The notes beneath the pieces are model-generated. The model ran no database searches. It saw only the letters and a list, made by a program, of their open reading frames with translations, and was not told where the DNA came from. A stretch of DNA of 64,000 nucleotides from the NCBI GenBank assembly GCA_016211085.1, contig JACQSY010000020.1, forward strand, positions 1 through 64,000. The letters run 5' to 3'. The translations under genes and the position numbers were made by a program. This document shows, in pieces, positions 1 through 64,000 of this stretch. The first letter of the stretch is position 1. Every line of letters starts with the position of its first letter. This stretch comes from Acidobacteriota bacterium. GTDB taxonomy: Bacteria > Acidobacteriota > UBA6911 > RPQK01 > JACQSY01.

Positions 1-51
1 GAAGCAGGCCAGGGCTTCGTTCGCTCCGCTCACTTCGCCCTGGCCTGCTTC
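1..51. repeat. Long perfect hairpin at the window edge (possible terminator or REP-like element)
   Basis: Bases 1-15 (GAAGCAGGCCAGGGC) are exactly complementary to bases 37-51, leaving a 21-base loop. The stop codon of the Fur-family gene lies inside this loop, so the last codons of that gene are part of the hairpin. A run of three T follows on the plus strand. What follows on the minus strand is outside the window, so I cannot tell a terminator from a dispersed repeat. Confidence 0.6.
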
Positions 52-503
52 TTTGAAAGGTAACTTCTGAGTTCTTTCATACTTCTCTTCCCTAAAACCC
101 GAATCCTCACCAAGGGGGTACGATCTCTATTCCGTTTCCCAGTCTTGGCCAGCACTTTCTGTAGCTCTTCAAGCTCACGGCTGATAAACTCCACTGATTT
201 TCCGCAGCGGGTGCAGATCAAATGGTCGTGATTTGCTCGCCGATACTGCCGCTCAAAACGGGTGCGGCCATCGTCAAAGGTAATTTCGCGCGCCAGGCCG
301 CAAGCAGACAAGAGCTTCAAGGTCCGATAGATGGTGGCCTGTCCAACGGAAGGATCTTCCTGCTTCACCAACCTTGTGACTTCGTCGACGCAAAGGTGTC
401 CTTTGCACTTTAGGAAAACTTCAAGGATCAAGTCGCGTTGGCTTGTCCGGCGTAAGCCTTGTTTTGCCAGCTGCGCATGAAAAACCTTAAGTTCGCTGCG
501 CAT
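30..503 (-). CDS. Fur-family transcriptional regulator with an altered C-terminus
   Basis: This 157-residue protein has the Fur fold: an N-terminal winged helix with a recognition helix around VGQATIYRTLKLL, then a dimerisation domain with the metal-site stretch HDHLICTRCG. Fur proteins bind DNA when loaded with Fe, Zn, Mn or haem and repress metal-uptake or stress genes. I chose the ATG at 503 because family similarity begins there; the open frame continues upstream to 653 as a proline-rich stretch of no family character. The first zinc-type CxxC is present. The second, normally near the C-terminus in a motif like GLCxxC, is replaced by GKRSMK, so the second half of the structural zinc site is missing. 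It is separate from the pilus genes in function. Whether it acts as Fur, PerR or Zur cannot be told. Confidence 0.85.
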   Translation of the reverse strand: MRSELKVFHAQLAKQGLRRTSQRDLILEVFLKCKGHLCVDEVTRLVKQEDPSVGQATIYRTLKLLSACGLAREITFDDGRTRFERQYRRANHDHLICTRCGKSVEFISRELEELQKVLAKTGKRNRDRTPLVRIRVLGKRSMKELRSYLSKKQARAK

Positions 504-635
504 GGAGGGTTCAGTTCCGCTCAAGGTTCCGCTTGAATGGGCGGATTCTGCCACAAAATCACGCCCATTCAAGCACACTGGTTTATCTTTTATCTCGAAA
601 GCGATTGGCAGCGCAAGCGGGAGGGGCAAAGGAGG

Positions 636-668
636 GGGAGCCGGGTGGTGCAAGGGGGACCGGCTCCC
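636..668 (-). terminator. Candidate pilA terminator hairpin
   Basis: GGGAGCCGG at 636-644 pairs perfectly with CCGGCTCCC at 660-668, with a 15-base loop. It lies 25 bases after the pilA stop on the minus strand. Only a short pyrimidine tract (CCTCCTTT) follows instead of a T run, so this may be a weak terminator or an mRNA-stabilising 3' structure. Confidence 0.45.
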
Positions 669-693
669 TGGGCATTTTTAGCGGGTCAGAAAA

Positions 694-1131
694 TTAGGTC
701 TTTCCCAAGGCAGGGCTGGCACTGGTAGGAGCCGCGCCGTCAGTGGTATAACGTATGACAGCCGTTTCGTCGCTATAAAATCCGCGTTTCCCGGTTGTGC
801 CCACTGTCAGCGGTACTGCAACTACAGTAAAACCTGTCGAGCCATTGGCGGTTACCGTAAAAGAATAACCATCCTTTTCGCCGCTTCCCAGAACATTGTC
901 AATTATCCCTGCGTCCTGGAGTTCGGTGAGGGTGCCGTAGCTCCCAGAACCGACTGTCGAAGCGTATGTAATCTCGCCGGTCACCAGATTCCTGACCGAG
1001 CTGATGGCCGAGGCCTCATTAGCAGCCGCGCGCGATTGGATCAGGTTAGGTACCGCAATGGCAGCGATAATCCCGATGATTGCCACCACAATCAACAATT
1101 CAATTAACGAGAAACCTCTGGAGTTTTTCAT
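694..1131 (-). CDS. pilA: Type IV major pilin
   Basis: This 145-residue prepilin has a short leader MKNSRG, cleaved before F by prepilin peptidase PilD, then the invariant hydrophobic helix FSLIELLIVVAIIGIIAAIA with glutamate at mature position 5. The rest is a small globular domain with no close cysteine pair that would form the usual D-loop disulphide. Pilin subunits polymerise into the type IV pilus for adhesion, twitching or DNA uptake. ATG 1131 is chosen because an AGGAGG sits about 9 bases upstream and the leader then has normal length. A sigma-54 promoter precedes it at 1168-1183, and the activator and kinase genes are adjacent, so PilS/PilR control is very likely. Confidence 0.95.
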   Translation of the reverse strand: MKNSRGFSLIELLIVVAIIGIIAAIAVPNLIQSRAAANEASAISSVRNLVTGEITYASTVGSGSYGTLTELQDAGIIDNVLGSGEKDGYSFTVTANGSTGFTVVAVPLTVGTTGKRGFYSDETAVIRYTTDGAAPTSASPALGKT

Positions 1132-1167
1132 GTTTTCCTTTCCTCCTATTAAGTCCCACCCCATAAA

Positions 1168-1183
1168 GGCAACAGGCATGCCA
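1168..1183 (-). promoter_or_regulatory. Sigma-54 (-24/-12) promoter of pilA
   Basis: Read on the minus strand the site is TGGCATGCCTGTTGCC, matching the RpoN consensus TGGCAC-N5-TTGC with correct GG/GC spacing and one change in the -24 block. It lies 37 bases before the pilA start, which puts transcription start near 1157 and leaves room for the AGGAGG ribosome site. Position next to a PilR-type activator gene strongly supports it. Confidence 0.85.
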
Positions 1184-1307
1184 ATCCCAACCAGAAAACC
1201 TCAAAACGTTCTAAGTCTCTGAATAACTTGAACATGGGTGTCTGAACCGCTTCGTGTCCCAAGGCCGTGTCCGAACCAGGCTTGACACTTTTTGACAACT
1301 CGTTGGT

Positions 1308-1356
1308 CAAAATTTGGTAATGTCCTAGGAGTTTGTCAGGACACTACCAAAATTTG
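1308..1356. promoter_or_regulatory. 19-bp inverted repeat between pilA and pilR (candidate activator site)
   Basis: The left arm CAAAATTTGGTAATGTCCT (1308-1326) and right arm AGGACACTACCAAAATTTG (1338-1356) are complementary at 17 of 19 positions, with an 11-base spacer. It lies 125-175 bases upstream of the pilA -24/-12 promoter, the usual distance for an enhancer-type activator site, and just upstream of pilR. The GTCCT/AGGAC and TGTC elements would suit PilR, but that assignment is inference. Confidence 0.6.
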
Positions 1357-1362
1357 CCCATC

Positions 1363-1381
1363 CTTTGATCTATAATCAAAG
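1363..1381 (+). promoter_or_regulatory. Possible -10 region and short inverted repeat before pilR
   Basis: CTTTGAT (1363-1369) and ATCAAAG (1375-1381) flank TATAAT (1371-1376), a perfect -10 hexamer about 25 bases before the pilR start. No good -35 hexamer is found at normal spacing, so the promoter may depend on an activator or lie elsewhere. Confidence 0.35.
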
Positions 1382-1399
1382 GCTCTATTCGCCGCCGCT

Positions 1400-2785
1400 A
1401 TGCCGATGGAACACATTCTAATAGTCGATGATGAGCCAAGCATGTTGGAGTTCATCGAGTACATGCTCCGCAAAGATGGTTACGAGATCACCAAGACCCA
1501 TGAAGGACGGGAAGCTTTGGAGTTGATCCAGGCCGGATGTAATTATGACCTGGTAATTTCCGACTTGAGAATGCCCGATCTGGACGGTCTGGAGCTCTTA
1601 AAAGCCGCCCGGAAAGGGGAGGGAGATATTCCTTTCATTTACGTCACGGCATATGCGACTTCCGAAACGGCAATAGAGGCCCTGAAGCTGGGGGCCTTTG
1701 ACTACGTGACAAAGCCTTTCCAAGTCGAGGAGTTTCGTAACCTGGTCAAGAACGCCTTGATGGCGCACAGTTTAAAGCGCAAGGTAAAGGTCCTGGAAAG
1801 TGAACGAATCCAGGACAATCAGCTCATTGGAATCTCGCCCTTGATGCTGGAGATTTATAAGCTGATTGGAACGATTGCACCCACGGACAGCACGGTCCTG
1901 ATATCCGGCGAGAGCGGTACGGGAAAGGAATTGGTGGCACGTGCCATTCACGATGCCGGCCATCGTCGTCAGGGGCCCTTCATATCGCTTAATTGCGGAG
2001 CCTTCCCGGAGACGCTGCTGGAGAGCGAACTTTTTGGCTATATGAAGGGATCGTTTACTGGAGCAGTCAATGACAAGAAGGGACTGTTTCAAATGGCGGT
2101 GGGGGGTACTCTTTTTTTGGACGAAGTGGGCGAGATGAGCCCAGCCGTACAGGTCAAGCTGCTCCGAGCTCTTCAGGAAAAGAAAATACGACGGATTGGC
2201 GGGACGGAAGAGATCGCCATTGATGCCCGCGTGATTGCTGCTACCAATCGGAACCTGGAGCAGGAAATCGAAAACGGGAACTTCAGAGAGGATCTTTATT
2301 ATCGTTTGGCGGTAATTCCCATTCGTATCCCACCCTTGCGTGAACGCAAGAGCGACGTGGTGACTCTGGTGCGACATTTTATTAACAAGTACAACCAGAG
2401 GCTTCACCGGGAAATTCGTGGGATAACGGAGGCGGCCCTGTCATGCCTGGAGCAATACCACTGGCCGGGAAATGTGCGTGAGTTGGAGAATGTGGTTGAG
2501 CGCGCGATGACGTTGGAGAGCACCGATTTTATCCAGGTGGATCGTCTGCCGGAAAACGTGCGGCGGAAGGCTGGCGCGCGCGACAACAGCATTCCTTTAT
2601 TCTCGCTGAGGGAGGGTTTGGATTTGGAAGCGTACCTTCAGAAAACGGAGCGCCAGTTGATTGAGCGCGCTTTAGAGCTCGCGCAGGGCAATCAGACGCG
2701 TGCGGCGGAGATTTTGAAGTTGAGTTATCGCTCGTTGCGCCACCGGATGAAAACGTTGAATATCCATAAGCCGCCCTCTTCCTAA
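1400..2785 (+). CDS. pilR: Sigma-54-dependent response regulator, pilin activator PilR
   Basis: 461 residues in three parts. The receiver domain (about 5-120) carries phospho-acceptor D55 in ISDLRMPD. The AAA+ domain (about 140-380) has Walker A GESGTGKE at 170-177, the sigma-54 contact loop GSFTGA at 217-222 (serine in place of the usual alanine) and Walker B LFLDEVGE. The C-terminus ends in a Fis-type helix-turn-helix. It would be phosphorylated by PilS and drive pilA from the adjacent -24/-12 promoter. The start is ATG 1400, or ATG 1406 two codons in; both keep the receiver intact. The gene diverges from pilA and its last 4 bases overlap the convergent pilS. In described pil clusters pilR usually follows pilS on the same strand. 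Confidence 0.93.
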   Translation: MPMEHILIVDDEPSMLEFIEYMLRKDGYEITKTHEGREALELIQAGCNYDLVISDLRMPDLDGLELLKAARKGEGDIPFIYVTAYATSETAIEALKLGAFDYVTKPFQVEEFRNLVKNALMAHSLKRKVKVLESERIQDNQLIGISPLMLEIYKLIGTIAPTDSTVLISGESGTGKELVARAIHDAGHRRQGPFISLNCGAFPETLLESELFGYMKGSFTGAVNDKKGLFQMAVGGTLFLDEVGEMSPAVQVKLLRALQEKKIRRIGGTEEIAIDARVIAATNRNLEQEIENGNFREDLYYRLAVIPIRIPPLRERKSDVVTLVRHFINKYNQRLHREIRGITEAALSCLEQYHWPGNVRELENVVERAMTLESTDFIQVDRLPENVRRKAGARDNSIPLFSLREGLDLEAYLQKTERQLIERALELAQGNQTRAAEILKLSYRSLRHRMKTLNIHKPPSS

Positions 2786-4422
2786 TGGGCGTGAAAATGT
2801 GTTTCCGCCGGTTTCAGTTCTGAGGATGGAAGCGAGATCTCGATCGATGTGCCCTGGCCGGGACAGCTCTGGACGTCAATTCTCCCTTTGTGCTGCCTTA
2901 TGATCTGGTGCACGATGGCCATTCCCAGTCCTACTCCTTTTTTGAATCCGCTATGAAAAGGCTGGGCCAGTTTTTTCTGCTGTTCTGCGCTCATTCCCAT
3001 CCCTTCATCCCGGAAGCTCATCAGCGCATGGTTCGATCGGCTGCACAGCTCGATTGAGAGCTTGCCACCATTGGGCATGGCGCGAAGACTGTTTTGCAGG
3101 AGGTTCCACACAACCTGACGGAGCTGGTCAGCATTCCCGATACAGGAAACGCCTTCAGGCGGGGCCTGGATACCGATCGTGTGGTGGTCCTTGAAATCGG
3201 GATTGTTACGGAACAGAGCTACGGTTTCCTGTACCAGCTGCGGAAGGTTTACGGGCTCGACGCAGAGCGGCTGATTACCGGCCGCACCCACCAGGAAATT
3301 TTCGATGATTTTATTCAAGCGAGCCGATTCATTGAGTGCGATGTCCAGGAGGCGCGCTTGGTCTGCACTCAGCCGAAGTTCCGATTTCAGAAGTTGGATA
3401 CTCCCGGAAATTGAGCCAAGGGGGTTGCGGATTTCGTGCGCCAGCGAAGCGGTCATTTGCCCTATCGCCGCCATCTTATCGCGGAGCTGGATCTCCTCTT
3501 CGAGTTGCTTGATTTCGGTGAGATCCTGGAAAGAGAGGACGTAACCGATGGTGTCGCCGACGGTGGAAAGCAACGGGGAGCAGCTCATCCCCAGAAAGAT
3601 GGAGCGTGCGTCTCGTGTTTTGAGCCAGCACTCCAAACGCAGCGCTCGGGACGAGGAGAGGAAGTCGCTGTTCAGAATTCGATGCAGAACGGGTTCCGGA
3701 AAAATAAACGACAATTTCTCGAGTTTCAGGTGTTCTTCCGAATGTCCCAGAATTTCCTGAGCGGCCCGGTTGAGAGAAGTGATGCGCCCGCTCAAATCGA
3801 GAGTGATCAAACCACTGCGGATGCTGTTCACTATGTTCTCGTGAAGAACTGTAAGGGCGGCAAGAGATCCCTGAGTAGCGCCCAGTTCAGTGCGCGCCCG
3901 CTGCAGCCTTTCGGAAAGGTAGATTCCAAGCAAGGCAACGGCCACGAATCCCAGCGCTGTCAGCAGGAGTCGGTAGATCACCTGCCGGTAGGAGATATTC
4001 TCATTGTCGGTCGGCAGGAAGTTCCAATAACCCAGATGAACGATGATGGCGCAAGCGGCAATGCTCAGCAGCACGGTGAGGATGGCACCGGCGCGGTCCC
4101 GCATCAGGCTGCCGTACACAATCAACAAGAGATAGAGGGGAATATACAGACTATCGATTCCTCCTGAAAAGGCTACCAGCAGGGAGATCAAGAGCAAGTC
4201 AGCATAAAACTGCAGGTAGTACAGCAGGTCAAATTTGAGGCTGCATTTCCAAAGCAGCAGGTAAATGGCCGAAAGAACGTAGGCAGCCAGAAAAAAAGGT
4301 TGTAGGCGGAGAGGCGACGCCATCTGTTCAGTGGCACGCAAAACCGTAGCAGCAAAGAGCAACGTGACCAATGCCAGCCGAACCGTAATCAGAAAAAGCA
4401 GCCTTTGCTTAATGTCCTCCAC
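2782..4422 (-). CDS. pilS: Membrane sensor histidine kinase PilS
   Basis: 546 residues. The N-terminal ~180 residues hold about six hydrophobic membrane segments, followed by a short coiled linker, a PAS domain (about 195-310), a HisKA dimerisation helix with phospho-acceptor H329 in SLAHEIRNPLG, and a C-terminal ATPase domain with N-box NLLQNSLRAMPNGG and G-box GVGLGMAIV. This is the PilS architecture: it senses pilin state in the inner membrane and phosphorylates PilR. It follows pilC by 2 bases, so it is the last gene of the pilB-pilT-pilC-pilS operon, and it ends tail to tail with pilR with a 4-base overlap. Confidence 0.92.
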   Translation of the reverse strand: MEDIKQRLLFLITVRLALVTLLFAATVLRATEQMASPLRLQPFFLAAYVLSAIYLLLWKCSLKFDLLYYLQFYADLLLISLLVAFSGGIDSLYIPLYLLLIVYGSLMRDRAGAILTVLLSIAACAIIVHLGYWNFLPTDNENISYRQVIYRLLLTALGFVAVALLGIYLSERLQRARTELGATQGSLAALTVLHENIVNSIRSGLITLDLSGRITSLNRAAQEILGHSEEHLKLEKLSFIFPEPVLHRILNSDFLSSSRALRLECWLKTRDARSIFLGMSCSPLLSTVGDTIGYVLSFQDLTEIKQLEEEIQLRDKMAAIGQMTASLAHEIRNPLGSISGSIQLLKSELRLSADQARLLDIALNESARLNKIIENFLVGAAGNQPLCVEPVNLPQLVQETVALFRNNPDFKDHHTIGIQAPPEGVSCIGNADQLRQVVWNLLQNSLRAMPNGGKLSIELCSRSNHALMSFRDEGMGMSAEQQKKLAQPFHSGFKKGVGLGMAIVHQIIRQHKGRIDVQSCPGQGTSIEISLPSSELKPAETHFHAH

Positions 4423-4424
4423 GG

Positions 4425-5642
4425 CTATTGTGATGAAAGTATATTGATGAGGCTGAAGATGGGGAGATACATGGAGATCACGATGCCTCCAATCACCACA
4501 CCTAAGAAGACGATCATCAGGGGTTCCAGGAGGGTGAGAAAATTAGCGATTGCCGCATCGGCTTCTTCCTCATAGTAGTCGGCGAGCTTTTGCAGCATCT
4601 GATCCAGCTCTCCCGTCTGTTCACCAACGGAGATCATCTGTGTGACCATGGGCGGAAACAGTTCCAGCTTTTTTAAGGGCTCTACCAGCGTCTTTCCCTC
4701 TTCCACCTCTTTACGAACGCGCAGCAGGGCATTTTGGATGACCAGATTGCCGGCGGTGCGAGCGGTAATGTCCAGCCCTTCCAGGATGGCAATGCCGCTG
4801 CTGAGGAGTGTAGCCAACGTGCGAGAGAACCGAGCAATAGCTATCTTCCGAATGACGTTTCCCAGTAAAGGAATGGCCAGGATGATGCGGTCTACCATAA
4901 GCCTGCCCGGCTCGGTCTTGTAGTAGTAGCGAAAACCAACAATGGCGAGGAGCATCAACCCGACCGCCGGAAGGGTGAATTGAGCCAGCAATGAGCTGGC
5001 CAGGATGACGATGCGGGTGGGAAGGGGAAGCGGCGCTCCCAATCCCTCGAAGAGTGTGGCAAAAATTGGAATAACCCAAATCAAGATGACCAAGACGATG
5101 ATGATCGCGACCACCACTACCACCGAAGGATAGATGGAAGCGGAGATGACGGCTCGTTTCAGCTTCACTATCTTTTCAACAAAAATCGACAGTCGCTGCA
5201 GAATCACATCCAGGATGCCCCCGGTCTCTCCGGCAGCCACCATGTTCACAAAGAGCGTGTCAAAGATCTTGGGATGTTTACGCATGGCGTCCGCCAGCAT
5301 GGCGCCGCCTTCAACATCCTGACGAACCTGGTGGAGGACGTTTTGGAAAAGGCGATTCTCCTGCTGGTCGGCCATGATGTCGAGGCACTGGACCAGAGGC
5401 AGGCCTGCGTCCAGCATCACTGAAAACTGGCGTGTGAAAAGAGCCAGCTCTTTTCCGGAAACCCTTCCGCCGAGCCGGGGCAGTGAAAACTCCTTTCCCT
5501 TCTCAACGATGCTGATGGGCATGATTCGCTCGTTGCGCAGGCTTATCGCCAGTAGCTGCTTGTTCTGCGCCACGCGCTCTCCCGAGATCACCAGACCTGT
5601 GTCATGTCGCCTTCCTCTAAATTGATAGACCGGCATAGCCAC
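4425..5642 (-). CDS. pilC: Type IV pilus inner-membrane platform protein PilC
   Basis: 405 residues, normal for PilC/GspF. Two homologous cytoplasmic T2SSF domains (about 70-190 and 270-395) are separated by membrane helices, seen as long aliphatic stretches near 170-190, 215-240 and 370-395. PilC anchors the PilB and PilT motors and links them to the growing pilus. Typical family signatures are visible, such as FTRQFSVMLDAGLPL in the first repeat and MTQMISVGEQTGELD in the second. It sits between pilT (77 bases upstream) and pilS (2 bases downstream), consistent with one transcript. Confidence 0.95.
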   Translation of the reverse strand: MAMPVYQFRGRRHDTGLVISGERVAQNKQLLAISLRNERIMPISIVEKGKEFSLPRLGGRVSGKELALFTRQFSVMLDAGLPLVQCLDIMADQQENRLFQNVLHQVRQDVEGGAMLADAMRKHPKIFDTLFVNMVAAGETGGILDVILQRLSIFVEKIVKLKRAVISASIYPSVVVVVAIIIVLVILIWVIPIFATLFEGLGAPLPLPTRIVILASSLLAQFTLPAVGLMLLAIVGFRYYYKTEPGRLMVDRIILAIPLLGNVIRKIAIARFSRTLATLLSSGIAILEGLDITARTAGNLVIQNALLRVRKEVEEGKTLVEPLKKLELFPPMVTQMISVGEQTGELDQMLQKLADYYEEEADAAIANFLTLLEPLMIVFLGVVIGGIVISMYLPIFSLINILSSQ

Positions 5643-5719
5643 TCCCCAGTTGAAGTTTCAGATTTCGCATACACTCTTGGTGCTATAACGCACGCGGTAC
5701 GCGAACCGCGAACTTCAAA

Positions 5720-6829
5720 CTAGCGTGCCGAAGCCCTGCTCTCCATGCGGGCTCCGCTGCGTTTCAGCATTTCCAGCAGCTCGTCGGTATTGGGCGAGCG
5801 GCTGAGACATTCTTCATAAGTGATCTTACGTTCCAGATACAGGTTCACCAGACTCTGGTTCATGGTCTGCATCCCGAACTTCTCCTGACCGGTTTGCATG
5901 GCGGAGTAGATCTGGTGGATCTTGTTCTCACGAATAAGATTTCTGATTGCGGGATTGGGAATGAGTACTTCGGCGGCCAGAACCCGGCCCGAACCGTCGG
6001 CACGCGGGATGAGCATCTGACACATGATTCCTTCGAGCACCAGCGAAAGTTGAGCCCGGATTTGCTGCTGCTGGTCGGAGGGAAACATGTCGATGATTCT
6101 GTTGATGGTTGAAAAAGCCGAGTTGGTGTGAAGGGTTGCGAAGGTCAGGTGTCCGGTCTCGGCGATTCTGAGAGCCGATTCCACGGTTTCCAGATCGCGC
6201 ATTTCTCCGATCAGCACAACGTCAGGATCTTCGCGCAGCGCGACGCGCAATGCCGCCGCGAAGGAGCGGGTGTCGCTGTGTACTTCGCGCTGGTTGATCA
6301 AACATGACTTGTGTTCGTGGAGGAATTCGATTGGATCTTCGATGGTAATAATGTGTTCGTGGCGCTCACGATTAATTTTATCAATCATTGCCGCAAGGGT
6401 CGTGGACTTCCCGCTTCCAGTGGGCCCGGTCACCAGGACCAGCCCTCGGGGTTTGTCGCATATTTTGGCCATGACTGAAGGGACGTTGAGTTCTTCGAAT
6501 CCTCTGATCTCGTAAGGTATAAGTCGGAAAGCCGCAGCAACAGCCCCGCGTTGAGTAAAAACATTGACTCGAAATCGCGCCAGTCCCTTGATGCCGAAAC
6601 TGAAATCAACTTCGAAGGCTTCCTCAAAGCGAAATTTCTGTTCATCGGTCATCACGCTGTAGGCAAGCTTTTTGGTATCGGCTGGAGCGAGATTAGGATG
6701 GGGCAACGGGATGACCCGTCCGTGGACACGAACTCGCGGTGGGGAGTTGGCCGTGATATGAAGATCACTCGCATTCATCTCCACCATGGCTTTCAGAAGC
6801 TCGGGAAGCGTCTGGATTGCAGTTTCCAT
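5720..6829 (-). CDS. pilT: Pilus retraction ATPase PilT
   Basis: 369 residues, typical of PilT. It starts with the PilT-type N-terminal domain (ELLKAMVEMNASDLHIT), followed by the secretion-ATPase core with Walker A GPTGSGKST at 135-143, the Asp box after it (ITIEDPIEFLH), Walker B DVVLIGEMRD near 205-215 and the His box (AETGHLTFATLHTNSA). The motor depolymerises the pilus by returning pilin to the inner membrane, powering twitching. It lacks the MshEN N-domain and the tetracysteine zinc motif of the PilB next door, which separates the two assignments. It lies between pilB (51 bases upstream) and pilC. Confidence 0.95.
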   Translation of the reverse strand: METAIQTLPELLKAMVEMNASDLHITANSPPRVRVHGRVIPLPHPNLAPADTKKLAYSVMTDEQKFRFEEAFEVDFSFGIKGLARFRVNVFTQRGAVAAAFRLIPYEIRGFEELNVPSVMAKICDKPRGLVLVTGPTGSGKSTTLAAMIDKINRERHEHIITIEDPIEFLHEHKSCLINQREVHSDTRSFAAALRVALREDPDVVLIGEMRDLETVESALRIAETGHLTFATLHTNSAFSTINRIIDMFPSDQQQQIRAQLSLVLEGIMCQMLIPRADGSGRVLAAEVLIPNPAIRNLIRENKIHQIYSAMQTGQEKFGMQTMNQSLVNLYLERKITYEECLSRSPNTDELLEMLKRSGARMESRASAR

Positions 6830-6880
6830 TGTGCTGATTCTAGGCAGTTAAGGTGAGTTTCAGGGTGACCGGAGTCACAT

Positions 6881-8605
6881 TTAATTCCCCTCCATCATGG
6901 TCTCCCTCAGCACTTCATCAATCGTGGTGAGCCCGGCTCGGATTTTTTCCAATCCGCTCTCGCGAAGCGTGATCATGCCATCTTCTTTGGCCTTTTCACG
7001 AATCTGGCTCGCCGTGGCTCCAGTTAAAATCATATTCTGGATGCTGGGGGTGACTTCCATGACTTCGTAGAGACCAATACGCCCACGGTACCGGCTATCG
7101 TTGCATTTCTTGCATCCTGTCCCTCGGTACGTCACCACGTTTTTAGCCACAGCCGCGGGGAAGCCGATATCGATTAGAGCTTTTACAGGCGTCTCAACAC
7201 GCTCCTTGCAGTCAGTGCAAATCTTTCTCACGAGGCGCTGAGCGCAGATCAGGTGGACCGATGTGGCCACCAGGAACGGCTCAACTCCCATGTTGAGCAA
7301 GCGGCTGATGGTGGAAGGTGCATCGTTGGTGTGGACAGTGCTCAACACCAAATGTCCCGTCAGCGCAGCCTTGACGGCAATCTCGGCCGTTTCCAAATCT
7401 CTAATCTCCCCTACCAGGATGATGTTGGGATCCTGCCTGAGAAAAGAGCGCAGCGCCGCCGCGAAGGTGAGTCCAACCTGCTCCTTGGTTTGTACCTGAT
7501 TGATGCCGGGAAAATTGAACTCAACCGGGTCTTCGGCGGTCATGATATTGACCTCGGGAGTATTCAGTTTGTTTAGGCTGGTGTACAAAGTACTGGTCTT
7601 TCCACTCCCCGTGGGCCCGGTGACCAGGACCATCCCATAGGGACGGTGGATGGCCTTCTCGAACTTCACCAGGGACTCCGGCTCAAAACCGAGTTGCGTC
7701 AGGTCCAGCGGAAGTTTTTCACGGTCCAGAATACGCAAAACAATTTTTTCTCCGAACAGGACAGGTAAAGAGGAAACACGAAAATCGATTTCTTTTCTTC
7801 TTCCGTCGTAATTGATGCGCACCTTGATACGCCCATCCTGTGGCAGCCGCCGTTCACTGATGTCGAGATTGGACATGATTTTAATACGCGAGATCATGGC
7901 ATCTCGAAAACGGGGAGGAGGATTCATGACGTTGTAAAGAACGCCATCAATCCGGTAACGCACACGGTACTCTCGCTCGTATGGTTCCAGATGGATGTCG
8001 CTGGCACCCCGTCGAATGGCTTCCCCCAGAATGATGTTCACCAGTTTGATAATGGGAGCTTCTGAGCTGGTTTTCTGGAGAGCACCCAGGTCCAGATCTT
8101 CTGACTGGGCGGAGATTTCCAGCTCATATTCCCCTGCTGCAGCCAGCTGATCGTAAACCCTTTGGATTTCGAGTGTCTGCTCGGTTCCATAGTAACGCTC
8201 AATGGCATCCCGGATGGCCCCCTCCGGGGCCACCACAGGCTCCACACTGTAGCCGGTGATAAATTTGATTTCATCGAGCACCAGAACGTTGGTGGGGTCG
8301 GTAGTCGCTACCGTCAGAGTCGTGCCCACTTTTCTGACCGGCAGCAGCTGATAACGGATAGCGGTTTCTATGGGAATGAGCCTGACAACTTCAGGGGCGA
8401 TTTGGAGCTTGGCCAGCTTGACCAGCGGAACACCGTACTGCTTGCTCAGAGCGGTTGCAATTATTTCATCGGAAACATATCCCAACTGAATCAGGATCGA
8501 CCCCAGGCGACCGCCCTGTTCGCGCTGGTACCTGAGAGCAGTATCCAGCTGCTCGAACGTCAGGGCGCCTTCTGAAATAAGGATTTCTCCTAGACGAACA
8601 GACAC
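6881..8605 (-). CDS. pilB: Pilus extension ATPase PilB
   Basis: 574 residues. The N-terminal MshEN domain (about 1-150; LGEILISEGALTFEQLD, then LGSILIQLGYVSDE) is the part that in relatives binds cyclic di-GMP. The ATPase core has Walker A GPTGSGKT from residue 330, Asp box, Walker B NIILVGEIRD and His box. Two CxxC pairs near the C-terminus (CTDC and CKKC) form the zinc site of PilB/GspE proteins. It powers pilus assembly. The start overlaps the last 16 bases of the UbiA-family gene upstream, so the two are probably cotranscribed. Confidence 0.95.
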   Translation of the reverse strand: MSVRLGEILISEGALTFEQLDTALRYQREQGGRLGSILIQLGYVSDEIIATALSKQYGVPLVKLAKLQIAPEVVRLIPIETAIRYQLLPVRKVGTTLTVATTDPTNVLVLDEIKFITGYSVEPVVAPEGAIRDAIERYYGTEQTLEIQRVYDQLAAAGEYELEISAQSEDLDLGALQKTSSEAPIIKLVNIILGEAIRRGASDIHLEPYEREYRVRYRIDGVLYNVMNPPPRFRDAMISRIKIMSNLDISERRLPQDGRIKVRINYDGRRKEIDFRVSSLPVLFGEKIVLRILDREKLPLDLTQLGFEPESLVKFEKAIHRPYGMVLVTGPTGSGKTSTLYTSLNKLNTPEVNIMTAEDPVEFNFPGINQVQTKEQVGLTFAAALRSFLRQDPNIILVGEIRDLETAEIAVKAALTGHLVLSTVHTNDAPSTISRLLNMGVEPFLVATSVHLICAQRLVRKICTDCKERVETPVKALIDIGFPAAVAKNVVTYRGTGCKKCNDSRYRGRIGLYEVMEVTPSIQNMILTGATASQIREKAKEDGMITLRESGLEKIRAGLTTIDEVLRETMMEGN

Positions 8606-9444
8606 AAATCCAACCCCACGAAGAGCAATAGCACGATGCTTATGACGCCATTTAGCGTGAAGAAGGCAGCGTTTACTTTGCTCAAGTCATCTGGTTTCAC
8701 CAGGTTGTGTTCGTAGATGAGCGCTGCCGCGACGATCGCCATCCCAATGAAACTGATCAAGCTCAATTTAAACAGATACAAGGCCCATAATAGGGAAGCT
8801 ATCATCAACAGGTGGAAAAATATGGAAATGTACAGGGCATTGCGGATTCCAAATCGGACGGGGAGAGATTTTAGCCCAGTCCGGCGATCAAACTCGAAGT
8901 CCTGACAGGCATAAATAATGTCAAAGCCGCCCACCCAGAACATCACCGCCACGGCGATGACAAAAGGCTGGAGTTCCAGTGTACCCCGTGTGGCAATCCA
9001 CCCTCCCACCGGAGCAATAGCCAGGGAAAGCCCCAGGAAAAGATGAGACCAGGAGGTAAATCTTTTTGTGTAGCTGTAGGCGAAGATGATGAAAAGAGCC
9101 AGCGGCGAGAGCAAAAAAGCCAGTGGGTTCAGCATCCAGGCCGAGATGAAAAAGAGCGCTGAGGAAAGAACGATGAAAAGAATAACAAAAGTGGCACTCA
9201 CCTGCCCTTGTGGCAATGCTCGCAAGCGAGTGCGCGGGTTAAGCGCGTCAAAAGCCTGATCCGCCAGACGATTCATGGCCATAGCTGAACTACGAGCTCC
9301 TATCATTGCCAGGAGGATCCAGAAGCTTACTTCCCATCCAGGAAAACCCCTTGCTGCCAGGAAAGCCCCGAGAAAGGCAAAAGGAAGCGCAAAGACCGTA
9401 TGCTCAAACTTAATCATTTCCAGGACGACTCGCAGCCGGCTCAT
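8590..9444 (-). CDS. UbiA-family prenyltransferase (menaquinone/ubiquinone type, MqnP-like)
   Basis: 284 residues with eight or nine membrane helices. The first Asp-rich prenyl-diphosphate/Mg site is NRLADQAFDALNPRT and the second is the region IIYACQDFEFDRRTG. The family transfers a polyprenyl chain to an aromatic acid in quinone synthesis. Length and motifs fit the UbiA-like group found with the futalosine menaquinone pathway, where the enzyme is called MqnP, but no other quinone gene is here to confirm the substrate. The end overlaps pilB by 16 bases. The gene upstream, starting at 9588, is divergent. Confidence 0.85.
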   Translation of the reverse strand: MSRLRVVLEMIKFEHTVFALPFAFLGAFLAARGFPGWEVSFWILLAMIGARSSAMAMNRLADQAFDALNPRTRLRALPQGQVSATFVILFIVLSSALFFISAWMLNPLAFLLSPLALFIIFAYSYTKRFTSWSHLFLGLSLAIAPVGGWIATRGTLELQPFVIAVAVMFWVGGFDIIYACQDFEFDRRTGLKSLPVRFGIRNALYISIFFHLLMIASLLWALYLFKLSLISFIGMAIVAAALIYEHNLVKPDDLSKVNAAFFTLNGVISIVLLLFVGLDLCLFV

Positions 9445-9587
9445 GTGGATGGGGAACTTACAGGCGAGGGATTATAGCACGCACGCCGGGCATAGGTGCA
9501 GTCACCCGGGGGAAAAGTGGTTTGCTGAGAAAAGGGAAAGCTTTTTTCATTGCTCGCGCACTTTTCCTTTGGGTATCCTGAAAACAC

Positions 9588-11219
9588 ATGGTGGATACTC
9601 TTAATCCGGTGAAATTGGAGATTTTTCGGGGCCTCTTCGTTTCCATCGCTGAAGAGATGGGAACGGTTTTGAAGCGGACGGCTTATTCCCCCAATATCAA
9701 AGAGCGCCGTGACTATTCGTGTGCGGTTTTTGATGGGGAAGGCGAACTGGTTTCGATGGGAGATCATATGCCGGTGCATTTGGGCTCCATGCCTCTCTCC
9801 GTCCGTGCTGCCTTAAAGGAAGAGAGCTTTTCGCCGGGTGACATCGTGATTCTAAACGATCCTTTTTCTGGAGGGACTCATCTTCCCGATCTCACGTTGA
9901 TTGCACCGGTATTTGAAAGAGCATCTCGGGGAAAACCGATTTTTTACGTGGCCTGTCGCGCCCACCATTCGGACGTCGGAGGCATGGCTCCAGGGTCCAT
10001 GCCCGTGAGCGAAGATATTTTTCAGGAAGGTTTGCGAATCCCTCCGTTGAAGTTATACCGGTTGGGAAAGCTCAATCGGGAGCTCCTGGGGCTCTTGCTG
10101 GCAAACGTGCGAACGCCGACGGAACGTCAGGGGGACCTTGCCGGACAGGTGGGAGCTTTAAAGGTGGGCGAAAAGAGCCTTCTGGAAATTGTAGAGCGGA
10201 ATGGCCGAGAAGAGATTTTGCTTTATTTAGACGCTCTCAAGTCGTACGCGGAACGTATGGTTCGATCCTTCCTGGAGTCGATGCCCGAGGGCACCTACGA
10301 GGCTGAAGATTATCTCGATGATGACGGTGTGGGCCAGCAATCCATCAAAATATTCGTCAGCCTTCAGATTCAGGGGGATCATCTGAAGGTCGATTTTACC
10401 GGAAGCGATTCACAGGCCAGGGGGAGTGTCAACGCCGTTTACGCCATAACCTATTCCGCCGTCTATTACGTGCTCCGCTGCCTGGTTGATCCGGACACAC
10501 CGGCCAATGAGGGCTTGATGCGTGCGGTGGAAGTGGTGGCCCCGTTGCGCTCTGTTGTGAACGCAGAATACCCTTCTGCCACGGCGGGGGGTAATGTGGA
10601 AACATCTCAGCGGATCGTTGACGTGCTCTTGAAGGCACTTTCACAGGCTCTTCCCGGCAGGATTGCGGCCGCCAGCAGCGGCACGATGAACAATCTTTGC
10701 ATCGGAGGCCGCCACCCTGTAACCGGACAGGTTTTTTCTTACTACGAGACTATTGGAGGTGGGATGGGAGGCGGCCCGCAAGGCCGGGGCGATAGCGGCA
10801 TCCACACCCACATGACCAATTCACTGAACACGCCTATAGAAGCTCTTGAGCCGTATCTCCCGATTCGAGTTCGTGAATACCGGCTGCGTTCCAACTCTGG
10901 TGGCGGCGGACGTCACCGGGGCGGCAATGGAATTGTACGTTGCCTGGAGGCTTTGTCCGATTGTCGCGTCACCATTCTTTCGGAAAGGCGCAAGCATGCA
11001 CCTTACGGCCTGGAAGGAGGAAGGGCCGGAAGAAAAGGATTGAACTTTCTCGTGATCCGAGGAAAACGGCGCAAGCTGCCCGGCAAGATCTCCCTTTCAA
11101 TTTCCCCAGGAGACTGGATCTACATTGAGACGCCAGGTGGAGGAGGCTGGGGAACTGGGGCCTTTTCCGAATTACCTCCTGCAGCCGAAGAAGGCATTCA
11201 GGAAATTGGGGATGGATAA
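9588..11219 (+). CDS. Hydantoinase B / 5-oxoprolinase family protein (orphan HyuB)
   Basis: 543 residues covering the whole HyuB family domain: early block ERRDYSCAVFDGEGELVSMGDHMPVHLGSM (residues about 40-65; only key parts cited), a central NDPFSGGTHLPDLT, and a late glycine-rich end TPGGGGWG. HyuB subunits work with an ATP-binding HyuA partner in ATP-dependent hydrolysis of N-methylhydantoin or 5-oxoproline, or in acetone/acetophenone carboxylases. No HyuA gene is adjacent; the nearest is at 22643 and has its own HyuB. The next gene, 6 bases on, is an N-acylamino-acid-racemase-like enolase, which suggests amino-acid derivative metabolism. The ribosome site is poor, so the start is only likely. 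Confidence 0.85.
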   Translation: MVDTLNPVKLEIFRGLFVSIAEEMGTVLKRTAYSPNIKERRDYSCAVFDGEGELVSMGDHMPVHLGSMPLSVRAALKEESFSPGDIVILNDPFSGGTHLPDLTLIAPVFERASRGKPIFYVACRAHHSDVGGMAPGSMPVSEDIFQEGLRIPPLKLYRLGKLNRELLGLLLANVRTPTERQGDLAGQVGALKVGEKSLLEIVERNGREEILLYLDALKSYAERMVRSFLESMPEGTYEAEDYLDDDGVGQQSIKIFVSLQIQGDHLKVDFTGSDSQARGSVNAVYAITYSAVYYVLRCLVDPDTPANEGLMRAVEVVAPLRSVVNAEYPSATAGGNVETSQRIVDVLLKALSQALPGRIAAASSGTMNNLCIGGRHPVTGQVFSYYETIGGGMGGGPQGRGDSGIHTHMTNSLNTPIEALEPYLPIRVREYRLRSNSGGGGRHRGGNGIVRCLEALSDCRVTILSERRKHAPYGLEGGRAGRKGLNFLVIRGKRRKLPGKISLSISPGDWIYIETPGGGGWGTGAFSELPPAAEEGIQEIGDG

Positions 11220-11225
11220 GCCGTA

Positions 11226-12332
11226 ATGCGATTGGACCGAATCGTCCTGCGTGAAATTCACCTTCCATTGAAGCATTTTTTTGAGACCAGTTTCGGTCGT
11301 GTCTACGAGAGGCACGTCGTTTTGGTGGAGATCAACAGCGACGGTTTGACCGGATGGGGTGAGTGCGTAGCCGCAGAAGGGCCTTATTACAGTTACGAAA
11401 CGGTCTCTACCGCCTGGTCGATCTTATCGGAACTTATACTGCCTCGTTTGGTCGACCAGTCCATACAGCACCCGGATGAATTCGGGGTAATGTTTCGCGC
11501 TATTCGCGGCCACCACATGGCGCGAGCAGCCGTCGAGTCTTCTCTATGGGATTTGTGGTCGCGCTTTCAGGGTTTGTCCCTTTGGAAGGCTCTCGGTGGT
11601 GAATTGCAGCAAATCGCTTGCGGTGTCTCGATTGGGATCCAGGACCACCCAGATCTCTTGCTGGAGAAGATTGATCAGGAGGTGAAGGCGGGTTACCGGA
11701 AGATAAAAATCAAGATTAAACCCGGCTGGGACCTGGAAATCGTAAAGCTGGTGCGTCGCAATTATCCTGAGATTCCACTGATGGTCGACGCCAACTCTGC
11801 ATATTCGCTGAAAGACCGCGACCTTTTTGCGGCACTGGATGACTTTGGACTTCTCATGATTGAACAGCCGTTGCGTTACGATGACTTGCTGGATCATAGT
11901 AAGCTGCAGGCGCTTATAAAGACCCCTCTTTGCCTCGATGAATCGATCCGCCACCTTGACGACGCCCGCCACGCCATCGAGTTGGGCTCATGTCGCATCA
12001 TCAACATCAAGATGGGCCGTGTGGGAGGCCACAGCGAGGCCCGGCGCATTCATGATCTGTGCCGTTCCCGCAATGTTCCCGTCTGGTGTGGAGGAATGTT
12101 GGAAACCGGGATTGGACGTGCCCACAACATTGCGGTTTCAACCTTACCCGGCTTTGTTATTCCAGGAGATGTATCGGCGAGTCAACGATACTACCACCGG
12201 GACACGATCCACCCGCCTATCGAAGTCTCTCGCGACGGGTTCATTTGCGCACCTTTGCAAAGCGGCCTTGGCTACGATCCCGACAGCGAATGGATTGAGC
12301 AGATCACGTTGCGGCGGCAAGTTTTCTGTTAA
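11226..12332 (+). CDS. Enolase-superfamily enzyme, MenC type 2 (N-acylamino-acid racemase / o-succinylbenzoate synthase)
   Basis: 368 residues. The N-terminal capping domain (about 1-130) precedes the barrel. All residues of the muconate-lactonising subgroup are present at family spacing: K161 and K163 in KIKIKIK, metal ligands D188 (VDAN), E213 (IEQP) and D238 (LDES), and K262 (INIKMGRVGG). These match the positions known for Amycolatopsis N-acylamino-acid racemase almost one for one. This subgroup is promiscuous: it makes o-succinylbenzoate for menaquinone or racemises N-acylamino acids. The neighbour HyuB favours the racemase role; the UbiA-like gene across the divergent spacer keeps the menaquinone role open. 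Confidence 0.85.
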   Translation: MRLDRIVLREIHLPLKHFFETSFGRVYERHVVLVEINSDGLTGWGECVAAEGPYYSYETVSTAWSILSELILPRLVDQSIQHPDEFGVMFRAIRGHHMARAAVESSLWDLWSRFQGLSLWKALGGELQQIACGVSIGIQDHPDLLLEKIDQEVKAGYRKIKIKIKPGWDLEIVKLVRRNYPEIPLMVDANSAYSLKDRDLFAALDDFGLLMIEQPLRYDDLLDHSKLQALIKTPLCLDESIRHLDDARHAIELGSCRIINIKMGRVGGHSEARRIHDLCRSRNVPVWCGGMLETGIGRAHNIAVSTLPGFVIPGDVSASQRYYHRDTIHPPIEVSRDGFICAPLQSGLGYDPDSEWIEQITLRRQVFC

Positions 12333-12403
12333 CTTTTGCGCTTGCCTTTTTTCCTCCAGCAACTGTAAGTTACATTACCAGTGAACTGTTAACTCTGTTA
12401 ACT
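12326..12403. repeat. Three copies of CTGTTAACT before the histidine kinase gene
   Basis: CTGTTAACT occurs at 12326-12334, 12386-12394 and 12395-12403; the last two are exact tandem copies. Each contains the palindrome GTTAAC. The tandem pair ends 20 bases before the kinase start, where it could overlap a promoter. The first copy overlaps the end of the preceding gene. Confidence 0.45.
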
Positions 12404-12423
12404 GCTCTAAGGCAGAGTAGGTC

Positions 12424-14562
12424 ATGCGCAGTCTGAGACGAAAGCTCCTGACTTGGGTACTACCTTTATTTCTCATTCCCCTGGCGGGAATCTCCATCTT
12501 TTCTTATTTTGTTGCAGAGAAACGAATTACCGAGGATCGAACCGTACTGTATCTGGAGCAAATTGCGCGTGACGTCGCCGACAATCTACGTTTGACACTG
12601 CTTGAGAAACAGGAAGAAACTGTTTCCATGAGTCTCCATCGGGAGTTCCGGGAGTATCTCCAGGGAGGCTCGCCATTGGCTTCTCAGATGCTGTTGGACC
12701 AACTCCTGGTGATTCATCAGGTGTACGACCTGTTGGTCCTTTTTAACCGGAACGGAGATATTGTTCTCACCAACAGCATTCATCGTAAGCAAATAGAGCT
12801 GCCGCTGGAGTCCGAAAAGCTCACTGAGCTTCGTGGGAAATCCCTTCTAGAGTTCACTCCCGACCCTCGCTGGTTGCCAGAGGTGCAGGCAGGACGGTTT
12901 GCTTATTTGGCGTGGCACGCCTCCCCTCTGGTGGAGCGGCTGTACGGCTACAGCAATGAAGATATTGCACTTCGCTACCATGTAGGTTTCATCACTCCGA
13001 TATTGGATCGCGAGGGCGCTATGGCAGGCGGCATTTTGGCCTTGATGAGCTGGGAGTTTATACAGGAGATTCTGGACAAGATTGAGCAAGATCTCGAGGA
13101 AAAGTCGTTCAGTTCCGGCTATTCCTTTCTGATTGCCAATGACGGAAACACCATTATTGGACATAAATTCCGCCGGAACCGCCGTTACCATACGGTGGAT
13201 CCGTCGGGTTGGGAGGTGGACAATTACGGCACGCGTCTCGAGCAGGACCACCAGCTTCACGATCTCAAGAAAGCGCTTCAGGAAGGGAAGACCTTCTTTC
13301 GTTATGAATATCCTCCAGGCGTGCGCAAAATCAGCGGACTGGCCGCCGTGGACCATGATGTTTTCAGCTGGACGTGTGGAGTTGGTATCAACGACGAGCA
13401 CATTTTTGCTCCGGTCATCCAGCTGCGAAATTACCTGATGTTGGCCACGATCTTTTCAGCGCTGGCAGTGATCTTGTTGACTTACTGGAGCGCCCACGGC
13501 ATCACCATACCCTTGAACAGGCTGAAAGAGGGAGCTTATGAAATTGCTTCCGGAAATCTCTCGCAAAGGGTGGAGGTCACCACCAATGATGAGATCGGCC
13601 AGCTGGCGCGTACCTTTAATGAAATGGCGCAATCGTTGGAAGAGCGCACGCGCGCCGTTAACGAGCTGAATCGAAGCCTTGAGGAGAAGGTGAAAGAGAG
13701 GACCCAGGAGCTGGAGAAAACCAACCAGGCGATGCAAAGGGCTTATGAGGAGCTGAAGAGCACCCAGGGACAGCTGATTCAAAGTGAAAAAATGGCTTCG
13801 CTGGGGCAACTGGTGGCGGGTATTGCGCACGAGATCAAGAATCCGCTCAATTTCATCTATGGCAATACTGAATTTCTGAAAAACTATGTCAGCAAGCTCG
13901 GGCAGTTAATCAAACTTTATGAGGAACGGGCGATTTTGGATGCAGAGGCGCGCGGAGTCCTGCAGGAGTTCAAGGAAAAAATAAATTATCAGTTTCTTTG
14001 TGAAGACCTGGATGTCCTGGTCCGGAATTTTGAAGAGGGTGCCAAGAGGATCAACGCCATCATTGCGGACCTGCGCAGCTTTTCGCGGACGGAAACAGAT
14101 TCAGAACTGCGCTGGGTGGACATTCACGAGCCGTTGGAACTCGCGCTGAATTTGCTTCAAAACGAGTATCGCGACCGGGTGCAGATTCATCGCGAGTATG
14201 GACAGCTCCCTCCGGTTCCCTGCCAATCCGGCAGAATCAGCCAGGTGTTCTTGAATCTAATCTCGAACTCCTGTCAGGCGATTGCCGGCAGCGGAGACAT
14301 CTGGATACGCACCTACTACCACGACAGCAGTGCGGTTGTGGAACTGGAGGACAATGGGAGCGGCATCGATCCCGAGTACCTGAACAAGGTTTTTGAGCCA
14401 TTTTTTACCACCAAGCCCGTGGGGAAGGGCACAGGGCTGGGCCTCAGCATCAGTTATGGGATCATTCAGCAGCACCGTGGAACGATTGAGTTGCAAAGCC
14501 AAAAGGGAAAAGGAACCATTTTCCGCGTCCAGCTTCCCTTGACTCAGGAAGCGGTAGTTTAG
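12424..14562 (+). CDS. Cache-HAMP sensor histidine kinase
   Basis: 712 residues. A membrane helix at about 8-30 and another at about 340-362 bracket a large extracytoplasmic Cache-type sensor domain. A HAMP domain follows (about 363-415), then a coiled coil (about 415-455), a HisKA domain with phospho-acceptor H469 in GIAHEIKNPLN, and a C-terminal ATPase domain with NLISNSCQAI and GTGLGLSISYGII. It would sense a small periplasmic ligand and phosphorylate the response regulator that starts 6 bases downstream. The HisKA-to-ATPase linker has an insert of about 60 residues (LIKLYEERAILDAEARG onward), seen in other NtrB-like kinases with long hairpins. Ligand unknown. Confidence 0.92.
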   Translation: MRSLRRKLLTWVLPLFLIPLAGISIFSYFVAEKRITEDRTVLYLEQIARDVADNLRLTLLEKQEETVSMSLHREFREYLQGGSPLASQMLLDQLLVIHQVYDLLVLFNRNGDIVLTNSIHRKQIELPLESEKLTELRGKSLLEFTPDPRWLPEVQAGRFAYLAWHASPLVERLYGYSNEDIALRYHVGFITPILDREGAMAGGILALMSWEFIQEILDKIEQDLEEKSFSSGYSFLIANDGNTIIGHKFRRNRRYHTVDPSGWEVDNYGTRLEQDHQLHDLKKALQEGKTFFRYEYPPGVRKISGLAAVDHDVFSWTCGVGINDEHIFAPVIQLRNYLMLATIFSALAVILLTYWSAHGITIPLNRLKEGAYEIASGNLSQRVEVTTNDEIGQLARTFNEMAQSLEERTRAVNELNRSLEEKVKERTQELEKTNQAMQRAYEELKSTQGQLIQSEKMASLGQLVAGIAHEIKNPLNFIYGNTEFLKNYVSKLGQLIKLYEERAILDAEARGVLQEFKEKINYQFLCEDLDVLVRNFEEGAKRINAIIADLRSFSRTETDSELRWVDIHEPLELALNLLQNEYRDRVQIHREYGQLPPVPCQSGRISQVFLNLISNSCQAIAGSGDIWIRTYYHDSSAVVELEDNGSGIDPEYLNKVFEPFFTTKPVGKGTGLGLSISYGIIQQHRGTIELQSQKGKGTIFRVQLPLTQEAVV

Positions 14563-14568
14563 AAATCT

Positions 14569-15984
<1,416 letters not shown>

Positions 15985-16176
15985 CCTGATCAACAGCATA
16001 CGTTAAATTCAACAACACTTCTTTTCATATATCGGCCGGGGGCTTAGGAGAAAAAGCCTCCGGACGGCTGTCCAATGTTTTACCAGTGCCACACGGACCG
16101 CTTTATCGTAAGTGACTGTTATTAAAGACTTCTTGAGTTTGGACGCGCGTTTGCAAAGGTCAAGGCGGAGGTAGTT

Positions 16177-16746
16177 ATGGGAAGTTACATTGCCACGATT
16201 TCGCCAGGTGAAGCAGTGTTGTTGGAAAGAATTCGGACTCAGGAGGAAGGAGCATTCCGGGAGCTTCTCGAACGTTTTGGAGATCGTATCTACCGCACGG
16301 CCCTGCGGATCCTCCGGGAGGAACAGGCGGCTCAAGACGCTCTTCAAGAAACCTTCTTGATTATCCACCGTGCCATTCGCCAGTTTCGCGGAGACTCGCG
16401 GATTGGAACCTGGATCAACCGCATCACGGTAAACGTATGCCTGGGAATTCTGCGTCAGAGAAAAAAAGAGGAATCGTGTGTTGCTGAGGACGTTTCCGAA
16501 CTGGGGATGCTTCCCGCTCAGTCGAAGGATCCGTTGGAGGAATTGTGTTCCTCGGAGCTTCGCGATTCTATTGAACGGTCGCTCCAAAAGATCGGCCACA
16601 AGCAGCGTGAAGTGCTACGCCTGCACGATCTGGAAGAAAAGACCATTGCCGAAATCGCAATCCTGCTGAACCTCTCGGAGGGAACAGTGAAATCTCGTCT
16701 ATTTTATGGACGGCTGGCCCTGAAAAAAGTCCTGGTAGTCGATTGA
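16177..16746 (+). CDS. ECF-type RNA polymerase sigma factor
   Basis: 189 residues. Region 2 (about 25-95) includes the core-binding and -10 recognition helices (QDALQETFLIIHRAIRQFRGDSRIGTW, key parts only), and region 4 (about 130-185) includes the -35 helix-turn-helix (KTIAEIAILLNLSEGTVKSRLFYGR). The start at 16177 has GGAGG 8 bases upstream. ECF sigma factors redirect polymerase to stress or envelope genes and usually sit beside an anti-sigma gene; none is seen here. The gene after it is a spacer of repeats, so control may be by transcription alone or by a distant partner. Confidence 0.9.
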   Translation: MGSYIATISPGEAVLLERIRTQEEGAFRELLERFGDRIYRTALRILREEQAAQDALQETFLIIHRAIRQFRGDSRIGTWINRITVNVCLGILRQRKKEESCVAEDVSELGMLPAQSKDPLEELCSSELRDSIERSLQKIGHKQREVLRLHDLEEKTIAEIAILLNLSEGTVKSRLFYGRLALKKVLVVD

Positions 16747-17177
16747 CCTGTCCCCAAGATACGTTGAATTTGGTTGCGGCGCGACGGCCCTGATTTCGCG
16801 AAGCGAGGACGAACGCGATGCGGAGCCATCGTTGAGAAAGAGCGAAAAAAAGGAGCCGTCTCGGCGTCTCGCCGTTTGCTTCTCCCCGCCGTGGGTTTTG
16901 CCATCGACTGGTCGTCGCTTGAACTCATTTGCTGTCTGAAGGGTACGCTTATTTCTGCCGCAGGCGTCGGGGAGCAACTTTTCGCCCCGACTTGCTTTTG
17001 TGCAGGTGCAATCCGAGTGCGCGCACGGAGCGCCAGCGGAGAGGCTCTCTCAAAACATACGAATTGAGGCAGGCGACATGTCGCCTGCAAAAAAGCGGTG
17101 ACCTGTTGCCGCACTCCAAAGGGCCTCAGCTAAGGGCCCTTGGGGACGGAGTTGGTTATAATGAGAACGGAGCCGCC
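16747..17177. other. Repeat-rich spacer without a convincing gene
   Basis: 431 bases between the sigma factor and the coiled-coil protein. It holds a hairpin GTCGGGG (16966-16972) / CCCCGAC (16985-16991), a 20-base perfect palindrome at 17069-17088, a shorter inverted repeat around 17118-17141, and TATAAT at 17157-17162. Open frames crossing it are arginine/cysteine-rich and show no family character. The make-up looks like a dispersed intergenic repeat. Confidence 0.5.
17069..17088. repeat. 20-base perfect palindrome
   Basis: GCAGGCGACATGTCGCCTGC is its own reverse complement and is followed by six A. The A run is on the wrong side for a plus-strand terminator and a T run would precede it on the minus strand, so a terminator is unlikely. 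It fits a REP-like unit or a dimeric protein site. Confidence 0.6.
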
Positions 17178-17957
17178 GTGAAGCATTACGTTCTGAAAAA
17201 ATCAGGGCGAGGGTCAAGGCACTTTCTCTGCTTTCAAGTCAAAATTGATGTTCAGGATGCCCGCTCCGGCTTTAGGGATTCCCGCCATGGGTGTTTCCAG
17301 GCTGAGTGGTTGGACAGTGCCGAATGGACGTGGACGCCGGACATGGTTAGAGAAATTGACTCCTCCAGGCTGTGCGAAATTCGCCCTCCAAAGAGGGTGG
17401 AATGGCCGGCTGATGGGGATCAGAAAATCGTTCAGTACCTGGTCCGTTATTGCCGTCCTCAGGTCTGGAAGAATTATGCTTTGGGGACCTATGCGAAAGC
17501 TCATGAGAGTCGCGAAGATTTTGTTCAAAGCTGCCAAGAGCAGCTTCTGGCACAGAAAAGGGAAGAGTTAAAAAAATTTAGAGAAATCCTCATTCACCGG
17601 CTCATCGAGTTGGAATCAAAGGTGCTGCGCTCGCTTGATGAACTGGAAAGCAACCCGGACGTGAAGGCCGGAAAGCAAGCCGGCATTCGCAATCTATTCC
17701 TGCGATTGCGAGAGGAGTTGAGTCAGTGGTATCTCGGTGAGGAGACGTTTCATTTTTCGTTATTGAGCCTCATTGAAGGTGTGGAATTAAGTCCTGATTT
17801 TAGAGAAAAGCTGCTGGATGTGAATCAGGAACTGATGGCGAAGTACCGTGAGGTCCATAGTTATTACGAAACCCAGGCCAATGCGGTCGAACTTTATGAG
17901 GTGCCGCTGAGCTATTCAAAGGTGGACATCATTTCGCGGGGGATCCTTTGGGATTAA
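17178..17957 (+). CDS. Uncharacterised coiled-coil protein upstream of mnmA
   Basis: I do not recognise the family. With the GTG start at 17178 (CGGAG upstream) the product is 259 residues; the frame stays open to 16929, but that part crosses palindromic repeats and reads as arginine/cysteine-rich noise. The first ~110 residues look like a compact beta-rich region with many Trp/Tyr/His. Residues about 115-165 are a strongly charged helix (AQKREELKKFREILIHRLIELESK) predicted as coiled coil, followed by another helical region to the end. No signal peptide or membrane segment. It ends 1 base before the mnmA GTG, so translation is probably coupled. Confidence 0.65.
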   Translation: MKHYVLKKSGRGSRHFLCFQVKIDVQDARSGFRDSRHGCFQAEWLDSAEWTWTPDMVREIDSSRLCEIRPPKRVEWPADGDQKIVQYLVRYCRPQVWKNYALGTYAKAHESREDFVQSCQEQLLAQKREELKKFREILIHRLIELESKVLRSLDELESNPDVKAGKQAGIRNLFLRLREELSQWYLGEETFHFSLLSLIEGVELSPDFREKLLDVNQELMAKYREVHSYYETQANAVELYEVPLSYSKVDIISRGILWD

Positions 17958-17958
17958 T

Positions 17959-19158
17959 GTGTTTATGAAAAGTGTTCTGGTGGCAATGAGCGGCGGTGTA
18001 GACAGTTCCGTGGCTGCCTTGCTTCTACGGGATCAAGGTTATCAGGTAGTGGGCTGCACGATGCAGCTGTGGGATCATCGCCGAAACCCCAACAGCGATG
18101 GTGAGCCTCAATTTGGCAGGTGCTGCTCGCTTGACGACGTCTATGACGCGCGCCGTGTCGCCGAGCAGTTGGGGATGCGCTATTACGTCCTGAATCTCGA
18201 GAAGCAATTTCAGCAGCAGGTGGTCCAACCTTTTATCGGGGAATATCTGTCGGGCCGGACGCCGTTGCCCTGCACGCTTTGCAATACTTTTCTAAAATTC
18301 GATCGGCTGCTACTTTTTGCCTGCCAGGTCGGCATTGACAAGATTGCCACTGGACATTATGCCCGCCTGGCAAGAGACGAGGAGGGCCGATACGTTCTTC
18401 TTAAGTCCAGGGACGAGGGAAAAGATCAGTCTTATTTCTTATTTGAGCTGACGCAGGAACAATTGGCACATACGTTGTTTCCTGTGGGAGATTACCCAAA
18501 GGAGGAGATCCGGCGCATTGCCGGCGCTTGCGGTCTTTCCACAGCCCAGAAGCGGGACAGCCAGGAAATTTGTTTTGTCCCTGATGGAGATTATGCGAGC
18601 TTCATTCGCCGGCACGCCCATGAGGTCAACACCCACTTTGGTCCCATCCTGAACAACCTGGATCGACCGGGGCCTATAATTTTCCGAGATGGGACGGTGT
18701 TGGGAACCCATTCAGGTCTTTACCGGTTCACCGTGGGTCAGCGACGCGGTCTGAGAGTAGCCTGCGGACGGCCTTTATACGTGCTGAGTTTGGACCGATT
18801 GCGAAATGCAGTGATCGCCGGATACAAAGAAGACCTTTTCAGTGAGGGGCTTATTGCTGAAAGGGTGAACTGGATCGGTGGAGCGCCGCCACCGCAGCCC
18901 ATCAGGGCGCAAGTGCGAATCCGCTCCAGACATAAGGAGAGTTCAGCCACCATTTCCACTATTAACCCAGGAGAAAACGAACGCCGGGTCAGGGTGGACT
19001 TTGATGTTCCCCAGATGGCGGTCACACCAGGACAGGCTGCTGTGTTTTACGATGGGCCTCGGGTTCTGGGAGGCGGATGGATCAGCACGGCGATTGGAGC
19101 AACCACAGTGCATTCCATCCCTGGATTGTCGACTTCCTTGCCCTTAGAACCGTTTTAA
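17959..19158 (+). CDS. mnmA: tRNA-specific 2-thiouridylase MnmA
   Basis: 399 residues (397 if the ATG at 17965 is used). The PP-loop SGGVDSS near residue 10-16 binds ATP to adenylate U34 of tRNA Lys, Glu and Gln. The two catalytic cysteines lie in PLPCTLCNTFLKF and in SQEICFVPDGDY, and the C-terminal beta domain is present (FTVGQRRGL, then AVFYDGPRVLGGG). Sulfur arrives from a cysteine desulfurase relay not seen here. GTG 17959 has GGGA 5 bases upstream and directly follows the stop of the coiled-coil gene; ATG 17965 fits family length equally well. Confidence 0.95.
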   Translation: MFMKSVLVAMSGGVDSSVAALLLRDQGYQVVGCTMQLWDHRRNPNSDGEPQFGRCCSLDDVYDARRVAEQLGMRYYVLNLEKQFQQQVVQPFIGEYLSGRTPLPCTLCNTFLKFDRLLLFACQVGIDKIATGHYARLARDEEGRYVLLKSRDEGKDQSYFLFELTQEQLAHTLFPVGDYPKEEIRRIAGACGLSTAQKRDSQEICFVPDGDYASFIRRHAHEVNTHFGPILNNLDRPGPIIFRDGTVLGTHSGLYRFTVGQRRGLRVACGRPLYVLSLDRLRNAVIAGYKEDLFSEGLIAERVNWIGGAPPPQPIRAQVRIRSRHKESSATISTINPGENERRVRVDFDVPQMAVTPGQAAVFYDGPRVLGGGWISTAIGATTVHSIPGLSTSLPLEPF

Positions 19159-19211
19159 ATCAAATCCTAAAAATTTGATGGGCGGAAGATCGGGACGACC
19201 GCAGGAAAAGG

Positions 19212-19227
19212 CGCAACATCGGTTGCG
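19212..19227 (-). terminator. Possible terminator of the permease gene
   Basis: On the minus strand CGCAAC-CGAT-GTTGCG forms a 6-base stem with a 4-base loop, followed by CCTTTTCC. It lies 14 bases beyond the NCS1 permease stop, in the 82-base spacer between convergent mnmA and permease genes. The T tract is short. Confidence 0.4.
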
Positions 19228-19240
19228 GTTGGAGTCTTGT

Positions 19241-20548
19241 TCAACCCATGCTTTGTTGCGAGCGGTGAAAGTTGTTTCCGCCCAACCTGTGGATGAGCCT
19301 GCTGAGCAAGTAGTGTCCAATGATCGACACGCAAAGGCCCAGCAGGGCCGGTGGCATTCGTAAATTGTAAGCCCACGCATAATAGCCTGATATTCCTCCG
19401 GCTATCCACATGGCGGCGCCCGAATAATTTACCGTAGGCAGGGATGCGAAGCTGGAATCTAACTCCCTGGCTGCCGTGGGATAGACTTTTCGCTGAACCA
19501 GCCAGTAATCCGCGATGATCACGCCCGCCAGACTGGGCAAAGCAATCCCCAGAATCTGGAGCCAGGGCACAATGAAGTTGATGGATTTGACGAATCCCAG
19601 AAGGACGCCTGCCAGTCCCGCAACCAGGACCACGCGTGACCTGCTGATCCCGCTGGCAGCGGAGACCGTCAAGGACGCGGAATACAGGGTCTTGTCGAGG
19701 GTATCGATAGAAAGCAGAATCAGGAGAAGGATACTCAGCCGATACAAACCGACGGCCTTCCCGAGGTCCACGATATCCGAGGTGTTTGCAGCTTTCAAAC
19801 CAAAGATGCCGATGAGGAGCATGAAGAGTGCGCCCAATCCTACTGAAAGAAATGCTGCCCACCCACCCTGGCGGCCCGATTTTGCGAAACGGAGCAGGTC
19901 CAGAGAAGTTGTCGTCGCTCCCAAGATGAAGGTTCCGATGGCGACGATCACCCCGGTTGCAAAGCTGATCGGCCGGATGGGTGGTTTCTCTGCCAGCATC
20001 TGTAATCCCCCTTCCAGGGCTACCGCCTTCCCGATGAGCACAATACCCATAATGATGCAAAGAGGCACCGTGGCGTAGCTGATATAAACCATGGTGCGGA
20101 TTCCGCGATAAGCGGAAATCCAGAAAAGCACCCCAAATGCCAGAGCCCAAAGGGAATAGTTTCCCCCAAAGGCCGTGACTGAAACGGAGGAAACAAACGA
20201 CACGGTGATCCCGTACCATACCACTGCAATGAGCGGCTGCAGGATGCTAGGAAACCACACCCCCCATGTTCCAAAAGAATAGCGAATCAGCAATCCAAAG
20301 CTGAGACCGGTGCGGGCAGCAATGCTGCCACCGGCTGCAGCCAGCAATCCCAGGATCAAAGCCGCCGTGAGCGCCGCCAGTAAGGCGTCGTGGAGGGACA
20401 ACCCTGAACCCAGCACGCCCCCGCCATAAATGACGGCGTAAATAAAAACGTACCCAAGCAGAGCGGAAGTGATACCCAGAAAGCTCTTTCTTTGATCCGA
20501 AGGAACGGAAACTCTGAAGTACTCTTCCCGGTCAGAACCTGTTTTCAT
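19241..20548 (-). CDS. NCS1-family permease (purine/cytosine/hydantoin type)
   Basis: 435 residues with about twelve hydrophobic segments. Similarity to cytosine permease CodB and relatives shows in the first helices (GYVFIYAVIYGGGVLGSGLS), the glycine-rich TM3 (SFGLLIRYSFGTWG) and the later SLAGVIIADYWLVQRK, a hallmark of NCS1 proteins. These carriers import nucleobases, allantoin, hydantoins or related heterocycles with H+ or Na+. GGAGAG precedes the start. It follows the PaaK-like gene by 18 bases, so the pair form an operon; the ligase may activate the imported acid. Substrate undetermined. Confidence 0.85.
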   Translation of the reverse strand: MKTGSDREEYFRVSVPSDQRKSFLGITSALLGYVFIYAVIYGGGVLGSGLSLHDALLAALTAALILGLLAAAGGSIAARTGLSFGLLIRYSFGTWGVWFPSILQPLIAVVWYGITVSFVSSVSVTAFGGNYSLWALAFGVLFWISAYRGIRTMVYISYATVPLCIIMGIVLIGKAVALEGGLQMLAEKPPIRPISFATGVIVAIGTFILGATTTSLDLLRFAKSGRQGGWAAFLSVGLGALFMLLIGIFGLKAANTSDIVDLGKAVGLYRLSILLLILLSIDTLDKTLYSASLTVSAASGISRSRVVLVAGLAGVLLGFVKSINFIVPWLQILGIALPSLAGVIIADYWLVQRKVYPTAARELDSSFASLPTVNYSGAAMWIAGGISGYYAWAYNLRMPPALLGLCVSIIGHYLLSRLIHRLGGNNFHRSQQSMG

Positions 20549-20566
20549 CCGGCTCTCCGTCAGGTT

Positions 20567-21898
20567 TCAGGTTCTTTCTTCGTAAAGCTTTCTCACCAGC
20601 TTTGCCTTGTATTCGTAGCGCGGAAGAGTGTGAGGCGGAACCAGCTCAACATCGGCCTTAAAAATCAATTGACTGCGAAGCGTTTCCTCGATCCTCTTTT
20701 TTAGCGACGGCAAGTGCCCAGCCTCTGGCCCATGTTCCACCTTGATGTGAACCGGAGGGAACCAGCCTTGGGGTGGCGGCGAGTGGAGCTGAACTTCGAT
20801 AGCCCCGGTCGTAAGGGGCACGAGTGCTGCGACCACATCCCGAATGGCGGCGGGATAAACATTAACACCCTGGACAATGATCATGTCATCAGTCCTGCCG
20901 AACACGCGGATACCAAACCCGGTCCTTCCGCATTCGCAGCTTGTCTGCGTGACCTCCACGTGGTCGCGGGTGAGAAATCGTACCAGAGGCATACATTCGC
21001 GATCGAGAGAAGTGTAGACGAGTTCCCCCCGAGTTCCTTCTCTTATGGGAAGAACTTCGTGAGTTTCAGGATTCACTATTTCAGGCTGCACAGCACCTTG
21101 AGCAACGAAGTGCATTCCTTGCTTAAAACGGCATTCTGACCAAATCTGCCCGCACATGTCTCCATTGCCCATCATCTCGAGGAAGATGCACCCGAAGGTC
21201 CTCTCAACCTCCTCACGCACGGCCGGAATGGCCGCGCCCGGTTCGCCTCCGGCCAGAATAATCTTTATGCCCAGACTTTTGGGATCGATACCCTTTTGCC
21301 TTAAAGAAGCGGCGAAATGCAGTGGAAAAGAAGAGGTGGAAAGAAAGGCATTGGCGCCCAAATTTTGAAATGCGTTGATCAAGCGGTCCGTGGCGCCCAC
21401 GCCGATGGGCACCAGGGTTCCAATGCTTTCAATGGCGTCCGCATAAGAAGCGGCGATAAAGAAGGGCGCAACCACCAGGGGCACCATGCTGTCGGGTCGG
21501 AAACCGCCCGTCCAAAATGCGCGGCAGGCGGTCTCGCGCCAAACCTGGAGATCGTGTTGTGTCAAACCGATAAACGTGGGGCGTCCCGTGGTGCCGCTTG
21601 TGGAATAAACTCGCTTGATCTTTTGCAGGGGACAGGCTCGATGATCCCCGAAAGGCGGCGTGGTGAGCTGGCTGTCCCGCAGTTCGGATTTTTCAGTGAA
21701 CGGGAGCAACTTCAGGTCTTCAAGGGAACGAATGTCATCTCGCTTGATCCCTGCTTCATTGAATTTCCTCTGGTAAAAAATGGAGTTCGCAAAGATGTAA
21801 TCCATTTCTCTCAAAAAGGCTTGCTCCTGGGCCTTAGTGAAATCCGGGGTGGCGGCTGTTTCCATGGTGCGGTTCCAATATTCTGGGTAGGTACTCAT
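20567..21898 (-). CDS. Phenylacetate-CoA ligase-like acyl/aryl-CoA synthetase
   Basis: 443 residues, the PaaK length. The AMP-binding loop is YSTSGTTGRPTF, with the PaaK-type aromatic patch around MMGNGDMCGQIW, the core motif TSLDRECMPLVRFLTRD and the hinge GRTDDMIIVQGVNVYP before the C-terminal mobile domain. It would adenylate an aromatic or small carboxylic acid and load CoA. I use ATG 21898 because GGGAGAG lies 6 bases upstream and similarity starts there. It is first in a two-gene operon with an NCS1 permease. No paa ring-oxidation genes are nearby, so phenylacetate is not implied. Confidence 0.85.
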   Translation of the reverse strand: MSTYPEYWNRTMETAATPDFTKAQEQAFLREMDYIFANSIFYQRKFNEAGIKRDDIRSLEDLKLLPFTEKSELRDSQLTTPPFGDHRACPLQKIKRVYSTSGTTGRPTFIGLTQHDLQVWRETACRAFWTGGFRPDSMVPLVVAPFFIAASYADAIESIGTLVPIGVGATDRLINAFQNLGANAFLSTSSFPLHFAASLRQKGIDPKSLGIKIILAGGEPGAAIPAVREEVERTFGCIFLEMMGNGDMCGQIWSECRFKQGMHFVAQGAVQPEIVNPETHEVLPIREGTRGELVYTSLDRECMPLVRFLTRDHVEVTQTSCECGRTGFGIRVFGRTDDMIIVQGVNVYPAAIRDVVAALVPLTTGAIEVQLHSPPPQGWFPPVHIKVEHGPEAGHLPSLKKRIEETLRSQLIFKADVELVPPHTLPRYEYKAKLVRKLYEERT

Positions 21899-22642
21899 AG
21901 CTCTCCCTTCACGATCGGTGTGAAAAGTATAGCCGCGGCGCCCTGCGGATTGTAGCGGATTCGCACACGATCCGTCTGAATGCCGCAAGAGCAAAACTCC
22001 GATAAGCGTGTTTTCATCGGTACGAGCTTTATTAACTTGAGTGTAAAACTTTCTCCCAGCTCAGCCCGGTATCCGGTGGCAACCCTTGGCGGCGGTGACC
22101 CGATCAGCAGATGAGCGACTTTCTGAATTTGCGGACAACCGCGGCGATTTTTAGCGCACTCACCTCCACCGGGGAGCTCTAGGTTGTCGAGGCAGCTTCT
22201 GCTGCCGCGTTATGGCTCGGGTAACGCTGGGTGCTGCCCGCCTGCAGGATTTTTCTTGTCAAGATGGCCCCGCAATCGACGCCGCAGAACGTGGGGCGTT
22301 TTAACCTGGGATCTTGATTGAAATTTGATTAACAGGGGCCGTTATTTTCATAAAAGTAAATCTCAAGTGAGATTTAGGGTTGTCCCCTCAGGCCAAAAAA
22401 TAGTTACATTATTCCAGACTGGACGTCTCCCTCTTGCTCCATGACATTTCTTGGCGCCCGCGTGGTGAGAGTGGTGGGGAAAGAAGGGTGGGGAAAGAAG
22501 GGACATAATCTGGAGCGAAATCGAGCTCTCAAAAGGAAACCAGATTGCAAAGCAGGCAGCCGAGAACTCTGCAACACGTGTTATTGAGGATTCTTGAGAA
22601 AGCAGCAGCGCGTGGGGCGTGAGATTTGCAAGGAGATTATCT
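21899..22642. other. Divergent promoter spacer between the ligase and HyuA operons
   Basis: 744 bases with no convincing gene. It must carry the promoters of both operons. Visible structures are the inverted repeat at 22357-22376 and a 14-base direct repeat TGGGGAAAGAAGGG at 22475-22488 and 22489-22502. I looked for a riboswitch fold in the GC-rich part (22060-22300) and could not support one. Confidence 0.5.
22357..22376. promoter_or_regulatory. Perfect 9-bp inverted repeat, candidate operator of the HyuA operon
   Basis: TAAATCTCA (22357-22365) and TGAGATTTA (22368-22376) are perfectly complementary with a 2-base centre. The 20-base size suits a dimeric helix-turn-helix repressor. It lies about 270 bases before the hyuA start in the spacer shared with the divergent ligase operon. 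The nearest candidate regulator is the XRE protein at 54874-55422. Confidence 0.5.
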
Positions 22643-24700
22643 ATGAGCGAAGGTAAATGGATCGTCGGGACGGATATAGGCGGTACCTTCACCGATGTCA
22701 TCGGTGTGAACCTGGAGACCGGAGAGCAGAGACTTGGCAAAGTTCCTTCGACGCCTCCCACTTACTTTGACGGGGTAATTCACGGGCTAGAAAGAGCCGG
22801 TCTGCGGGGCTCGGAGACTGAATCTTTCCGTCATGGCGCCACCGTATCCACGAACGCCATCCTCGAACGCAAAGGTGTCAAGACAGCCCTGATCACCACG
22901 GAGGGATTTCGAGATGTGTTGGGGGGGGGCAGAGCGGAAAGAATCTCGGCATTTGAGCTGGATTGGGATCCCCCCGAGTTGATCGTGCCCAGGCGAAACG
23001 TGCTTACCGTCAGCGAGCGCACAGGTCCGTGGGGAGAGATCGTCACGCCCTTAAGCGAGGAGCAGGTGAGACTGGCTGCTCGCAAATGCCGGAAGAGGGG
23101 CATTGAGTCGATAGCGATTTGCTATATGGACTCTTTTATGAACACGGCTCACGAGCGCCGCACCCGTGAAATCCTCGAGCAGGAGCTTCCTGGAGTCGAC
23201 ATCAGCGTTTCTCACGAAATCCTGCCGCAGATGTTGGAATTCGAGAGAACCTGCACCACAGTGCTCAATGCCTACGTTTCTCCCATACTGAAAAATTACT
23301 TACGTGGTCTCTATGAGCGCCTCCAAAAAGATTGGAACTATAGCGGACCCATTCTTGTCACCACCAGCGGAGGAGGCATCATTGGGATGGACGAAGCCAT
23401 TAACTTCCCCGCACGAACTTTCCATTCTTCTCCGGTTTCCGGAGCTGTGGGGATGGCAGGTTACGTGGGTTCGCTTGCCGGGTTCGAGAACGTCATCGCC
23501 TTTGAAACGGGCGGCACCACCAACAACGTCTCGATGATCTACCGTGGGTCACCGGCGGTGACCCACGAGTGGAAGATTCTCTGGAACGTGCCCTGCTGCC
23601 TGCCCTCGGTGGATACGGTTTACATCGGGGCTGGAGGCGGAAGTATCGGATGGGTGGACAAGGGGCACATTTTAAATGTCGGCCCCCAAAGCATGGGCGC
23701 GAACCCAGGACCCGCCTGCTACGGGTTGGGAGGAGAAGAAGCGACCAACACTGATTGTCAGATTGTCTTGGGCCGGATTGATCCCAACTACTTTCTCGGC
23801 GGAGAGCTCAAGGTCGATCCGCAGCTCTCCTTTAAGGCGTTGAAGGAAAAAATTGGAGACCACTACGGGTGGAGTTCCGAGGAGGCGGCGGCCAATATGT
23901 ACCTGGTGGCCATGACCAATCTCATGATGGCCATCAGGATTCAAACCGTGTCGCGCGGGTGGGACCCCCGTGATTTTGCAATCATCCCTTATGGAGGGGG
24001 CGGCGCCATGTATGCCTGCGACCTGGCCAGGGAGTCGGGGGCAAGGACCGTTATTGTTCCCCCTCTGCCCGGGTATGCCTCAGCCTTTGGCGCCATCCGT
24101 GTGGATATCAAGCACGAATTCACCAAGCCTATTCACAAGACAGAGAGAGAGATTGACTACACTTTCTTGAACAAGGAAATGGATGAGCTTGTCGAGAAAG
24201 CGCATCAGACGTTGTCACGTGAAGGTTTGAAAGAGAAGGACATGCTGATTGAGCGCTACATGGACGTCAAATACTTCAGCCAAAGCCAGTTTTTTACGGT
24301 GGATATTCCGCCGCGCAAGATTCGGGACCTGAAGATGGTGACGGCCAAGTTCATGAGCGCCATGAAGGCCAAATACGGGTACAACCTTCCTCCCCATTAT
24401 GTCCCACTTGAAATCGTAAACCTGCGGGTGGTGGCCCGGGGGAAAATCCCCAAGCCAGACCTGCCCAAAATCAACAGGATCGGGAGCATTAAAAGAGCTC
24501 AAAAACCTTCCCGTATGGTGTGGTTTAAAGATACGGGATTTGTCCCCACCCAAATCTTTGAAAGAGAGTTGCTACCGGTCGGCGCCTCTTTTGACGGGCC
24601 TGCAATTGTCGAACAGCCTGACACCACCACCGTTTTGCCCCCCGGTACCCATTGCAGCGTGGATGTCTATGGAAACCTCATCATCCTGGTAGGTAAGTAG
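22643..24700 (+). CDS. Hydantoinase A / 5-oxoprolinase family ATP-binding subunit (HyuA)
   Basis: 685 residues, full family length. The N-terminal Hydant_A_N domain opens with GTDIGGTFTDVIGV, the phosphate-binding loop of the ASKHA fold, followed by the hydantoinase_A domain (about 205-490) with SGPVSGAVG-like and FETGGTTNNVS motifs and the C-terminal beta domain ending DGPAIVEQPDTTTVLPPG. HyuA subunits phosphorylate the substrate for ATP-dependent ring opening or carboxylation. AAGGAG 9 bases upstream of ATG 22643 fixes the start. It is first in a tight operon with HyuB, UbiD and a molybdenum hydroxylase. The lack of a small gamma subunit argues against a standard acetone carboxylase. Confidence 0.9.
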   Translation: MSEGKWIVGTDIGGTFTDVIGVNLETGEQRLGKVPSTPPTYFDGVIHGLERAGLRGSETESFRHGATVSTNAILERKGVKTALITTEGFRDVLGGGRAERISAFELDWDPPELIVPRRNVLTVSERTGPWGEIVTPLSEEQVRLAARKCRKRGIESIAICYMDSFMNTAHERRTREILEQELPGVDISVSHEILPQMLEFERTCTTVLNAYVSPILKNYLRGLYERLQKDWNYSGPILVTTSGGGIIGMDEAINFPARTFHSSPVSGAVGMAGYVGSLAGFENVIAFETGGTTNNVSMIYRGSPAVTHEWKILWNVPCCLPSVDTVYIGAGGGSIGWVDKGHILNVGPQSMGANPGPACYGLGGEEATNTDCQIVLGRIDPNYFLGGELKVDPQLSFKALKEKIGDHYGWSSEEAAANMYLVAMTNLMMAIRIQTVSRGWDPRDFAIIPYGGGGAMYACDLARESGARTVIVPPLPGYASAFGAIRVDIKHEFTKPIHKTEREIDYTFLNKEMDELVEKAHQTLSREGLKEKDMLIERYMDVKYFSQSQFFTVDIPPRKIRDLKMVTAKFMSAMKAKYGYNLPPHYVPLEIVNLRVVARGKIPKPDLPKINRIGSIKRAQKPSRMVWFKDTGFVPTQIFERELLPVGASFDGPAIVEQPDTTTVLPPGTHCSVDVYGNLIILVGK

Positions 24701-24708
24701 GAGGCCTC

Positions 24709-26661
24709 ATGCGTGAACACATTGATGAACAAAAGTATGAAGTCAAAGAGAAACTGCGCGAGATCGAGAATCTCCAATTAGATCTGATCACGTTCGAGGT
24801 TCTGCGGAACGCTTTCGTAGCGGCATGCTACGAAGCATCGACCACCATCGAACGCATCGCTTATCACCCGGTCGTGGGGATGGGGCGGGACCGCTCCAAT
24901 GCACTGCTGACCGCCGACGGACGTTTAGTTGCCCACGGCCACACGGATGCAGCCGCGCATTATGCTTCCTTCGAGGCCTCCATTGAAGAGCTCCTGAAGG
25001 ACATTCCTAAAAAGAAGATGAGGCCGGGGGATGCATACCTGTTCAGCGATCCCTATCGGACCGGTTCTCATGTGAACGACACACGCCTGATCCGGCCCAT
25101 TTTCGTGGACGATGAAATTGTGGCGTTCGCCTGCACCGTGATTCACTGGGCCGACATGGGTGGGCCTATGCCGGGCACGTTCAACCCGGAAGCGACCAGT
25201 TGTTATGCCGAAGGTATTCGTATCCCGCCGATTCGTCTTTTTAAGAAAGACAAACTGGATGAAAACTGGTTCAAATTCATTGCGCTCAATATTCGTGGAT
25301 CTATTGAAAGACGCGGTGATTTGACAGCGCAGTTTGAAGCCGCCCGGCTTATCGAGCGCAGAGTCCAGGACTTGGTAGCACGATACGGCAAGCAGACGGT
25401 GGAACTCGCTTTCGAGGAACAATTCAACTATTCAGAGCGGCTGATGCTGGCGGAGATTAAAGCTCTTCCCGATGGAGTGTGGGAATTTGAGGACTATGGC
25501 GATCAGGATGTGATGCGCCCGGGAAAGCCACCCATCCGGGTCCATTGCAAGATGACCAAGAAAGGAACTCAGCTGACGTTTGATTGGACTCAGTCGGATC
25601 CGCAGCCCTGTGGTTCCTGGGGTGCAGCCCGGGCAACTCTGATTGGAGGCAACTACCTGGGATTCATGATTTGCTTTCCCCGGCTTTTTCCTCTGAACAA
25701 TGGAATCATCCGCAACCTTGAAATCATCTCTAAGCCCGGGACGTGTGTGCATGTGGTAGAACCCGCGCCGACGACGGGATACTGCTCGGGCGCTTTTGAC
25801 AAAGTGGAGGCCGTCACCATCGCATGTCTCGCAGGTCCTTTGGCATCGGTCCAGCCCTGGCGGGTTTACCCTGCTGCAGTCAGCCTGACGAATCTTTGCA
25901 TGGGAGGATTCAATCCCCGAACCGGAAAGTCATTTGTGCAGTACACCTATGCTGTAGGAGGCGAGAACGCCAGAACGTTTAAAGACGGAAAATCCCTTAT
26001 CTTCATGCGGTTTTGTAATGCCCGGACCATTCCCCAGGAATTGGAGGAGAGATGGTTCCCGGTTATCTACACGCGTTATGAAGCTCGGCCTGACAGCTGC
26101 GGGCACGGTCAGCGACGGGGTGGTTTTGCCCTGGTCCGCGAACTGAAGGTGCTTACCGATGTCACCATGACCATTCACGGCGATCGTGAGAAGTATCCAC
26201 CCTTCGGTATTGGCGGCGGCATGAATGGCGGCGGTTGTGCGCTGGTTATTAACAAGGGAACTGAAAAAGAGCTGGATGCAGGAATGTATGCAACTGGTGT
26301 TCATCTCAAGCAGGGAGACCAGATTTATTACACCTCCAGCGGGGGCGGCGGTTTTGGAAATCCGTTGGATCGTGACCCGCTTCTGGTTTTGGAGGATGTT
26401 AAAGACGAGTGGCTGACGATGGAGGCAGCGCGAAATTTCTATGGAGTGGTCATCAAGGAAATTGACGCTGAAGCTTGTGACTATCTCATTGATGAGGAAG
26501 AGACCCGAAAAGCACGCGAGGAACTTCGCATCAAAGGATTTCCTGAAGGTCGGGGAGCTCACCAGATCCATCCCGAAGGCAAAAACATTAAACCCGGCTG
26601 GATCCCGACGGAAGAAGAAGTTCAGCCGCACATCACCGTTTCTCGGCCGCCGGGCTGGTAA
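24709..26661 (+). CDS. Hydantoinase B / 5-oxoprolinase family subunit (HyuB)
   Basis: 650 residues, with the family core from about residue 25 to 570 and an extra C-terminal tail of about 80 residues (MEAARNFYGVVIKEIDAEACD onward) that is typical of carboxylase-type members. Motifs include ASTTIERIAYHPVVGMGRDRS near the start, FSDPYRTGSHVND in the middle and the glycine-rich YYTSSGGGGFGNPLDRDP. It would pair with HyuA, which ends 8 bases before; GTAGGAGG provides a strong ribosome site. The N-terminal ~25 residues are charged and helical. The orphan HyuB at 9588 is a shorter paralogue without the tail. Confidence 0.9.
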   Translation: MREHIDEQKYEVKEKLREIENLQLDLITFEVLRNAFVAACYEASTTIERIAYHPVVGMGRDRSNALLTADGRLVAHGHTDAAAHYASFEASIEELLKDIPKKKMRPGDAYLFSDPYRTGSHVNDTRLIRPIFVDDEIVAFACTVIHWADMGGPMPGTFNPEATSCYAEGIRIPPIRLFKKDKLDENWFKFIALNIRGSIERRGDLTAQFEAARLIERRVQDLVARYGKQTVELAFEEQFNYSERLMLAEIKALPDGVWEFEDYGDQDVMRPGKPPIRVHCKMTKKGTQLTFDWTQSDPQPCGSWGAARATLIGGNYLGFMICFPRLFPLNNGIIRNLEIISKPGTCVHVVEPAPTTGYCSGAFDKVEAVTIACLAGPLASVQPWRVYPAAVSLTNLCMGGFNPRTGKSFVQYTYAVGGENARTFKDGKSLIFMRFCNARTIPQELEERWFPVIYTRYEARPDSCGHGQRRGGFALVRELKVLTDVTMTIHGDREKYPPFGIGGGMNGGGCALVINKGTEKELDAGMYATGVHLKQGDQIYYTSSGGGGFGNPLDRDPLLVLEDVKDEWLTMEAARNFYGVVIKEIDAEACDYLIDEEETRKAREELRIKGFPEGRGAHQIHPEGKNIKPGWIPTEEEVQPHITVSRPPGW

Positions 26662-26706
26662 AACATGGGTACGAGCGTGCAGCGATGTTGATTTGAGGAG
26701 AGCGTT

Positions 26707-28122
26707 ATGGGCAAGGCGAATTGGTACGACATGCGGGAGTTTTTGAGTTTTCTGGATTCGAAAAACGACTTGTTTCATGTGCCTGAACAAGTCGATCCGG
26801 GCTGGGAAGTCAATGGCATTACGCGTCTGGGTTTGCAAAAGCATGGGCCGGCGATCTTCTTTGATCGAATCCGGGGAGCGGATCTCCCGTTGGTAGCAAA
26901 TCTACTGGCGACAGAACGGCGTTTTTTCTGGGCGCTTGGTATCGATGATCCCCGCTGTTTTAATAAGGAATGGAGCAAGCGGACTGAACAAGTGGTGGCA
27001 CCTCAGCTCGTAGATTCTGCCCCCTGCCAGGAGCACGTCGTGAAGGAGGCGGATATCGACCTTGACCGGATTTGCAACGTCAAGTGGCACCAGCACGATG
27101 GAGGCAGCTTTCCGGGTACGCTTTCCGCGTCGGTAACCCGAGACCCGGAGACCGGTCTCCAGAATGTTGGCATTTACCGCATGGCCACGCTCGGAAAGAA
27201 CCTGCTGGGATGGGGGGCGCCGGAATACACTCACGGGCGGCAGCACTATATGAAGTACGAAAAGATGGGAAAGCCGATGCCCATGGCCGTCATCACCGGC
27301 TACGATCCCATTGTTTTCGTCGTGGCGTGCACACGAACTGCACCCGACGTGGATGAATTTCACCTGGCCGGAGCCTTGAGAGGAGAGGCGCTGCAAATGG
27401 TCAGGTGTCAGACCATCGATATCGAAATTCCTGCGACTTCCGAGGTGGTTTTTGAGGGCTTTGTGCGACCCGGACTCCGAAAACTGGAGGGCGGACTCGG
27501 AGAATACACCGGCTACTATGGAGAAGCCAGGCAAAACCCCGTTTTTGAGATTACCCGTATCACTCACCGCACGAAGCCGATCTATCTGGGCGCGAGAGAA
27601 CAGTGGTACCCGTCGGATAGTTCCGTGGTGGTAGCCAAGGCTTCCCAGGCTGAAGCTTATAAGACGCTCCGGCAGCTTGTGCCCGGATTTTGCGATCTGC
27701 GCTGCGATGTGGCCTACGAGGCAATCGCTCAAATCGAAAAGTTGTACAAAGGCCATCCGCAGCAGGTGATGAACGCCATCTGGGGCGCCACGTACTCCAA
27801 GTACAAACACGTAATCGTGGTGGACCAGGACATCGACATCTGGGACTACAACAGTGTTCACTGGGCGCTCTCCACGCGTGTGCGCGCTGATCGAGACATT
27901 TACATCGTTCCCCAGCAGAGCGGGCAGTGGCTCGATCCTGCAGTGTCGTTACGTGAGAGAGGATGGCAGGCCGGCCTGGGCATCGATGCCACAATGCCCC
28001 GCGAGGAATACGAATTCTGGGGAGAGCAGGCGCCGAGAACGGTGGACGACCCGGAGATCGTTTCAATGACCACTGCCAAGTGGGGCGATAAGCTAAAGTG
28101 GAACGGTAAACCAGCTGTATAG
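26707..28122 (+). CDS. UbiD-family prenylated-FMN (de)carboxylase
   Basis: 471 residues, full length. The E-R-E catalytic set of the family is seen as R158 (VGIYR) and E261/E266 (EGGLGE followed by YTGYYGE). UbiD enzymes use prenyl-FMN, made by UbiX, to decarboxylate or carboxylate aromatic, heteroaromatic or unsaturated acids. It sits between the HyuB gene (45 bases) and a molybdenum hydroxylase (19 bases), which suggests one pathway acting on a ring acid. No ubiX lies in the window. The UbiD at 51941 is a distant paralogue with the more usual EGPFGE. Confidence 0.9.
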   Translation: MGKANWYDMREFLSFLDSKNDLFHVPEQVDPGWEVNGITRLGLQKHGPAIFFDRIRGADLPLVANLLATERRFFWALGIDDPRCFNKEWSKRTEQVVAPQLVDSAPCQEHVVKEADIDLDRICNVKWHQHDGGSFPGTLSASVTRDPETGLQNVGIYRMATLGKNLLGWGAPEYTHGRQHYMKYEKMGKPMPMAVITGYDPIVFVVACTRTAPDVDEFHLAGALRGEALQMVRCQTIDIEIPATSEVVFEGFVRPGLRKLEGGLGEYTGYYGEARQNPVFEITRITHRTKPIYLGAREQWYPSDSSVVVAKASQAEAYKTLRQLVPGFCDLRCDVAYEAIAQIEKLYKGHPQQVMNAIWGATYSKYKHVIVVDQDIDIWDYNSVHWALSTRVRADRDIYIVPQQSGQWLDPAVSLRERGWQAGLGIDATMPREEYEFWGEQAPRTVDDPEIVSMTTAKWGDKLKWNGKPAV

Positions 28123-28141
28123 CATCGAAAAGAGGCGGAAA

Positions 28142-29014
28142 ATGCAAGACACCCAGATGATACGGCCCGAGACGATCGAAGAAGCCTGTGCTTTCTTACT
28201 TCAGCATCCTGAGGCCAGAGTCATAGCCGGCGGCGCTTCCGTGACTTTTCTTTGGAAGAACAATCTCATTTCCCCTACTGAAATCGTCAGCCTCAAAAAG
28301 ATCAGCTCATTGCGTCACATCGAGATGGATGCGGCGGGCCGACTGCTGATCGGAGCTCTGTGCAGCCATTATCAGGTGGAAACTTCCCCAGTGATTGGAG
28401 AAGTCTGCCCGGTTCTCGCGGAGGCTGCTTCCAGCATCGCTTCGCCTCCGATCCGGAATATGGCCACCATTGGCGGGAATATTTGTCAATCCGATCCTTC
28501 AGCCGATTTACCGCCAGCCTTGATAGCCCTGAACGCGATCCTGGAAATCACCGGTCCCGGCGGATTGCGTACCGTTCCGGTAGCGGATTTTTTCAGTGAC
28601 TACTTCACCAATATTCTTCAAGGGAATGAAATCCTCACCAAGATCATTATCCCTCCACTTCCTCCTCATGGCGGAGCTTATAAAAAGCTTGCCCGGTCGG
28701 TCACCAGTCGCGCCGTGGTGGGCGTCGCTGCGGTCCTGGCTTCTGATGGAAAAGGTCTCTGTACCTATTCCGGTCTGGCGATTTCGGGGGTGGGCCCGAC
28801 GCCGCTCGTTATCCCCGAGGTAAAAGCTTGGCTTGGAAAGAAAATTGAGCTCCGAATGATCGAGGAGGCAGCTGGTCTGGCCGTCGATAGAAGCGAGCCG
28901 ATATCCGACGCAAACGGGTCTGCCGAGTATCGAAAAGAGATGATAGGCGTTGTTATGAAAAGAGCTGTCACGCAGGCTTGGGAGAGAGCTCTTCAAGGGG
29001 TCCCTAAGGGCTGA
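28142..29014 (+). CDS. Molybdenum hydroxylase FAD-binding (medium) subunit, first copy
   Basis: 290 residues, the size of CoxM/NdhF-type subunits. The FAD domain shows ARVIAGGASVTFLW (about 22-35), where the usual pattern is AGGT, and the second FAD motif PPIRNMATIGGNICQSDPSAD (central part). The C-terminal CO_deh_flav_C domain begins near residue 170. It passes electrons from the Mo/FeS subunits to an acceptor. Together with the fused gene 18 bases downstream it makes a complete xanthine-dehydrogenase-family enzyme. Confidence 0.9.
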   Translation: MQDTQMIRPETIEEACAFLLQHPEARVIAGGASVTFLWKNNLISPTEIVSLKKISSLRHIEMDAAGRLLIGALCSHYQVETSPVIGEVCPVLAEAASSIASPPIRNMATIGGNICQSDPSADLPPALIALNAILEITGPGGLRTVPVADFFSDYFTNILQGNEILTKIIIPPLPPHGGAYKKLARSVTSRAVVGVAAVLASDGKGLCTYSGLAISGVGPTPLVIPEVKAWLGKKIELRMIEEAAGLAVDRSEPISDANGSAEYRKEMIGVVMKRAVTQAWERALQGVPKG

Positions 29015-29032
29015 GCCCGAGGAGGAGAAACA

Positions 29033-31807
29033 TTGAATCACCCCATTGAATTGGAAATTAACGGTTCATTGCACAGTTTGTGTCTTCCTTCCAAGTGCAC
29101 CCTGCTCCACGTCATTCGTGAGCATCTCCATTTAACCGGCGCCAAGGAAGGGTGCGGCTCCGGAGAATGCGGGGCCTGTACAGTCCTGGTCGACGGTTTA
29201 CCCGTTCGCTCCTGCTTGACCTTGGCTTCTGAAGTCCAAAACCGGAAAGTGACGACGATAGAGGGGCTGGCTCAAAACGGGCAGATCAGCCGTGTTCAAA
29301 AAGCATTCATTGACCTCGGGGCCATTCAGTGCGGTTTTTGTACTCCGGGAATGATTCTCACGACCCATTCACTACTCGAGTCGAAGCCCCAACCGCAGGA
29401 AGAAGAAATACGGGCCGCGCTCTCAGGCAATCTTTGCCGATGTACCGGCTACTCCAAGATCGTTGCAGCTGTGAAAGCCGCCGCTGCCGGGAGTTACTCG
29501 GTTCCTCAACGGGCGGGAAATTACGAGGTGGTAGGAAAAAATGAGCCCAAGGTGGACGCTTTGGAGAAAGCTACGGGAGCGGCCGTTTACATTAACGACA
29601 TCTTTCTTCCGGATATGCTGCATGGGAAAATACTGCGCAGCCCCTATCCGCACGCTCGTCTGCTCAAGATAGACGTTTCCAAAGCTCAGAAGCTTGCCGG
29701 CGTGAAAGCCGTAATCACCGCTCAGGATCTCCCCGAAGGGCGGTTTGGCCCTTTCATTAAAGATGAGTTGGTACTGGCGCGCGATAAAGTTCGCTATGCG
29801 GGCGAACCGGTAGCCGCCGTGGCCGCTACAGATCCTGATATCGCCGAAGAGGCTCTTTCCTTGATTGAAGTCCAGTACCAACCCCTTCCAGCTGTTTTTG
29901 ATCCTTTAGAGGCCATGAAGCCCGGCGCTCCGCTCATTCATGAAGACTTAGAAAACTATTTTTGCATTGCACCTGTGGATCGGGAGGGGAACGTGTGTGC
30001 GCGCACACTTCTTGTCCAAGGAGATGTAGAGGAAGGTTTTCGGCAATCAGATGTGATTTTGGAGGAAACGTTTCGAACCCATGTCCATCACCAGTCTTAT
30101 CTCGAGCCTTGCGGGGCTATAGCTAAGAAGGAAGCGTCGGGCCGATACACCGTCTGGTCGAATACGCAGGGGGTTTTCATTACACAAGCGCGAATTTCCG
30201 AAGCCCTCCATATCCCCATGTCCAAGATACGATCGATCTCACCGCGAGTCGGAGGAGGATTTGGGGGCAAAGTTGAAACTCATGTGCAACCGATCACTTT
30301 GGTCCTTGCCGACAAGTGCGGGAAACCCGTCAAAATCATCCTGACACGGGAAGAGGAGTTTTTAGCAGGGCGCCCGCGGCATGCGGCGGTCATCTCCTGC
30401 AAGCTGGGAGTGAAGCTGGACGGTCGCATCATGGCCAAGCAAATGTGGCATGTTTATGATTCGGGAGCTTACTCCTGCGATGGACCTGGGGTCATGGGCT
30501 TTGGTTGTTTGATGGCACGTGGTCCTTATCGGATCCCCCACCTCCGAATTGAAGGTCATTGTGTTTACACCAATAAGGTAAAAAGCGGCGCTTTTCGCGG
30601 ATTTGGCAATCCACAAACCTCATTTTGCTCTGAATCCATGATGGATATGGCGGCAGAGAAGATTGGAATGGATCCGGTGGAGTTCCGGTTGAAAAATGCC
30701 TTGAATCCCGGTGACAAGTCATTTGGGGGTCAGGTCTTGCAAAGCGTAGGCATTAATGATTGCCTCACCGAGGCCTCCGCAGCTATCGAATGGAATCAAA
30801 AGAAAGACGTCGGACACAATGCAAAGCGACGAGGGAAGGGGATCGCTTCGATCAATCACATCAGCGGCCTGCTGGCCGCGTCTGCAATTGTCCGAATCAA
30901 TGAGGACGGCACAGTTACCCTTCAGGTTGGTACGGTTGACATAGGTCAGGGAGCCGATACTGTTCTGGCGCAAGTTTGTGCAGAGGAGTTAGGGGTCTCC
31001 GTGGGAGATATCGCTCTCGTCACTTCAGATACTGATGCGACGCCCTTTTCCTGGGCCACTACTGCCAGCCGCTTGACCTACACTGCAGGAAACGCCGTGC
31101 GCAAGGCCGCTCAGGACGCCAAGAATCAGCTCCTTGAACTCGCAGCCCGTCGACTTGGCGTCGACAAGGCCGAGCTGGAACTGAAGAAGAAGCGAGTGCA
31201 TGTTAAATGCCATCCTGCCCAGGGAATCGATTTGCCGGAACTGGCAGCCATCAGCTGCTGGGTGACAGGTGGGCCCATCATTGGGAAGAATTCCTTCCTG
31301 GTGGAGGAGCCTGCTTTCGACCGGAGCGGCTTTCATGGTTTTGCCTTTGGAACAATGACCGCCTATATCTTTGGCGCTCAGGTTGCGGAAGTCGAAGTGG
31401 ACGTGGAAACCGGCCAGGTCAAAGTCTTGAGGGGAGCTTCTGCACACGACGTCGGCTATGCGGTGAACCCTCAGAACGTGGAGGGGCAAATCGAAGGCGG
31501 TTTTCTCCAGGGTGTAGGGTACGCTCTTTTTGAAGAGATGATCTTCGACCAGGGCCGGGTGACTAATCCCTCTTTTTCTGACTATCACGTTCCCAGCTCT
31601 GCAGACAGTCCTCCAATTACGCCCATCATTGTCGAAGCTTGCGACGCCACCGGCCCTTTTGGAGCCAAAGGCGTCGGCGAACCCGGCCTGGTGGGAGTTG
31701 CCCCGGCGATTGCCAACGCCATTTATGATGCTATTGGCGTTCGAATCACTGAACTTCCCATTACGCCTGAAAAAGTTTTGAGTGCTTTAAAAAGCAAGCG
31801 TTCTTGA
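29033..31807 (+). CDS. Fused 2Fe-2S and molybdopterin subunit of a molybdenum hydroxylase
   Basis: 924 residues. Residues 1-155 are a complete small subunit: plant-type 2Fe-2S site (GCGSGECGACTV ... C) and the second cluster CGFCTP ... CRCTG. After a linker of about 20 residues, residues 175-920 are the Mo subunit, with GGGFGGKVE, FRGFGNPQ and the catalytic glutamate in GAKGVGEPG. Such enzymes hydroxylate aldehydes or N-heterocycles using water. The start is a TTG at 29033 with GAGGAGG upstream. The second copy in this window (41222-43979) has the two parts as separate genes, so fusion here is a real difference between paralogues. Confidence 0.92.
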   Translation: MNHPIELEINGSLHSLCLPSKCTLLHVIREHLHLTGAKEGCGSGECGACTVLVDGLPVRSCLTLASEVQNRKVTTIEGLAQNGQISRVQKAFIDLGAIQCGFCTPGMILTTHSLLESKPQPQEEEIRAALSGNLCRCTGYSKIVAAVKAAAAGSYSVPQRAGNYEVVGKNEPKVDALEKATGAAVYINDIFLPDMLHGKILRSPYPHARLLKIDVSKAQKLAGVKAVITAQDLPEGRFGPFIKDELVLARDKVRYAGEPVAAVAATDPDIAEEALSLIEVQYQPLPAVFDPLEAMKPGAPLIHEDLENYFCIAPVDREGNVCARTLLVQGDVEEGFRQSDVILEETFRTHVHHQSYLEPCGAIAKKEASGRYTVWSNTQGVFITQARISEALHIPMSKIRSISPRVGGGFGGKVETHVQPITLVLADKCGKPVKIILTREEEFLAGRPRHAAVISCKLGVKLDGRIMAKQMWHVYDSGAYSCDGPGVMGFGCLMARGPYRIPHLRIEGHCVYTNKVKSGAFRGFGNPQTSFCSESMMDMAAEKIGMDPVEFRLKNALNPGDKSFGGQVLQSVGINDCLTEASAAIEWNQKKDVGHNAKRRGKGIASINHISGLLAASAIVRINEDGTVTLQVGTVDIGQGADTVLAQVCAEELGVSVGDIALVTSDTDATPFSWATTASRLTYTAGNAVRKAAQDAKNQLLELAARRLGVDKAELELKKKRVHVKCHPAQGIDLPELAAISCWVTGGPIIGKNSFLVEEPAFDRSGFHGFAFGTMTAYIFGAQVAEVEVDVETGQVKVLRGASAHDVGYAVNPQNVEGQIEGGFLQGVGYALFEEMIFDQGRVTNPSFSDYHVPSSADSPPITPIIVEACDATGPFGAKGVGEPGLVGVAPAIANAIYDAIGVRITELPITPEKVLSALKSKRS

Positions 31808-32353
31808 AACGAGCGTTTTTCATTACCGGATTCGATTAAGAATCAGCAAATACAGCGGGGTGCTTGCCGCAGGGCGGTATAAATCTTCGTTCAGCTTTTT
31901 TCGTTGACAACGGAAGAACCTCAAGCCAGCGCATAAGCACTCTCGTTCCACCGCGTTATTTCCTTCGTACCTTTTTTATTTACACAAATGGCAACGCCAG
32001 GTGTAAGCAATTCCTTGTCGGCTCGCCCAACTTGTTATATATAGGCTTCAACTTTCAGATTAAGGATTTTTGTCCAGGAGCAGGAGAAGAAAGTACTTCG
32101 TTATTCAAGGCGCGGTGTTACTGCCGCCGGTCAGGTTGGGTTAACAGACCTGGAATTGCGTTATCATTTCGCGGAATTGGGCTGTCGTTCATCCGATAGG
32201 GGTATGCGTATTCATCGGACGCTCACCAGCTTCCTCGTCAAGTTCTCTTCAAGGGCTTGGACTCACGGGACCAGACGCGATAAATGCGGTTGGGGCCTTA
32301 GCGGGCGAGCCATCCGCGTTTCAAGGGAATCACTAAGAAGAAGAGGGGAATCC
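31808..32353. other. Long leader spacer before the TonB receptor gene
   Basis: 546 bases without a convincing gene; short open frames here are low-complexity and lack ribosome sites. The first half contains T-rich stretches (ACCTTTTTTATTT near 31969) and the second half a candidate promoter at 32015-32043. The leader from that promoter to the receptor start would be about 300 bases. Confidence 0.45.
32015..32043 (+). promoter_or_regulatory. Candidate sigma-70-type promoter for the TonB receptor gene train
   Basis: TTGTCG (32015-32020) and TATATA (32038-32043) are separated by 17 bases. It is the best -35/-10 pair I could find in the spacer. Match to consensus is 4 of 6 and 5 of 6, so chance occurrence is possible. 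Confidence 0.35.
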
Positions 32354-35300
32354 ATGAAAAAGAAAAGCAACAAAATCTTCACAGGCTTCTTTGTTTTGGC
32401 CCTGTTTCTGTTCGCCGCCCCGTGGCCACTATTCGGTCAGATCAGTTCAGGAACCATTTCCGGAACCTGCAGAGACGAGAGCGGAGGTGTCCTCCCGGGA
32501 GTGGAAATATCGACGGTACATGTCGATACTGGAGCTAATCGCACTGCGTTGACCAACGACCTGGGGTTTTTCCACGTTTCAGGATTGCCGGTGGGTGACT
32601 ATGAGATCAGAGCCAAGATGCCCGGATTTCAGACCCTGGTGCGGCGAGGGCTGCGGTTGACCATCGACCAGGAGATGAAGATCGACCTGGTGTTGATAGT
32701 GGGTGAAGTCAGTGAAACGCTCACCGTGACTGGGACTGCACCGCTGGTGGAAACCACACGCTCCGGCCTTTCGGGCCTCGTCGATGATCGCCGGATGGCT
32801 GAGTTGCCATTGAATGGGAGAAGTATGGAGCAATTGGCCTTGTTGCAGGTGGGCGTGACAGTCTCCCGAAGGTCGGGGGCCTCTTACAATGCAGGGGGGG
32901 TTACCAAGATTTCCATTGCGGGTGCAAGACCGACTCACAGCACATATCTTCTTGACGGAACCGACATTAATAACCTAGGGAAGACCACTCCTGGCAGTCT
33001 GGCGGGATTCCTGTTGGGCGTCGAAGCTATTCGCGAATTTAGGATCCATACCAGCAGCTATAGCGCGGAATATGGGAGAAGCGCAGGAGGTGTGGTCAGC
33101 CTGGTTTCCAAGTCAGGAACCAACCAGTTTCACGGATCCATCTTTACCTATCACCGAAATGACAACCTGGATGCCCGGAACTTCTTTGACCGGGAAGATA
33201 CCCCCGAATTCAAGAGAAATAACTTCGGATTTTCTGCAGGAGGGCCGATCAGCAAGGACAAAACCTTTTTCTTTGGTGCTTATGAGGGTCTGCGAGAAGG
33301 GCTCGGGCTGAGTCAGGTGGCAACAGTCCCCAACATGAGTGCTCGCGAAGGCTTTCTGCCCGACGCAGCTGGGAGGCTTCAAAATATTGGCGTAGCCAAT
33401 GTGGTCAAACCCTACCTGGCTTTGTTCCCCGTTCCCAATGGGGCGGATCTAGGCAATGGGACGGCCTTCCTTTTCGGCTCTTCAACCCGCAGTATTGGGG
33501 AGGATTATCTCTCAGTAAGAGTCGACCATCACCTTTCGGATTCCAATTCCCTGTTTGTCAGGTACACGCTGGATGATGGTCAGAAAACAACTCCGGACGA
33601 TCTGCGGATCTTTCAGACTTTAGACGTAAGCCGGAATCAATATCTGACGTTGCAGCATACGGTGGTTTTGTCTACGACGGTGGTCAATGCAGTTCAATTT
33701 GGATTGAATCGAAGCTTTACCGCCAGCGAGGCGGCTCAAATAAAAAGCATTCCTTCCTCCCTCGATCTTTCGCCGCATTTCAGCTTCGGAGTTAGCGGGG
33801 GAATGAGCCTGGGTTCAGGAATCACTTCCTTGGGAGCTTCAGGTGCAATCCCCAGGAAAGACGCCCTGAACACGTTTCAATTATCGGACGACCTGAGCAT
33901 CAACCGGGGCAGGCACTCTCTGAAAACTGGAGTGCTCATTCAGAGGGTTCAAAACAATTCTTTGACCTGTGCCGAATGTGGCGGGTCGGCAACTTTTGGG
34001 TCGTTAAGAGATACGTTGCAAGGACGGCTCTTGAGGTTCCAGGCATTGGCTACCGGATCGGATGTGATTCGCGGCTGGAGACAGACCATCTTCGGCGTCT
34101 ACTTTCAAGACGATCTGCGGATCACCTCCAACTTGACGCTCAATGCCGGCCTCCGGTGGGAATTCGTGACCGATGCCGATGAAGTAAACGGGAAAGCCGC
34201 TGATTTCGTGGGAGACAAAAACTCGGCTGAAATCAAAGTCGGCAATCCTGTTTTTGAAACAGACAAGAACATCTTCCAACCCCGCGTCGGCTTTGCATGG
34301 GACCCCTTTGGAGACGGGACAACTTCGGTCCGTTCCGGGTTCGGGATCTTCCACGACCAGCTCCTGATGGGGAATTTAATTGCCATCAGTGTTTTTACTC
34401 CACCCTTTGCCCTTCGTGCCGATGTGCGTAGCCCTGCTTTCAAGACACCGTTGGATCCCTTTAACACTTTTCCCACAGTTCAGGATTTCTTGAAAAGCGG
34501 CATCACTCTCAGCTCCGATCAGGCATTTTTCACCAAAACGCCTTACAACATGCAATGGAATTTGAGCGTGGGAAGGGAAGTCACGTCCAACGTGGCGGTT
34601 AATATTGGGTATATCGGCTCCCGCGGAGTCAATCTGGACCACAGCCAAGAGTGGAACAGCGTCATTCCAGACATTCTCCCCGACGGTAGGAAATTTTTTC
34701 CTCAAGGAAGACCGAGACGCAACTCTGCCTTTGGACGTAGGCGTGTTCATGAAACCAATGCCGATTCTTGGTATCACGCTTTAGGGGTCGGCTTCAACAC
34801 CCGAGTGGCTGATTTCCAAGGCCAGGTTTCCTACACTTTCAGCAAAGGGATGGACACACACTCGTCGCGGTTGGCCTCAGACTTTTCCGAAGCAGGTTCC
34901 GGAAGAACTCTCGACCCTGAGAACATGGGGGGCGACAAGGCTCTAAGCGCATTTAACGTCAGGCACAATCTGAGTGCGAACTACAGCTATTCGCTTCCCT
35001 TTGGCAAAAGGGGGCCTGACGCTTCCGGCCTTGCTGAAAAGCTCACCAGCGGCTGGCAACTCAACGGCATCATCACCCTATCTTCCGGTACTCCGGGTAC
35101 GATCGTGAATGCGGCTGATCGGTCTCGAGTCCTTGCGGGGGCCCGGACCGGTGAAGGGGATAGGCCTAACCTGGCTCCAGGGAAGGACAACAATCCTGTC
35201 TTGGGAGGTCCCGATCGTTACTTTGATCCTAGTGCTTTTCAGCTGCAGCCGGCAGGATTCCTTGGAAATTTAGGAAGAAACACCTTAATCAGCCCGGGAT

Positions 35301-35533
35301 TCGCCAACGTTGATTTCTCCGTTTTCAAGAACACCTATTTCCCCGGCATTTCTGAAGATTTCAATCTGCAATTCCGATTCGAGGTTTTTAACATTTTCAA
35401 TCGAACCAATTTCGGGTCCCCGTTCTCTCAGGTTTTTGACGTGGATGGTTCGATTATCGGCAGAGCCGGTCGTATTTCCAGCACCGACAGCACGTCACGG
35501 CAGATCCAGTTTGCCTTGAAAATTTTGTTTTAA
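32354..35533 (+). CDS. TonB-dependent receptor, Oar-like with N-terminal carboxypeptidase-regulatory domain
   Basis: 1059 residues. A Sec signal peptide (MKKKSNKIFTGFFVLALFLF, cut near FGQ) leads into a CarboxypepD_reg-like domain (about 25-110; SGTISGTCRDESGGVLPG), a plug domain (about 120-230; ELPLNGRSMEQLALLQ) and a 22-strand barrel ending in the aromatic SRQIQFALKILF. Such receptors are abundant in Acidobacteriota and import large ligands or act in outer-membrane sorting. No TonB box is obvious. ATG 32354 follows GAGGGGAA; upstream codons in frame are not protein-like. It heads a gene train of exported enzymes, so its ligand is probably their substrate. Confidence 0.92.
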   Translation: MKKKSNKIFTGFFVLALFLFAAPWPLFGQISSGTISGTCRDESGGVLPGVEISTVHVDTGANRTALTNDLGFFHVSGLPVGDYEIRAKMPGFQTLVRRGLRLTIDQEMKIDLVLIVGEVSETLTVTGTAPLVETTRSGLSGLVDDRRMAELPLNGRSMEQLALLQVGVTVSRRSGASYNAGGVTKISIAGARPTHSTYLLDGTDINNLGKTTPGSLAGFLLGVEAIREFRIHTSSYSAEYGRSAGGVVSLVSKSGTNQFHGSIFTYHRNDNLDARNFFDREDTPEFKRNNFGFSAGGPISKDKTFFFGAYEGLREGLGLSQVATVPNMSAREGFLPDAAGRLQNIGVANVVKPYLALFPVPNGADLGNGTAFLFGSSTRSIGEDYLSVRVDHHLSDSNSLFVRYTLDDGQKTTPDDLRIFQTLDVSRNQYLTLQHTVVLSTTVVNAVQFGLNRSFTASEAAQIKSIPSSLDLSPHFSFGVSGGMSLGSGITSLGASGAIPRKDALNTFQLSDDLSINRGRHSLKTGVLIQRVQNNSLTCAECGGSATFGSLRDTLQGRLLRFQALATGSDVIRGWRQTIFGVYFQDDLRITSNLTLNAGLRWEFVTDADEVNGKAADFVGDKNSAEIKVGNPVFETDKNIFQPRVGFAWDPFGDGTTSVRSGFGIFHDQLLMGNLIAISVFTPPFALRADVRSPAFKTPLDPFNTFPTVQDFLKSGITLSSDQAFFTKTPYNMQWNLSVGREVTSNVAVNIGYIGSRGVNLDHSQEWNSVIPDILPDGRKFFPQGRPRRNSAFGRRRVHETNADSWYHALGVGFNTRVADFQGQVSYTFSKGMDTHSSRLASDFSEAGSGRTLDPENMGGDKALSAFNVRHNLSANYSYSLPFGKRGPDASGLAEKLTSGWQLNGIITLSSGTPGTIVNAADRSRVLAGARTGEGDRPNLAPGKDNNPVLGGPDRYFDPSAFQLQPAGFLGNLGRNTLISPGFANVDFSVFKNTYFPGISEDFNLQFRFEVFNIFNRTNFGSPFSQVFDVDGSIIGRAGRISSTDSTSRQIQFALKILF

Positions 35534-35601
35534 TAACAAAGGTTCTAAAAGAATCCGGAGACTTATTCGATTCTCAGTCTACATTGGGGAGGAGCACAAT
35601 C

Positions 35602-37506
35602 ATGAGAGTTAAACCCTGGTTCGGCTGTGCGCTAGTGAGCTTGAGCATGTCTTCCTGGTTATCGGCTCAGGCCGCATCCTCGGTTCCGGAAGAGCTGATT
35701 AAATATCCGGAATTGATTGTCTACAACGCTAAGATCGTCACGATGGATGACCGGCTGGTGAACGAAAACCCAGGCACTGTCGTAGAGGCCATGGCGGTTC
35801 GCGAGGGTAAGATTTTTGCGCTCGGCGATTCTCAGTCGATTCTTCGCTACGCGGGGCCGCAGACCCAAAAGCTGGACCTAAAACAGCGCACGGTAATCCC
35901 CGGGATCATCAACAGCCATGTTCACATTCACAATGACGCTCTGAGCAAGTGGTTCGATGCCAACCCGCAGCGAACCCGCGATGCAGTGGGAATCTTTCAA
36001 GTTCAGGGGTCCACCTCAGAGGAGCTAGTGCGCCAGGTTGAAAGAGTTCTCAAGGAGAGGGTCTCCAATCTTGAACCGAAAAAATGGGCGTTTTTAAATT
36101 TGCCGACGGAACGCGGAGGCACCGGCAGAGGCATTGGAACGAGAACACTGCAAGATCGCAAGATCATTGCAAAGCAGCTTGATGAATGGGCTCCCAATCA
36201 TCCGGTCATGGTCATTGCCCACCCCAGCTACATCTTGAATAATCAGGCCCGACGAGTACTGGAAGAAATTTACGGGATCGCTCCCAGCATGGATGAGGTT
36301 CCCGAGGACGGGTTTTCTGGAATGGGTGCAGAGTATCGAAGATCGGTGATCGTTGATGGCTATTTCAATGACCATTTGGATGTCCTCGCGGAAGAGATCA
36401 TTTTGGAAGGTCTGAAGGATGCTGCAGCGCGGGGAATCACCACTTTTTCGTCCCACATCATGGGGATCAACAATTTTAATGCCTATATTCGATTGATTCG
36501 GAAATACGGTCGCTTGCCGATCCGGTTTGGTTATTCCAACTATGCCGGTTTCCAACCCAACCCCAGCTATGCTCCAGGGTTTTATCTGAGATTAGGCGAT
36601 CAGGCCGGTTTTGGTCACGAATATTTTTGGATGACGGGGGTGGGTGTTAGCAACCTGGATGGCGGTCCACCCATGTTTTGTTCCTCGGTGGCTCTTCAGG
36701 CTGATGAAAAGAAACGAGAGTGGTGCAGGATCGAACCGGGTTCCGATTTCTACAAGGCGGTTTATCAATTGATCCTGGATGGCCAACGGGTCAATGTGGG
36801 CCACAATTATGGCGACAAGTCGCTGGATATTTTTATGGATATGCTCGAAAAAGCCATGGCTGAAAAGCCAAGCTTCACGCTGGAGTACATCCGATCACGT
36901 CAATTTACGGCGGATCATTGCGGACTCTATCCCAGACCCGATCAGCTCCCTCGCATCCAGAAGCTGGGGATTATGCTCAGCTGTGGAGCCAATTCCATGG
37001 ATCGCACATTTCCCAACCTGGGAATGTATGGGATGGAGAAGGCGGAATGGATCAGTCCCATCAACAATATTCTAAAAGCCGGCGTCCCCGTCTCCTTTGA
37101 AACAGAATCCTCTCTGGACAACGGCCTCTTCAACACCTTCTTGCCTTTTATCACGCGCAAGAGCACCACAGGCGGTTATGTGGTAGCCCCTGATCAGGCT
37201 GTGCCTCGAGTCATCGTGATGAAGATGGCTACCAGCTGGGGAGCAAAATTCCTCATGAAGGAAGATTCTTTGGGTGTGTTACAGAAAGGATACAATGCTG
37301 ATTTCCTTGTTTTGAACCAGGACTATTTCTCGGTTCCCCTCGAGGAATTGGGTAAGACCATTCCGCTGGCTACCGTGGTTGGCGGCGAAATAGTGTTCTT
37401 GAGAGAGTCGCTTGCCAAAGAGTTGGGCGTGCCTACGGTAGGCAAAGAAGTAATCTATGGTTTCGAAAGGAAAGATTCAACATCGGCTGGCAGAGCTATG
37501 GAATGA
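35602..37506 (+). CDS. Exported amidohydrolase (YtcJ-like)
   Basis: 634 residues with a signal peptide ending near LSAQA. The metal-dependent hydrolase fold shows the N-terminal beta part (VYNAKIVTMDDRL), the HVH metal motif in GIINSHVHIHND, further histidines (VNVGHNYGDKS; FTADHCGLYP) and the C-terminal NADFLVLNQDYF. The family cleaves amide or ester bonds or cyclic amides and imides; YtcJ members are near N-substituted formamide deformylase. GGGGAGGAG lies 9 bases before ATG 35602. It follows the TonB receptor by 68 bases and probably works in the periplasm on the imported compound. Confidence 0.88.
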   Translation: MRVKPWFGCALVSLSMSSWLSAQAASSVPEELIKYPELIVYNAKIVTMDDRLVNENPGTVVEAMAVREGKIFALGDSQSILRYAGPQTQKLDLKQRTVIPGIINSHVHIHNDALSKWFDANPQRTRDAVGIFQVQGSTSEELVRQVERVLKERVSNLEPKKWAFLNLPTERGGTGRGIGTRTLQDRKIIAKQLDEWAPNHPVMVIAHPSYILNNQARRVLEEIYGIAPSMDEVPEDGFSGMGAEYRRSVIVDGYFNDHLDVLAEEIILEGLKDAAARGITTFSSHIMGINNFNAYIRLIRKYGRLPIRFGYSNYAGFQPNPSYAPGFYLRLGDQAGFGHEYFWMTGVGVSNLDGGPPMFCSSVALQADEKKREWCRIEPGSDFYKAVYQLILDGQRVNVGHNYGDKSLDIFMDMLEKAMAEKPSFTLEYIRSRQFTADHCGLYPRPDQLPRIQKLGIMLSCGANSMDRTFPNLGMYGMEKAEWISPINNILKAGVPVSFETESSLDNGLFNTFLPFITRKSTTGGYVVAPDQAVPRVIVMKMATSWGAKFLMKEDSLGVLQKGYNADFLVLNQDYFSVPLEELGKTIPLATVVGGEIVFLRESLAKELGVPTVGKEVIYGFERKDSTSAGRAME

Positions 37507-37566
37507 GTACCTAACTCGAATGAATCTCGAATTTACTAACCTGCTCGAAAAGATACTTGAGGGCTT

Positions 37567-38985
37567 ATGAAAGCAAAAATAAGCTTCATGGTCTTTTGTT
37601 GTTGCCTGTCGCTGTTGGTGCGGCCCCTCAGGGCGCAATGGATGCCGCCTGACGAACTCTCGAAAGAAAAAATTGTCGAAATTTCGGACAAGGTTCTGGC
37701 CATGCCCGATCTCGAAGTGAAAGCCAAAGAAGACATCTTCAGGATTCGGGTTCTGGAGATGGACTGGGATGTGGGTGGGATGGTTTACGAACCCGAGGAC
37801 GCTTCGAAAATTCCTTTGGGACCCGACGGGAAAAAAGTAGGTTTGTTCTTGATTCACGGCGGTTCAGGGGACCACCGCGGCAAGGACGCGGAAGCCCGGA
37901 TGCTGGTAGCGAAGTTTGGCTTCAAGGTCGTCACCATGACTTACCCTGGCCGTTTATACTTCGCTGATCCCAATCACGATTGGCCCGGAGATACTATCAA
38001 CCCGGATGGATCCGTTCGCACCCCCCTTTGGAAAAAAGACGAACAAATCACGCATGATCAATACCAGGTAACCGAAGATAAATCCCTAATCGAGAAGTAC
38101 GGGACTTTGATTTTGGCTTGTGCCCGAGAAGGCACGGTGTTTTTCGATCGCATGGCGGCCTGGCCGGTGGCTTTTGAAGAAACCGGTAAGGAGATCTTGC
38201 GCAGAAATCTTCCATCAGGCGAATACTCCATCTACATTCACGGGCACTCTACAGGAGGCCCTTTTTCGTTCATGCTGAGCCAACGGGTAGCCAACATTGT
38301 AGGAGTGTTAGGAATGGAAAGTTCTCCGTTCGGCTACATCACTCGGCGCACGCAACTCGAGCCGGGTTTGGGTGGCAGCCCGCCTGTGCCCAGCGGTAAA
38401 ACTCTCGGCGACGTGCCCTTTAACTGTCTGCAGATTAGGACCTGGCGCGACTCGGCCCGCTATGCGGGGCCTGAAGCCTTAATGATCGAAGGACCCGATG
38501 CGCTCATGCGCCTGCCGATGCTGATGGAAAAGGTTTTGGAAGGCTGGAAAAAACAAACCAGATCTCCACAGTTCAAGGCGGAGGGCATGGTTCATTTCGG
38601 AGCAGTGGACACGCTGGAAGCAGCAGCCAGAGCCGTGGCCAAAAGATTAAATCTCAATGCGGATCAAACAAGTGAGCTGATCAAGCTTTATATCGGTTAT
38701 TCGCGAGAGCTATCGGGAAAAGGAGTGAAGCGACATCCTCCAGTCATTTTTGGTATTGCTCAGGCAAGCGCGGATCATTCACCAGAACGCTACAAGAAAG
38801 TGACACTGCCCACTTATCGTGCGATGATTCCACCACCTAAAGTGAGTTTGGTGGAATTTAAGGCCGGAACCCACGGCTATGATCGCCCTGAACCGGGACT
38901 GAGCAAAGGAGTTTTTCCGGCCGTTGCCCACCTGTGGCACGAAGCCATTATGGCGGGATATTTCATTGAGCAACCTGAGAACTGA
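37567..38985 (+). CDS. Exported alpha/beta hydrolase
   Basis: 472 residues with a signal peptide (MKAKISFMVFCCCLSLLVRP, cut near LRAQ). The hydrolase signature is the nucleophile elbow GHSTGG (in IYIHGHSTGGPFS) with a preceding oxyanion loop LIHGGSGDHRG; a late conserved histidine appears in GTHGYDRP. It is larger than a minimal hydrolase, with inserts before the nucleophile. Substrate unknown; an esterase or amidase role fits its place between the amidohydrolase (60 bases) and the bicupin (24 bases). Confidence 0.8.
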   Translation: MKAKISFMVFCCCLSLLVRPLRAQWMPPDELSKEKIVEISDKVLAMPDLEVKAKEDIFRIRVLEMDWDVGGMVYEPEDASKIPLGPDGKKVGLFLIHGGSGDHRGKDAEARMLVAKFGFKVVTMTYPGRLYFADPNHDWPGDTINPDGSVRTPLWKKDEQITHDQYQVTEDKSLIEKYGTLILACAREGTVFFDRMAAWPVAFEETGKEILRRNLPSGEYSIYIHGHSTGGPFSFMLSQRVANIVGVLGMESSPFGYITRRTQLEPGLGGSPPVPSGKTLGDVPFNCLQIRTWRDSARYAGPEALMIEGPDALMRLPMLMEKVLEGWKKQTRSPQFKAEGMVHFGAVDTLEAAARAVAKRLNLNADQTSELIKLYIGYSRELSGKGVKRHPPVIFGIAQASADHSPERYKKVTLPTYRAMIPPPKVSLVEFKAGTHGYDRPEPGLSKGVFPAVAHLWHEAIMAGYFIEQPEN

Positions 38986-39009
38986 ACACAGATTTAGGAG
39001 GGACACTGG

Positions 39010-40224
39010 ATGGGTCACACTTGTCGGAAGAAGAGATTACCGACCAGCGTTAAGTTTATCGGTTTACTGGCGGTGGTATTGCCTCTGGCAGTAAGTAGCA
39101 AGGCGCACGATACTCCAAAAACTCTTAAGACCGAGAGCTTTTACGAGAACTGGATCCAGTCAGAAGGCATCCCCATATATCGGGGATTCCATATCGACGA
39201 CGTCAGGACCCTTCAGTTAAAGCCCTGGAAGCGCCTGGGAGCATCCGGAGCTTATCTTGTGCTGGACGGCATGGAAGGAACCGACGATGCCTTCCTTCTG
39301 GAAATAGCACCCAATAAGAAGACATTACCTGAAAGGCATCTGTTTGAGGAGGTAGTCTACGTTGTTTCTGGGACAGGGAGGATGGCCCTTTGGAAGGAAG
39401 GCCGTCCAAAGCAATTCAAGGATTTTCAAAAGGGAAGCCTTTTGTCTCCTCCCTTGAATTCCTGGCATGAGTTTTACAGCGTGGGCAACGAGCCCGTCCG
39501 GTTGTTTAGCGTGACCAGCGCTCCCGCCGTGTTGGATCTGTTTCACAACGAAGATTTTGTTTTTAACAACAATTTCGAATTCACTGACCGCTACAACGCG
39601 GAAAAGAGCTTCTTTGATACTTGGGAGTGGTTTCACTATGAAGGACTGGAAGGAGTCGATCCCCACGACCTGCAGGCCGTTTATACCAATTTTGTGCCCG
39701 ACGTGCGCAAGTTTGAGTTGAAGCTTTTTCCCCGTGGAAAAGACAACAGCTACGGCTTCCTGCAAATGGATGACAATGTTGTGGCGCCTCATGTGGCCCA
39801 GTGGGAAGTCGGGGTCTATAGTAAGGCGCACCGTCACGGCCCTGGTTCGGTCATCATAATCATTGACGGAAAGGGGTATTCCCTGGTGTGGACTGGGTCC
39901 ACTCATTACAGCAAGGGGAAACCCTTTAAGAAAGTGGACTGGCACGAAGGATCGGTTTTTGTTCCGCCACTCTGGTGGTTCCATCAGCACTTCAATACCA
40001 ACAACGGGCCAAGCCGTTACCTGGCAATCGGCTGGGTGGGACGGAAGTGGGGAATCAACGGCCTGGGAACGCATACGCACCAAAAGCCGGTGACGAGCCT
40101 GGACGAAGGCGGCAATCAAATCAATTACGAGAATGAGGATCCCGTTATACGAACCATGTACGAGGAAGAATTGAAGAAAGCGGGCGTGCAGATTAGAATG
40201 CCGGCCATCGTCTATCAAAAATAA
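39010..40224 (+). CDS. Exported bicupin protein
   Basis: 404 residues. The N-terminus is a signal-type stretch (KRLPTSVKFIGLLAVVLPLA, cut near SKA). Two cupin domains follow. The first (about 85-165) has only a partial metal motif (ERHLFEEVVYVVSGTG). The second (about 250-340) keeps the full HRHGPG ... G and a downstream histidine (WWFHQHFN), so it probably holds the metal. Bicupins include gentisate-type dioxygenases, quercetinases and oxalate decarboxylases. A ring-cleaving role is tempting given the context, but not shown. AGGAGG precedes the start. Confidence 0.78.
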   Translation: MGHTCRKKRLPTSVKFIGLLAVVLPLAVSSKAHDTPKTLKTESFYENWIQSEGIPIYRGFHIDDVRTLQLKPWKRLGASGAYLVLDGMEGTDDAFLLEIAPNKKTLPERHLFEEVVYVVSGTGRMALWKEGRPKQFKDFQKGSLLSPPLNSWHEFYSVGNEPVRLFSVTSAPAVLDLFHNEDFVFNNNFEFTDRYNAEKSFFDTWEWFHYEGLEGVDPHDLQAVYTNFVPDVRKFELKLFPRGKDNSYGFLQMDDNVVAPHVAQWEVGVYSKAHRHGPGSVIIIIDGKGYSLVWTGSTHYSKGKPFKKVDWHEGSVFVPPLWWFHQHFNTNNGPSRYLAIGWVGRKWGINGLGTHTHQKPVTSLDEGGNQINYENEDPVIRTMYEEELKKAGVQIRMPAIVYQK

Positions 40225-40331
40225 GAACTGTCTCAGTTCGCCACTCTAACTTTCGAGGGTATGGAGGAAATCAACGAAAGACGCGTCGAGAATCGGCGTG
40301 TGCCTTAAACAACACTTATCAGGACCCAACC

Positions 40332-41204
40332 ATGATTCCAAAGTTTTCTTTGCACGAGCCTGATTCGATAAAAGAAGCATCTTCGTTGCTCAGCGAGCTA
40401 AAAGGGCAAGCGCGAATTCTGGCAGGAGGCACTGAACTGTTCTTGCTGGCAAAGTTAGGTTTGAGCAGCTGGCAACATCTGGTCAGCATCAGAAATGTAT
40501 CCGAGCTGAATCGCCTGGAACTCCAGCGCGACCGCCTGCGGATTGGCGCAGCGGTTACTCACCGGATCCTGGAGCGTTCCTCACTGGTACAGGAACAGTT
40601 CCCGTTATTAGCGGAACTCGAGGGACAGATCGCAAATGTGAGGATTCGCAACGTAGGGACCCTGGGCGGGAATCTTGCGTTTGCTGAGCCTCGTGCTGAC
40701 CCCGCGACTTTACTGCTCGCCTACGGCGCCCGCGTGAAGGTCCAAAATTCAAAAGGGGAGAGAGTGCTTCCGCTGAAGGATTTCTTTGTTGACTACTACA
40801 CTACGGCGTTGGCTCTGGATGAGATCTTGACGGAAATAGAAGTTCCCCGGCCACACCCCCATACAACGGGCGCTTACTTGAGAGTTCGTCTGACGGAAAG
40901 ACCCGCTGTGAGCGTCGCCTGCCTTTTATCATGTGATGGGGGAGGTGTTAAACAAGTGGTGCTCACCCTGGGGGGAGTCAGTCCCAAGCCGCTGCGTCTG
41001 GAAAGCGTGGAGGCCGCGTTACAAGGGAAAGGCCTGGAGGAAGCTGCTCGATCGATCGAGGGAGAATCCACGATTGCTGCCGAACAATGTACTCCCTTTG
41101 AAGATCTGACCATGTCGGCGGAGTGCAAGCGCCACATGGTCAAGGTTCTGGTTACAAGGGCTTTCTTGGAAGCTTGCAACAAAGCAAAGGCCGCGAGACT
41201 TTGA
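40332..41204 (+). CDS. Molybdenum hydroxylase FAD-binding (medium) subunit, second copy
   Basis: 290 residues with both FAD motifs in classic form: ARILAGGTELFLL (about 31-43) and IRNVGTLGGNLAFAEPRADP (about 104-123), and a C-terminal CO_deh_flav_C domain. It is the CoxM/NdhF type. It starts 107 bases after the bicupin gene and is followed by small and large subunit genes, in the M-S-L order. It is a divergent paralogue of the subunit at 28142. Confidence 0.92.
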   Translation: MIPKFSLHEPDSIKEASSLLSELKGQARILAGGTELFLLAKLGLSSWQHLVSIRNVSELNRLELQRDRLRIGAAVTHRILERSSLVQEQFPLLAELEGQIANVRIRNVGTLGGNLAFAEPRADPATLLLAYGARVKVQNSKGERVLPLKDFFVDYYTTALALDEILTEIEVPRPHPHTTGAYLRVRLTERPAVSVACLLSCDGGGVKQVVLTLGGVSPKPLRLESVEAALQGKGLEEAARSIEGESTIAAEQCTPFEDLTMSAECKRHMVKVLVTRAFLEACNKAKAARL

Positions 41205-41221
41205 AGCTGGGGAACCAAATA

Positions 41222-41713
41222 ATGGCTGAAACAAAACGACTCAGGATCAGTTTTCTGTTAAATGGCAAAGAGACGTGGCTCGAGATTGAGCCCAATTTGA
41301 TGCTGGTGGACCTATTGCGCGAGAGCTTGTTCCTCACCGGGACCAAGAAATCGTGCGCAATGGGAATCTGTGGAGCCTGCACGGTGGTGGTGGACGGAAT
41401 GGCGGTCAGCTCTTGCACGTTCCCTGCTTTCAACATCAACGGCCGCGAGGTATTGACCATTGAGGGACTCTCTTCAAACGGACAGCTGCACCCTCTTCAG
41501 AAGGCCTTTATACAAAAAGGCGGGTTTCAGTGTGGGTTTTGCACTCCAGGAATGATCCTGATGGCCAAGACGCTTCTGGATGAAAATCCTGCCCCTACCG
41601 AAGAGGAGATAAGGACCTACATGGATGGCAATATCTGCCGGTGTACGGGCTATCAAATGATCGTGGAATCCATTTTGGAAGCGTCAAGGAGTGAAGCCGG
41701 TGAAATCAATTAG
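41222..41713 (+). CDS. Molybdenum hydroxylase 2Fe-2S (small) subunit
   Basis: 163 residues. The first cluster motif is SCAMGICGACTV with the fourth Cys in SSC; the second is CGFCTPGM ... CRCTGY. ATG 41222 is chosen because the ferredoxin fold starts there; the frame is open upstream inside the preceding gene. The last 23 bases overlap the large-subunit start, showing translational coupling. It carries electrons from the Mo centre to the FAD subunit. Confidence 0.92.
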   Translation: MAETKRLRISFLLNGKETWLEIEPNLMLVDLLRESLFLTGTKKSCAMGICGACTVVVDGMAVSSCTFPAFNINGREVLTIEGLSSNGQLHPLQKAFIQKGGFQCGFCTPGMILMAKTLLDENPAPTEEEIRTYMDGNICRCTGYQMIVESILEASRSEAGEIN

Positions 41714-43979
41714 TGAATCGAAGGCGCGGTTGGATGGCGAAGAGAAGGTCACAGGACGCGCAGTGTACACGGATGACATCCGCTTGCCGGGGATGCTCCA
41801 TGCAAAGCTCCTGAGAAGTCCTTATCCCCATGCTAGACTAGTGGGTTTGAATGTTTCAAGAGCAATACGTCTGCCGGGTGTGGCGGCGGTACTCACGCGG
41901 GATGACTTTGCCGGACTCAATCCCTTTTACGGTTTTAGCGTCAAAGATCAGCCGGTGGTGGCGCTGGATAAGGTTCGCTATGCCGGAGATGTAGTTGCGG
42001 CTGTTGCTGCCGTGGATGAAGACACCGCTGAAGAGGCGGCTTCGCTTATTGAAGTGGAATATGAGCAACTACCTGCCGTTTTCACTGTGAAAGAAGCCCT
42101 GGTAGAGGGAGCTCCTCTGCTGCACGAGAACATCAAGCAGAAACATCTGCCCAAATATGGGAGAGGCTGTACCGGCTTCTTCCACGAGGGAACAAATATC
42201 TGTTTTCATTTTCGCTACGAGCGGGGCGACGTTGAGGAAGCTTTCGAGAGCTGCGATCATGTCTTTGAAGATATCTTTACCTTCCCCAGAGCTCAACACT
42301 GTTCTCTGGAGCCGCATGTCAGCGTGGCTTATTTTGAATCCGGTGGCTTGACCGTCTGGACTTCCACGCAGAGCCCGTTTGTAGTGCGCCAGGAGCTCTC
42401 ACGGATTTTTCAAATCCGGTTGAACAAGGTTCGCGTCGTTGTTCCTTGCGTCGGAGCGGGTTATGGAGGCAAACACAGCGCCAAGTTCGAGCCACTCGCT
42501 GCAGCGCTGTCGCAAAAAACAGGACGGCCGGTCAAGCTGAGCCTTTCAATGGAAGAATCCTTTAAAACCGTCACGCAGCATTCGGCGACTATCAAAATGA
42601 AGACGGGCGTCAAAAAAGATGGAACACTGGTGGCGCGCCAATCCGAGGTGTTGTTGAACACTGGAGCTTATGCGGAAGCCGGCCCTCTGGTAATCGAAAA
42701 GGCAGGATATCGCGCCCATGGGCCTTATCGGATTCCTCATGTGAAAAGCGACGCATTTGCCGTTTATACCAACACCGTTCCTGCAGGTCCTTTCCGTGGT
42801 TTTGGGGGCACCCAGGTCGCCTTCGCCTACGAGTCACAGATGGACATGATTGCTGAAAAGCTGGGAATGGACCCGCTGGAAATTCGCCTGAAAAACGTGC
42901 TCAACAAGGGTGAAGAGTTTGCGCCAGGTGATACCCCGATTGATTCTGACTTGAAGGAGGCGCTGAAGCTTGCAGCTAAAGAAATCGGCTGGCACGAGAA
43001 AGGCCGTTCACCTTATCGGGGAAAAGGCATCAGTTGTGCCCTCAAGGATGGCGGGGGAATTAACAAACCCTCCAATGCGCTGGTCAAGATAACCGAAGAC
43101 GGCAGCATCGTGCTCTCTTTTGGAACGGTGGAGGTTGGACAGGGGATCAACACGGCCATGGCTCAGATCGTGGCCAATGAAATGGACATGCCGTTTGAAA
43201 ACATCCTGGTGGCGCCGCTGGACACCACTTCAACGCCTTATGATCAGGGAACCCTCGCCAGCGCCGGCATTGCAGTCACCGGTCCAGCCGTGCAAAGGGC
43301 GGCGCAAGACGTGGTGCGCCAGATCCTTGAAATTGCAGGAATGGTGCTGGGCCTGGATCCGGCGACCCTCCGTTTCGGAGAGGGGAAGGTGCATTACGGC
43401 GAAAACCAGAGCCTGCCGCTCAGGGACGTCATGATCCGCCACTTTGGAGGCACTGGAGGAGAAATTGTCGGCACGGGTTTCTTTAAAGTCTCCAGAAATA
43501 ACGATGCCCCGCTGGGCTATCCCTGTCCTTTCTGGGAAGTGGGAATTGGCGGAGCGGACGTTGTAGTAGATCCGGAGACCGGTGAAGTTAAGATCTTAAA
43601 GTACATATCCGTGACCGATGCAGGAAAGATGATCCACCCCAATCATTGCCGTGGGCAGGACGAAGGGGCGGCCATGTTCGGCATTGGCCATACCCTTTTT
43701 GAAAGCATGATCTTTCGTGACGGCCAGTTGATGAATCCGAATCTTATCGAATACCGGCTTCCTAATTTTAGAGATCTGCCCGATCATTTCGAGTCCAGGA
43801 TTCTCGAGGGTGGAAGCGGTCCTGGACCCTACGGGGCCAAGGGATTGGGTGAAGGGGGGATTCTACCGGTGGCTTCAGCCGTCACCAATGCCGTTTATAA
43901 CGCAGTGGGTGTCCGGATCAAGGAGATCCCCCTCTACCCTGAGAGGGTCCTGAAAAGCTTGAGTCTGAAAAACGACTGA
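41691..43979 (+). CDS. Molybdenum hydroxylase molybdopterin (large) subunit
   Basis: 762 residues, full length. Motifs include the Ald_Xan_dh_C start (ARLDGEEKVTGRAVYTDDI), GAGYGGKHS at the Mo-pterin site, FRGFGGTQ, and the catalytic glutamate in GAKGLGEGG near the end. The GTG at 41691 or a second GTG at 41700 could start it; both lie inside the small-subunit gene. FRGFG is the pattern of nicotinate/xanthine-type hydroxylases and not the CoxL pattern AYRCSFR, so CO dehydrogenase is excluded. It is the last gene of the plus-strand train. Confidence 0.92.
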   Translation: MKPVKSISESKARLDGEEKVTGRAVYTDDIRLPGMLHAKLLRSPYPHARLVGLNVSRAIRLPGVAAVLTRDDFAGLNPFYGFSVKDQPVVALDKVRYAGDVVAAVAAVDEDTAEEAASLIEVEYEQLPAVFTVKEALVEGAPLLHENIKQKHLPKYGRGCTGFFHEGTNICFHFRYERGDVEEAFESCDHVFEDIFTFPRAQHCSLEPHVSVAYFESGGLTVWTSTQSPFVVRQELSRIFQIRLNKVRVVVPCVGAGYGGKHSAKFEPLAAALSQKTGRPVKLSLSMEESFKTVTQHSATIKMKTGVKKDGTLVARQSEVLLNTGAYAEAGPLVIEKAGYRAHGPYRIPHVKSDAFAVYTNTVPAGPFRGFGGTQVAFAYESQMDMIAEKLGMDPLEIRLKNVLNKGEEFAPGDTPIDSDLKEALKLAAKEIGWHEKGRSPYRGKGISCALKDGGGINKPSNALVKITEDGSIVLSFGTVEVGQGINTAMAQIVANEMDMPFENILVAPLDTTSTPYDQGTLASAGIAVTGPAVQRAAQDVVRQILEIAGMVLGLDPATLRFGEGKVHYGENQSLPLRDVMIRHFGGTGGEIVGTGFFKVSRNNDAPLGYPCPFWEVGIGGADVVVDPETGEVKILKYISVTDAGKMIHPNHCRGQDEGAAMFGIGHTLFESMIFRDGQLMNPNLIEYRLPNFRDLPDHFESRILEGGSGPGPYGAKGLGEGGILPVASAVTNAVYNAVGVRIKEIPLYPERVLKSLSLKND

Positions 43980-44314
43980 GTCGTAAATTCAAAATCCCCA
44001 GAGCCGGGCCACACACCCGCACAACACCGCGTTATCCGAGGAGCGATGAACATACGACGCGATTACTCCGCTTCGCTCCGTGCGCGCCTTCCGACTGATC
44101 GCACCGTCACACTCAAAGCGAATAAAAAGCTCAGACGGATCACAGGCGCAATGTTCAGAGGCGCGACTACAAGGAGCGCTCCTGAAGTTCGTCACAAGGA
44201 GCGCTTACTCCGCTCGCGCTCCGTGCGCGCCTCTGAATCTAAAGCGCGAATCCCGCTAGCCTTCCGCGCGCCTTTCTAAAAAGATCTCTGTGGTTTCCTT
44301 CGAGGTGATCCGCT
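43980..44314. repeat. GC-rich inverted and direct repeats between the convergent gene trains
   Basis: 335 bases without a gene. TTCAGAGGCGCG (44154-44165) is exactly complementary to CGCGCCTCTGAA (44226-44237). A near-identical unit TTACTCCGCT(T/C)CGCTCCGTGCGCGCC occurs at 44063-44088 and again at 44205-44231 with small changes. AAGGAGCGCT is repeated at 44171 and 44196, and AGGAGCGCTCCT (44172-44183) is a perfect palindrome. It could act as a two-way transcription barrier for trains ending at 43979 and 44315, or be a dispersed BIME-like repeat. Confidence 0.65.
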
Positions 44315-44830
44315 TCACTTTTCGGCTCCGCTTGGAATCGAGATTTGACCCGTCGAAGGATTCAACTTGTGACAGAGCAGACACTCGGCTTGAAAATTAA
44401 TGAGGTAGTGATTGTTTTCTCCTCCGTTTAAGTGGATGGCGTGCATCATGCTGGAAAAAGGAGGCGCGATTTTCGACTTTACGTTATGGCATAGTAGGCA
44501 ACTTTCGGGCACCTTCTCGAAGTTGACGCCGGCAGTGGGATGTTTGCCCACCAGTTTGATGCCCTTTGGCGCCGAGGCCTGTGCTTTGGCAAGAAGCGTG
44601 GGATTGATCTTCTCATTCCATTGCTTCATGAGCGTGCTTAACCGAGTGTCCATCTTTCTTTCCGGGTAGCTGATGTGGCAGTCGACACAGCCATACGGAA
44701 AAGGATCTTGAGCATTAATTCCTGGAATCTTTCTGATTGGGGGGTGGGGACTCTCCTTCTGCGCCTGAGCGGCGGAAGCAGGCGTAAACAAAGATAACGC
44801 GAGCAGGAGAAGCTGTAGCCTTTTGATCAT
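44315..44830 (-). CDS. Exported triheme c-type cytochrome
   Basis: 171 residues with a signal peptide (MIKRLQLLLLALSLFTPASA, cut near AQA). Three CxxCH haem sites lie at 48-52 (CVDCH), 111-115 (CLLCH) and 150-154 (CLLCH); several other histidines (such as MMHAIHLNGGENNHY) can be distal ligands. This spacing resembles small periplasmic c7/c3-type cytochromes. It would carry electrons in the periplasm. ATG 44830 is chosen for the signal peptide; the frame is open to 44950 but that part is not signal-like, and the ribosome site is weak. Last gene of the minus-strand train. Confidence 0.85.
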   Translation of the reverse strand: MIKRLQLLLLALSLFTPASAAQAQKESPHPPIRKIPGINAQDPFPYGCVDCHISYPERKMDTRLSTLMKQWNEKINPTLLAKAQASAPKGIKLVGKHPTAGVNFEKVPESCLLCHNVKSKIAPPFSSMMHAIHLNGGENNHYLINFQAECLLCHKLNPSTGQISIPSGAEK

Positions 44831-44956
44831 GTCTTTGACCGTGATGAAGTTGAACCAAGCCTCTTGCGTTGAACTAAGACTGTGGCGCTCTCTCAATTCC
44901 TTCAAGGTGGAGCAAACCGGTGTCGGGATAATTTGCAAATAAATCATCAAGCCTGG

Positions 44957-45511
44957 TTAGTGCATGTAGAAGAAGCATGCAACTTTAGGAAGGGGAGTAT
45001 CTTTCATGATCACGATCCTCCCTGGGATTGATTGAACCTCAAGTTTGCGGTTGAGTTGGTCGAAGACGGAAGCCTTGCTGGCGAGGGATATTTCCTGAAA
45101 ATCCTTCTCCAGCTTCGCCGCCTTTTCGATCTTTAGTCTTAGCTGAGCCAGAATCCCGTCCATTAGACTCGTTTGCTGTGCAGACTGCACCTTGATGATC
45201 AGGCGCGTTGCCTCCGGTTCCGAAGCAGTTTCTAACTCCGTCTTTAGCTCCGCGCCCGCATTCTTAGCCGAACGGCCGGGCTCTGCCGAATTGAAGGAGA
45301 TCCCTGCTGGTAGAATAACTTCGCTGTCCACAACGGTAACCGTGTGGCCCTTGGTTTCCAGCATCAATGAGATGATGAGCAGATCGCCTACTTGTCCAAC
45401 TGAATTACCCAGTTCGACGCGGACAGGGGACTGTGCGCGAACCGCCAAGATCAGTTGGCAAAACATGCTCAAACCCATCAGTGCGATCTTACAAACCCTG
45501 TTGCAAAGCAT
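44957..45511 (-). CDS. Exported cohesin-like domain protein
   Basis: 184 residues. A hydrophobic N-terminus (about 8-26, cut near VRAQ) precedes one domain of about 140 residues with alternating beta pattern typical of cohesin/carbohydrate-binding-like folds: VRVELGNSVGQVGDLLIISL, VDSEVILPAGISF, and RLIIKVQ. No CxxCH. In Acidobacteria-like genomes such domains occur in surface and cytochrome-linked proteins. It lies between an M29-like gene and the triheme cytochrome, so it may be a scaffold or partner of the cytochrome. The assignment to cohesin is by pattern only. Confidence 0.65.
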   Translation of the reverse strand: MLCNRVCKIALMGLSMFCQLILAVRAQSPVRVELGNSVGQVGDLLIISLMLETKGHTVTVVDSEVILPAGISFNSAEPGRSAKNAGAELKTELETASEPEATRLIIKVQSAQQTSLMDGILAQLRLKIEKAAKLEKDFQEISLASKASVFDQLNRKLEVQSIPGRIVIMKDTPLPKVACFFYMH

Positions 45512-45573
45512 AAATTACAGATAGTGCTTCTCAGAGAAAGGTTCGGTTTTCATCCGAGAAGGCCGCTTCTGTT

Positions 45574-47124
45574 TCAGTGATGCGGAGCAGGTTCAGGCAA
45601 TTGTTTATCCATCTGCTCGTTGAATTCCCAGTAGTAATCAACCCGTTCTCCGATCCGCATGGTGGGCCAGTCGTTCAGATACTCGTCCTTGATCATCTTT
45701 CGCCACTCTTCAGCGACGTCTAGAATCGCTTTTGGATCGCTCACATACCTGGCTGCTAATTTTCGTATTTCCGGATCATCAAGGGCCGTGAGGCGCCCGT
45801 TGTCGATAAGCTTTTTCCCATCGATCTCAATGGTGGGAAAATAAAGATGACCGCCGTTTAGTTTCAGGGGTGAAGCGCCCTGGGGTTGAACTCCGTGCAT
45901 CAATCCTTCCCCGCGATATACATCCCCCACACTGAAATGAACCACACCGGCCGTCCGCATATGATCTGACCACCCACCCGTCAATCCGTAGTTGCCTTTT
46001 TCCCGATACCAGTTGGAATTGAAGAAATCGGGTCCCACGATGGTGGGGGTGGTGCCGATAGCAAAGGTAAGCAACCACCGAGCTCCTTTGTTTCTCTTCT
46101 CTTCGCCAAATCCGACGCTGTATTCAACGCCGTCGTACTGACGAATCTTTTTCAGATAATCCTCTCCGACCCGTCCCCCACCTTCAATCCTCACCACCTC
46201 TCCTTGCTCGATGATATAGGTCATGCGGGCGGGTAACGGTCCCATATGAGCCGCATTGACTACAATCTTGCCCTTGGCATCCACCACCTTGCTGTATTCG
46301 AGACCCATGCCCAAATGGCTCCACTGGTAAGCGGCCCCTCCAAATATCCAGTGCTTCTCGAGGCCGATTCCCTGGGCTGCCATGGCGCTATCCGGATTCA
46401 TGTAAGGAAAATTCTTTTTCACCCAATCGAGGTCGACATCAAAGGTGAACGTCAAGTCGGTTCCGAGTGGATCTGTGAGGCGAACCCTGTGTGGTTTATC
46501 GAGGCCGATCATCTCCCAGACTTTGTTCTGGATGGCCAGGTCCAGTTCCACAGGAAATTGCGCATATTTGTCAAAGGCAAGCTGTTCCGGAACTGCCGGG
46601 AGAGCTACAGAAGCTATAACCCGCTTTCCTTGTTTGGTCCAATACATCCCGCGACCGTACGAAAGGTAAAGCATGTAATCTCCGAAAAGCACAACATCGG
46701 ATTGCCTGATCGCTTCCTCCACCCACAGAGGAACCCATGAATCAGGGACGTACTGCCTGCCATCCATCGGGTCCAGTGACGTACCTTTTCGGCGTGGGAT
46801 CGGCATAAGAGTGATTACATCCGCCAATCCCCCCATTCTGCGTATGGCAATCCTCATCGCGTCGAGCCAGACCGGGTCAAAGGCTTGATTGTCTATGGTG
46901 ACAAGGACCACTTTGTCTCCTTGTTTCAGGCCGCGGAGCTTGAGCTGAAATGTCGCATTTTCCACCAGTTTTTCCATGGAGGTTGGTGTGTAATTGCTAA
47001 TAGCCTTCGGTTTTTTTCTCATGGCCTCCAGTGCTTCCTCGTAAGTCTGCTGAGCCCACGAGGTCTGAGACAACAAGAGGATACCAATCAGATAAATCGC
47101 CTTTGGGAAGAATCTTCTAATCAT
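45574..47124 (-). CDS. Exported M29 aminopeptidase/NicX-like protein, copy A
   Basis: 516 residues with a signal peptide (cut near TSWAQQ). The body resembles M29 aminopeptidases and the related 2,5-dihydroxypyridine dioxygenase NicX: domain start GDKVVLVTIDNQAFDPVW, a central RLTDPLGTDLTFTFD, and EGGGRVGE. In the metal region H396 and Y403 (HFSVGDVY) keep the seven-residue spacing of the M29 His/Tyr pair, and H426 lies 30 residues on. Where M29 has HxD, this protein has H426-L-Y428, so a metal-binding Asp is replaced by Tyr. True peptidase activity is doubtful. M29 and NicX are cytoplasmic; export is unusual. It has a close tandem paralogue 33 bases upstream. Confidence 0.7.
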   Translation of the reverse strand: MIRRFFPKAIYLIGILLLSQTSWAQQTYEEALEAMRKKPKAISNYTPTSMEKLVENATFQLKLRGLKQGDKVVLVTIDNQAFDPVWLDAMRIAIRRMGGLADVITLMPIPRRKGTSLDPMDGRQYVPDSWVPLWVEEAIRQSDVVLFGDYMLYLSYGRGMYWTKQGKRVIASVALPAVPEQLAFDKYAQFPVELDLAIQNKVWEMIGLDKPHRVRLTDPLGTDLTFTFDVDLDWVKKNFPYMNPDSAMAAQGIGLEKHWIFGGAAYQWSHLGMGLEYSKVVDAKGKIVVNAAHMGPLPARMTYIIEQGEVVRIEGGGRVGEDYLKKIRQYDGVEYSVGFGEEKRNKGARWLLTFAIGTTPTIVGPDFFNSNWYREKGNYGLTGGWSDHMRTAGVVHFSVGDVYRGEGLMHGVQPQGASPLKLNGGHLYFPTIEIDGKKLIDNGRLTALDDPEIRKLAARYVSDPKAILDVAEEWRKMIKDEYLNDWPTMRIGERVDYYWEFNEQMDKQLPEPAPHH

Positions 47125-47157
47125 TGCATAACTCCTTTGGCTCTAGTGTCCTTAATC

Positions 47158-48717
47158 CTAATTCTTATTCGCGATCTTTGCCGCTTCCTTATCCATTTCT
47201 TCATTGAGTTCCCAGTAATAATCGACTCGACCTGGAGGGCGAATGGTTGGCCAGTCATTGAGATATTCCTCATGCACCAATTTTCGCCATTCTTCCGACA
47301 CATCCAGTAAATTCTTAGGGTCCCCATACTTGGCCGCCAGAGTTCGGATCTCCGGGTCGTCCAAAACCGTCAATCTGCCATTGTCGATGAGCTTTTTCCC
47401 GTCCACTACTACAGTGGGGAAGTAGAGGTGTCCCCCGTTAAGCTTCACCGGCTTGACGCCTTTTGGTTGTACACCGAGCATGAGACCTTCGCCGCGGTAA
47501 ACGTCACCAATGCTGAAATGTAGAACGCCAGCGGCCCTCATGTGATCCGACCATCCGCCCCCCAGGGTGTATGAACCTTGTTGTTTGAACCAGGTGGGGT
47601 CAAAAAAATCTGGAGCAACAATCGTGGGAGTGACACCGATGGCAAAGGCCTCCAGCCACCTCGCTCCTTTGTTACGCTTATCCTCTCCGAAGCCCACGGG
47701 GTACTTGACTTCATCATATTGCCCGATGATCTTCATGTAATGCTCGCCCACCCGGCCTCCGCCTTCGATGGAAACTACCTGGCCTTTGTCTATGACGTAG
47801 GTCATTCGCACGGGCAGCGGCCCCATGTGGGCGGCATTAACCACGATTTTGCCTTTTGCGTCCACGACCTTGCTATACTCCAGGCCGATGCCGAGGTGGC
47901 TCCACTGATATCCAACTCCACCAAAGAGCCAGTGCCGGGAGAGTTGCGACCCTTGGGCGGTGGAAGCATCCGCTGGATCCAGGTGCGGGAAATTCTTTCT
48001 CACCCAGTCGGGATCAAGATCGTACGTAAAGGTGAGGTCTGTCCCCAGCGGGTCGGTGATCCGAATGTTCTTTGCCTTTTTGTCGTTCGGCCCGAGCACT
48101 TCCCATACCTTTCTCTGGATGGCGAAATCTAATTCGGGCGGAAACTTTGCGTAGTTATCTAGCGCCAGTTGCTCCGCAATTACCGGCATGCCTGAGGGCA
48201 CGACAATTACCTTTTTCCCCTGTTTTGTCCAATATAGGCCCCGGCCATAGGAAAGATAGATCAAGTAATCACGAAACATCACGACGTCGGATTGCTTGAT
48301 TGCATCCTCAACCCAGCGCGGGACCCAGGAATCAGGAACCTCTTGTCTCCCTTCCTGGGGGTCCAGGGATGTCCCTTTCCGACGGGGAATGGGCATAAGC
48401 GTGATGGAATCAGCTATACCCCCCATCCGTCGGATGGCAACTTTAATGGCTTCCAGCCAAACAGGATCGAAAGCCTCATGATCATGAGTTACCAGGACCA
48501 CCTTGTCTCCTTCTTTTACGCCTCGTGTTTTCAACTGGAAAATTGCATTTGAGATCAGTGGTTCCATAGAGGTTGGTTTGTACTGATCAGGTGCCTGAGG
48601 TTTGGAACGCATTACTTCCAGCCCAATTTCATAAGCGCTTTGCGAATGCAAGGCTGACCGGCTACAGATAACCATACCGACAGTAAGAAATAAGATATGC
48701 ACAGTCTTTGTCTTCAT
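47158..48717 (-). CDS. Exported M29 aminopeptidase/NicX-like protein, copy B
   Basis: 519 residues, clearly a duplicate of copy A: long identical stretches include SLGTDLTF-like DPLGTDLTFTYD, GKIVVNAAHMGPLP, EGGGRVGEHYMK and VDGKKLIDNGRLT. A signal peptide precedes (MKTKTVHILFLTVGMVICSR, cut near LHSQ). The same HLY in place of HxD is present (LNGGHLYFP), and the HFSIGDVY motif keeps His and Tyr, so the change predates the duplication. It follows the TonB receptor by 29 bases. The two copies might form a heteromer or act on different isomers. Confidence 0.7.
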   Translation of the reverse strand: MKTKTVHILFLTVGMVICSRSALHSQSAYEIGLEVMRSKPQAPDQYKPTSMEPLISNAIFQLKTRGVKEGDKVVLVTHDHEAFDPVWLEAIKVAIRRMGGIADSITLMPIPRRKGTSLDPQEGRQEVPDSWVPRWVEDAIKQSDVVMFRDYLIYLSYGRGLYWTKQGKKVIVVPSGMPVIAEQLALDNYAKFPPELDFAIQRKVWEVLGPNDKKAKNIRITDPLGTDLTFTYDLDPDWVRKNFPHLDPADASTAQGSQLSRHWLFGGVGYQWSHLGIGLEYSKVVDAKGKIVVNAAHMGPLPVRMTYVIDKGQVVSIEGGGRVGEHYMKIIGQYDEVKYPVGFGEDKRNKGARWLEAFAIGVTPTIVAPDFFDPTWFKQQGSYTLGGGWSDHMRAAGVLHFSIGDVYRGEGLMLGVQPKGVKPVKLNGGHLYFPTVVVDGKKLIDNGRLTVLDDPEIRTLAAKYGDPKNLLDVSEEWRKLVHEEYLNDWPTIRPPGRVDYYWELNEEMDKEAAKIANKN

Positions 48718-48746
48718 GACTTTTCCCTTCGTCTGGACACTGCGGT

Positions 48747-51700
48747 CTAGAACGTGATCTTTAAGCCAAATTGGACCTGCCGCGAGGTACTGACGGTTCT
48801 CAAGATTTTCCCGGCTGTTGGCACGGGTCTTCCGCTTGGATCGGCGAAAACAATGGGGCCTCCGCGCGCGTCCCCTCCATCATCACCGGGAGTAGCGAAA
48901 TTGGAACGATTCAGCAGGTTAAAGATCTCAGCCCGAAATTGCACGTTAACTCTTTCGCTAACATACGTGTTTTTTACAACTGAAAAATCCACATTGGCGA
49001 AGCCAGGACCAATAACAATGTTCCTGCCTGCATTGCCCAGAAATCCTGCCTCAGGAAGCTTAAACGCGGAAAGATCAAAATAACGGTCGGGGTTTTGAGA
49101 AAAGGTAGCCACCTTTTGCAGCAAATCGGGGCGTTCGGAAGGATCGCGCACCCCTGTGCTGGACCGATTAAAGCCCAAGCGAGGTGTGAATGGCACTCCT
49201 GAAGAAAAACCAATAATGGTCCCCAACTGCCAACCGCTTATGATCTTTCCGGCTAACCCGCTCACATTTTCTCCCCATGCTTTACCAGGCCCAAAAGGCA
49301 GCTCGAAGATCGAGTTGATCACAGCGTTATGGCGGACATCGAAGTTCGACAATCCCCGGTTTCCTTTGCGATCCAACAGGTCGGGCAGGTCATCGTGGGA
49401 GTTTCCGGAGGGAACAGATCCGAATGTGACACCATTATCGATGGATTTCGAAATCGTGTATGAGAATTGGAAGTGTAAACCTTGACTCGCCCGCCGACTC
49501 AGACTTCCTTGAAAGGAATTAAAATTTGAATTTCCGATCGGGGTTTTGAAAGCAATTTCACCAAAAGCAGGATTTCTTCGAGCTGCGCCATTTGGGAAAA
49601 ACTTTTTTCCATCCTGAATGGTTGATATTGGCTGGTTGATGTCCCCCTGAATAATCTGGTGCACGCCCCGCAGACCGGCGTAAGCCAACGTGACGGTGGT
49701 ACCCGGGGTAAGTTCGCGCTGGATGCTTAGGTTGTACTGCATCGCATAGGGATAGTTAAAGTCGCGGTCAAGAAGCGATAGAGGCACGATGGGAATTCTG
49801 ACCCTGCCCGCTGCCGCATTGGGGAAAGGGGCTCCGGGTATCAGCACTACTGACGAAAAAGGCGGCGTGTTGCGTCCTTCGCCAAAGCTATGTATGTAGA
49901 GGCGATCGAAAAAGATTCCAAAGCCGCCGCGTATTGCCATCTTCCTGTCGCCGAACGGATCCCAGGCAAATCCGAATCTGGGTCCGAAATTTGAGTAGGA
50001 GGGATTCTCTTCAAAAAGCGAATCGACTTGTGTGAAGCCGGCGGACTTGAGCGGATCGAGGAGAACGGACATCTTACCGTTAACTTCCGAAAGGTTGCTG
50101 TAGGGTTCATACCTCAATCCGAAATTAAGCGTCAGAGTGGGCCTGATTCTAAAGTCGTCCTGAAAATAAAAGCCCCAGGAACTCAACCGATAACCCCGGG
50201 CTGAATCGGCACCCGGCAGCGTCCCCGTAAAGGTGGCGGATCGGCCTCTTAGAAAATCGGCGATACCTATAATCCGATAACTGCCGTTGAAGAAGAGATC
50301 GATAAAGGAGTTTTCATGAACACGTTCGAAATCGAAACCCACCTTCATAGAGTGTCGAGCCAGGTTGTATGTGACGTTATCCTGCAATTGAAACAGGTTC
50401 AGAATTCCTCCCACAGGACGGCTTAAACGATGTCCAAGGTTGCTGAGTCCCAGCACTGTGATGGGACCCATCTGTCGGTTAGGCATCAAGGAAGTTGCGA
50501 GTTCAGGAGGGACATTCGGAATCTGAGCAATTCGGTTGTTGCGGTTGAAATTGAAACGGAACGTATTTAGTAACGTAGGCGCGAACACATGACTTTCCTC
50601 AATGGTCAGGTACTGCGCTCGACCGTCAGCAAAGGACTCAAAGCCCGGTACCGGTGTGGAACCAAAGGGGTCAATCATGGAACTCTCTTTGAAGGTATAA
50701 CGTACGTAAGTCGAGTCCTCTTCGGAAAATACCTGATCGAACCTGATATTGAAAAGGTCCTCGTCAATAGGCCGTGGCCTGTGGCCGCGCCACTCGGCAG
50801 AACCACCTCCAAAATCAGTACCGGTAGGCGAAGGATATAGATCCAAGAAAGGCTTGACGGCCGGCAGTACTCCAACGTTGACCAGAGTACCGGTTGCGGG
50901 ATCCTTCACCAAGCCTTGTCGTGCGCTGAAGCTGGGTACAATTGCAACCGAAGACATCCCTAAACGCTCCCGGAATCCTTCGAAGCCCCCCAGGAGGAAA
51001 GCTTTCTCCTTCACCAGAGGGCCACCAAGCGTGAACCCGTACTGGTTTCGTTTGAATTCCGGTTTGGTCAAATCAAAGAAATTGCGTGCGTCCAGGTTGT
51101 CATTCCGGTGAAAATAGAACGCGGTGCCTTGCAGTCGATTGGTGCCGCCCTTTGAAACAACGCTGACTACCCCGCCGGTAGTTCTGCCGTATTCGGCACT
51201 GAACGCATTGGTGAGAACGCGAAATTCGCGAATCATGTCAACGCCAATAGCAACTCCGGAAGCGCCCCCAGGCGGAGTTGCGTAAAGTGGATCGGTCAGA
51301 TCGGAGCCATCCAGAAGATACAAGCCCGATATGGGTTGCGCCCCCCCTACCCCAATGGCGCCGCCGCCTCCCATTCCTCCAAAGGCAATCTGGCGAGAGG
51401 TTCGAATTCCTACGACTCCGGTTTGCAATTGAGCTAGTTGCAAAAAACTTCTGCCATTCAGAGGAAGATCGACGACCTGCTGTTCCACAACAACTGCGCT
51501 AATGTCGGAATGAGTGGTCTCTACGACAGGAACCTCTTCCGTGACCACGACCTTCTCATCGATCTCGCCAATCTTGAGACTGAAATCCACAATCGCTTCC
51601 TGCCCCACATTCAGGGAAACATCACCTCGAATGGCGGTCTGGAAGCCCTGGAGACTAGCTTGCAGCTCGTAAGTACCAGGAGCCAGGTTGGGCGCGGCAT

Positions 51701-51893
51701 AACGGCCGTGGTCGTCGGAAATAAATGTCTTAGTCGCGCCCGTTTCGGTGTTCCTAACAACCAGCGTAGCTCCTGGAAGAACCGCCCCGCTGTCGTCTTT
51801 AACGGTGCCTGAAATGGTGGCAGTGGTGAGCTGGGCCAGCACCACTAGAGGCACAAAAAGTAAAAAAAGGACAGAAACTAGAGACTTTGCCAT
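48747..51893 (-). CDS. TonB-dependent receptor, Oar-like, second copy
   Basis: 1048 residues. Signal peptide (MAKSLVSVLFLLFVPLVVLA), CarboxypepD_reg-like domain (TATISGTVKDDSGAVLPGATL), plug domain (VVDLPLNGRSFLQLAQLQTG) and a long barrel ending in TSRQVQFGLKITF with the terminal aromatic residue of outer-membrane proteins. It shares architecture and many barrel motifs with the receptor at 32354 (HRNDNLDARNFFD in both), so they are paralogues. ATG 51893 has a G-rich ribosome site; an alternative ATG five codons upstream exists. It is third in the MFS-UbiD-receptor-M29 train. Confidence 0.92.
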   Translation of the reverse strand: MAKSLVSVLFLLFVPLVVLAQLTTATISGTVKDDSGAVLPGATLVVRNTETGATKTFISDDHGRYAAPNLAPGTYELQASLQGFQTAIRGDVSLNVGQEAIVDFSLKIGEIDEKVVVTEEVPVVETTHSDISAVVVEQQVVDLPLNGRSFLQLAQLQTGVVGIRTSRQIAFGGMGGGGAIGVGGAQPISGLYLLDGSDLTDPLYATPPGGASGVAIGVDMIREFRVLTNAFSAEYGRTTGGVVSVVSKGGTNRLQGTAFYFHRNDNLDARNFFDLTKPEFKRNQYGFTLGGPLVKEKAFLLGGFEGFRERLGMSSVAIVPSFSARQGLVKDPATGTLVNVGVLPAVKPFLDLYPSPTGTDFGGGSAEWRGHRPRPIDEDLFNIRFDQVFSEEDSTYVRYTFKESSMIDPFGSTPVPGFESFADGRAQYLTIEESHVFAPTLLNTFRFNFNRNNRIAQIPNVPPELATSLMPNRQMGPITVLGLSNLGHRLSRPVGGILNLFQLQDNVTYNLARHSMKVGFDFERVHENSFIDLFFNGSYRIIGIADFLRGRSATFTGTLPGADSARGYRLSSWGFYFQDDFRIRPTLTLNFGLRYEPYSNLSEVNGKMSVLLDPLKSAGFTQVDSLFEENPSYSNFGPRFGFAWDPFGDRKMAIRGGFGIFFDRLYIHSFGEGRNTPPFSSVVLIPGAPFPNAAAGRVRIPIVPLSLLDRDFNYPYAMQYNLSIQRELTPGTTVTLAYAGLRGVHQIIQGDINQPISTIQDGKKFFPNGAARRNPAFGEIAFKTPIGNSNFNSFQGSLSRRASQGLHFQFSYTISKSIDNGVTFGSVPSGNSHDDLPDLLDRKGNRGLSNFDVRHNAVINSIFELPFGPGKAWGENVSGLAGKIISGWQLGTIIGFSSGVPFTPRLGFNRSSTGVRDPSERPDLLQKVATFSQNPDRYFDLSAFKLPEAGFLGNAGRNIVIGPGFANVDFSVVKNTYVSERVNVQFRAEIFNLLNRSNFATPGDDGGDARGGPIVFADPSGRPVPTAGKILRTVSTSRQVQFGLKITF

Positions 51894-51940
51894 GGCATAC
51901 CCCCCCAATGAGAGTGAATCAGTGTCGGCTCATACTATAA

Positions 51941-53425
51941 CTAATCTCCGAGAATATCCTTCCATTTCTCCAGAACGCGGCGCTTGATTTCCGGACTTGA
52001 CTCAACCACAGGCGGAAATTCGTTCCTCCACTCGTAAGGGCGACAGGCGTCAATAATTGCACGCGAGTTGAACCCTTTTCGTGCCTTGGGTATGACCGGG
52101 TCCAGGGGTCCACTCCAGCAGCGACGAAGGATCTCTATATCTTCAGCCGGATCACTTCGCGTTGACACGGCCCAGATCACTTCCTCGATATTCGAAGGAT
52201 CAATGTCCTCGTCGACCACGACGTAATACCGGCCCATGTAAGCCCCTCCCCGGCAGGCGATAGCGGCCAATCCTGCCTGCCGAGCGTGCCCGGGGTAGCG
52301 CTGGGTGATTGAGACGGCCGTGAACATGCTGGTAGGCGCCATGTGATGGATGTAAACTCCTTTGATATCCGGAATCCCGGCGGCTTCCATGGCTTCCCAC
52401 AAGGTCGCGGCCGAGATCAAGTCATAGAAGACAACCGAGGGCGGCCTCCCCATGGGAGTTCCTGTAATAATCGGTTCGTTGCGGTACATGAGAGACTCGA
52501 CTCGGACCACGGGAGCCGGCCTCTTGTCACTGGCATAGTATCCGGTGAATTCACCAAACGGACCTTCCTCTTGCATTTCCCCAGGGTGCACAAATCCTTC
52601 GATGGCAATCTCAGCTGAGGCTGGAATCGGCAAACCCGTTACCGGACCCTTGATGATGTCGATAGGTTCGCCTTTCACCCACCCTGCATAGTCGTATTCC
52701 GAGGTTCCCCAGGGCAGGTGAAATGAAGCAATGTAAATCAGCAGAGGATCCTGTCCAAAACAAATGGCCACCGGAAAAGGCTCATTTCGCGCAAAGCTCT
52801 TTTCCATCTGAATCCGTCCGTCTTTTCCCGGAGAAATATACAAACCCAGTCGATCTTTGCCGTGAATCATGACGCGGTAAGTGCCCAGGTTAATCCAGCC
52901 TTGCTCCGGATCCCGGGTTACGACGACACAGTCGGTCCCGATATATCGCCCACCGTCGCGTTCATTCCAGCGCGGTGTTGGAAATTTGAAAAGGTCGATG
53001 TCCCGTCCATTCAGGACGTTTTCCAAAACCGGCCCGCTTGAAACCAGACGAGGAGGGAGGGGTACGAACTGCTTCATTCGGTCTTTCCACACGCGAACAA
53101 ATTCGAGTCCCTTCATGCTGGGGGACATGCCGAGTGAAACGGCTACCAGCGGCATAGAATTGTCACAATTCGCAGCAACACGATAACCTGGAGGGTAGCC
53201 CCGAATCTGGTCGAAGAGGAGGATGGAGGAGTTCTCGAGCCTTCGACGCCGCTCAATCTCGGTAATCGCACCGATCTCCAGATCCCAGTCAGCACCATCC
53301 AATCGCTTCAGGAGCTGCAACCGTTGAGCAATCTCGAGCCATTCCCGTAGGTCCTTGTAGCGATAAACGCGACTCACGAGTCTGGGTCCTTCAGCTGTTT
53401 CGACTTTGGGTGCAATATTGTCCAT
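51941..53425 (-). CDS. UbiD-family prenylated-FMN (de)carboxylase, second copy
   Basis: 494 residues. Catalytic residues fit the family: R184 (LGTYR) and E287/E292 in EGPFGEFTGYY. prFMN-binding residues around PTPRWNERDGGRYIGT are also typical. It decarboxylates, or in reverse carboxylates, an aromatic or unsaturated acid with prenyl-FMN supplied by UbiX from elsewhere in the genome. AGGAG lies 9 bases upstream. It stands between an MFS carrier (50 bases) and a TonB receptor (47 bases), so import, decarboxylation and uptake genes are cotranscribed. Confidence 0.92.
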   Translation of the reverse strand: MDNIAPKVETAEGPRLVSRVYRYKDLREWLEIAQRLQLLKRLDGADWDLEIGAITEIERRRRLENSSILLFDQIRGYPPGYRVAANCDNSMPLVAVSLGMSPSMKGLEFVRVWKDRMKQFVPLPPRLVSSGPVLENVLNGRDIDLFKFPTPRWNERDGGRYIGTDCVVVTRDPEQGWINLGTYRVMIHGKDRLGLYISPGKDGRIQMEKSFARNEPFPVAICFGQDPLLIYIASFHLPWGTSEYDYAGWVKGEPIDIIKGPVTGLPIPASAEIAIEGFVHPGEMQEEGPFGEFTGYYASDKRPAPVVRVESLMYRNEPIITGTPMGRPPSVVFYDLISAATLWEAMEAAGIPDIKGVYIHHMAPTSMFTAVSITQRYPGHARQAGLAAIACRGGAYMGRYYVVVDEDIDPSNIEEVIWAVSTRSDPAEDIEILRRCWSGPLDPVIPKARKGFNSRAIIDACRPYEWRNEFPPVVESSPEIKRRVLEKWKDILGD

Positions 53426-53475
53426 ATCTACGCTCCTGTATTTTCTGGCTGAGGGTTAGCATCGTGGGGGCAGAA

Positions 53476-54780
53476 CTAACGCTTCACGCCAACCGGAGAG
53501 ACCCTCCCGACTGCCACCTGTTGACTCACGGCCGGCTGGGGCTTCCCGACCAGTAGAAAGAACAAGGCGGCAAGCAGAGCAGAGATAATCATGGCTACAA
53601 AGGCTGCGTGGTAGCTGCCCGTCGCATCACGAATGTACCCCGCTGCAGCCGGTCCGAGCGAGCCTCCCAAAGATACAAATAGTAAAGAACTGCCCAGGAT
53701 CTTGCCCAGAGAGTGCAGTCCAAAATATTCCCGGGGGATTAAAGAACCGAGAACAAAGGCTGCACCATGGCTGAATCCCACCAGGGCGCAAAACACATAC
53801 ATTATGGAGGTCGAAAAGGGTACGGTGATCAGGACCAGCAAAGACAGCGCGCTGGAAACACAGCTGAAGACCATGATGTTTTTTCGAGAGACCTTGTCAC
53901 TCAAAAAACCGATGAGTAGCTTGGCCCATACACTGACAAAAAGCAGGAAGCTTAAAAATGCCGATGCGCTGGACAGACTCATGCCGACCTCGTCCCCTTT
54001 CAAAAAGAGAACCATGTGTTGAATGATGGACAAGGTAGTCATCTTGATAAACAAGATGCCGAAGCTGATCAGCCAAAAACTCCTCATACGCAGTGCATCA
54101 GAAAAAGGAATTCCGGTTCGCGGTTGGGTCTTCGTCTGGCTGCCGGCTCCTGCCCCGCTGCCGGTCACCTCAGTGCTGTCATCCATGGTCAGGCCGATCT
54201 CATGTGGAGTTTCACGTACGATTTTTGCAAAAAGAGGAAGAATAACAATCCCGCCAAACGCCCCGAGAACGACCAGAGCAACTCTCCAATCGTACCGGCT
54301 TACCAGTGCGCTTGTCACAAGTGGCCCCAGGACTGCTCCGACGCCCACACCACCAAAGACAATACCAACAGCAAAACCTTCTTTCTTCCTGAACCATTTC
54401 GATATCAAAACCTGGGTCGAGGTCGTACCCACTGCTCCGGCTGCCGAGCCCAAAACAGCGGCCGTTACATAAAAACCGATCAGGCTGTTCATGTAGGCAA
54501 GCACGACCAGGCTGATACCCGTGATCACCAGCCCCACCAGCTTGGTTCGCTTTGCCCCAAAACGGTCACAAAGGGCGCCCACCAAAGGGTTGATGGCCCC
54601 GAAGAAAAAAAGGCAAATGGAACCTATGCTCGCCACTGCAGTGTGACTCCAACCGAACGCGCTCACAAATGATGGATAAAGCACTGGTAATGTATAGAAG
54701 GTAATGCCGGTGCTGAAGGCTGCTGCGGATGCGCAGGTCAAGGTGACCCACCACCCATAAAAAAACTTGAAACGTTTCAT
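53476..54780 (-). CDS. MFS transporter, oxalate/formate-antiporter-like (OFA) family
   Basis: 434 residues with twelve hydrophobic segments and a central charged loop (about 200-225). The start FFYGWWVTLTCASAAAFSTG is typical of OFA/monocarboxylate-type MFS proteins, and the inter-helix motif GALCDRFGAKRTKL matches the MFS signature between helices 2 and 3. These carry small organic acids. ATG 54780 has GGAG 10 bases upstream. As first gene of the train with UbiD and the TonB receptor, it is the likely inner-membrane importer of the acid substrate. Confidence 0.88.
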   Translation of the reverse strand: MKRFKFFYGWWVTLTCASAAAFSTGITFYTLPVLYPSFVSAFGWSHTAVASIGSICLFFFGAINPLVGALCDRFGAKRTKLVGLVITGISLVVLAYMNSLIGFYVTAAVLGSAAGAVGTTSTQVLISKWFRKKEGFAVGIVFGGVGVGAVLGPLVTSALVSRYDWRVALVVLGAFGGIVILPLFAKIVRETPHEIGLTMDDSTEVTGSGAGAGSQTKTQPRTGIPFSDALRMRSFWLISFGILFIKMTTLSIIQHMVLFLKGDEVGMSLSSASAFLSFLLFVSVWAKLLIGFLSDKVSRKNIMVFSCVSSALSLLVLITVPFSTSIMYVFCALVGFSHGAAFVLGSLIPREYFGLHSLGKILGSSLLFVSLGGSLGPAAAGYIRDATGSYHAAFVAMIISALLAALFFLLVGKPQPAVSQQVAVGRVSPVGVKR

Positions 54781-54873
54781 GTTGAGTAGATCTCCACCCG
54801 TCGTTTTGCGAAATAAGAACATCCCGCGGCAACAAAATTCGACATGTTTCGGAGATAGGACACTAGCACAGCT

Positions 54874-55422
54874 TCAGGCGATTCGGGTTTTTCTCACCGG
54901 CGCAGGCGCCTTGTGAGCGGTAGGACGCTGCGGGCTCTCAGGCTTTTGCTCTAGAACAGGAGAGAGCAGCTGTTTCTCCAGCCTGGGGCCGGGCTGTGTT
55001 TGTTCGGCCAGCTTCAGTAACGACTGGATCAAGGTGCGAAGAGAGGTAACCACCCTCCGGTTGCCGTGCTGCAACAGAAAATTACACATCCGGAGCACTT
55101 CCAGTTGCTCGTTGGAATAACTCTCTACGATTCGCGTAGGTTTACGTCCTCGCGCTACGTGAAGCTGATCCAGTACGCATCTACCGCTCAAGCTGACGGG
55201 GCAACGGTCATTTCCTTCCAACATCAACTCGTTGTCAAAAAATGCTGAAATGGGAACTTCCAGCGCTTCGGCTATTTTCTTGAGAGTTCCAACGGAAGGA
55301 TTAATCCAGTTATTTTCGAGACGCGAAAGGTAAGAAACTGCTATTCCGGTGAGCTGACTGATTTCAGCTTGAGTGCGCCTGCAGTCGAGACGCACCCGCA
55401 AGATTCGTTTCCCGAGGCTCAT
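54874..55422 (-). CDS. XRE-family helix-turn-helix regulator
   Basis: 182 residues. The N-terminal HTH_3 domain (about 5-62) has the pattern RTQAEISQLTGIAVSYLSRLENNWINPSVGTL (parts) followed by EALEVPISAFF. The middle (about 70-140) has cysteines in a CPVSLSGRCVLD context, and the end is a low-complexity proline/lysine tail. No cupin or peptidase domain is attached, so the effector site is unclear. It lies 93 bases upstream of the MFS gene on the same strand and is the only DNA-binding regulator inside the catabolic region, hence the best local candidate for its control. Confidence 0.85.
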   Translation of the reverse strand: MSLGKRILRVRLDCRRTQAEISQLTGIAVSYLSRLENNWINPSVGTLKKIAEALEVPISAFFDNELMLEGNDRCPVSLSGRCVLDQLHVARGRKPTRIVESYSNEQLEVLRMCNFLLQHGNRRVVTSLRTLIQSLLKLAEQTQPGPRLEKQLLSPVLEQKPESPQRPTAHKAPAPVRKTRIA

Positions 55423-55556
55423 GGGCCCCCCTTTTCCCTTCAGACGTTAGTTCACAAGTTCTGATGTCCCCTTGCGTTACCAAGCGAGGCCCCGCAAAAA
55501 GACAGCCAGGCAAATCTTTAATATTCAAAAGCGATACAATCTCTTGGAGTCCTCAG

Positions 55557-55724
55557 ATGGCGCGGGAAAAACTGGAACGCTTGAGATTTGGTTTCCTCGA
55601 CTCCGGTATGGCTCCTTTATACGCCAGCCTGGGACCTGAGTCAAAGAGGAAAAATCCCGGTGCCGGTCCCTGGATTGCCGGCAGTCCTCTCAGCGTTCGC
55701 CACGCAGAGCAATGGCGCCTTTGA
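55557..55724 (+). pseudogene. Possible remnant of a NMT1/nitrate-type substrate-binding protein
   Basis: A short plus-strand frame starting ATG at 55557 begins MAREKLERLRFGFLDSGMAPLY, which resembles the N-terminus of NrtA/NMT1-like binding proteins (pattern LRFGFI...APL). It loses similarity after about 25 residues and runs into the convergent symporter gene. It may be a broken gene end or a chance resemblance. Confidence 0.2.
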
Positions 55725-57180
55725 GAAATCGCGTGAAGTTTTCACCTGTGGCCACTTGGTGCTTTGAAGAAGTCAGCCAGCTCACGACCAGAAGCACCAG
55801 GCTGTTCAAGACAAAGGCGGGCACGATCGCTGGGAAGCCTCCCATCCAGCTTCGAGCAATCCAATTGCCTTCCCCCAGTACGATGGCCAGGCCTGCAATC
55901 GTCCCAGACAAAGCCCCCCAACGATTGGCTCTTTTCCAGTAAAGGCCGGCCAGGGTTGCAGGAAGCACCATGCTGAACGCAGACCAGGCATAAACCAGCA
56001 GGTTGAAGATGGTGGCGCCCGATCGCAGCGCCAGAACGCAGCTGGCGATGCCAATGAGCGCAACAAAAAACTTGCCGAGACGCACCTGCGTGACTTCAGA
56101 GGCTTGTTTATTGATGTAGGTCACATAGAGATCACGCGCAAAAAGTGAGCTAAGCACCAGAAGCACTGCGGATGCGGTGGACATCAGCGCGGCGAGAACG
56201 CCTCCGGAAAAAATTGCTTGCAGCAGCGGGCTTGCATAGCGACCCAGCAGAATTGAATAAACCTCGTCAGTTTTTTGCCCTGAAAGACCGGGCACCACCG
56301 CTTTACCCAGGACGCCGGCCAACACGGAAAAAACAAAAATGTAAGAAACGGCAGGGATCCACATGATGCCAAGCACCTGGAAAGGCTTGGCGGAGCGGGG
56401 GACGAAAAAACGAGAAAAGAGTTGGGGAGCCATGAATGCAGAAATCCCCATCAGGATCATTCCGACAGCCCATTGAGGGGTGACCAACCCATCCGCTCCC
56501 GGCCTGCTGAACATCTCCGGCGATGCCTGGTAAAGCTTTTCGATGGTCGATTGCAGGCCAATGCCCCTCACGATCGCCACGCCACAAAGCGTAAAGGCCA
56601 CAAACATTACCGCACCTTGAAAGGTGTCGGTCCAGGCCACGCTCTTCATGCCCCCCAGGAACACATAGGCAATGGTAAACAGAGTGAGAAAGACAACTCC
56701 CGCAGGGAAAGAGATGGCCCCTTGAGTCAATCCTCTCAGCGTATAACCGGCAGAAGTCCATTGGATGGCGAGGAAGGGAAGATTGAAGCCGATCCACACC
56801 ACAAGGATCAACAACTTTAAAGCCTGGCTTTGGTACCGGTCCACGAAAAACTCTACGGGAGTAATGTAACCGCGCCACTTGCCCAGCAGCCACATCCGAT
56901 ACCCAACGACGTAAAGGAAAATGGGAACAAAGCCATTAGCTAAAAAGGAAAATTCATAAGCAGAAAATCCGGATCGATACGCCATTCCGGAAAGACCAAA
57001 CACCGCAAATCCGCTGATATGCGTAGCCACCATGGTGAAGAAAAAGACCAGACTTCCAATGGTGCGATTGGCGAGAAAATAGTCTTCTGCGGTCTTAGTA
57101 GTCGCTTTGTAACCCAGAATACCGATGATCAGGTTAATCAGAAGATAAATACCGACAATAATCAAAGGAATTGTAGTCAT
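55690..57180 (-). CDS. Sodium:solute symporter (SSS/SLC5 family)
   Basis: 496 residues, about thirteen hydrophobic segments. Family motifs: start LIINLIIGILGYKATTKTAEDYFLANR, the TM2-3 ATHISGFAVFGLSGMAYRSG, and the later GGVLAALMSTASAVLLVLSSLFARDLY, which is the SSS core with Na+ site residues. It imports a small organic solute with sodium, such as pantothenate, proline or carboxylates. It is preceded 9 bases upstream by a 77-residue membrane protein, as in PanF-type pairs. Substrate unknown. Confidence 0.9.
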   Translation of the reverse strand: MTTIPLIIVGIYLLINLIIGILGYKATTKTAEDYFLANRTIGSLVFFFTMVATHISGFAVFGLSGMAYRSGFSAYEFSFLANGFVPIFLYVVGYRMWLLGKWRGYITPVEFFVDRYQSQALKLLILVVWIGFNLPFLAIQWTSAGYTLRGLTQGAISFPAGVVFLTLFTIAYVFLGGMKSVAWTDTFQGAVMFVAFTLCGVAIVRGIGLQSTIEKLYQASPEMFSRPGADGLVTPQWAVGMILMGISAFMAPQLFSRFFVPRSAKPFQVLGIMWIPAVSYIFVFSVLAGVLGKAVVPGLSGQKTDEVYSILLGRYASPLLQAIFSGGVLAALMSTASAVLLVLSSLFARDLYVTYINKQASEVTQVRLGKFFVALIGIASCVLALRSGATIFNLLVYAWSAFSMVLPATLAGLYWKRANRWGALSGTIAGLAIVLGEGNWIARSWMGGFPAIVPAFVLNSLVLLVVSWLTSSKHQVATGENFTRFLKGAIALRGER

Positions 57181-57189
57181 GGGGTTGAA

Positions 57190-57423
57190 CTACTCCTTGC
57201 GGGTGAGGTCCGGCGGAGCCTCCGGCCAGTAGCGTGCCAGAAAAAACATCGCGATGCTGAGTAGCAACTGCACGAGCAAAATGTATATCAAGAAACGGGG
57301 GAAAAGCCCTATCCGAGCGGTATCGTGCCAGTTCCACCAATCAAAGCCCAGGAAATAGAACAAAGTGATCCCTGACAGCACCAGTTTTCTACGACGTTCT
57401 TTCGAGAGTTTGCACGTGATCAT
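57190..57423 (-). CDS. Small two-helix membrane protein paired with the SSS symporter
   Basis: 77 residues with two hydrophobic segments (about 15-32 and 45-66). Such short proteins (DUF997/DUF3311-like, for example YhdT beside PanF) often precede sodium:solute symporters and may aid their assembly. AGGAGA lies 10 bases upstream of ATG 57423, giving a better start than the longer upstream frame, whose extra codons are not protein-like. The gene ends 9 bases before the symporter. Confidence 0.7.
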   Translation of the reverse strand: MITCKLSKERRRKLVLSGITLFYFLGFDWWNWHDTARIGLFPRFLIYILLVQLLLSIAMFFLARYWPEAPPDLTRKE

Positions 57424-57991
57424 TCGATGATGTCTCCTGAACCTACATCGGAAATCTAAGATGAATCCTTGGACGCCCTGACTGGTTTCACACCTTAACG
57501 ATTCCATTCACGGCGGCCATTCTAATCGATTTTCCTTCCTCCGTCTTTGCTGACTGCTCGATGACTCTTACTGCGAGATCGTCGTTGTATTTGATGTTGT
57601 CGGAAACAGCGAAAGTGATGTTTAGGATGTGGCTACTCTGGTTTTCTTCTATTTGTTCTGCGATCTCTGGAAGCTGGAGGAAATCAAAACCATCCCCGGA
57701 AAATCTGCTCGCTGAGCAATGCAAACAGAATTGAAATGTTTTTTACTCTGTTCTCTTCCTATCCGTCAAGGGAAAAGCAGTCATAGGGTGAGGGGGGTTC
57801 AGGTGAGCGCGCTGTCTTCACCTGATCATCTGTGATAGCATCAATGGCACACGTGACTCGGTCGGACTTAACTGTTTGAGTAGTAGATTAAGTTTCAAGA
57901 AAAACCCTTGAAACTCCAAGGGCTTTATCGCCGCAGAGGCATGCTCCCGAGGGCTAAAACATTTTGAAGGAGAAGGAGGAGGACTCTGTTT
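57424..57991. other. Spacer between the symporter pair and the extradiol dioxygenase
   Basis: 568 bases, more AT-rich than its surroundings. It holds a hairpin GTTTCAAG (57892-57899) / CTTGAAAC (57907-57914) and an overlapping one CCCTTG (57905-57910) / CAAGGG (57917-57922), about 80-100 bases before the dioxygenase start. A minus-strand frame at 57488-57724 (78 codons) shows no family and no good ribosome site; I do not call it a gene. Confidence 0.45.
57892..57922 (+). promoter_or_regulatory. Overlapping alternative hairpins upstream of the dioxygenase
   Basis: Two stems share the arm CCCTTGAAAC: it can pair back to GTTTCAAG or forward to CAAGGG, so the structures exclude each other. This could be an attenuator-like element or a dyad operator in the leader of the extradiol dioxygenase gene. 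The T run expected after a terminator is absent (GGGCTTTATC follows). Confidence 0.3.
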
Positions 57992-58990
57992 ATGTCAGAG
58001 TATAGTGAACGTCTTTTTGAAGTCGCCCAGCTCGCTCATGCGGAACTTCTGACGCCTGACTTGAAGAGGACACTCTGGTTTTTTAAAGATTTACTGGGCC
58101 TGCAGGAGAGTGGGCGCCGGGGAGATTCGGTTTACCTTCGGGCCTACGAGGATTATTACCACCACACCTTGAAAGTAACGGCAGCCCAGACTGCCGGTCT
58201 GGGACATGTAGCATGGCGGACGACTTCTCCTCAGGCTCTGGAAAGGCGATCGCGCGCTCTTGAGGCGTCCGGTCTGGGAGAAGGGTGGAACGAAGGAGAC
58301 CTGGGTCATGGCCGGGCCTACCGGTTCAGGACTCCTGATGGCCACAAAATGGAGCTGTTTTGGGACGTCGACTATTTCAATGCTCCGCCGGAGAGAAAAA
58401 CACGTTTGCGCAATCGGCCCGAAAAGAGACCGTTACACGGGGTACCGGTGCGCCGGCTGGATCACATCAACCTTCTCGCATCCGATGTGGCGCAACAGGA
58501 AGCTTTCATGCGCGACCGGCTGGGATTCCGGGTTCGAGAAAACATCAAGCTCCGCAACGGCACCACCGCAGGAACATGGATGAGCGTCAGTGCTTTGGTT
58601 CACGAACTGGCGTTCATGGGCGATCGGACTGGGGCCAAGGGCCGGCTTCATCATCTGTGCTACTGGTATGGTTATCCTCAGCATCTCGCAGACATTTCAG
58701 ATGTTTTCAAGGAAAACGGCGTTCAGATAGAGGCGGGTCCCGGCAAGCACGGCATCAGTCAGGCCTATTTCCTCTATGTATTCGAGCCAGGGGGAAACCG
58801 AGTGGAGCTCTTTGGGGATTCCGGGTACCTAATTTTTGATCCCGACTGGAAGACGATCACGTGGGGAGAGGATGAGCTCGATGCGGGCATCATCTGGTAC
58901 GGTTCGTCTCTTCCGGCGGAGTACTTTATGTATGGCACTCCGGCGGTTCAGAAACCCAAGGAAGCCACTGCCGCCTCCACCGGCGCCTGA
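57992..58990 (+). CDS. Extradiol ring-cleavage dioxygenase, catechol 2,3-dioxygenase-like
   Basis: 332 residues with two vicinal-oxygen-chelate domains (about 10-130 and 150-290). The iron ligands of type I extradiol enzymes are in place in the second domain: H158 (LDHINL), H221 (LHHLCYW) and E272 (NRVELFGD). It would open a catecholic ring next to the hydroxyls, giving a yellow semialdehyde. Strong ribosome site (GGAGAAGGAGGAGG region). It runs alone on the plus strand and converges on the minus-strand oxygenase cluster 39 bases away, which may supply its diol. Exact ring substrate unknown. Confidence 0.9.
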
Positions 58991-59029
58991 AATCCGGCAG
59001 CAGAGACGAACGCCCCCAGGGATTCGTGA

Positions 59030-59425
59030 TCAGCGGTTTCCTATCACTGCTGTTGTGAGCTCGGTGTCCAGCCATTCCCAAATTTCGGCGACCTTGCTGT
59101 CTTCGACACGCCAGAAATGAGCGTACATGTGATTGTAAGGTCTCCCATCTTTGGCGCGCGCCTGCCCTTGGGAACGAGTACACACCCACTCTCCTTCGGC
59201 GACGATCGTGAGCACCTGGATCTTGATGCTTCCTTCCAGAACCCGCTTTAAAGGTTGCACGACTTCGTCCAGCCACTGCTGCTTGGTGTGGGCGCCTGAA
59301 AAAGGTGAGCTGCCGGTGATGGTATAGCAGATATCATCGGCCATCTTTTTCATAAAGTTTTCGTATCGGCCTGCAGAGAGATCTTCAAAAATACTCAACA
59401 CAAGTTCCTTGTTTGGGTTGTGCAT
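59030..59425 (-). CDS. SnoaL/NTF2-like small protein
   Basis: 131 residues. The pattern (NKELVLSIFEDLSAGRYENFMKKMADDICYTI, parts, then ARAKDGRPYNHMYAHFWRVEDSKVAEIWEWLDTE) is the SnoaL-like polyketide-cyclase/NTF2 cone fold. ATG 59425 is taken because similarity begins there. It is the last gene of the Rieske cluster, 41 bases after the 120-residue gene. Ring-hydroxylating dioxygenase beta subunits also have this fold but are longer, so this may be a reduced beta-like partner or an isomerase/cyclase. Confidence 0.8.
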   Translation of the reverse strand: MHNPNKELVLSIFEDLSAGRYENFMKKMADDICYTITGSSPFSGAHTKQQWLDEVVQPLKRVLEGSIKIQVLTIVAEGEWVCTRSQGQARAKDGRPYNHMYAHFWRVEDSKVAEIWEWLDTELTTAVIGNR

Positions 59426-59466
59426 GTTGGTCCTCAAACTTATGGAAGAAGGGATCACGGAATTGC

Positions 59467-59829
59467 TCAGAGTTCCGGTTCATGGGTGAGCACAAACCGG
59501 CTTTGGTCCAGACCTTCTGCGGAAGGCCTGCCATACAGTTCCACTGCACGTGAAACTTCAACCAAAGAAAGTGCCAGGTGCAGCAGGTGCCGGGCTGAAT
59601 CCGGCATTACTCCTCCTGAATATTGATCCAGATAAGCCATGATGGAATCCATGCGCGGCAACACAGCCTGATAAAATTGACTGATTTCCTCCATCGAGCA
59701 TGCCAGCCGCTGCTGGACTCTTTCCTCACCTCGAGCCACTGCCCATTGGGTTGCAAAATGTTCCAGGTCTTCAAACCCGGCGGGGAGAATCCGTCCTTCC
59801 TGTAGCGTTGTTTTTGCAATATTTGTCAT
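59467..59829 (-). CDS. Unknown 120-residue protein coupled to the Rieske oxygenase
   Basis: I do not recognise the family. It is mostly helical, without cysteine-pair metal motifs, signal peptide or membrane segment; one Cys (RLACSMEE). Helices around 17-45, 47-68 and 78-100 could form a bundle. Its ATG overlaps the stop of the oxygenase gene by 4 bases (ATGA), a tight translational coupling that implies a fixed ratio of the two products. It may be an assembly or electron-transfer accessory of the oxygenase. Confidence 0.7.
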   Translation of the reverse strand: MTNIAKTTLQEGRILPAGFEDLEHFATQWAVARGEERVQQRLACSMEEISQFYQAVLPRMDSIMAYLDQYSGGVMPDSARHLLHLALSLVEVSRAVELYGRPSAEGLDQSRFVLTHEPEL

Positions 59830-61040
59830 TGGTCCCTTTTGACAAAACTGTCGACCACTTTCAAATTGTGGCGAATTAAGATTTCGTTATCTTGTAGCGG
59901 AATGGTTTCAACGGCCCGGGAAGCAAGGCCTCGCTGCGTGCCCTCCACCGTGCTCAGATCTTCAAGCATGTTGTCGACCAGGAGACATTTTGTGTACTCC
60001 TGAGTAAATCGCTCTCTGGCATTTCGGGCTTTTGGGAAGAAGACCCGCAGTTCCCACAACGTCTTTTCCAGATCCAAGGGCTGAAAATGATGGATGTGCC
60101 ACCATGTGCCGAACATGCTGACCAGGATGTTGGGGCAGATGTAATACTGGTCGAATCCCCAGTGGGGAGTTCCTCCGGGGTTAACGCCCGGGGGCAGACT
60201 CTTCATGATCTCAGGATCGCGAAAGCGGGTCATGAGCGGTCCGTATTGAAAGGCAAGGCAGCCAACGGGCCCCGGCTTATAAGTGGTGCTCGCGGGAACC
60301 GTCATCATGTGATGCTTCCCAAAGATCCCAAACCGGGTCGGGTGAGCCAGGGGGTTGTCCTTCATTCCTTCCGTAATGACTCCTCGCACGGTCTGCGAGT
60401 GGACAAAAGGAGCATGGTAGGCTTCAGAGAAAGCATCAAGAAGCACCTTCCAGTTGCAGGAAAGATGGACCCGCCACGACCACCAGTCAAATTCACCTTC
60501 GAAAGGATACTGAGCAATGGGCTCCTTCAGTAATTCCCCCAAATAATCCCGGAGTGTTTCGTCAGAGGCGGAATCGAGGTTTATGAAAATGAAACCCTTC
60601 CATGTATCAACACGCACGGGAACCAGTCCATAGTCGCTCTTTTGGAAATCAAAAAACTGCTCCTGATCAGGGACGCCGGTTAATTCACCCTGGTGATTAA
60701 AAGTCCATCCGTGAAATTTGCATGTAAATTTACGAGCGGACCCCTGCGACTCCCACACCAGTTGATTGCAGCGATGTCTGCAGACGTTGTGAAAGGCCCT
60801 GATCTTCCCGCTCTCATCGCGAACGATGAGGATTGAAGCATTGCAGACGGCAATTTCCTTTACAAAAAAATCTCCGGGTTTACGGACATCCTCCACTCGA
60901 CCTGCATAAAGCCAAACGCGCCTGAATAGAAGATCTCGTTCGCGCTCAAAATATTCTTTGGAAATATAAGGTTCTATCGGCACCGGCGCAGTTCCCAAGT
61001 CAGGTTGACTCAGAGTCCAGGCAATGTTTTCTTGATTCAT
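59826..61040 (-). CDS. Rieske aromatic ring-hydroxylating oxygenase alpha subunit
   Basis: 404 residues. The Rieske 2Fe-2S site is C87-x-H89 ... C107-x2-H110 (CRHRC and CKFHGW). The catalytic domain has the mononuclear iron ligands H209 and H214 in DAFSEAYHAPFVH, with the third Asp expected near the C-terminus (probably in DNMLEDLSTVEG). It adds O2 to an aromatic or removes a substituent such as a methyl group. No reductase or ferredoxin gene is adjacent. ATG 61040 is chosen because the frame upstream to 61088 lacks family similarity. It precedes two small genes and follows an exported aldolase by 67 bases. Confidence 0.92.
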   Translation of the reverse strand: MNQENIAWTLSQPDLGTAPVPIEPYISKEYFERERDLLFRRVWLYAGRVEDVRKPGDFFVKEIAVCNASILIVRDESGKIRAFHNVCRHRCNQLVWESQGSARKFTCKFHGWTFNHQGELTGVPDQEQFFDFQKSDYGLVPVRVDTWKGFIFINLDSASDETLRDYLGELLKEPIAQYPFEGEFDWWSWRVHLSCNWKVLLDAFSEAYHAPFVHSQTVRGVITEGMKDNPLAHPTRFGIFGKHHMMTVPASTTYKPGPVGCLAFQYGPLMTRFRDPEIMKSLPPGVNPGGTPHWGFDQYYICPNILVSMFGTWWHIHHFQPLDLEKTLWELRVFFPKARNARERFTQEYTKCLLVDNMLEDLSTVEGTQRGLASRAVETIPLQDNEILIRHNLKVVDSFVKRDQ

Positions 61041-61107
61041 CTGTGTTGCACTTAAATTCCTTAGCGGTGCGATACAGAGGAGCCGCACCGGAGGTTAATA
61101 ATCATGC

Positions 61108-61908
61108 TTATTTTTTTACAACTTTTCTCTTCCAGAGGTCCCATGCGCGTTTGTAATCGTCAAGATCGGTCGCCTTGCGAGCCTCCTCTGGATGCAGGTA
61201 GGTGATGGTGCCCCCAATGGTCATCGCCTGCGCCTGAAGCCGGGCGTTAATTTCCAGATACACGCTGCGTCCCACTACAACCGGAAGAGAAGACCCAACC
61301 ACGGCCGCGCCATGACCTCTCATCAAGACTGCGCCCTGATTTCCCAGGCTGCGTGCCAGGGCGGCGGCCAGTTCGGAGTTTCGGACCAGCATGTCGGTCA
61401 ATCCGCCAGCGTTGCGGATGTCAAAAACGGGCAAACCTTCACCGATAAAAGCCGCCATGTGATACAGCGCCTTGAGCGGCACGCTGCTTACGCCAAAGGG
61501 AATCACCGATGGCGAGTGGTTGTGCACAATCGCTTTTACATCCGGACGGACCTTGTAAATTTCGCTGTGAATAAAGCGTTCGCTGTACAGAGCGCGGGTT
61601 GTGGACTCGACCGGCGTGCTGTCGAGATCAAACTCGAGAATGTCATTGGCGGTCACCAGTTGGGGAGCCAGCGAACTGGCCAAGAAAAAGTGGCTGGGAT
61701 TGCGGTTGTGGCGGACGCTCACGTGGCCGTAGCCGTCTAAAACGCCCTCAGCGACCAGGATGTGATTCGCAGCCACGAGGTCGGCTATCAGTTCAGGATC
61801 CACCGAAGAAGGCTCTTGTTGAGCCGACAAAGATGCCACTGACATGGAAAACAAAACAGTACTGAGAAGGACGGCAAGGGTACCTCGACGGAATTGATTG
61901 CTTCGCAT
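61108..61908 (-). CDS. Exported class II aldolase/adducin-family protein
   Basis: 266 residues. The signal peptide (MRSNQFRRGTLAVLLSTVLF, cut near LSAQ) is followed by the class II aldolase domain. Metal histidines lie in VHNHSPSV and MRGHGAAVVG, and a catalytic-type glutamate in YSERFIHSEIYK. Cytoplasmic members include fuculose- and ribulose-phosphate aldolases and HMG/CHA-type aldolases acting on ring-cleavage products. A signal peptide on this family is unusual and points to periplasmic activity on a non-phosphorylated compound. The C-terminal tail is basic (KRAWDLWKRKVVKK). Confidence 0.88.
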   Translation of the reverse strand: MRSNQFRRGTLAVLLSTVLFSMSVASLSAQQEPSSVDPELIADLVAANHILVAEGVLDGYGHVSVRHNRNPSHFFLASSLAPQLVTANDILEFDLDSTPVESTTRALYSERFIHSEIYKVRPDVKAIVHNHSPSVIPFGVSSVPLKALYHMAAFIGEGLPVFDIRNAGGLTDMLVRNSELAAALARSLGNQGAVLMRGHGAAVVGSSLPVVVGRSVYLEINARLQAQAMTIGGTITYLHPEEARKATDLDDYKRAWDLWKRKVVKK

Positions 61909-62319
61909 AGTCTTATCTTTCTTTCTGAGCTTCTCCTGTGATCCTCAGCCACCCAGTTGGCGAGAACGGCAGGGAATGAATTTAGTGTCCCGGAGCAAAA
62001 ACAGGTGTACATTTGTTGCTGCAACCTTCCGGTCGGGTGAAGGTTGCGCGCGGTCTCCGCGTCGCTCGTCGTTGCCGATGTCCCTGTATCGGCTCCTCTT
62101 CGCCCCCTGGCAAGACCCACTGGCAAACGTACGCTTGTTTATGCTCTGAAACACTAAATATTGGAAAAGTGTTTTCGCAATGTCAAGCTCACATTCAAAG
62201 GTTGCGCAGAGGTTGCGCTGAGATATCGCAGACACGGGTCAAGATGGCAAGAACCGCGCAATGTGCAAAGACTTGACTCGACCCGCCGGCAGTGTTTTGC
62301 TTCTTAGTCGTGACCAGCA
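61909..62319. other. Divergent spacer between the aldolase and lpxB
   Basis: 411 bases without a gene. A 9-base perfect stem GCAACCTTC (62021-62029) / GAAGGTTGC (62039-62047) with a 9-base loop lies in the middle. GGTTGCGC recurs near 62043, 62202 and 62213. Both gene groups need promoters here, but no clear hexamer pair stands out. Confidence 0.4.
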
Positions 62320-63576
62320 ATGTGTAAGCCCTCTAAAAGAGGTTTCCCTTTGTCTGTAGATTCTTCCTTCTCGTCAGATTCGTCAGATTCACAAGAGCCG
62401 TCGAACGGAACTCGGTCTTTCGATGCAGGTTCCAATGTTCTGGTAGTGGCCGGGGAAAGCTCAGGAGATCAACATGCGGCAGGTTTGCTGAGCGCACTGC
62501 AGCAGGAGTGTCCCGGAAGGAACTTTAAGTTCTTTGGAAGCGGAGGCCGTCATCTAGCTGCCCTGGGCACTGAACTATTTTGCAACGTGGAGCAGCTTGC
62601 CGCCATTGGAGCCTGGGAGGCTTTAGAGCACCTGCAGGACTACTGGAGGTTGTACCGGTTAATCTTAAGAGAGAGCAGACAAAGACGTCCGTCCATTGCG
62701 ATTCTGGTTGATTTCCCTGAGTTTAATTTACGCATTGCTCCTCGTCTAAAAAGGATGGGTATCCCGGTCTGTTACTTCATCAGTCCTCAGATCTGGGCCT
62801 GGCGAAAGAGCCGGATTCGTACCATCCAAAAATGGGTAGACCTGATGCTGGTGATCTTCCCATTCGAGCAGAGTTTCTACGAAGCCTACAATGTTCGCGC
62901 CCACTACATCGGAAATCCATCTGCATCGCGTCTCCTGGACATGGCTTGGAAAGCGGAGAGATCTTCTCAGGACAAGCCCAAGGTGGCGCTGCTTCCGGGC
63001 AGCAGGAAAAAGGAGGTGGAACAGATTTTCCCCTGTCAGCTGGACGCGGCACGTTTCATCGCCCAGCGACACCCGGCTCAGTTCTGGGTGGTCAAGGCTC
63101 CGGCGTTGGAGCGCGAGCGGCTGGTCAGTGTATACGAGCGGTGGCTGCAGCGAGGAAATGATCCTCTTGACCTTCAGATCCGAGAAGAAGGAACGGACTA
63201 CCTGCTGCCGCAGGTCGATTGTGCCATAATAAAAAGCGGTACCTCCACTCTGGAAGCGATGCTTCTTCAGGTTCCCTTCGCAATGGTGTACCGGGTGTCC
63301 AGGCCGACATGGTTCTTGTTAAACGGTCTGGTGCGCACCGATGTTTATTGCCTGGCCAACCTGATCGCAGAACGAGAAATTGTGCCGGAGTTTGTGCAAG
63401 CCGAGGCTACGGGCGAACGAATCGGGAGCTTTATGCTGGAGTTGCTGCAGGATCATCAGCGACGTGAGGAGATTCGTGAGCAGTTGCGTCTTGCGGCCGA
63501 AAAGCTGGGGCGGCGCCCGGCCTACCCGGAAGGGGCGCGGTTGCTTGCGCGATTTCTCGGCTGTCAAAAACAATGA
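62320..63576 (+). CDS. lpxB: Lipid-A-disaccharide synthase LpxB
   Basis: 418 residues. The GT19 fold begins VLVVAGESSGDQHAAGLLSAL at about residue 40, where LpxB normally starts within ten residues, so the first 35 residues (serine-rich) are an extension or the real start is the in-frame TTG near 62350 or later. Other motifs: PSIAILVDFPEFNLRIA, CYFISPQIWAWRKSRI, LLPGSRKKEVEQIFPC and SGTSTLEAMLLQVP. It joins UDP-diacylglucosamine and lipid X to form the lipid A disaccharide, showing an LPS-bearing outer membrane. It is followed 13 bases on by the M1-type peptidase gene. Confidence 0.93.
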   Translation: MCKPSKRGFPLSVDSSFSSDSSDSQEPSNGTRSFDAGSNVLVVAGESSGDQHAAGLLSALQQECPGRNFKFFGSGGRHLAALGTELFCNVEQLAAIGAWEALEHLQDYWRLYRLILRESRQRRPSIAILVDFPEFNLRIAPRLKRMGIPVCYFISPQIWAWRKSRIRTIQKWVDLMLVIFPFEQSFYEAYNVRAHYIGNPSASRLLDMAWKAERSSQDKPKVALLPGSRKKEVEQIFPCQLDAARFIAQRHPAQFWVVKAPALERERLVSVYERWLQRGNDPLDLQIREEGTDYLLPQVDCAIIKSGTSTLEAMLLQVPFAMVYRVSRPTWFLLNGLVRTDVYCLANLIAEREIVPEFVQAEATGERIGSFMLELLQDHQRREEIREQLRLAAEKLGRRPAYPEGARLLARFLGCQKQ

Positions 63577-63589
63577 TCTGTCAAAAGTC

Positions 63590-64000
63590 ATGATCAGAAC
63601 GGTATTTATTTTCATCCTAATCTCTTCGGCTCTGCTCCACGCTCAGGAGCAGGGCGACCGAAGACAGATCGACGTCGAGCACTACGCGATCGAGGTCCAG
63701 CTCGAACCGGAAAACAGTGCAATTCAGGGCCGTGTTCAGGCGCGACTAAAGATCTTGCAGGAAATCTCCAGTCTGCCCTTCGAGCTAAACAGCCGTGTGA
63801 CGCTGACAGACGTCGTTGATGAACAAGGCACCCGCTACACTTCCCGCTTTGAAGATTACGAAAACGGCAGAATTCGCATTCAGAATGGCAAAGCTTTCAA
63901 ACCGGGAGCGGTGCTGAACCTGACCTTTGATTTTCAAGCGAGCCTTGAAAAAGAAGAGTATGCCTTTTTGGAGACACCGCAGACCGAGCAAGCAATGATC
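63590..64000 (+). CDS. Exported M1-family peptidase, 5' part only
   Basis: The window ends after 137 codons with no stop. The N-terminus is a signal peptide (MIRTVFIFILISSALLHAQ), followed by QIDVEHYAIEVQLEPENSAIQGRV, the pattern of the N-terminal beta domain of M1 aminopeptidases (H-Y-x-I-x-V-x-L near the start). The zinc motif HExxH would lie beyond the window, so activity cannot be judged. ATG 63590 starts 13 bases after the lpxB stop. Confidence 0.7.
   Translation, partial: MIRTVFIFILISSALLHAQEQGDRRQIDVEHYAIEVQLEPENSAIQGRVQARLKILQEISSLPFELNSRVTLTDVVDEQGTRYTSRFEDYENGRIRIQNGKAFKPGAVLNLTFDFQASLEKEEYAFLETPQTEQAMI

Follow-up and report, generated by a model that had tools for sequence, protein, structure and literature searches.

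Gene organisation of the locus

The window analysed here is a 64,000-nucleotide stretch of an Acidobacteriota genome, and its minus strand carries two tandem genes, copy A (45574..47124; 516 aa; assigned from the ORF list, the site table and the pair alignment) and copy B (47158..48717; 519 aa; from the ORF list, the site table and the fold search). Both frames are intact and separated by a gap of about 34 bp, in agreement with the initial annotation, which had reported two exported tandem open reading frames at 45574-48717. The encoded proteins are 68% identical across 515 aligned residues (70% by sequence search). Their hydrophobic N-termini resemble Sec-type signal peptides, as judged by inspection and with a simple rule, and a periplasmic location is predicted for both.

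The pair belongs to a run of seven same-strand genes spaced about 7 to 63 bp apart. The run begins with a transporter of the MFS family (53476..54822; Pfam MFS_1, 3.4e-50), followed by a UbiD-family decarboxylase (51941..53425; Pfam UbiD, 7e-67; TIGR00148 above cut-off) and, about 33 bp further on, by an Oar-type TonB-dependent receptor (48747..51908; Pfam OMP_b-brl_4, 1.1e-183, and CarboxypepD_reg, 2.5e-22). Copy B follows the receptor gene after about 30 bp, so the tandem duplication indeed lies beside a TonB receptor, as first noted. Downstream of copy A are a gene for an exported cohesin-like protein (44957..45511), assigned from gene order and having no significant Pfam match, and the last gene of the run, encoding a small exported multihaem c-type cytochrome (44315..44950) with CxxCH motifs, whose Cytochrome_C7 and MtrC-like matches are weak and under cut-off. 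An exported cohesin-like protein is encoded directly 3' of a member of the pair's family in two genomes, in the window (44957-45511) and at L049:7944-8516; the latter matches Cohesin at 1.8e-4, just below cut-off.

The remainder of the window contains many genes of aromatic and heterocycle catabolism, namely molybdenum hydroxylases, a second UbiD, a Rieske oxygenase alpha subunit, a VOC-type dioxygenase, an exported gentisate-type cupin and hydantoinase-type subunits, the last recognised by eye. Apparent signal peptides are present on four enzymes of catabolic type (39010-40224, 35584-37506, 37567-38985 and 61108-61908), comprising a gentisate/5-aminosalicylate-like cupin, an amidohydrolase, an alpha/beta hydrolase-like protein and a protein with a class II aldolase fold, which suggests that the aromatic pathway may be partly periplasmic. 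Genes for RiPP biosynthesis were not found in the window, whose genes are those of catabolism and transport.

Relationship to M29 peptidases and NicX

The M29 fold is known from aminopeptidases, from a single dioxygenase that cleaves rings and from a few proteins that bind peptides. The relatedness of the pair to M29 and NicX proposed in the initial annotation is upheld, although not by the alignment to the Pfam M29 model suggested there as a check: PF02073 has no genome-wide match at E<=0.001 and matches neither copy at E<=1. More generally, no Pfam or NCBIfam model detects the two copies or any scanned relative from the family to which they belong, and direct detection of M29 by Pfam, by NCBIfam and by phmmer and hmmsearch against the PDB, with either the pair or the family profile, returned nothing. 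NicX likewise gave no direct sequence match to the pair, to which it is connected through intermediates and through the fold. As direct searches were empty, homology was established via intermediates. The family HMM is matched by divergent PF02073-positive proteins; in a profile-profile comparison with hhalign, 115 family members aligned to this divergent M29 set with E=1.8e-22; and the profile of the divergent set in turn found NicX (1.1e-22) and PepS, AmpT and AmpS (2e-8 to 1e-5) in the PDB.

Structure prediction led to the same proteins. The model of a canonical relative (pLDDT 90.7, pTM 0.89) retrieved M29 peptidases and NicX on top, as well as CgnE (6zsu). The model of copy B is of moderate confidence (pLDDT 70.3, pTM 0.77), and NicX, the best match, PepS, AmpT and AmpS were its only matches below 1e-3. 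The profile chain and the fold search together show that copies A and B have the M29/NicX fold. Locus L142:7366-8421 of a Gammaproteobacteria MAG, adjoining a family member, encodes a protein of 351 aa that stands between the family and NicX/M29 and has HxD and EWMIG motifs.

The metal site

M29 peptidases are two-metal aminopeptidases. They require E250, E316, H345, Y352, H378 and D380, and a single alanine change at E316, H378 or D380 abolishes activity (PMC7023490). In NicX, a 2,5-dihydroxypyridine 5,6-dioxygenase (PDB 7cn3, 7cnt and 7cup), the iron ligands are H265, S302, H318 and D320, and the H265A, H318A and D320A variants lose both activity and iron binding (PMC7910607). The family equivalents, numbered as in copy B, are strongly conserved among 115 members: H274 in 111, E/D357 in 108, H400 in 111, H426 in 109, H/D428 in 110 and H430 in 102. 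Where M29 has H-x-D, the family thus carries H-x-H-x-H, a basal group having H-x-D, and the position of M29 E250 is occupied by histidine throughout.

In the pair, the position of M29 H378-x-D380 reads L426-N427-G428 in copy B and L422-N423-G424 in copy A. This placement was obtained from an ungapped alignment to relatives, from the M29-bridging alignment and from an independent hhalign run, all without gaps in this region. The initial annotation had read the motif as H-L-Y, with the aspartate replaced by tyrosine. In the alignments HLY corresponds to H430-L431-Y432, its histidine being the third of H-x-H-x-H and lying four positions after the HxD histidine position (L426); its tyrosine is not at the aspartate position. 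The distance from H396 to this histidine, 30 residues in copy A against 33 in M29, resembles the M29 spacing only superficially. The position of M29 E316 is A357 in copy B and T353 in copy A, within the segments WLEAFAIG and WLLTFAIG, respectively; a glutamate occurs one residue earlier (E356) in copy B only. That the glutamate region was altered had been correctly noted, as had H396 and Y403 of copy A, which correspond to H400 and Y407 of copy B and keep the 7-residue spacing of the M29 motif. An alignment separating HLY from the HxD position was among the outcomes that the initial annotation had named as refuting its claim, and this outcome was obtained. The original finding is real in substance, with an altered metal site, but the residue named was wrong, and with HxD aligned to L-N-G the loss is larger than first described.

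The conserved R-x-R preceding H400 (R393 and R395) is also lost. By alignment, R393 would correspond to NicX R293, which holds D320 in place (PMC7910607). In all, both copies have changes at E357, R393, R395, H426 and H428 and keep H274, H297, H400 and H430. Read against M29, copy B has H274, A357, H400, Y407, L426 and G428, so that of the catalytic set only H345 and Y352 are kept; most family members have no tyrosine at the position of Y407. Read against the Fe(II) ligands of NicX, the pair has A357/T353, S402/S398, L426/L422 and G428/G424 (copies B and A, respectively), which falls short of the NicX set; the serine, placed at the NicX Ser302 position by profile alignment, replaces a glycine found in 101 of the 115 family members. 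In the canonical model, E325, H359 and H380-H384 lie on strands that match those bearing A357, H400 and L426-H430 in the model of copy B.

The pair therefore shares with AmpS, AmpT and PepS (M29, PF02073) the fold, remote profile homology and the histidine and tyrosine of the EEHYHD motif, but differs at the E316, H378 and D380 positions and in being exported with N- and C-terminal extensions. With NicX it shares the fold, the serine and the neighbourhood of heterocycle and aromatic catabolism genes; unlike NicX, it has A/T, L and G at the positions of H265, H318 and D320 and consists of exported, longer proteins. Within its own family, extended by 37 further members, all five canonical residues (H274, E/D357, H400, H426 and H/D428) are present in 124 of 152 sequences, whereas the pair keeps only H274 and H400. 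No other single-length member covering position 426 lacks histidine there, and E357, H400, H426 and H/D428 are retained by almost all of them. Of the single-length proteins among the 152, only the pair lacks both H426 and H/D428.

The exported M29-like family

Copy B and the family profile were each used to search the window's genome, and 19 family members were identified. The pair is predicted to be exported, as the initial annotation had stated, but instead of forming a distinct clade it is part of a large family whose other members mostly have an intact site, and export does not set it apart, N-termini resembling signal peptides being common to nearly all members found in Acidobacteriota. 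In this genome (G000, 3.5 Mb), an intact paralogue is encoded, for example, at C126:4991-6427; the contigs with family members are C1, C4, C5, C19, C24, C28, C37, C38, C50, C51, C89, C108, C117, C122 and C126, and some copies (L037 and L039) have lipoprotein-like signal peptides. When copy B alone was used as the query for related loci in public genomes, no relative was found; the family alignment retrieved 126. By the signal-peptide rule, members are exported in Acidobacteriota and cytosolic-looking in Actinomycetota, Bacillota, Chloroflexota, Pseudomonadota and archaea. Within Acidobacteriota the distribution is patchy (a search with copy B found the family in 5 of 199 genomes), with high multiplication where the family is present, as in G131 with 34 matches. 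A member at L084 (CAMDXD010000127.1, titled Bordetella parapertussis, perhaps a mislabel) is almost identical to that of L089, from a Betaproteobacteria MAG. A literature search on the COG2309 branch and on TonB expansions in Acidobacteria found nothing specific.

The genome of the window encodes 28 full-length Oar-type receptors. For 9 of the 19 family genes such a receptor is found no more than 3 kb away, where about 8.5% would be expected (P ~1e-5 by a binomial calculation that counts neighbouring copies separately, as independent). Exported Amidohydro_3 enzymes are frequent in family loci. In the Bacillota loci L117, L118, L123 and L137, cytosolic members stand beside an NMT1/THI5-like binding protein, an ABC permease and an ATPase, mostly together with a LysR-type regulator. 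The proximity of Oar receptors, Amidohydro_3 enzymes and NMT1/THI5-type importers suggests that the substrates of the family may be of a small organic, perhaps heterocyclic, class.

A second, separate branch that has lost the site consists of double-length proteins of about 700-860 aa in several genomes of the class (L045:976-3324, L048:644-2941, L053:1601-3961, L162:5213-7786, L163:7602-10031, L164:3122-5221, L165:7926-10370, L166:8740-11124 and L167:6698-9103). Five of them, at L045, L048, L053, L162 and L164, adjoin an intact copy, and at L167 the gene order is Oar receptor, degenerate double-length copy and two amidohydrolases.

Descent and selection

A quick maximum-likelihood tree places the pair next to members from L041 and L043, which have an intact H-x-D, with a support of 100, and gives the pair a very long stem of 1.3 changes per column. 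As judged from these sequences, the pair is a member of the exported M29-like family by descent that has lost the site. The loss is common to both copies and so, most simply, would predate their duplication. Close relatives of the pair were found neither in 396 genomes of the phylum, where the nearest protein is 41% identical and has an intact HxD, nor in plasmids.

Between copies A and B, identity at third codon positions is 36%, meaning that synonymous sites are saturated and yield no dS value, and dN is 0.235. Such a combination indicates that the site-less proteins have been kept by purifying selection after the loss. Conservation between the copies is not notably higher in the old active-site region, 13% of windows of equal size being as conserved.

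Possible functions of the pair

The reading that we tentatively favour, at somewhat less than even confidence, is that copies A and B are periplasmic, non-catalytic proteins of the M29/NicX fold that bind or hand over the substrate of the Oar receptor in an operon for an aromatic or heterocyclic acid. The operon would serve the uptake and breakdown of such a compound: the TonB receptor would import the substrate, and the M29-fold protein would then handle it in the periplasm. Intact members of the family would be likely to carry out a metal-dependent conversion of the substrate. In the pair, the ancestral metal-catalysed chemistry is probably gone, which makes binding or hand-over the simplest role, for which CgnE offers a precedent. 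CgnE, one of a duplicated pair of proteins with the M29 fold, has a broken metal site and binds peptide while lacking peptidase activity (PMC10070186). CgnB and CgnE, of crocagin biosynthesis (CgnE, PDB 6zsu), resemble copies A and B in their M29 fold, in falling outside any Pfam family and in combining duplication with a degraded metal site. They differ in that only one of them has the broken site, together with a non-catalytic binding role (PMC10070186), while here both copies have lost the site, and in that the present proteins are larger, exported and encoded next to genes for a TonB receptor and for aromatic catabolism rather than in a RiPP cluster. The genomic context also has a parallel in the double-length branch, where a separate site-lost form again occurs in a receptor operon or beside an intact copy.

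The main rival to this reading is that the pair are re-tooled metalloenzymes with a His-only site formed by H274, H400, H430 and perhaps H297, together with S402 at the NicX Ser302 position, catalysing a different reaction such as the oxidative ring opening known from other 3-His iron dioxygenases. We regard this as possible but doubtful. Triads of three histidines hold Fe(II) in gentisate and cysteine dioxygenases (PMC7910607), positions 426, 428 and 430 of a strand point to one side, and copies A and B both retain the four histidines with their synonymous sites saturated, whereas the degenerate double-length proteins have lost nearly all of them. Yet half of the ten site-region positions examined are lost; they fare no better than the remaining positions conserved in the family, of which 22 of 64 differ in copy A, copy B or both, and no carboxylate remains at the M29 ligand positions. 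If the pair instead retained the reaction of the family with a reduced site, E356 of copy B and its neighbours would have to compensate; the preserved fold, H400 and Y407 and the glutamate one residue off the ligand position fit such a scheme, which is nevertheless improbable given that copy A has no glutamate there, that both copies lack the histidine and the second ligand of HxH/HxD, and that the stem to the pair is so long.

The tandem arrangement, with the two genes on the same strand about 34 bp apart, and the recurrence of tandem intact and degenerate copies elsewhere in the family (L045, L048, L053, L162 and L164) recall CgnB/CgnE and would fit a single functional heteromer to which A and B give different residues. 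The same residues are lost in both, however, so neither can give the other an intact site, and this arrangement too seems rather unlikely. Decay of the duplicates to proteins without function might account for the loss of residues that are otherwise near-invariant, but is very improbable: the frames are intact, the signal-peptide-like N-termini are kept in kind although only 12% identical, and the mature parts are about 70% identical at saturated synonymous sites and a low dN.

Implications for the family

The finding is of more interest at the level of the family than at that of the pair. With less confidence still, and as a rather speculative extension, exported M29-fold proteins may be periplasmic partners of Acidobacteriota Oar receptors that have so far escaped recognition, most of them metalloenzymes with an HxHxH site and the site-lost forms ligand carriers. 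Irrespective of this, the exported branch is an enzyme family amenable to assay: it carries H-x-H-x-H instead of H-x-D, is unnamed in Pfam and NCBIfam, numbers up to dozens of copies in a single genome and is often encoded next to outer-membrane receptors. The pair provides a natural site-lost control to set against an intact paralogue in distinguishing catalysis from binding beside a receptor. If the extension holds, the family would represent a class of partner proteins comparable in role to SusD with SusC and expanded to about 10-30 copies per genome, in which intact members would act on small aromatic or heterocyclic molecules and the pair would serve as dedicated ligand carriers.
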